Shown: positions 1 through 20,959 of the stretch, piece by piece
Layout: every line of letters begins with the position of its first letter
How positions within the stretch are numbered: position 1 is the stretch's first letter
Made by a program: the position numbers and the translations under genes
The notes under the pieces: model-generated
What the model saw: the letters and a program-made list of their open reading frames with translations, nothing else
The model's database searches: none
Told to the model about the DNA's origin: nothing
Source of the DNA: an uncultured Faecalibacterium sp.
GTDB lineage: Bacteria > Bacillota > Clostridia > Oscillospirales > Ruminococcaceae
Reading direction: 5' to 3'
Assembly: GCA_934547065.1 (NCBI GenBank)
Contig: CAKTEF010000023.1
Coordinates: forward strand, 1-20,959
Length of the DNA: 20,959 nucleotides

Positions 1-131
1 CCAGGAAATGTCTTGGTTGGAAATCGCCTGCTGAAGTCTTCTTTGAAAGTGTTGCACTTGATTGACAATCTGCCGCTCTGGCGTGGCGGAAAGCCCTGCA
101 AGTTCCCCTTTGCGCTGCAAGGAAACCTCTT
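1..131. other. Intergenic start of window, nothing recognised
   Basis: No credible gene is visible in these bases. A 65-codon reading frame from 13 to 210 runs straight into the repeat elements that follow, has no ribosome-binding site and resembles nothing I know. The stretch up to 314 is therefore treated as intergenic, with repeats from 132 onwards. Confidence 0.5.
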
Positions 132-189
132 TGCCAAGGGCTCCCCTACTAGGGGAGCTGGCGAGCAAGGCGAGCCTGAGAGGTTGTAC
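132..189 (+). repeat. Extragenic repeat, type A (long-tail form)
   Basis: A CTCCCCT...AGGGGAG hairpin is followed by a variable GC-rich segment and the tail CCTGAGAGGTTGTAC. The same unit recurs in reverse orientation at 2192-2251, including the GGTTGTAC end, and shorter relatives lie at 4801-4854, 4942-4996, 2538-2594 and 16353-16407. Confidence 0.7.
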
Positions 190-219
190 AAAGGACGTGG
201 CTTGCCGTAGGCCGCCATT

Positions 220-280
220 GGCTTCCTCTTGAGGGGAAGCTGTCTGCGCAGCAGACTGATGAGGTGGAAACCTTGCGGCA
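220..280 (+). repeat. Extragenic repeat, type B
   Basis: A GGCTTCCTC...GAGGGGAAGC hairpin is followed by CTGTCTGCGCAGCAGACTG (a second hairpin), then ATGAGGTGGAAACC and TTGCGGCA. The near-identical unit at 2319-2378 shares both hairpins and the TTGCGGCA end. A reversed copy lies at 16261-16307. Confidence 0.7.
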
Positions 281-309
281 GCACCCGCTGCCCATGAGCC
301 GCAACCCGG

Positions 310-337
310 AGCTGTCACCGCAGGTGACTGAGAGGGT
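310..337 (+). repeat. Partial type B repeat overlapping the glycosylase 3' end
   Basis: AGCTGTCACCGCAGGTGACT matches the second hairpin of the type B unit (compare AGCTGTCGCCGCAGGCGACT at 2336-2355) and is followed by GAGAGGG. The minus-strand glycosylase stop codon (315-317) lies inside it, so the last codons of that gene are made of repeat sequence. Confidence 0.6.
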
Positions 338-899
338 AAGTGTTCTGGCACACCTCGCCGATCTTTTCCCGCAGGGCGAGGAAATCGGCAAAGGCTTCGG
401 GCTTGTTCTGGGGCTGGCGCAGCAGGGCGGCGGGGTGGAACGTACCCATGAACCATACGCCGTTCTTCTGCACAAAGGTCCCATGCTCCTTGGTCACCGA
501 GTAATCGGCGCGGATCATCCGCTGGGCGGCCACGCGCCCCAGGCAGACCACGATCCTGGGCTGCAGCAGGCGGAACTGCTCCCGCAGCCAGGGCATACAG
601 GTCTCGCTCTCGGCGGGCAGGGGGTCGCGGTTCTGGGGCGGGCGGCATTTGACAATGTTGGCAATATAGCAGTTGGCGGTGCGGTCCAGGTCGATGGCAA
701 ACAGATATTTGTCCAGCAGCTGGCCGCTGCGGCCCACAAAGGGCAGGCCCTGCTCATCCTCGCTCTGGCCGGGGCCCTCGCCCACAAACAGGACCTCGGC
801 GCTGCGGACCCCCTGCCCGAACACCACGTTCGTCCGCGTTTCGCACAGCCCGCAATTGCGGCAGGCAAGGCATTCAGCCTGAAGTGTTTCCCAATCCAT
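315..899 (-). CDS. Family 4 uracil-DNA glycosylase (Fe-S)
   Basis: A 194-residue protein that would remove uracil from DNA and so start base-excision repair in the cytoplasm. Seen: the paired cysteines C13/C16 and the later C85 and C101 expected to hold the 4Fe-4S cluster, the motif GEGPGQSED at 40-48, the uracil-pocket segment LPFVGRSGQLL at 52-62, KCRPPQNRDP at 84-93, and the C-terminal FHPAALLR at 154-161. These are hallmarks of the family 4 (TIGR00758) enzymes. The start at 899 is chosen because AAGAGG lies about 9 bases upstream; an in-frame ATG at 941 has no such site. The last seven residues (YPLSHLR) are encoded in a repeat element, so the tail probably differs from homologues. It is divergent from pta, with overlapping promoters. 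Confidence 0.9.
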   Translation of the reverse strand: MDWETLQAECLACRNCGLCETRTNVVFGQGVRSAEVLFVGEGPGQSEDEQGLPFVGRSGQLLDKYLFAIDLDRTANCYIANIVKCRPPQNRDPLPAESETCMPWLREQFRLLQPRIVVCLGRVAAQRMIRADYSVTKEHGTFVQKNGVWFMGTFHPAALLRQPQNKPEAFADFLALREKIGEVCQNTYPLSHLR

Positions 900-965
900 A
901 ACGGTAAACCTCTTACAAATGAAATGACATTTTCTTAACAAATCAACGAGGGATTTCTGCTACAA

Positions 966-994
966 AATATACCACAAAATTGCGGATTTGTCTT
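966..994 (-). promoter_or_regulatory. Promoter of the uracil-DNA glycosylase
   Basis: On the minus strand AAGACA (994-989), 17 bases, then TATATT (971-966) preceded by TGG (extended -10). Its -35 box shares bases 993-994 with the -35 of the pta promoter, so the two back-to-back promoters probably compete for polymerase. Confidence 0.5.
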
Positions 995-1020
995 GAAGTT
1001 TCCGGACTCTGTGCTAAAAT
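993..1020 (+). promoter_or_regulatory. Promoter of pta
   Basis: TTGAAG (993-998), 16 bases, then TAAAAT (1015-1020) with an extended TGC immediately before it. A small hairpin GGGCAC/GTGCCC (1031-1049) follows near the expected 5' end of the mRNA. Confidence 0.6.
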
Positions 1021-1087
1021 AAAACAGAGAGGGCACATCTGTGGTGCCCATCGACTGATTGCAAAGTAAATTCGGAGGTAATCAACA

Positions 1088-2113
1088 ATGGCTGATATGT
1101 TCGCGCCGCTGGTAGCACAGCTGAAGGCAAACCCCAAGACGATCGTTTTTACCGAGGGCAATGACCCCCGCATCCTGGAGGCTGCAAGCAAGCTGCTGGC
1201 TGAGGGCGTGCTGAAAGTTGTCATGGTTGGCAACGAGGCCGAGTGCAAGGCCGCTGCCGCCGCAGGCAATTTTGATATTTCCGGCGCCGAGATCATTGAT
1301 CCGGAGAACTACGCCGGTTTTGATGAGATGGTCAACACCATGGTCGAGCTGCGCAAGGGCAAGCAGACCGCTGAGGAATGCGCCGCACTGCTGAAGAAGT
1401 CCAACTACTTTGGCACCATGCTGGTGAAGATGGGCAAGGCGGACTGCCTGCTGGGCGGCGCGACCTACTCCACCGCCGACACCATCCGCCCCGCTCTGCA
1501 GCTGGTCAAGACCAAAAAGGGCGCACACCTGGTGAGCTCCTGCTTTATCCTGGACCGCGACTTTGGCGAGGAGGGCCTGAAGCGCATTGCCATGGGCGAC
1601 TGCGCCGTGAACATTGACTACACCGATACCGTGGACAAGGCTACCGGCGAAGTCAAGGTCAGCGCCGCTTCCAAGCTGGCTGAGGTGGCCGTTGAGACCG
1701 CCAAGACCGCAAAGCTGTTCGGCATCGACCCGAAGGTGGCCGTGCTGAGCTTCTCCACCAAGGGTTCCGGCAAGGGCGGCACCGTTGCCCTGAGCCACGA
1801 TGCCGTCATCAAGGCACAGGAGATGGATCCGGAGCTGGCTGTGGACGGTGAGCTGCAGTTTGACGCTGCCGTTGCTCCCGAGGTGGCACAGGTCAAGTGC
1901 AAGGGCAGCAAGGTCGCAGGCCAGGCCAACACCTTTGTGTTCCCCTGCATCGAGGCCGGCAACATCGGCTATAAGATCGCACAGCGCCTGGGCGGCTATG
2001 CTGCTTACGGCCCCATCCTGCAGGGTCTGAACGCTCCCATCAATGACCTGTCCCGTGGCTGCAACGCCGACGAGGTCTATAAGATGAGCCTGATTACTGC
2101 CTGCCAGTCCTGA
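1088..2113 (+). CDS. pta: Phosphate acetyltransferase
   Basis: A 341-residue protein, the usual size for the short single-domain Pta. It interconverts acetyl-CoA plus phosphate and acetyl phosphate plus CoA, the first step of acetate formation (with acetate kinase) or of acetate uptake in reverse. Seen: N-terminal IVFTEGNDPRILEAA, central LLGGATYSTADTIRPALQ, VAVLSFSTKGSGKG, and the C-terminal signature PINDLSRGCNADEVYKM that closes the active site in this family. GGAGGT sits 9 bases before the ATG. It has its own promoter and a strong terminator, so it is probably monocistronic. No acetate kinase gene (ackA) is in the window, although it is often adjacent in other Firmicutes. A butyryl-transferring relative (Ptb) is less likely given the Pta-type signature. 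Confidence 0.93.
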   Translation: MADMFAPLVAQLKANPKTIVFTEGNDPRILEAASKLLAEGVLKVVMVGNEAECKAAAAAGNFDISGAEIIDPENYAGFDEMVNTMVELRKGKQTAEECAALLKKSNYFGTMLVKMGKADCLLGGATYSTADTIRPALQLVKTKKGAHLVSSCFILDRDFGEEGLKRIAMGDCAVNIDYTDTVDKATGEVKVSAASKLAEVAVETAKTAKLFGIDPKVAVLSFSTKGSGKGGTVALSHDAVIKAQEMDPELAVDGELQFDAAVAPEVAQVKCKGSKVAGQANTFVFPCIEAGNIGYKIAQRLGGYAAYGPILQGLNAPINDLSRGCNADEVYKMSLITACQS

Positions 2114-2133
2114 TTTGTGAATTAAGCGCTTTT

Positions 2134-2166
2134 GCCCCCTCCGGTTTTGCACCGGAGGGGGCTTTT
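2134..2166 (+). terminator. Rho-independent terminator of pta
   Basis: Perfect 11-bp stem GCCCCCTCCGG (2134-2144) with CCGGAGGGGGC (2152-2162), a 7-base loop and a TTTT tail, 20 bases after the pta stop codon. Confidence 0.9.
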
Positions 2167-2191
2167 GCTGTATAAGGGAACGTGCAGCTTC

Positions 2192-2251
2192 GTACAACCT
2201 CTCAGCCATCGCTGACGCTCAGCAGCTTTCCTGGTAGGGGAGCCCTTGGCA
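2192..2251 (-). repeat. Extragenic repeat, type A, reversed
   Basis: Begins GTACAACCTCTCAG and ends TAGGGGAGCCCTTGGCA, the reverse complement of the unit at 132-189. It opens a cluster of five repeat modules that fills the space between pta and the SRP RNA promoter. Confidence 0.7.
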
Positions 2252-2318
2252 GGCCGTCGCGTTTCTAATCGTTAGCGCTTCGCTACGATTTGCCCTGCTG
2301 GCGTAAGGCTCCGCAAAA

Positions 2319-2378
2319 GGCTTCCCCAGCGGGGAAGCTGTCGCCGCAGGCGACTGATGAGGTGAAAACCTTGCGGCA
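2319..2378 (+). repeat. Extragenic repeat, type B
   Basis: Hairpin GGCTTCCCC...GGGGAAGC, then GTCGCCGCAGGCGAC and the ATGAGGTGAAAACC and TTGCGGCA tail. Closest relative in the window is 220-280. Confidence 0.7.
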
Positions 2379-2431
2379 GATGTCGGTTTTGGAGCGTCAG
2401 CGATAACAGCGGAAAGCAAATCTTATGCCAA

Positions 2432-2493
2432 AGGCTCCCCCTTGAGGAAAGACTCCCTCCGGCCGGAGGGAGTCTTTCCTCAAGGGGGAGCCT
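2432..2493. repeat. Perfect 62-bp palindrome
   Basis: Bases 2432-2462 are the exact reverse complement of 2463-2493, 31 bp per arm with no spacer. The outer arms (GGCTCCCCCTTGAGG) look like the hairpin head of the nearby repeats, while the centre is ACTCCCTCCGGCCGGAGGGA. It could form a cruciform or a very stable RNA hairpin. Confidence 0.9.
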
Positions 2494-2537
2494 ATTACGG
2501 CTCAAGGCTAGCTGCTGCTGAGCCTGGGACATGCGTT

Positions 2538-2594
2538 GCCTCTCCCTTTGGGAGAGGTGGCAACGCGCCAGCGTTGACGGAGAGGGCGAGCCAG
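2538..2594 (+). repeat. Extragenic repeat, type A (short form)
   Basis: GCCTCTCCC...GGGAGAGG hairpin, then TGGCAACGCG...CGTTGACGG and AGAGGGCGAGCC. It is nearly identical to 16353-16407. The upstream flank CTGGGACATGCGTT here and CTGGGAGATGCGTT there also match, so the repeated module is longer than the hairpins. Confidence 0.75.
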
Positions 2595-2605
2595 CTTCCG
2601 GGGAC

Positions 2606-2634
2606 TTGCATTCTCCCCCGAAACATGCTATAAT
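2606..2634 (+). promoter_or_regulatory. Promoter of the SRP RNA
   Basis: TTGCAT (2606-2611), 17 bases, TATAAT (2629-2634) with an extended TGC. The predicted start is near 2641. Confidence 0.8.
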
Positions 2635-2682
2635 AATCAAGCACAAATCGTGCCTTGTCGGACAGCGCCTGCTGCGCGGCTG

Positions 2683-2797
2683 GGCATACGGATGCGGGCC
2701 CTGTACGATGGGACCGCTGTGAACCAGGTCAGGTGGGGAACCAAGCAGCCTTAAGCGGCGTGCCCCGTGCGTTTCAGCAAGCCTGCATCCGTATGTC
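2683..2797 (+). ncRNA. ffs: Signal recognition particle RNA (4.5S type)
   Basis: Scaffold RNA of the signal recognition particle, which with Ffh targets nascent membrane and secreted proteins. Seen: the Ffh-binding helix 8 core CCAGGTCAGG, apical TGG-GGAA-CCA (a GGAA tetraloop) and AGCAGCC at 2724-2750, closed by CCGCT/AGCGG. The distal 17-bp stem pairs 2683-2699 with 2781-2797. The primary transcript is longer, about 2641 to 2845: 2659-2668 can pair perfectly with 2830-2839, just before TTTTTT. In B. subtilis the scRNA precursor is trimmed by RNase III, and a similar maturation is plausible here. The location immediately upstream of dnaX is typical of Firmicutes. No Alu domain motif was recognised, so I call it the small type. 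Exact mature ends are uncertain. Confidence 0.87.
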
Positions 2798-2829
2798 GAG
2801 CTACGCAAGGCGGGGGTCAAACCCCGTCA

Positions 2830-2845
2830 GCGCTGTCCGTTTTTT
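2830..2845 (+). terminator. Terminator of the SRP RNA precursor (long-range stem)
   Basis: GCGCTGTCCG (2830-2839) is followed directly by six T. Its partner CGGACAGCGC is 160 bases upstream (2659-2668). A local hairpin CGGGG/CCCCG (2811-2826) lies too far from the T tract to be a standard terminator. Some readthrough into dnaX, whose own promoter I did not find, seems likely. Confidence 0.55.
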
Positions 2846-2868
2846 ATTGCAGGAAAGGGGAGAGGCGG

Positions 2869-4767
2869 ATGTATCGCGCACTGTACCGCAAGTGGAGACC
2901 CCAGCGGTTTGAAGATGTGGTGGCCCAGCGGGCCATTGTGACCGCGCTCAAAAACCAGATCGCCACCGGCCGCGTGGGCCACGCCTACCTGTTTACCGGC
3001 GTGCGCGGCACCGGCAAGACCAGCTGCGCCAAGATCTTTGCCAAGGCGGTCAACTGCCTGCATCCCCACAACGGCGACCCCTGCGGCGAGTGCGAGATCT
3101 GCCGCGGCATCGACAACGGCAGCATCCTGGACGTGGTGGAAATGGACGCGGCTTCCAACAACGGCGTGGACGATATCCGCGACCTGCGCGATGAAACGGC
3201 CTACACCCCCAGCGCCTGCCGCTACAAAGTATATATCATCGACGAGGTACACATGCTCTCCACAGCGGCGTTCAACGCCCTGTTGAAAACGCTGGAAGAA
3301 CCGCCTGCCCACGTCATTTTTATCCTGGCTACCACCGAGATCCAAAAGGTGCCCGCCACCATCCTTTCGCGCTGCCAGCGGTACGATTTTACCCGCATCG
3401 GCCCGGAGGACATTGCCCGCCGGGTGGAGTATATCGCCGGGCAGGAGCAGCTGGAACTGACCCCGGAGGGCGCGGAGCTGATCGCCCGCCTGGCCGATGG
3501 TGCCATGCGCGATGCGCTGTCCATCCTGGACACCTGCGCGGGCGTTACGGCAAAGATCGACGCGGATGTGGTCCGCCGGATGGCCGGTGTGACCGACCGC
3601 AGCTACCTGTTCCGCATCTCGGATGCCGTGGAAGCCCAGGACGGGGCCGCGGCGCTGGCCCAGCTGGCCCAGCTGCGGCAGCAGTCGGTGGATGTCAAGC
3701 GGCTGACGGAGGAGCTGATCGCCCATTACCGTGCCCTGATGCTGGCGGCCCTGCCCGGCGGGCAGGCGCTGCTGTCCGGTGTTTCGCCGGAGGAAGAACA
3801 GCAGTATCTGGAAAAAGGCCCCCGCCTGGGCCAGCGGGAAGCCATCCGGGCCATCCGGACGCTGGGCAACGCGCTGGAACACATGACCCGCGGCAGCGAC
3901 CAGCGCATTGAACTGGAACTGGCGCTGTTCGGCCTGGCCGAACCGGCCCCGCAGGCGGCGGTACAGGCCGCCGCTGCCCCGGCCCGCGCAGCCGCTCCCC
4001 AGCCGGAAGCGCCCCGGCCCTTTGCTTCGGCCCCGGTGCAGCCCTTTGTGAGCACTTCGGCTCCCGCCGCCCCGGCGGCTCCGCAGCCTGCGCCGGAAGA
4101 AGCGCAGCCTGTGTCCGCCGCCCCGGCAGAGCAGTTTGCAGCGGCTGCGGAAGAACCGGAACCGGTTTCCGTGCCGCAGCCGCCCAGGGAGGAGACTCCG
4201 GCCGCGTCCGCTCCGGCAGAGGAGGAACAGCCGCCTCTGCCCGAAGAACCGCCGGTCCGGGCCGATGCCGCACCCCCCTGGGACGAGCCGCCCCGCGCGG
4301 TGCCGCCGGAACGTCCGGAAACGCCGCAGCCGGTCCCGGCACCGCAGGAGGAACCCGCCGCTGCTGCACAGCCGGAATACCGGGCAGACCCGACCCTGAA
4401 CAAGCCCCGCAAGGTGGCGGCGGCCGGGATCAACCCGTTCCCCCAGTGGGGCGAGGTGGTCCAGCTGCTGCAGGAAAAGGATCCCATGCTCTACACCTAC
4501 CTGAAAAAGTCGAAAGGCTATTTTGATGGGACGCGGGTGCTGATCGACGGCGGAAAGACGTTCCGGGATTTCATCCGTCAGAACAAGGACAGCCAGAAGC
4601 TGATCAAAAAGCTGATCGCACAGGTGTCCGGCGTGGCCGTGCCCATCGGCCCCTACGAGCCCAAGGCCGCCGGACGCACGGCGAACAACGCCGAGGAATC
4701 CCTCCACAAGCTGGAACAGCTGGGGCTGGAGGTGTCGATCGAGGAAAGCAACCGAAAGAAAAAGTGA
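2869..4767 (+). CDS. dnaX: DNA polymerase III subunit gamma/tau
   Basis: A 632-residue clamp-loader ATPase of the replicative polymerase. Seen: Walker A GVRGTGKT at 44-51, zinc cysteines C63, C72, C75 and C78, Walker B IIDEVH at 123-128 and sensor segment LATTE at 153-157. The SRC motif is at 167-169. After the AAA+ and collar domains (to about 380) comes a linker of roughly 150 residues that is very rich in Ala, Pro and Glu, then a conserved tau-like C-terminal domain from about 530 (INPFPQWGEVVQLL) to the end. The start at 2869 has GGGGAG upstream; an in-frame ATG at 2767 lies inside the SRP RNA and was rejected. No A-AAA-AAG slippery heptamer was seen, so a frameshifted gamma form is not indicated. 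ybaB and recR follow, as in many Firmicutes. Confidence 0.95.
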   Translation: MYRALYRKWRPQRFEDVVAQRAIVTALKNQIATGRVGHAYLFTGVRGTGKTSCAKIFAKAVNCLHPHNGDPCGECEICRGIDNGSILDVVEMDAASNNGVDDIRDLRDETAYTPSACRYKVYIIDEVHMLSTAAFNALLKTLEEPPAHVIFILATTEIQKVPATILSRCQRYDFTRIGPEDIARRVEYIAGQEQLELTPEGAELIARLADGAMRDALSILDTCAGVTAKIDADVVRRMAGVTDRSYLFRISDAVEAQDGAAALAQLAQLRQQSVDVKRLTEELIAHYRALMLAALPGGQALLSGVSPEEEQQYLEKGPRLGQREAIRAIRTLGNALEHMTRGSDQRIELELALFGLAEPAPQAAVQAAAAPARAAAPQPEAPRPFASAPVQPFVSTSAPAAPAAPQPAPEEAQPVSAAPAEQFAAAAEEPEPVSVPQPPREETPAASAPAEEEQPPLPEEPPVRADAAPPWDEPPRAVPPERPETPQPVPAPQEEPAAAAQPEYRADPTLNKPRKVAAAGINPFPQWGEVVQLLQEKDPMLYTYLKKSKGYFDGTRVLIDGGKTFRDFIRQNKDSQKLIKKLIAQVSGVAVPIGPYEPKAAGRTANNAEESLHKLEQLGLEVSIEESNRKKK

Positions 4768-4800
4768 GGATGAGCCGCAGGGCTTGACCGGACTGCCAAG

Positions 4801-4854
4801 GCCTCTCCCTTTGGGAGAGGTGGCAGCGCGTTAGCGCTGGCGGAGAGGGTGAGC
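4801..4854 (+). repeat. Extragenic repeat, type A (short form)
   Basis: GCCTCTCCC...GGGAGAGG, TGGCAGCGCGTTAGCGCTGG and CGGAGAGGGTGAGCC. With the reversed copy at 4942-4996 it occupies most of the 307-bp gap between dnaX and ybaB, where I see no gene and no convincing terminator. Confidence 0.7.
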
Positions 4855-4941
4855 CAGTTAAAAGTAGAACAGTAAACGCTGCAATGGACAAGCTCTTTCA
4901 AAGAGATTTTCCTATCGCTGCGAAGAAGTTTTTGTTAGCAT

Positions 4942-4996
4942 CCTCACCCTCTCAGGCCGCTTCGCGTCCAGCTCTCCCAAGGGGAGAGCCTTTGGC
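4942..4996 (-). repeat. Extragenic repeat, type A, reversed
   Basis: CTCACCCTCTCAG, a small GC hairpin, then GCTCTCCC..GGGGAGAGCC followed by TTTGGCA. It faces the copy at 4801-4854, so the two could fold against each other in a dnaX-ybaB transcript. Confidence 0.7.
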
Positions 4997-5074
4997 ATAA
5001 GGGTTTTATTTGATAGGATTCGCTGCGCTCCAAAACGAGCTGCTGCCATATAAAGTTACAAGGAGACATCAACT

Positions 5075-5413
5075 ATGAAAGCAAGAATGCCCGCAGGCTT
5101 TGGCCGCCCCGATATGAACGCCCTGATGCGTCAGGCTCAGAAGATGCAGGATGACATGAAGGCAAAGCAGGCTGAGCTGGAAGCTGCCGAGTACACCGGC
5201 AGTGCTTCCGGCGAAATGGTCACCGTGAAGATGAACGGCAAGCACGAAGTGCTGAGCATCACCATCAAGCCGGAGGCCGTGGACCCCGACGACATCGAGA
5301 TGCTGGAAGATCTGGTGGCCGCTGCCGTCAACGCAACGGTCAAGCAGGTGGACGAGACAGCCGAAGCCGAAATGGGCAAGCTGACCGGCGGCCTGAATAT
5401 CCCCGGTCTCTGA
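5075..5413 (+). CDS. ybaB: YbaB/EbfC family nucleoid-associated protein
   Basis: A 112-residue DNA-binding protein of the YbaB/EbfC family, dimeric and nucleoid associated in characterised members. Seen: the N-terminal MNALMRQAQKMQDDMKAKQAEL helix region (residues 14-35), the beta-strand segment SGEMVTVKMNGKHEVLSITI at 48-67, and VDPDDIEMLEDLVAAAVN at 72-89, all characteristic. AAGGAG lies about 10 bases before the ATG. It is separated from recR by 19 bases and is almost certainly co-transcribed with it. A role in recombinational repair together with RecR is often proposed from this conserved pairing but is not shown by sequence. Confidence 0.93.
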   Translation: MKARMPAGFGRPDMNALMRQAQKMQDDMKAKQAELEAAEYTGSASGEMVTVKMNGKHEVLSITIKPEAVDPDDIEMLEDLVAAAVNATVKQVDETAEAEMGKLTGGLNIPGL

Positions 5414-5432
5414 TCCAAACGGAGGAAACGTC

Positions 5433-6032
5433 ATGGGAACCAATGCAGCCCCGCTGGAAAAGCTGATCGAGGAGTTCAGCAAGTTCCCCGGCATCGGCCG
5501 GAAAGGTGCCACCCGGATGGCGTACCAGGTGCTGAGCATGTCGGATGAGGATGCGGCCGCGCTGGCCGGTGCCATCCGGAACGCCCACACCAAGCTCCAC
5601 CGCTGCCGTGTCTGCCAGAACTATACCGAGACCGAGCTGTGTCCCATCTGCGCCAGCGCCAAGCGCGACCGCTCCGTGATCTGCGTGGTAGAGACTCCCC
5701 GCGATGTGCAGGCATTTGAGCGCACCCGTGAATACCACGGCCTGTACCATGTCCTGCATGGCCTGATCAGCCCCATGGACGGCATCGGTGCGGAACAGCT
5801 GGCGGTGAAAGAGCTGCTGGCCCGCCTGGGCGACGGCGAGGTGAAAGAGGTCATTATGGCCATGAATCCCACGGTGGAGGGCGAAGCCACCGCCATGTAC
5901 CTGGCAAAGCTCATCAAGCCCTTGGGCATCAGGACCACCCGCCTGGCCTACGGCCTGCCCGTAGGTGCCAGCCTGGAATACACCGATGAGACCACCCTGT
6001 ACCGGGCTCTGTCCGGCAGAGGGGAGCTTTGA
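5433..6032 (+). CDS. recR: Recombination mediator RecR
   Basis: A 199-residue protein that acts with RecO (and RecF) to load RecA on gapped single-stranded DNA. Seen: helix-hairpin-helix region FSKFPGIGRKGATRMAY at 15-31, zinc cysteines C58, C61, C70 and C73, and a TOPRIM domain from about 81 (VICVVETPRD, then YHGLYHVLHG and AMNPTVEGEATAMYL). The length is standard. GGAGGAAA precedes the ATG. It ends the dnaX-ybaB-recR group and is followed by a terminator. Confidence 0.96.
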   Translation: MGTNAAPLEKLIEEFSKFPGIGRKGATRMAYQVLSMSDEDAAALAGAIRNAHTKLHRCRVCQNYTETELCPICASAKRDRSVICVVETPRDVQAFERTREYHGLYHVLHGLISPMDGIGAEQLAVKELLARLGDGEVKEVIMAMNPTVEGEATAMYLAKLIKPLGIRTTRLAYGLPVGASLEYTDETTLYRALSGRGEL

Positions 6033-6051
6033 GCAATTTTTCCCAAAAACA

Positions 6052-6079
6052 AAAAGCTGCCTTTTCGTGGGCAGCTTTT
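6052..6079 (+). terminator. Terminator of recR
   Basis: 10-bp stem AAAAGCTGCC (6052-6061) with GGCAGCTTTT (6070-6079), loop of 8, ending in TTTT. A second hairpin at 6174-6218 with six T on its plus-strand side gives further protection against transcription into the tmRNA gene. Confidence 0.85.
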
Positions 6080-6148
6080 CAAGGAGCAGGAAGTAAGTTG
6101 TGACTAATCAAACCGGACTGTTCACTCCGCCTTTGGCAGGGCCGCCCT

Positions 6149-6243
6149 GTTCGACTCCCATCGCTGGAACCATAAAAGCAACTCCCCCCACCGCAGCGCG
6201 GTGAGGGGAGTTGCTTTTTTGGTGGAGGCGATGGGAGTCGAAC
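6149..6243. repeat. 95-bp imperfect inverted repeat duplicating the tmRNA 3' end
   Basis: GTTCGACTCCCATCGC at 6149-6164 is the exact reverse complement of 6228-6243, which encodes the T arm and acceptor of tmRNA. ACCA at 6169-6172 pairs with the encoded tmRNA ACCA end (6220-6223). Inside, 6174-6194 pairs with 6198-6218 with one mismatch around a 3-base loop. Only a few bases near 6165-6168 and 6173 fail to pair. The innermost part (6174-6218) is a bidirectional terminator. Confidence 0.9.
6174..6218 (-). terminator. Terminator of tmRNA (bidirectional hairpin)
   Basis: 21-bp stem with one mismatch immediately after the encoded CCA of tmRNA. On the minus strand it ends GGGGAGTTGCTTTT; on the plus strand it ends in six T. 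It should therefore stop both tmRNA transcription and any readthrough from recR. Confidence 0.8.
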
Positions 6244-6568
6244 CCATGTCCGAAAAGAGTTCAGCGCAGGTGTCTCCGGGTGCAGGCGATCTACAACATT
6301 CCCTCCGCGTCACGCCGGTCGTCAGGCTAACGCTTCAGTAGCTTCATGAGTTCCTGCCGGTCCGCAAAGCTTAGGTCCGTTCAGGTGCTGTGTCTAAAGG
6401 ACGCCCCGGCCCCACACGACACAAGAGTGGGCGGAACGCGCAGCACTCAGGCTGCGAGCAACTGAGTATTGTTATTGTCAGTTAATTTTTTGGAGGAGTT
6501 TAGAGCAGGTCCCCCACTGCTACCCGCTGCCCAGGCCTCGCTCCCCCCGTCGAAACCTTTACGCCCCC
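6220..6568 (-). ncRNA. ssrA: Transfer-messenger RNA (tmRNA)
   Basis: A 349-base RNA that rescues stalled ribosomes together with SmpB. Seen on the minus strand: 5' end GGGGGCGTAAAGGTTTCGAC, 3' end GGGTTCGACTCCCATCGCCT followed by CCACCA, and an acceptor stem GGGGGCG/CGCCTCC with one G-U pair. The T stem is ATGGG/CCCAT and the CCA end is encoded. The tag frame ends at 6447-6449 (TGA) and reads ...NSSKKLTDNNNTQLLAA, with the hydrophobic LAA end recognised by proteases in this family. The resume codon is not certain; an in-frame GCT lies two codons before the Asn. The smpB gene lies just upstream on the same strand. Confidence 0.95.
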
Positions 6569-6634
6569 ATGAACGCACGCCTTGCGGTGTGCGGGAAAGC
6601 TTTTGAAGGTTCCGGGCAGGAATGCTGCCTGAAA

Positions 6635-7117
6635 TCAATCATAAACGCCGTTGGACTTCACAGCCCGGTCAATGGAGCGCTTGGCATCGCGCTTGGCGGC
6701 ATCGGCACGCTTGTCGTAGAGCTTTTTGCCCTTGCACAGGCCTACCTCCATCTTGACCCGCCCATGCTTGAAGTAAAGCGAAAGGGGAACCAGGGTGTAG
6801 CCCTGCAGCTTGCACTGCTGGTGCAGCCGCCGGATCTCCGATTTGTGGGCCAGCAAGCGCCGCACCCGCATCGGATCCTGGTTGAAGATGTTGCCGTGGT
6901 CGTAGGGGGTGATGTGCATTCCTTTGACCAGCAGCTCGCCGTTTTCGATATCGACCCAGCTGTCTTTCAGGTTGACCCCTCCGGCCCGCAGGCTTTTGAC
7001 CTCGGTGCCCTTGAGTTCAACGCCGGTTTCCAGCGCTTCCAGAACAAAGTACTCGTGGCGCGCTTCCCGGTTTGTGGCGATCGTTTTGGTCGCCGGCCGC
7101 TCTTTGGCAGGTGCCAT
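6635..7117 (-). CDS. smpB: SsrA-binding protein SmpB
   Basis: A 160-residue OB-fold protein that binds the tRNA-like part of tmRNA and takes it to stalled ribosomes. Seen: the N-terminal segment ATNREARHEYFVLEALETGV, ELKGTEVKSLRAGGVNLKDSW, the HITPYDHGN motif, and the basic tail GKKLYDKRADAAKRDAKRSI, which in studied SmpB proteins enters the empty mRNA channel. AAAGGAGG stands 8 bases before the ATG. The tmRNA gene starts 66 bases downstream on the same strand, the usual smpB-ssrA pair. They could share a transcript, since no terminator is seen between them. Confidence 0.97.
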   Translation of the reverse strand: MAPAKERPATKTIATNREARHEYFVLEALETGVELKGTEVKSLRAGGVNLKDSWVDIENGELLVKGMHITPYDHGNIFNQDPMRVRRLLAHKSEIRRLHQQCKLQGYTLVPLSLYFKHGRVKMEVGLCKGKKLYDKRADAAKRDAKRSIDRAVKSNGVYD

Positions 7118-7155
7118 GCAGCGCGCCTCCTTTCCTCGTTTGGGATTGTCTCGTT

Positions 7156-7183
7156 AGTATATCACATTTTTGTGGATTTTCAA
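7156..7183 (-). promoter_or_regulatory. Promoter of smpB
   Basis: Minus strand: TTGAAA (7183-7178), 16 bases, TATACT (7161-7156) preceded by TGA (extended -10). Confidence 0.7.
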
Positions 7184-7227
7184 GTGCGATTTTTGAAAAA
7201 ACTGTAAATCTTTCAGAAAAAAGCCGC

Positions 7228-7746
7228 TTACAGCTTTTTATAGCCCTCCGGTTCGTCATCGGCACAGCGCCGCTCCATCAGGTAGGTGTCCAGCCAGCGG
7301 CCGTGGCAGTCGCGCGCGATCCGCTCCCGGCGGCCCACCAGACGGAACCCGCACTTCAGGTGCAGCCCGCGCGAGGGGGCGTTGTCCTGCAGCACCGTGG
7401 ATTGCAGCGTCCAGTATCCGGCCTGCTCGGCGGCGCGGCAGAGGGCTGTGAGCAGGTGACAGCCCAGCCCTTTGCCCCGGAACCGCTCCCCGACATAGAT
7501 GCTGACCTCGGCCACGCCGCGGTAGCACCAGCGGGGGTCCACCCGGTGCAGGGCGGTCCACCCGGCCACAACTCCGTCCACCAGCACCACCAGCCGACAA
7601 TCTTTGGTGTGGGAGGCATCCCACGCCGTGTAGGGCGGGCAGGTGGTCTGGAACGTGGCGTGCTCGGTGGCAATGCCTTCCAGATAAATTTTTGAAACGG
7701 ACTTCCAGTCCTCCGGCTCCATTGGCCGGATCGTGATCTCACTCAT
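7228..7746 (-). CDS. GNAT N-acetyltransferase, phosphinothricin acetyltransferase-like
   Basis: A 172-residue acetyl-CoA-dependent N-acetyltransferase. Seen: N-terminal IRPMEPEDWKSVSKIYLEGI with TATFQT-like TEHATFQT at 27-34, the central VAEVSIYVGERFRGKGLG, where R90-G-K-G-L-G95 is the pyrophosphate-binding loop of the GNAT fold, and LQDNAPSRGLHLKCGF at 119-134. This arrangement is that of the PAT/MnaT subfamily, whose members acetylate glutamate analogues such as methionine sulfoximine, but the substrate here is unknown. The start at 7746 (MSEITIRP) has AGGA 9 bases upstream; an in-frame ATG at 7791 lacks one. It has its own promoter and appears monocistronic. It is not part of the smpB unit, which has its own promoter downstream. 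Confidence 0.85.
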   Translation of the reverse strand: MSEITIRPMEPEDWKSVSKIYLEGIATEHATFQTTCPPYTAWDASHTKDCRLVVLVDGVVAGWTALHRVDPRWCYRGVAEVSIYVGERFRGKGLGCHLLTALCRAAEQAGYWTLQSTVLQDNAPSRGLHLKCGFRLVGRRERIARDCHGRWLDTYLMERRCADDEPEGYKKL

Positions 7747-7814
7747 GGTCGTATCCTGACCGGAGCCGCAATGCTCCGTGTTTCCCCTCAATGCATGTGC
7801 AGAATTTCATCCCC

Positions 7815-7843
7815 AGTATAGCAGAATCGGCCGGAAAGTACAA
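7815..7843 (-). promoter_or_regulatory. Promoter of the GNAT gene
   Basis: Minus strand: TTGTAC (7843-7838), 17 bases, TATACT (7820-7815) with an extended TGC. The leader is about 60 bases. Confidence 0.65.
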
Positions 7844-7928
7844 TGGCAAAGCCCGGCTGCTGCGGGGGATGGAAACGGGCAAAGCAGACACCCGGCAGAG
7901 CGTTTTTCATTCCGGGCAGAGAATTGTT

Positions 7929-7956
7929 TTGACAATGCAGGGGGTTGTGATACAAT
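7929..7956 (+). promoter_or_regulatory. Promoter of the hydrolase-transglutaminase-rmuC operon
   Basis: TTGACA (7929-7934), 16 bases, TACAAT (7951-7956) with an extended TGA. The gap 7747-8046 between the GNAT gene and this operon holds the two divergent promoters and nothing else recognised. Confidence 0.75.
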
Positions 7957-8046
7957 AGAACAAAACCGACGGACGTTGCCCGTGTAGAAAATCATGATAG
8001 ACTTCTTTGCCGGAAAATGCAACAAACGGAAAGGATGACCCTTTGC

Positions 8047-9096
8047 ATGAAACAAACTCTCCTCCGGCTGGCGGCCCTGGCGGCGCTGGTGCTGACATTG
8101 GCACTGCCCGCTGCGGCGCAGCAGCCGGAGATCACGCGCCAGACCACCCTGCGCCAGCTGCGCCAGAAACTGGCCCACTCCGGCTATTATACCTATTGTA
8201 AGGAACTGACCCCGCTGGAGATCCCGGTGTGGCAGGACCGCACATTGGAGCAGTACATGAACAAGACCCTGGTGGACGACAGCGTAAAAGCCATGAACCT
8301 TGTATTGGAAAATGACCGCAGCGGCATCCGGGTGGCCTGGAATGTGTATACCGAACAGGAGATCGCGGCAAAGCCGGTGCTGGGAGAGGTGCAGCTGTAT
8401 TATTTTCCCTCGGATCGGATGGACGGCAAGTATGCGCTGGTGGTGCCCGGCAACGCCAGCACCATCACCTCGGAGATGGAGGAGGGCGGTTCTGCCGCAG
8501 CGCAGCTGCATGAACTGGGGTACACGGTGTTTGTGCTGCGGTACCGCTCGTTCCTGAACGCCGGCGACAACGCCCCGCTGGAAGATCTGGGCCGTGCCGT
8601 GCAGTTTTTGACCCGGCACGCAGAGCAGTTCCGCATCCGGCCGGAACACTACGCCCTGGTGGCGTTTTCCTCCGGTGGGCAGCTGGCCGGGCTGTTTGCC
8701 AACAAAGAACTGGGCTGGGGCCGCTTCAACGTGCCCAAGCCCGGTGCGCTGCTCATGGCCTACCCGGTGGTAAATTTTTCGGTGCTGAAGCCGGTGTACC
8801 ATGTGATCATGGACACCGATCGGGCAGAATGGCGGTATTACTGGTCGAACCTTTCCGATGTCGTCACCGATGATTACCCGCCGGTTTTCTTCTGGAGCGG
8901 GAAAGACGATACGATCCTGCCCTTGATGGATGCCGACCTGCAGAGTCCGGCGCTGGAAAAGGCTTTGCAGGATCATGCCATCCCTTACCGGCGCATTCTG
9001 TTTGCCAATGCAGGCCATGGCATTGGCACCGGAAACGGGACGGATGCCGAGGGCTGGCTGAAAACGGCCGTACAGTTTTGGGAGGAACAGACAAAA
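8047..9096 (+). CDS. Exported alpha/beta hydrolase (esterase-like), copy 1
   Basis: A 350-codon frame; the stop codon ends at 9099. A signal peptide is clear: MKQTLLR, then a leucine/alanine-rich core, then LPAAA before Gln25. The mature part has an alpha/beta hydrolase layout: strand plus turn LVVPGNAST at 131-139, nucleophile elbow AFSSGG with Ser208 (the usual first glycine of GxSxG is Ala206), acid candidate Asp288 in SGKDDTIL, and His324 in NAGHGIGTG. It resembles acetyl-xylan or feruloyl esterase-like (BD-FAE/DLH) proteins, but the substrate cannot be named. The start is a choice: AAAGGA lies 12 bases before this ATG, while ATGs at 8017 and 8035 have no usable site. It overlaps the next gene by ATGA and is closely related to it. 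Confidence 0.75.
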
Positions 9097-10190
9097 TGAA
9101 CCAATGGATGATAAAATGGAAACACTGGGCCGAGGTCGCTGCGATCCTGGCCTGCCTGCTGGCGGTGCTGGCTCTGCCCGCCGGTGCCGTAATGGAAAAG
9201 GGAGAGCCCAACATCACGGCCCAGACCACCATGAAGGAAGTGCGCAACAACCCGGGCATCAAGAACTCCGGCTTCTACACCTACTCGCAGGATAAGGACT
9301 GCCCGCCGGGTCAGGCCCTGTGGGAGATGACCACTGTGGAAGGCTACACCAACGAGTATGTGGCCGAAGGCTGTGCCAAGGGGCTGAATCTGGTCATTGA
9401 GAACTACAACAATGGCGTTCAGGTCACCCACTCGTTCTACACGGAAGCGGAAAAGGCGGCGGACCGCACGAAAAACAACACCGGCCTGTTCTATTTTCCG
9501 GCCAAGGCTGAAAATGCCAAGTTTGCGCTGATCCTGGCTGGCAGTGGTGCCAATGAGAGTGCCGAGCTGGAGGAGGGGGCCTGCACGGCCTGGCAGCTGC
9601 ATGAGCTGGGCTATGCCGCCTTTATTCTGCGGTATCGCGTCTGGACGGATGCTTCCGATGATGCTCCGCTGGAGGACATCGGCCGGGCCATGCAGTACAT
9701 TGAGGAACATGCTGCGGAGTTTGGCATCCAGCCGGAGCAGTACGCCATCGTGGGATATTCCATGGGCGGCCACCTGACGGGTCTGTTCGGCACGGAATCG
9801 GTGGGGTATCAGCATTACAATGTGCCCAAGCCTGCCGCCCTGCTGCTGGGCTACCCCATCAACGATATGACCTACATCAAGCCCATCTACCATGTCATTC
9901 AGGATATCGGCGCGTACGGCCCCAAATACTATACCCGGAATCTTTCGGATGAGATCACGCCGGACTACCCCGCCACCTACCACTGGCACGGTGTGAATGA
10001 CATGCTGCTGAAAGAGCTGGTCTACTGGCGGCAGGGACCGCAGCTGGAAGCTGCCCTGCAGGCCAATCACGTCAAGCATGTTTACCGGGTGTTCAACAAT
10101 GCACCTCACGTCTGCGGCATCGGCACAGGAACAGATGCCGAGAACTGGCTGGTGGAAGCCACTGCTTTCTGGGAAGAACAGTGCGCCTGA
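9096..10190 (+). CDS. Exported alpha/beta hydrolase (esterase-like), copy 2
   Basis: A 364-residue paralogue of the preceding gene. Shared blocks include QLHELGY, LRYR, DAPLEDIGRAMQ, YNVPKPAALL, YPI..., YHVI, NLSDEIT.DYP, GIGTGTDAE and FWEEQ. It has a signal sequence (MNQWMIKWKHW, a hydrophobic core and ALPAGA). Unlike copy 1, the nucleophile elbow is canonical: G220-Y-S222-M-G224. Asp302 and His338 are the other triad candidates. GGAGGA lies 9 bases before the ATG, which overlaps the previous stop in ATGA, implying translational coupling. The pair arose by tandem duplication. Secreted esterase on dietary polysaccharide or host substrates is a plausible but unproved role. Confidence 0.8.
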   Translation: MNQWMIKWKHWAEVAAILACLLAVLALPAGAVMEKGEPNITAQTTMKEVRNNPGIKNSGFYTYSQDKDCPPGQALWEMTTVEGYTNEYVAEGCAKGLNLVIENYNNGVQVTHSFYTEAEKAADRTKNNTGLFYFPAKAENAKFALILAGSGANESAELEEGACTAWQLHELGYAAFILRYRVWTDASDDAPLEDIGRAMQYIEEHAAEFGIQPEQYAIVGYSMGGHLTGLFGTESVGYQHYNVPKPAALLLGYPINDMTYIKPIYHVIQDIGAYGPKYYTRNLSDEITPDYPATYHWHGVNDMLLKELVYWRQGPQLEAALQANHVKHVYRVFNNAPHVCGIGTGTDAENWLVEATAFWEEQCA

Positions 10191-10208
10191 GAGAAAGGAT
10201 GAAACAGA

Positions 10209-11693
10209 ATGAAAGATCTGAACGAAGCATTTGTACATCTGAACGTGGGTCTGCCCGATGATGTGGAGCGGCTGAAAGCCGCGGGCTATTACAAAGAAGC
10301 CATGGCACGGATCGACGCATACCTGGCCGAGGACTGGACCGGGACCCAGAACAGCCCGGCCAGCCAGGGAATGGGAGAAGTGCAGGGTGTCGCCCTGCCG
10401 CAGAATCCCGTGCCCCACGGCGTGGATGCCCTGCGGGACGCGCTGCTGGTGCAAAAGGAGATCCTGCGCCGCCTGCCGGAGAATTACTCCCTGACCGAAG
10501 CCCAGGCGGTGGCCCGGATGCAGGGGCTTGTGCGGGATTTCACTGCGGAGGAGTTCCGGCAGCTGGTCCGGGAGGGCCGCATCGACTGGCGCTTTGTGGA
10601 GGGCGAAAAGCACTATCAGAAGCGGTTTGCCGAGACGCTGCTGGCCACCCACGCGGATCTGGCTGCCCGGCAGCTGGACCCGCCGGCACCGAACCTGCTG
10701 GCGCGGGAGCGCCGCCGCCGCGAACACGAGAAGATGGAGCGCGAGGGCCGGAGCTGCGCCCGCATTGCCATCAAGGCCAGCGTGGGAATGTCGGACGAAG
10801 CCTTTGCCGCCGCGCTGGCCAAAGCGAAAGCCGAGGGCCGGAACAGCGTGCATCTGCGCGCCTGGCTGCCCATCCCGGCGGCCTGCCCGGCACAAAGTGA
10901 GATCGAACTGAACCATTTTACCGAGCCGCCCGCCCACATTGCGGCCGAGGATGCGCCCCAGCGCACGGTCTATTGGGAGGCAGACCTGACCGAGAACCGC
11001 CGCTTTGGGGTGGAATACCGCTACCGTTCCACGGCGGCCTACGCCGACCCGCTGGGCTTTGCGCCCGCAGCGCAGCAGCCGGATTTTGACACCGAGGAAC
11101 AGGCCCCGCACATTGTGTTCACGCCGTATCTGCGGGCGTTGGCAGCGCAGCTCACGGCGGGTGTCACTGACCCGGCGGAAAAGGCCAAGCGCATCTATGA
11201 TTACGTTACCCTGAATGTGCGGTATCACTATCAGCCCGCCTACTTTGTGCAGGAAAGCCTGCCCGACCACTGCGCCCGCGACCGCCGGGGCGACTGCGGC
11301 ATCATGGCGCTGACCTTTATCACTCTGTGCCGCCTGGTGGGCATCCCGGCCCGGTGGCAGAGCGGCCTTTCCGTCTCGCCCAGCGGGGTGGGATGCCACG
11401 ACTGGGCCATGTTCTACATTGCGCCCAAGGGCTGGATGTATGCCGACTGTTCGTTTGGTGCCTCGATGGCCCGGCAGGGGGACGAGACGCTCCGCCGCCA
11501 TTATTTTGGCAATCTGGACACCGGACGCATGGTGGCAAACCGTGCGTTCCAGGCTCCCTTTGACCCGCCGATGACCGGCTTCCGCTCCGACCCCTACGAC
11601 AACCAGTCCGGCGAGTGCGAGGCGGACGGCGTGGGCCTGTACGGCAGTGCCCTGGACACCCGCAAGGAACTGATCGACTTTGAGGATTTATAA
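10209..11693 (+). CDS. Transglutaminase-like domain protein
   Basis: A 494-residue protein with no signal peptide or membrane segment, so probably cytoplasmic. The first 180 residues are charged, helical-looking and unrecognised. A beta-rich region follows (about 185-300), then a transglutaminase/protease-like core with the triad Cys363 (RRGDCGIMAL), His397 (GCHDWAMF) and Asp413 (MYADCSF). Such domains act as cysteine peptidases or amide-forming enzymes; the substrate is unknown. AAAGGA precedes the start, 18 bases after the second hydrolase. The C-terminal tail names nothing familiar. It may work on products of the exported hydrolases, but that is only inferred from position. Confidence 0.8.
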   Translation: MKDLNEAFVHLNVGLPDDVERLKAAGYYKEAMARIDAYLAEDWTGTQNSPASQGMGEVQGVALPQNPVPHGVDALRDALLVQKEILRRLPENYSLTEAQAVARMQGLVRDFTAEEFRQLVREGRIDWRFVEGEKHYQKRFAETLLATHADLAARQLDPPAPNLLARERRRREHEKMEREGRSCARIAIKASVGMSDEAFAAALAKAKAEGRNSVHLRAWLPIPAACPAQSEIELNHFTEPPAHIAAEDAPQRTVYWEADLTENRRFGVEYRYRSTAAYADPLGFAPAAQQPDFDTEEQAPHIVFTPYLRALAAQLTAGVTDPAEKAKRIYDYVTLNVRYHYQPAYFVQESLPDHCARDRRGDCGIMALTFITLCRLVGIPARWQSGLSVSPSGVGCHDWAMFYIAPKGWMYADCSFGASMARQGDETLRRHYFGNLDTGRMVANRAFQAPFDPPMTGFRSDPYDNQSGECEADGVGLYGSALDTRKELIDFEDL

Positions 11694-11701
11694 ATAAGAC
11701 C

Positions 11702-13036
11702 ATGGAATTTCTGGCAGGACTTTATACCCTTTTGCTCGTGACCATCTGCATTCTGCTGGCGCTGGTGCTCTGGCGCATCGGCAGGCCGCAGAAACAGGCA
11801 GACGACGAAGAACTGAAACGCTGGCTCCAGCAGCAGCTGGATGCCCAGGCCAGGGAGTTTGCCGCAAAGCAGGCAGCCTTGACGGAACAGAACTATGCCG
11901 CCATCCGCAGCGTGAGCGACACGCTGCAAAGCGCCGTGCAGAGCATGAGCGCGACCCTTGCGCAGGGGCAGGATGCCCAGCAGCGGCAGCTGACCCTGCG
12001 GCTGCAAAGCCTGGAACAGACCAACACCAAAAAACTGGAAGAACTGCGCCGGACGCTGGCCGAGAGCATGACCACATTACAGGCCGAGAACACCCGCAAG
12101 CTGGACGAGATCCGCCACACGGTGGACGAACAGTTACAGGATGCGCTGCAAAAGCGGGTGACGGAGAGCTTCAAGGCCGTCAACGACCAGCTGGAACAGG
12201 TATACAAGGGTCTGGGCGAGATGCAGAGCCTGGCCGCCGATGTGGGCGGGCTGAAGCAGGTGCTTTCGGGGGTCAAGACCCGCGGCATCCTGGGCGAGAT
12301 TCAGCTGGGAGCCATTCTGGAAGAAATTCTGGCCCCGGAGCAGTACGACACCAATGTGGCCACCATTCCGGGCAGCACCCAGCGGGTGGAGTATGCCATC
12401 AAGATGCCGGGTGCCGACGGCGGCAGCGTCTGGCTGCCCATCGACTCCAAGTTCCCCGGCGACACCTACGCCCACTTGCAGGACGCACAGGCTTCCGGCG
12501 ACGCGCAGGCGGTGGAAAACGCCCGCCACGCGTTGGAACTGGTGCTGCGCAGCGAGGCCAAGGACATCCGCGAAAAGTATGTGGAGCCGCCCTACACCAC
12601 TGCGTTCGGCATCCTGTTTTTGCCCTTTGAGGGCCTGTATGCCGAGGTGGTCAATGCCGGGCTGCTGGAAGTGCTCCAGCGGGACTATCAGGTGAATGTG
12701 GCCGGCCCCAGCACCATGGCCGCTCTGCTCAACAGCTTGCAGATGGGCTTCAAGACCCTTGCCATCCAGAAACGCTCCGGCGAGGTGTGGCAGCTGCTGG
12801 GGGCCGTCAAGACCGAGTTTGACAAGTTTGGTCAGGGACTGGCCAAGATGCAGCAGCGCCTGCGCCAGACCGACGAGGAACTGGACAACCTGATCGGGGT
12901 GCGCAGCCGCGCCATCCGCCGCAAGCTGCGCAGCGTCCAGAGCCTGGACGAGGCCAGCGCCGCCGCCCTGCTGGAACTGGACACCGAGCCGGGCCGCCCC
13001 GTTGCGGCAAGACTTCCGGAGAACGGGGAGGAGTAA
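11702..13036 (+). CDS. rmuC: RmuC family protein
   Basis: A 444-residue protein with one N-terminal membrane segment (about residues 4-25, LAGLYTLLLVTICILLALVL), a long glutamine- and leucine-rich coiled coil (about 30-180), and the conserved RmuC domain from about 185 (KTRGILGEIQLGAILEEIL) through VWLPIDSKFPGDTY, YVEPPYTTAFGILFLPFEGLYAEV and GPSTMAALLNSLQMGFKTLAI. The family is predicted to carry a PD-(D/E)XK-like nuclease fold, and E. coli rmuC mutants show increased recombination at inverted repeats. It begins 8 bases after the transglutaminase gene and closes this operon. The ribosome site is weak (GAGGA, about 15 bases away), so translation may depend on coupling. It sits beside a block of inverted repeats, possibly by chance. 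Confidence 0.92.
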   Translation: MEFLAGLYTLLLVTICILLALVLWRIGRPQKQADDEELKRWLQQQLDAQAREFAAKQAALTEQNYAAIRSVSDTLQSAVQSMSATLAQGQDAQQRQLTLRLQSLEQTNTKKLEELRRTLAESMTTLQAENTRKLDEIRHTVDEQLQDALQKRVTESFKAVNDQLEQVYKGLGEMQSLAADVGGLKQVLSGVKTRGILGEIQLGAILEEILAPEQYDTNVATIPGSTQRVEYAIKMPGADGGSVWLPIDSKFPGDTYAHLQDAQASGDAQAVENARHALELVLRSEAKDIREKYVEPPYTTAFGILFLPFEGLYAEVVNAGLLEVLQRDYQVNVAGPSTMAALLNSLQMGFKTLAIQKRSGEVWQLLGAVKTEFDKFGQGLAKMQQRLRQTDEELDNLIGVRSRAIRRKLRSVQSLDEASAAALLELDTEPGRPVAARLPENGEE

Positions 13037-13057
13037 AGCTTTGGGAGGCCTGCGCGA

Positions 13058-13308
13058 GGGGAGTTTCTCCGGCGAATGTCCGGGAAGTGGGGCCCCAATC
13101 CGCGATACAGTGAATCGCGGATTGGGGCGGAACCGTGGGTTCCGGGCTGTTCGCGGAGAAAGCTCCCGGAGCACAGGCCGATGAACTGCATCTGACCGAC
13201 AGGGTGTTGGGGAGCTTTCCCACGCAAGTGATTCGGTGCGTCCCGCCCCCGCCCCAACGCTAACGCGCCGGGGCCCCACCCCCGGACACTTGCTTTGGGA
13301 AACTCCCT
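13058..13308. repeat. Block of four alternating inverted repeats (two palindromic elements)
   Basis: The motif GGGAG(T/C)TTTC followed by a GCGAA/GCAAG segment and, in most copies, CCGGG occurs four times. It runs forward from 13058, reversed ending at 13167, forward from 13209, and reversed ending at 13308. Each forward-reverse pair closes a palindromic element. The first has at its centre a perfect hairpin, CCCCAATCCGCGAT (13093-13106) with its complement at 13114-13127. The second has GCCCC/GGGGC around CCAACGCTAACGCG. The outermost arms (13058-13097 and 13269-13308) are also alike, including TGTCCGGG and GTGGGGCCCC. No gene is visible here. Confidence 0.75.
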
Positions 13309-13338
13309 AACGCCCTGCCGGGCAGGCGATATTTTCCC

Positions 13339-13367
13339 TTGCGAAATTTCTAACGATGTGCTATAAT
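13339..13367 (+). promoter_or_regulatory. Promoter of the flavodiiron gene
   Basis: TTGCGA (13339-13344), 17 bases, TATAAT (13362-13367) with an extended TGC. The leader has a small CCGC/GCGG hairpin (about 13390-13404) before the ribosome site. Confidence 0.75.
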
Positions 13368-13431
13368 AGGAACTGTTCTTAGAAATAACCGCCGCTTCCT
13401 GCGGCAGATCATAAAAAGGAGAGGAACCCCT

Positions 13432-14613
13432 ATGAGCGTGAAAAAGATCAGCGAAGCCATCCTGGGCCTGGGCGTGGACGACACCACCATCGACCTGTTC
13501 GAGAGCCAGTATCCCGTTCCGACCGGTGTCAGCTATAACTCTTATCTGATCCTGGACGAAAAGACCGCCATCCTGGATACCGTGGATGCCCGCGCCACCG
13601 ATGCGTGGCTGGAAAACCTGACCCAGGCACTGGCTGGCCGCAAGCCGGATTATCTGGTGGTCAGCCACATGGAGCCGGATCACGGCGCAAACATTGCCAG
13701 GCTGGCTGCGCTTTACCCGGAAATGCAGGTGGTGGGCAACGCCAAAACGTTCCAGTATATGGAGCAGTTCTTTGGCCCTGAAGCCATTGCCAAGGATCGC
13801 CGCGTGGTGGTCAAGGATGGTGAGAGCCTGAGCCTGGGTGCCCACACGCTGACCTTTGTGTTTGCTCCCATGGTACACTGGCCGGAGGTCATGGTCAGCT
13901 ACGAATCTGCCGAAAAGGTGCTGTTCTCGGCGGATGGCTTTGGCCGTTTTGGCGCGGTGGCAAAGTTTGACGAGCACGCCGATTGGGCCAGCGAGGCCCG
14001 CCGCTATTACCTGAACATCGTGGGCAAGTACGGCCCGCAGGTGCAGGCCCTGTTGAAAAAAGCGGCGGCGCTGGACATTGCCACCATCTGCCCGCTGCAT
14101 GGTCCGGTGCTGACCGGAGATCTGGGCAAGTACCTGAACTACTACGACATCTGGTCCAGCTATAAGGCCGAGGAGCCGGAAAAGATCCTGGTGGCAAGCG
14201 CTTCCATCCACGGCCACACCCGCGATGCCGCCCACACCATGGCCGCAAAGCTCCGCGCCAAGGGTGCCAAGGTGGTGGAGATGGACCTGACCCGCACGGA
14301 TGTCTCCTATGCTGTGACCGAAGCGTTCCGCTGCGGGAAGATCGTGCTGGCATGCGCCACCTACGACGGCTTCCTGTTCCCGCCGATGGAAAATCTGCTG
14401 GCCCACCTCAAGACCAAGGCGTTCCAGGGCCGCACCGTGGGCCTGATGGAAAACGGCACTTGGGCCCCCATGGCCGCAAAGCTGATGCGGGCCGAGCTGG
14501 AAAGCATGAAGAATATCACCCTCTGCGAGAACGTGGTCACCATCCGTTCGGCCGCCAATGCGGCCGCCGAAGCACAGATGGATGCCCTGGCAGAGGAACT
14601 GATCGCAAAATAA
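13432..14613 (+). CDS. Flavodiiron protein (FprA family, oxygen or NO reductase)
   Basis: A 393-residue two-domain protein. The N-terminal metallo-beta-lactamase-like domain (about 1-245) has the diiron ligands: H79-x-E81-x-D83-H84 (SHMEPDHG), H149 (MVHWPE), D168 (FSADGFG) and H223 (PLHGP). The C-terminal flavodoxin-like domain (about 250-393) starts KILVASASIHGHTRDAA, the FMN phosphate loop, and includes CATYDGFLFPPME. Such proteins reduce oxygen to water or NO to nitrous oxide using rubredoxin or related donors, and protect strict anaerobes from oxygen. No fused rubredoxin domain is present. AAAGGAGAGG precedes the ATG. It is monocistronic, with its own promoter and terminator. Confidence 0.94.
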   Translation: MSVKKISEAILGLGVDDTTIDLFESQYPVPTGVSYNSYLILDEKTAILDTVDARATDAWLENLTQALAGRKPDYLVVSHMEPDHGANIARLAALYPEMQVVGNAKTFQYMEQFFGPEAIAKDRRVVVKDGESLSLGAHTLTFVFAPMVHWPEVMVSYESAEKVLFSADGFGRFGAVAKFDEHADWASEARRYYLNIVGKYGPQVQALLKKAAALDIATICPLHGPVLTGDLGKYLNYYDIWSSYKAEEPEKILVASASIHGHTRDAAHTMAAKLRAKGAKVVEMDLTRTDVSYAVTEAFRCGKIVLACATYDGFLFPPMENLLAHLKTKAFQGRTVGLMENGTWAPMAAKLMRAELESMKNITLCENVVTIRSAANAAAEAQMDALAEELIAK

Positions 14614-14614
14614 A

Positions 14615-14659
14615 AAAGACAAGGAGATCCCCACGCTTTGTGGGGATTTTCTTGTCTTT
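14615..14659 (+). terminator. Terminator of the flavodiiron gene
   Basis: A 20-bp stem (14615-14634 with 14640-14659, two G-U pairs) around a 5-base loop, 2 bases after the stop codon. The T-rich descending arm is part of the stem. It carries the -35 box (TTGTCT, 14652-14657) of the next promoter, so terminator and promoter overlap. Confidence 0.8.
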
Positions 14660-14680
14660 CTGGCAAATCTATGATACACT
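14652..14680 (+). promoter_or_regulatory. Promoter of the small-ORF RNA
   Basis: TTGTCT (14652-14657), 17 bases, TACACT (14675-14680) with an extended TGA. The predicted start near 14687 falls at the foot of a perfect 7-bp hairpin with a GAAA loop (TGCCGCA 14686-14692, TGCGGCA 14697-14703), which would cap the 5' end of the RNA. Confidence 0.65.
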
Positions 14681-14734
14681 GAACCTGCCGCAGAAATGCG
14701 GCAAGGCACTGTACATACGGCAGGCGGTTTGGTC

Positions 14735-14758
14735 TCTCACTTCCGAAAGGGGGTGAGA
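14735..14758 (+). promoter_or_regulatory. Hairpin sequestering the Shine-Dalgarno of the small ORF
   Basis: TCTCACTTCC (14735-14744), loop GAAA, then GGGGGTGAGA (14749-14758): a 10-bp stem with two G-U pairs. It contains the whole ribosome site AAAGGGGGTGA and the A of the first ATG, so translation should be off while it is folded. Confidence 0.75.
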
Positions 14759-14823
14759 TGATGCCGATTCCTTTGACGTTCCATCTGTTTGGACTTACGT
14801 TCACGCTTCGGATCAAAAAGTAA
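14758..14823 (+). CDS. 21-codon ORF, candidate type I toxin peptide
   Basis: The peptide begins MMPIPLTFHLFG and ends LTFTLRIKK: a short apolar stretch with a basic tail, too short for a standard membrane helix but able to associate with membranes. I do not recognise the family. It is supported as a real gene by an almost perfect ribosome site (AAAGGGGGTGA), a promoter at a suitable distance, the hairpin that buries the ribosome site, and a terminator that overlaps its stop codon. A second ATG at 14761 could also be used. From memory, small holin-like toxin RNAs of Clostridia have the same TCTCACTTCC...GGTGAG hairpin and ACCGCCACC...GGTGACGGT terminator with a different peptide between. Function is inferred, not shown. 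Confidence 0.6.
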   Translation: MMPIPLTFHLFGLTFTLRIKK

Positions 14824-14909
14824 AACCGCCACCTTGGCCGAGGTGACGGTTTTGATTTGAAACCCTAATCTCGAAAGAGGCCAAACCGCTTGTTGCAGTG
14901 CCTTTTTCT
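14815..14909 (-). ncRNA. Candidate antisense antitoxin RNA
   Basis: Expected product of the consensus minus-strand promoter at 14916-14944: about 95 bases, starting near 14909 and ending after the hairpin at 14822-14853, whose minus-strand side is followed by TTTTACTTTTT. It would be fully complementary to the 3' end of the small-ORF mRNA, including its last codons and terminator. No ORF is evident in it. Ends are predicted from promoter and terminator only. Confidence 0.55.
14822..14858. terminator. Shared bidirectional terminator of the small-ORF module
   Basis: AAAACCG (14822-14828) pairs with CGGTTTT (14847-14853) and CACCT (14830-14834) with AGGTG (14841-14845), one C-A mismatch, loop TGGCCG. 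T-rich sequence follows on both strands (TTTTGATTT on plus, TTTTACTTTTT on minus), so both RNAs can end here. The loop contains GGCC and could start kissing between the two RNAs. Confidence 0.8.
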
Positions 14910-14915
14910 GTTTTG

Positions 14916-14944
14916 ATTATAACGCATCGCCGTGGTTCTGTCAA
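14916..14944 (-). promoter_or_regulatory. Fully consensus antisense promoter
   Basis: Minus strand: TTGACA (14944-14939), exactly 17 bases, TATAAT (14921-14916). It lies just past the stop codon of the MFS gene, on the same strand, and faces only the small-ORF module; no protein gene on this strand could be served by it. Confidence 0.85.
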
Positions 14945-14969
14945 GGAGTACGGCGGTGCGTTTTTTGCA

Positions 14970-16169
14970 TCAGCTTTGGCGCTTTCCGGCCAGCACCGCG
15001 CCGCTGAGCGCCACCACGGCACCCAGCACGGCAAGGCCCGCCCCGGCCTGGCCGAACACATCCCCCACAGCGCCCACCAGCGGGCTGGCCGGGATCATCA
15101 GCAGGCTGTACGCCATGCTGTCGATACTGATGATGGTGGCCCGTTGATCGCTGGGGATGCTGTCGTTCAGCTTCTGGCTCTCGTGCAGGAGGTAGACCTC
15201 CAGAACGCCCTGCACCAGCATCATGCCCAGGATGCCGCCCCACGCGGGGGCCGCACCCACCAGGACCGTGCCCGCGCCGCACAGCAAAGCGCACGCGGCA
15301 TAAAACCGCCGCATGGAGCAAAAGCGGACCCGGCGGCCGATCTCGGTGCCCAGCACGCAGGCCAGGCCGCCCAGCAGCAGGGGAACGAACAGCACCTCGG
15401 TGGGCCAGCCCAGCTCAATGAGCCGCTGCTGCAAAAACATTTTGGTCAGATAGCTGGGCACGCTGATCAGGGCGCTGGATGCAATGAGCTTGACCGCCAG
15501 CGGGTTTGCGTGCAGGATGTGCAGGCTGTCCCGCACCAGCCGGCAGAACTGCTCCGGCAGGCTGCGCAGGGACTGCGTTTCCCGGTTGGCCTGTGCCTCG
15601 GTGACGATGGGCTCCGCAAGCAGCATATTGGCAAGAGCGGAGGTGGCCTCAAAGGCGGCGTTCAGCAGGTAAAAGCCTGCAAAGCCGAGGAACCGGTTCA
15701 AAAGGCTTGCCAGTGAGCCGACGGCATTGGCCAGCATCGAGATCTGGGAGCTGTTGGCGGATACTTGAAGGTAGGCTTCTTCACGGCCTTCCTGCTTCAG
15801 GCTGTCGTAGACCAGGGCTGTGGAGGTGCCGGAGAACATGGTCATGGCCAGTGCGTTCAGCCCCATGGCAAAGCAGACGGAAAACAGGTTGGACGCAAAC
15901 GCCATCAGCAAGCTTTGCGCGACCATGCACGCCCCGCCGAACACGATGGCCTTTTTACGGCCCAAAAGGTCCGCTGCCATGCCGCTGGGCACTTCGCACA
16001 GCAGGCTGATGACATGGAATACGCTCTCGGCCAGGCCGATCTCCCACAACGAAAAGCCTCGTGCCGCCAGCAGCGCCACCCACACGGCATCCGTGATGCG
16101 CAGGCCGGAGAAGAAATCGGAAGTGTAAATGCAGCCAAGCTGCTTTTTCAGATTGAGTTTATGATCCAT
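14970..16169 (-). CDS. MFS transporter, 12 membrane segments
   Basis: A 399-residue integral membrane protein of the major facilitator superfamily, probably a proton-driven exporter. Seen: about twelve hydrophobic segments, and the loop 2-3 signature AADLLGRKKAIVFGG (the MFS G-x-x-x-D-x-x-GRK motif) near residues 65-79. A hydrophilic central loop (about 185-210, ETQSLRSLPEQFCRLV) separates the halves. The start at 16169 has GAAAGGGTG upstream; an in-frame ATG at 16196 was rejected. The substrate cannot be named; multidrug efflux is possible. It has an unusually long upstream region containing repeats and a structured RNA with a 14-codon ORF (16415-16622) on the same strand, suggesting possible attenuation control. 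Confidence 0.87.
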   Translation of the reverse strand: MDHKLNLKKQLGCIYTSDFFSGLRITDAVWVALLAARGFSLWEIGLAESVFHVISLLCEVPSGMAADLLGRKKAIVFGGACMVAQSLLMAFASNLFSVCFAMGLNALAMTMFSGTSTALVYDSLKQEGREEAYLQVSANSSQISMLANAVGSLASLLNRFLGFAGFYLLNAAFEATSALANMLLAEPIVTEAQANRETQSLRSLPEQFCRLVRDSLHILHANPLAVKLIASSALISVPSYLTKMFLQQRLIELGWPTEVLFVPLLLGGLACVLGTEIGRRVRFCSMRRFYAACALLCGAGTVLVGAAPAWGGILGMMLVQGVLEVYLLHESQKLNDSIPSDQRATIISIDSMAYSLLMIPASPLVGAVGDVFGQAGAGLAVLGAVVALSGAVLAGKRQS

Positions 16170-16260
16170 GGGAAACACCCTTTCTTTTATGATCAACAGA
16201 AATGAGTGTCCCTTTTGTAAAACTTTGAGCTTATGCTTTGTAGGAAAAGCAGTTTTTGTT

Positions 16261-16307
16261 TCACCTCATCAGTCTGCTGCGCAGACAGCTTCCCCAGAGG
16301 GGAAGCC
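16261..16307 (-). repeat. Extragenic repeat, type B, reversed
   Basis: TCACCTCATCAGTCTGCTGC, GCAGACAGC and TTCCCCAGAGGGGAAGCC, the reverse complement of the unit at 220-280 (the CAGTCTGCTGCGCAGACAG hairpin is identical). It lies in the leader of the MFS gene. Confidence 0.75.
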
Positions 16308-16352
16308 GATTGCTGCTCTCGGTCAGCTGGTGCTGAATCTGGGAGATGCGTT

Positions 16353-16407
16353 GCCTCTCCCCTTTGGGAGAGGTGGCATTGCGAAGCAATGACGGAGAGG
16401 GCGAGGC
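16353..16407 (+). repeat. Extragenic repeat, type A (short form)
   Basis: GCCTCTCCC...GGGAGAGG, TGGCATTGCGAAGCAATGACGG is split between the two hairpins, and AGAGGGCGAGG closes it. It matches 2538-2594 closely apart from the compensatory changes in the second stem (TTGCGAAGCAA here, AACGCGCCAGCGTT there). Confidence 0.75.
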
Positions 16408-16414
16408 CGCTCCC

Positions 16415-16450
16415 AAAACAAAAGCGCCCCATAGCAAAGCTACGCGGCGC
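16415..16450 (-). terminator. Terminator or attenuator of the MFS leader RNA
   Basis: Minus strand: GCGCCGCGTAGC (16450-16439), loop, GCTATGGGGCGC (to 16424), then TTTTGTTTT (16423-16415). The stem has 11 pairs and one mismatch. It lies about 245 bases before the MFS start codon. Confidence 0.7.
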
Positions 16451-16590
16451 ACAAATCACGGCTCCACGTTCTGCTGAAAGTTACAAAAGGGTACACTTCG
16501 AGCCGGAAAAGCTTAGGGCTGTCCTTTTTGAAAGAACACGCGACCGTTCCAACCCATCCGGGTGTACCCTCCTTTCAGAAAAACGTTGTA
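16424..16590 (-). ncRNA. Structured leader or small RNA upstream of the MFS gene
   Basis: A candidate transcript from the promoter at 16594-16622 to the terminator at 16415-16450. CTGAAAG (16578-16572) and GGGTACAC (16569-16562) near the 5' end pair with GTGTACCC (16496-16489) and CTTTCAG (16480-16474). This encloses a 14-codon ORF and inner stems CCGGA/TCCGG and GGGTT/AGCCC. The outer stem buries the ORF's ribosome site. I do not recognise it as a named RNA family. It may be an attenuator for the MFS gene or a free small RNA. Confidence 0.45.
16513..16557 (-). CDS. 14-codon ORF, candidate leader peptide
   Basis: Encodes MGWNGRVFFQKGQP. GAAAGGAGGG ends 9 bases before the ATG, an ideal ribosome site, and the same bases form the outer stem of the leader RNA. 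The stop is followed by the second half of that stem and then a terminator. This is the order expected if ribosome stalling or pausing on a short peptide decides whether transcription reaches the MFS gene, but no stalling motif is recognised. Confidence 0.4.
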   Translation of the reverse strand: MGWNGRVFFQKGQP

Positions 16591-16593
16591 TTA

Positions 16594-16622
16594 ACCATAC
16601 CATACCCCGCCCCAAAACACAA
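16594..16622 (-). promoter_or_regulatory. Possible promoter of the MFS leader RNA
   Basis: Minus strand: TTGTGT (16622-16617), 17 bases, TATGGT (16599-16594). A second TATGGT five bases upstream pairs with TTGCTT at 16 bases. Both -10 boxes are weak. Confidence 0.35.
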
Positions 16623-16660
16623 GCAAAAACGCAAAAGTTGTGCAAAAATCACGCCCCGGC

Positions 16661-16689
16661 TTGCAAACCGGACAAAAGTGTGGTAAGAT
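16661..16689 (+). promoter_or_regulatory. Promoter of the pheST T-box transcript
   Basis: TTGCAA (16661-16666), 17 bases, TAAGAT (16684-16689) with an extended TGG. Transcription would begin about 16696, shortly before the T-box stem I. Confidence 0.6.
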
Positions 16690-16724
16690 GACTTACGGTT
16701 TCATAAACCTGAATATCTTGAAAC

Positions 16725-17011
16725 GCAGCGACGGAGAGAGTACGCACACACTGCCACAGCAAAGAGAGAAGCTTCACCGGCTGAAAGGGCTTCCGCGTGG
16801 GTGGGTGCCGAAGTTCGCTCCCGAGCGGCCTGCACGAACAGCCTTTTGGCCCAGTAGCACAGGACGGTGCGCCCCGTTACGGCGTTTGAGAGCCGCCCGG
16901 CCTTGTGCGGGCGGAAACCGGGTGGTACCGCGGAGCAGTGTTTGAATGTTCAAAGGCTTCGTCCCTTTTGTCCGGCCAGCAATGGCCCGGCAGGGGGACG
17001 GGGCCTTTTTT
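16725..17011 (+). promoter_or_regulatory. T-box leader, phenylalanine-specific
   Basis: A tRNA-sensing leader that lets transcription proceed when uncharged tRNA-Phe accumulates. Seen: the stem I features GCGACGGAGAGAGTACGC and AAAGAGAGAAGC, a specifier-loop region GAAGTTCGCTCCCGAGC with TTC (Phe) at 16814-16816, and the T-box core GGGTGGTACCGCGG near 16920-16933. The overlapping terminator at 16955-17011 follows. The specifier matches the downstream gene, pheS, which supports the reading. Confidence 0.93.
16955..17011 (+). terminator. T-box regulated terminator before pheS
   Basis: GGCTTCGTCCC (16955-16965) pairs with GGGACGGGGCC (16995-17005, two G-U pairs) with a GC-rich inner hairpin between, followed by six T (17006-17011). 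Confidence 0.9.
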
Positions 17012-17057
17012 ACTGCCCCGCTTTCAAAACACGAACACAAAAAAGGAGAGAATTTCC

Positions 17058-18080
17058 ATGCAAGCAATGATCGACGAGCTGGCCAAACAGGCCGCAGAAA
17101 GCCTCGGTCAGGTCTCCTCGAAGGAGACGCTGGCCACGTTCTGGCAGGAATATCTGAGCAAAAACGGCAAGATCCCTGCCCTGATGAAGAACCTGCGCAG
17201 CGTTGCGCCCGAAGAACGCCCCGCCATGGGCAAGATCATCAACGAGCTCAAGGCCAAGGTGCAGGCAGACTACGATGCCGCCGCCGCCAAGGTCAAGGAA
17301 GCCGAGCTGGCAGCCCGCAATGCCGCTGAAACGGTGGACATCACCCTGCCCGCCAAGACCCGCGCCGTGGGCGGCCTGCACCCGCTGACGCTGGTCACCA
17401 ACCAGATCATCGACGTGTTTTCCGGCATGGGCTTTGCCGTAGCCGATGCCCCGGAGATCGAGGACGACGACCACAACTTTACCCGCCTGAACGTGCCCAA
17501 GGATCACCCCGCACGCGACATGCAGGATACGTTCTACCTGTCCGATGAGTTCCTGCTCCGCACCCAGACCTCCGGCGGCCAGATCCGCACCATGGACAGC
17601 CAGAAGCCGCCCATCAAGGTGCTGATCCCCGGCCGCGTCTTCCGCTCCGACTCCGATGCCACCCACAGCCCCATGTTCCACCAGATGGAGGGCCTGGTCG
17701 TGGATAAGGGCATCACCCTGGGCGATTTGCAGGGCGCACTGAACACATTTGTGCAGAAGCTGTTCGGTGCCGACACCCGTACCCGCCTGCGCCCCTCGTA
17801 CTTCCCGTTCACGGAGCCGAGTGTTGAGGTGGACGTGAGCTGCTTTGAGTGCCACGGCAAGGGCTGCCCGCTGTGCAAGCACACCGGCTGGATCGAGGTG
17901 CTGGGCGGCGGCGTTGTCAACCGCAAGGTGCTGGAAAACTGCAACATCGACCCGGACGAATACTCCGGTTTTGCATTCGGCATCGGCATCGAGCGGATCG
18001 CCATGCTGAAATACGGCATCAACAACATCGGCCTGATGTTTGAGAACAATCTGGAATTCCTCAAGCAGTTCCATGAATAA
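17058..18080 (+). CDS. pheS: Phenylalanyl-tRNA synthetase alpha subunit
   Basis: A 340-residue catalytic subunit of the heterotetrameric enzyme that charges tRNA-Phe. Seen: an N-terminal coiled coil (about 1-95), then motif 2 region HSPMFHQMEGLVVD, RPSYFPFTEPSVEVDVSC, and motif 3 GFAFGIGIERIAML, as in class II synthetases. A small cysteine cluster (CFECHGKGCPLCKHTGW) precedes motif 3; this is common in bacterial PheS. AAAGGAGAG lies before this ATG. An in-frame ATG at 16905 falls inside the T-box and was rejected. The next gene starts 18 bases on. Confidence 0.97.
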   Translation: MQAMIDELAKQAAESLGQVSSKETLATFWQEYLSKNGKIPALMKNLRSVAPEERPAMGKIINELKAKVQADYDAAAAKVKEAELAARNAAETVDITLPAKTRAVGGLHPLTLVTNQIIDVFSGMGFAVADAPEIEDDDHNFTRLNVPKDHPARDMQDTFYLSDEFLLRTQTSGGQIRTMDSQKPPIKVLIPGRVFRSDSDATHSPMFHQMEGLVVDKGITLGDLQGALNTFVQKLFGADTRTRLRPSYFPFTEPSVEVDVSCFECHGKGCPLCKHTGWIEVLGGGVVNRKVLENCNIDPDEYSGFAFGIGIERIAMLKYGINNIGLMFENNLEFLKQFHE

Positions 18081-18098
18081 GAGGGGAGAGAGCAAACA

Positions 18099-20510
18099 AT
18101 GAAAGTACCGTTCAGTTGGTTGAAAGAACTTGTCGATATTGATGTGACGGCCCAGGAGCTGGAGGAAAAGCTCTTTTCCTGCGGCTTTGAGGTCGAGGAG
18201 CTGATCCCGCTGGATGCCGGCATCAGCAAGGTGGTCGTCGGTAAGATCGTGGAGATGGAAAAGCAGGAGGGAACCCACCTGACCAAGTGTGTGGTGGACT
18301 GCGGCGACTACGGCCACGACATCCGCATCAGCACCGGTGCCTCCAATATGAAGCTGGGCGACTGCGTGCCCGCTGCTCTGGATGGCTCCACCCTGCCCGG
18401 CGGCATCAAGATCAAGGCCCGCAAGATGCAGGGCGTGGAGTCCAACGGCATGCTCTGCTCCGGCGAGGAGCTGGGCCTGAACGAGGACTTGTTCCCCGGC
18501 TCGGAGGTCTACGGCCTGCTCATCCTGCCGGAGGACTCCGTCCCCGGCACCGACATTGCCCCGGTGGTGGGTCTGGATGACTACATCTTTGATATCTCCA
18601 TTACCGCAAACCGCCCGGATTGCCAGTCCGTGCTGGGCATTGCGCGTGAAGTTTCTGCGATCCTGGGTAAACCCCTGCACATGCCCGCCATGGATTACAA
18701 GGCCGTCTGCGAGCCGGATGCGCCCATCACCGTCAAGGTGGAAGCCCCGGACCTGTGCCCCCGCTACATGGCACACTATGTGCGCAACATCCGCATGGGC
18801 GAGTCTCCCCGCTGGATGAAGCGCCACCTGGCGCTGTGCGGTCTGCGCTCCATCAGCAATGTGGTCGATATCACCAACCACACCCTGCTGGAAATGGGCC
18901 AGCCCATGCACGCCTTTGACCTGAACAAGGTGGCCGGACGCACCATTGATGTGCGCCGCGCTCACGAGGGCGAGAAGATCGTCACCCTGGACGAGAAAGA
19001 ATTCACCCTGAACCCCAACAACCTGGTCATCTGCGATGCCGAAAAGCCGGTGGCTCTGGCCGGCATCATGGGCGGTGCCAACTCCGGCATGGACGAGAAC
19101 ACCACCAGCCTGCTGTTCGAGTGCGCCACCTTTGCCCGCGACAGCGTTCGTAAGACCAGCCGTGCCCTGGGCCAGAACAGCGATTCTTCCGCCCGCTATG
19201 AAAAGGGCGTGGACCGCCACTCTCCGGAGCTGGGCCTGGCCCGTGCTCTGCATCTGATCCAGGAGCTGGACTGCGGCGACATCACCACGCTGGAATATGA
19301 CCTGACCGATGGCCGTCCGCTGGAGCGCAAGCACATCGTTACCACCCCGGCCAAGATCTGCGGCGTGCTGGGCATCACGGTACCCGATCAGACCATGATC
19401 GACATTCTGCAGCGCCTGGAGTTCACCGTGGACGTGCAGGCGGACGGCAGCTGGGACGTTTCGGCCCCGCTTTACCGTGAGGACGTGGACGGTTTCCCGG
19501 ATCTGGCCGAGGAAGTCATCCGCGAGTACGGCTACGACCACATCGTGCCTACGTTCCTGAACACCGCCGCTGTGACCAACGGCGGCCTGAACGACGCTCA
19601 GAAGAAGCAGCTCAAGACCAAGCGCCTGTTGGCGGCCCAGGGCTTCTATGAGGCTTCTACCCTGGCCTTCTACTCCAACGCTGAGTTCGACATGCTGCAC
19701 ATCCCGGCGGAGGACGAGGCCCGCAAGGCCATCCGCATCCTGAACCCCATCAGCGAGAACCTGTCCGTCATGCGTACCCTGCTGACCCCCTCGATGCTGA
19801 ACGTCATCGTGGACAACCTCAAAAAGGGCAACGCCGAGGGCCGCTTGTTTGAGCTGGCCCCGGTCTACCTGGCGAAGGAACTGCCCATCAACGAGCATCC
19901 GCATGAGCGCCAGACCCTGTGCATCGGTGCATTCGGCCCGGAGGAGGATTTCTTCACCGTCAAGGGCGCTCTGGAAGCTCTGGCTGCCGGGTTCGGCCTG
20001 CACTTTGAGTACCGGCGTGAAGCAGCATCCTGGCTGCACCCCGGCATCAGTGCTGCCGTTTATTGCAGCGGCAAGCGCCTGGGCGTGTTCGGCAAGCTCT
20101 CCAACGAGATCAACGGGGAACTGGAGATCGCAAAGGAGCAGAAAGACAGCCAGAACATCTATCTGGGCGAGCTGGACTACGAGGGCCTGATGTCCTGTGT
20201 GGACGGTGAGCTTCGCTATCAGCCGCTCAGCCCCTATGCCGTGGTCAAACGCGACCTGGCTCTGGTTTGTGACGAAAAGACCGCCTGCGGCGAGATCGAG
20301 GAGACGATCCGAAAAGCCAGCCCGCTGGTCAGCGAGGTCAAGCTGTTCGATATCTACCGCGGTGCAAACCTTGGCGAGGGCAAAAAGAGCATGGCGTTCA
20401 CCCTGTCTCTGTCTGACCCGAAGAAGGAAGTCTCCGCAGAAGAAGTGGAGCGCGTGGTCAAGAAGATCCTCGGCAACCTGAAGTTCAAGCTGGGCATCGA
20501 GATCCGCTAA
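18099..20510 (+). CDS. pheT: Phenylalanyl-tRNA synthetase beta subunit
   Basis: An 803-residue partner of PheS. Seen: N-terminal MKVPFSWLKELVDI, the EMAPII-like tRNA-binding domain (about 40-150, with CVVDCGDYGHDIRISTGASN), and the B3/B4 editing region (about 200-400, with DITNHTLLEMGQPMHAFD). The B5 DNA-binding-like domain follows (about 405-480), then the catalytic-like core, and the C-terminal FDX-ACB anticodon-binding domain (about 710-803, YPLSPYAVVKRDLAL-like QPLSPYAVVKRDLALV). The length is normal for bacteria. GAGGGGAGAG precedes the ATG. It is co-transcribed with pheS under the T-box. Confidence 0.97.
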   Translation: MKVPFSWLKELVDIDVTAQELEEKLFSCGFEVEELIPLDAGISKVVVGKIVEMEKQEGTHLTKCVVDCGDYGHDIRISTGASNMKLGDCVPAALDGSTLPGGIKIKARKMQGVESNGMLCSGEELGLNEDLFPGSEVYGLLILPEDSVPGTDIAPVVGLDDYIFDISITANRPDCQSVLGIAREVSAILGKPLHMPAMDYKAVCEPDAPITVKVEAPDLCPRYMAHYVRNIRMGESPRWMKRHLALCGLRSISNVVDITNHTLLEMGQPMHAFDLNKVAGRTIDVRRAHEGEKIVTLDEKEFTLNPNNLVICDAEKPVALAGIMGGANSGMDENTTSLLFECATFARDSVRKTSRALGQNSDSSARYEKGVDRHSPELGLARALHLIQELDCGDITTLEYDLTDGRPLERKHIVTTPAKICGVLGITVPDQTMIDILQRLEFTVDVQADGSWDVSAPLYREDVDGFPDLAEEVIREYGYDHIVPTFLNTAAVTNGGLNDAQKKQLKTKRLLAAQGFYEASTLAFYSNAEFDMLHIPAEDEARKAIRILNPISENLSVMRTLLTPSMLNVIVDNLKKGNAEGRLFELAPVYLAKELPINEHPHERQTLCIGAFGPEEDFFTVKGALEALAAGFGLHFEYRREAASWLHPGISAAVYCSGKRLGVFGKLSNEINGELEIAKEQKDSQNIYLGELDYEGLMSCVDGELRYQPLSPYAVVKRDLALVCDEKTACGEIEETIRKASPLVSEVKLFDIYRGANLGEGKKSMAFTLSLSDPKKEVSAEEVERVVKKILGNLKFKLGIEIR

Positions 20511-20531
20511 TTCTATTATATAAGTAATAGA

Positions 20532-20566
20532 AGGCCGTCTGTGCAGGAATGCGCAGGCGGCCTTTT
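20532..20566 (+). terminator. Terminator of pheST
   Basis: 13-bp stem AGGCCGTCTGTGC (20532-20544) with GCGCAGGCGGCCT (20551-20563), two G-U pairs, loop AGGAAT, then TTT. It is 22 bases after the pheT stop. Confidence 0.9.
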
Positions 20567-20652
20567 GTGCTCTCCATCGGAAGATGAAAGAAACACCCGG
20601 CGGGGGAGATGAAGCAAAATCAAATTTGTTTCAAAAAACCTGTCAAAAAGTG

Positions 20653-20681
20653 TTGACATCTCCCCGGCTATGTGGTATTAT
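20653..20681 (+). promoter_or_regulatory. rRNA-operon-like promoter P1
   Basis: TTGACA (20653-20658), 17 bases, TATTAT (20676-20681). The stretch upstream (20615-20650) is A/T rich with AAATCAAATTTG and CAAAAAACC, resembling an UP element. Confidence 0.75.
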
Positions 20682-20835
20682 ACTTGAGCGCCAAGCGCCG
20701 AGCGAAAGAATGACTTCTGAAAGCCCGGCAGGAAGCCTTTGAAAAGAACCAATAGACGTTGAAAACACCGGCTGATACCGAGATGCTCCAAGCGTTCCAA
20801 GTTCAGAAAAGTTCAAAAGCTTCGAAAAAAAGAAC

Positions 20836-20864
20836 TTGACAAAAAACCACTTCGGTGGTAAAAT
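20836..20864 (+). promoter_or_regulatory. rRNA-operon-like promoter P2
   Basis: TTGACA (20836-20841), 17 bases, TAAAAT (20859-20864). The spacer contains the perfect stem ACCAC/GTGGT around TTCG, so the region between the two boxes can form a short hairpin. P1 and P2 are 183 bases apart, as in other Firmicutes rRNA operons with tandem promoters. Confidence 0.75.
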
Positions 20865-20870
20865 AAACAA

Positions 20871-20959
20871 GCTGTCAGCCGAAAGGCTGAGGCGCACAGG
20901 ACCTTGAAAATTGAACAATATCGAAAAACTTGTAAGGAACCTTTATGTGTTTGGAAAAA
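20871..20959 (+). other. Leader of an rRNA operon (16S gene would lie beyond the window)
   Basis: After P2 comes the hairpin CAGCCGAAAGGCTG (20877-20890). Next is GACCTTGAAAATTGAACAAT at about 20900-20919, similar to the boxA-containing leaders before 16S genes of Firmicutes. No 16S sequence is seen before the window ends. The region 20682-20835 between the promoters has no ORF or RNA gene that I recognise. Confidence 0.6.

Follow-up and report, generated by a model that had tools for sequence, protein, structure and literature searches.

The locus considered here comprises approximately 260 bases between two convergent genes on a Faecalibacterium-like chromosome piece, and the question that it raises is whether so short an interval holds a toxin gene together with an antisense RNA gene that controls it. 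The window, i.e. the whole stretch of DNA that was analysed, is 20,959 nucleotides long. The product of the upstream gene was 93% identical to its counterpart in Faecalibacterium sp. I4-1-79 in a sequence search and was named a flavoprotein by inspection, and the facing gene on the other side was named an MFS-type transporter by inspection of its ORF translation. A preliminary description of this DNA had proposed a type I toxin-antitoxin module with an unrecognised peptide, and direct reading of the sequence recovered every feature that it listed between the convergent genes (Table 1). Taken together, the results described below suggest that the locus is probably a type I toxin-antitoxin-like module and that it belongs to a large family with its centre in the order that contains Faecalibacterium and Gemmiger.

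Table 1. Features of the candidate locus, in coordinates of the window.
Feature	Position	Strand	Basis
Toxin-side promoter, TTGTCT-17-TACACT, with TGa extended -10	14652..14680	+	Read directly; family scoring
5'-terminal hairpin of the sense RNA, GCCGCA-GAAA-UGCGGC (GAAA loop)	14687..14702	+	Fold
Sense 5' tag AAGGCACTGT	14703..14712	+	Leader comparisons; nearly identical to the antisense RNA tag AAGGCACTGC
Conserved sense leader ACGGCAGGCGGTT	14717..14729	+	Family alignment
Hairpin burying the ribosome-binding site GGGGGTG (GAAA loop)	14735..14758	+	Fold
Peptide ORF, 20 aa, MPIPLTFHLFGLTFTLRIKK	14761..14823	+	Alignment of relatives; alternative in-frame ATG at 14758
Two-way intrinsic terminator	14822..14853	.	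Promoter/terminator scan; family alignment
Predicted antisense (antitoxin) RNA, about 93 nt	14817..14909	-	Fold; family-wide promoter
Antisense leader hairpin with tag, AAGGCACTGC ... GCGGTTTGGCC	14879..14904	-	Folds; leader comparisons
Antisense promoter, TTGACA-17-TATAAT	14916..14944	-	Scan, 12/12; family scoring

The sense half was read from its promoter onward. The -35 box TTGTCT lies at 14652-14657 and is followed by a 17-base spacer and the extended -10 element TGaTACACT, which ends at 14680. The claimed plus-strand promoter is thus present and conserved in the family (mean 10.1/12 vs 7.5 for shuffled sequences, n = 122), but it is weak in the window itself, where the best script score was 8 of the 12 consensus bases (the named hexamers were also read by eye), close to the shuffled mean, and it is credible mainly because of the family mean. 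The GAAA hairpin described for the 5' terminus was read at 14687-14702 and formed part of the predicted fold; it is comparable to the 5'-UH of par, and by eye it varies or is missing among relatives. The second hairpin, with 10 bp and arms at 14735-14744 and 14749-14758, encloses GGGGGTG together with the A that opens the first ATG; direct reading confirmed that it covers the ribosome-binding (SD) site and the start-codon A as had been stated, and folding across the family predicted burial of the SD. In the fold predictions, the unpaired probability of the SD was 0.00 in the window and averaged 0.036 over 112 copies, compared with 0.339 when the upstream bases were shuffled; burial exceeded that of the upstream-shuffled control in 111 of these copies, and the probability was below 0.2 in 103, indicating predicted sequestration. 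On a tree, covariation of the SD hairpin was weak, with two same-branch co-changes against 0.6 expected and a simulated maximum of 4, and the support for this hairpin therefore comes from folding. The predicted sense RNA as a whole folded with a z score of -3.5, and none of 200 shuffles folded as well.

The ORF behind this hairpin had been described as having 21 codons. Read from the first ATG, it encodes MMPIPLTFHLFGLTFTLRIKK (14758-14823). Close relatives have a single ATG, which aligns with the second one of the window (MPIT...), so that a 20-aa peptide starting at 14761 is more likely; the frame itself is conserved. Across 13 aligned codons of 26 unique sequences, pS was 0.68 and pN 0.29, and the differences at the three codon positions numbered 1419, 804, and 2659, with third positions contributing 2659 of 4882. 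A third-position-like excess as in the ORF frame was not seen in the other two frames of the same 26 sequences. These substitution patterns clearly point to protein-like selection on the ORF. The peptide of the window had no match in Pfam, NCBIfam, PADLOC, or PDB, in keeping with its having been called unrecognised, and the Pfam scan (0 families) gave no match to Hol_Tox, PF16935. With a maximum 15-residue hydropathy of 1.28, it is not a clear membrane helix, and the hydrophobic helix and PxxxG motif of Fst were not found in it by sequence, hydropathy, moments, or Pfam.

The terminator was located at 14822-14853, overlapping the stop codon and served from both strands as described. Its stem contains a C.A mismatch on the sense strand (14829/14846) that is a G.U pair on the antisense strand, and both were invariant in the 30 sequences of alignment A2; on the tree, the terminator showed 12 same-branch co-changes compared with 1.9 expected. 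The minus-strand boxes are TTGACA at 14944-14939 and TATAAT at 14921-14916, separated by a spacer of 17. A scan of 14500-15100 returned this promoter as the sole promoter-like site, compared with a mean of 0.2 in shuffles; it scored 12/12, and the family mean was 11.5/12 vs 7.5 for shuffled sequences (n = 121); the promoter that had been called perfect is perfect in the window and nearly so among its relatives. The predicted antisense RNA had a fold z score of -5.3, which none of 200 shuffles matched. Judged from sequence and promoter conservation, the putative antisense RNA gene overlaps the toxin gene at the terminator, the arrangement by which a type I locus is recognised. The antisense promoter appears stronger than the sense promoter, which is the asymmetry expected if the antitoxin is made in excess. 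At 14921-14960 of the window, a hairpin, CGCATCGCCG...CGGCGGTGCG, carries the antisense -35 box in its loop and has TTTTTT behind it; by eye, L151 and L156 have the same layout with other stems.

BLAST identified related elements in Gemmiger formicilis and Faecalibacterium. Within the genus, same-site homologues with 84-88% DNA identity were found in 2 of 31 members, and matches with E <= 1e-3 were found in 11 of the 31 genomes, one of which, G001, has the antisense half only. A chance assembly of terminator, promoter, and short ORF between convergent genes might have been suspected, given that convergent flanking genes need terminators and that the window has a weak sense promoter; however, it is refuted by this conservation and is contradicted by the protein-like codon evolution and by covariation, leaving it a probability close to nil. 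Covariation was assessed in alignment A2, which comprised 30 of the 32 full copies (L138 and L140 were excluded because of their different ORF), and 27 of its 30 sequences were used in A5 and A6. Four of five structure measures of A2 exceeded all 500 shuffles, the fifth (further pair types) being reached by 24 of the 500, and all five exceeded the slid controls.

R1, a covariance model covering the entire element, was built from 30 sequences. It matched 102 of 396 genomes of one taxonomic family (E <= 0.01), 67 of 345 genomes of the order (E <= 1e-4), and 7 of 348 genomes of the phylum (E <= 1e-4), where training copies, which match by construction, came from 9, 2, and 1 of the matching genomes, respectively. 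The phylum matches included G003 and G434, the latter also being in the order sample. Many copies were present in some genomes and tandem arrays occurred; the copy numbers are lower bounds, since six candidates per genome were scored in the 396-genome set and seven in the order and phylum sets, the latter with stricter filters. The matches at L146 and L148 were judged to be due to chance. Among viral sequences, 27 contigs or stretches preselected by exact patterns gave 26 matches, several of them near-identical. Copies were also found on two unannotated phage records, and one copy, L303 (61% of the query covered), lies on a secondary replicon of Vescimonas, with no listed feature beneath it in the PLSDB gene table, itself incomplete. 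For the wide survey, 100 loci were used, with near-duplicates skipped and part of the fetched copies excluded; after the partial match L178:664 was dropped from 123 matches, 122 copies remained, and both leaders were located in 100 of these, the sense leader in 103, and the SD in 112 (in 10 it was not located). In the covariance-model search that had been suggested beforehand, the SD hairpin, terminator, convergent promoters, and ORF frame recurred in many genomes and the peptide varied. No Rfam match at the gathering score was obtained for the element in the window and 13 loci with relatives; GcvB and OhsC scored far below it in the window and were rejected. The family was not described in titles and abstract openings among the matches listed from the open-licence PMC literature, which is weak evidence of absence. 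The element is apparently a member of a large, unnamed family of tiny toxin-antitoxin-like loci.

The two halves of the element were searched with separate models in 31 genomes, in which strong matches (>60 bits) defined 17 antisense loci and 14 sense loci. Three of the 17 were antisense-only (two in G001 and one in G212) and none of the 14 was sense-only. At the three antisense-only loci, weak sense-model matches of 26-35 bits remained, and by eye their downstream flanks matched flanks of intact copies in other genomes. Although the numbers are small, loss of the toxin half with the antisense half kept fits the direction predicted for a toxin-antitoxin pair. L178:664-765 was rejected as a toxin-only copy, as the partial match runs into assembly Ns. 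In L323 (G207:C16), a diverged copy at approximately 1380-1620 has a changed leader and, on translation by eye, encodes the unusual peptide MRLTITTTLRKLMFQFIIKRRNRHSGK; it is possibly decaying.

Thirty loci of the flavoprotein gene were compared. At the site of the window, the element was present in G201 and G211, and the flavoprotein and transporter genes were adjacent without it in G213 and G174; these occupied and empty versions indicate that the element comes and goes. Behind the same flavoprotein gene in Faecalibacterium sp. I4-1-79, L001 carries two copies of another repeat (ACGGTnTTCAAGACCGAGnAGGGC...) at 7365-7545. A dispersed repeat occurs in the window at 2272-2820, 4604-4891, and 16193-16459, where the translated ORFs have CHLSQR-like stretches in common, and by its sequence it looks like an intergenic palindromic repeat family; positions 2412-2587 and 4780-4825 match flanks of the loci of relatives. 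Within the transporter ORF and on the same strand, ARAGORN called a tRNA-Ser (15234-15320, minus strand) that is absent from the Rfam listing and is probably a false positive.

The consensus fold revealed a further feature that was absent from the preliminary description. The sense leader pairs with the antisense leader in a 25-pair inverted repeat, and each arm lies in its own transcript, so that both RNAs begin with nearly identical sequence. The first approximately 10 leader bases were highly variable between loci and matched within a locus. Leader similarity was 9.06 for cognate pairs vs 4.91 for non-cognate pairs, with a mean rank of 5.2 of 89, and none of 10000 permutations was as good; this test covered 100 of the 122 copies (90 unique pairs) and ignores relatedness. 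On a 29-sequence tree, the leaders showed 19 same-branch changes; 5.7 were expected, and no more than 12 occurred in any of 2000 simulations. Of the 19, 17 left a standard pair, and the slid controls gave 0 to 3. The arms nevertheless remain stably distinct, their sequence being mostly GGYAG in the sense leader and GAYAA or GAYAG in the antisense one. The covarying 25-pair inverted repeat, the many copies present in some genomes, the tandem copies, and the presence or absence of the element at one site could also describe a MITE-like small mobile element, whose inverted repeats would be transposition ends and whose peptide and antisense RNA would be passengers or maintenance genes. We consider this quite unlikely: the repeats are internal to both predicted transcripts and the conserved promoters external to the repeats, and the stable differences between the arms speak against it as well.

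Duplex energies of the leaders were only slightly better for cognate pairs, -19.5 kcal/mol vs -18.3 kcal/mol for non-cognate pairs, with none of 10000 permutations as good, and the mean rank of the cognate duplex among 99 was 37.5 when the sense RNA was kept constant and 36.5 when the antisense RNA was. Strand exchange of the tag was not predicted by co-folding of the window pair and 103 copies, in which only the 3' overlap paired. Because the specificity in duplex energy is weak and co-folding pairs the 3' overlap only, a concerted change of the inverted repeat at the DNA level stays a live alternative; the difference between the two RNAs at neighbouring leader positions is a point against it. 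As a tentative and rather doubtful proposal, the tag could be a cognate address, in which twin leader hairpins would exchange their 5' arms after the complementary terminators join and would thereby insulate the many paralogues of a genome, with an order-wide chassis swapping unrelated killer peptides, namely amphipathic beta-strand pairs and transmembrane helices. Such an address would mean RNA recognition through identity instead of complementarity.

A second contact is suggested within the sense RNA. GGCGGTT in the conserved leader (14717..14729) is complementary to AACCGCC (14824-14830) in the 5' arm of the terminator, and of 103 copies, 68 have all 7/7 bases complementary and 100 have at least 5. 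L190 and L197 have the compensatory pair GACGGUU/AACCGUC; both motifs are otherwise nearly invariant, so that the covariation support amounts to this one change. In many copies of the helix group (see below), the last AACCGCC bases fall in the terminator loop, and this placement together with the invariant C-A stem mismatch in A2 means that terminator function alone does not explain these bases. The natural reading is that the 5'-3' contact would keep the mRNA inert, for which hok and others are precedents. Co-folding of the window's sense and antisense RNAs gave a complex with 47 bp paired and a ddG of -47 kcal/mol. In 103 complexes, no contact of at least 6 bp was found at the SD, ORF, or leader by co-folding, a method that is blind to loop-loop contacts, and inhibition would therefore have to act through the 3' overlap. 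A par-like pairing of the antisense RNA with the SD was rejected, since a 6-nt match in the window, CGAAAG, is not kept in relatives (by eye) and such a contact is missing from the co-folds. Direct repeats like those of par were not found; the sole direct repeat of at least 10 nt joins the ORF and the antisense promoter region, away from the SD.

To characterize the peptides, the ORFs of the 122 copies were classified. By script and then by hand recount, about 58 copies have beta-patterned peptides, about 61 have helix-like hydrophobic peptides, and 3 have no ORF. The script, which took the best ORF behind an SD-like string, gave 44 beta, 61 helix, 14 other, and 3 none; the recount moved 13 of the 14 others and L267 to beta and the remaining one, L201, to helix, and L227, L241, and L242 are ambiguous. 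Examples of the beta-patterned type are MPITLTFHLFGFTFTIRVKK and MRITLHIGPFTVTIIVKRRNRHPAR, and of the helix-like type MTIMEILTFLLVIIEIIKLNNKKK and MDYIVIVLALLLLLIIAIKK; most helix-like peptides have basic tails. Nine peptides resembling that of the window had first-strand beta moments with z scores of 0.8 to 2.9 and negative helical moments, whereas nine helix-like peptides had beta z scores of -1.4 to 0.7 and helical z scores of -0.1 to 1.3. Among 13 further or related beta peptides, the best Pfam E value was 0.022. The helix-like peptide of L189, MSVYETLVLMIAFAALMIEYIGKRK, which has a TTG start, matched Pfam Hol_Tox with 25 bits against a cut-off of 23.3, and this scaffold-mate above the curated threshold is in line with the likeness to holin-like toxin loci that had been noted. 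L138 and L140, both in G014, combine a beta-branch leader and antisense RNA with a rebuilt terminator; L138 has a helix-type ORF, no ORF was found in L140, and the same genome also has beta-type copies. Payload exchange is possible in these two copies. The comparison of copies suggests that the scaffold is the conserved unit and that the peptide is exchangeable, with at least two unlike payloads. That the scaffold is common to helix-like and Hol_Tox peptides is the best evidence that the peptide of the window is a toxin-type payload.

The peptide could instead be a non-toxic signalling, leader, or regulatory peptide, with the antisense RNA only tuning its expression. A beta type is unusual beside the alpha-helical membrane toxins in the portion of a review that was consulted, although a table legend there marks some as beta-sheet, and a few beta peptides showed a weak, sub-threshold likeness to YrzI (PF09501/TIGR02413): 2 of 13 in one scan and one more elsewhere, with 10.6-12.8 bits where the cut-offs are 23 and 47. 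The window peptide itself had no YrzI match in Pfam or NCBIfam. In the excerpt of PMC10100781 that was used, the yrzI operon is described as encoding multiple peptides of unknown function. On the other side, about half of the scaffold copies have hydrophobic helix-like peptides, most of them basic-tailed, loss affects the toxin half of loci that retain their antisense half and not the other way round (3/17 vs 0/14), and the gene next to the element in the window is not its usual neighbour (2 of 30 loci). A non-toxic peptide is accordingly unlikely, and a toxin remains the preferred reading.

The type I module was compared with known systems. TxpA/RatA and BsrG/SR4 of Bacillus have convergent antisense RNAs over the 3' end, as does the present locus, and TxpA and BsrG are presumably Hol_Tox members, as is L189; unlike them, the window peptide is not Hol_Tox and the overlap extends little beyond the terminator. 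As far as the consulted part of PMC7472228 goes, par of pAD1 has convergent promoters, a shared bidirectional terminator, an SD stem, a 5' stabilising hairpin, and a short peptide with a charged tail, and the locus resembles par and the Fst-Ldr systems (RNA I/RNA II) in each of these. In contrast to par, direct repeats that would provide a second complementary zone over the SD are missing and an inverted repeat with near-identical leaders is present instead; the predicted antisense RNA is about 93 nt, not about 40; and the peptide is beta-patterned without the PxxxG motif of Fst. The likeness to par/Fst is therefore one of architecture only, and by analogy the logic is probably par-like. Among clostridial systems, the C. 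difficile pairs CD2517.1-RCd8 and CD2907.1-RCd9 have convergent toxin and antitoxin genes; according to the consulted sections of PMC6563280, their toxins measure 34-59 aa and include a transmembrane domain, and the complementary region is long. The locus is like these pairs and their relatives in being clostridial with convergent genes, and unlike them, by that partial description, in its shorter peptide and little overlap.

The type I proposal of the preliminary description is thus supported by the protein-like ORF, the predicted SD lock, the convergent antisense gene, and the terminator shared across relatives, all of which are read from sequence. In the corresponding model, the antisense RNA would be made in excess and would form a duplex with the toxin mRNA through their overlapping 3' ends, 47 nt in the window; this duplex would be degraded or remain untranslated. 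Two further locks would keep the mRNA inert: the SD hairpin and an internal pairing between the GGCGGUU of its leader and the AACCGCC of its 3' end. When the antisense supply drops, the longer-lived mRNA could be processed and translated, and the short basic peptide would then harm the cell, probably at the membrane. The scaffold would be conserved and the peptide exchanged, being beta-patterned in the branch of the window and helix-like elsewhere.

If this reading is right, common gut Clostridia (Faecalibacterium and Gemmiger) carry antisense-controlled peptide genes, some of them in several copies, which annotation may miss. It would separate the scaffold from the payload in type I toxin-antitoxin loci, and it would place a beta-patterned peptide where the toxins in the consulted part of the review are mostly alpha-helical. 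Why two opposed RNAs keep an identical, fast-changing 5' tag is a puzzle that the family poses. Its members may form a new set of modules for self-control or addiction among common gut microbes.
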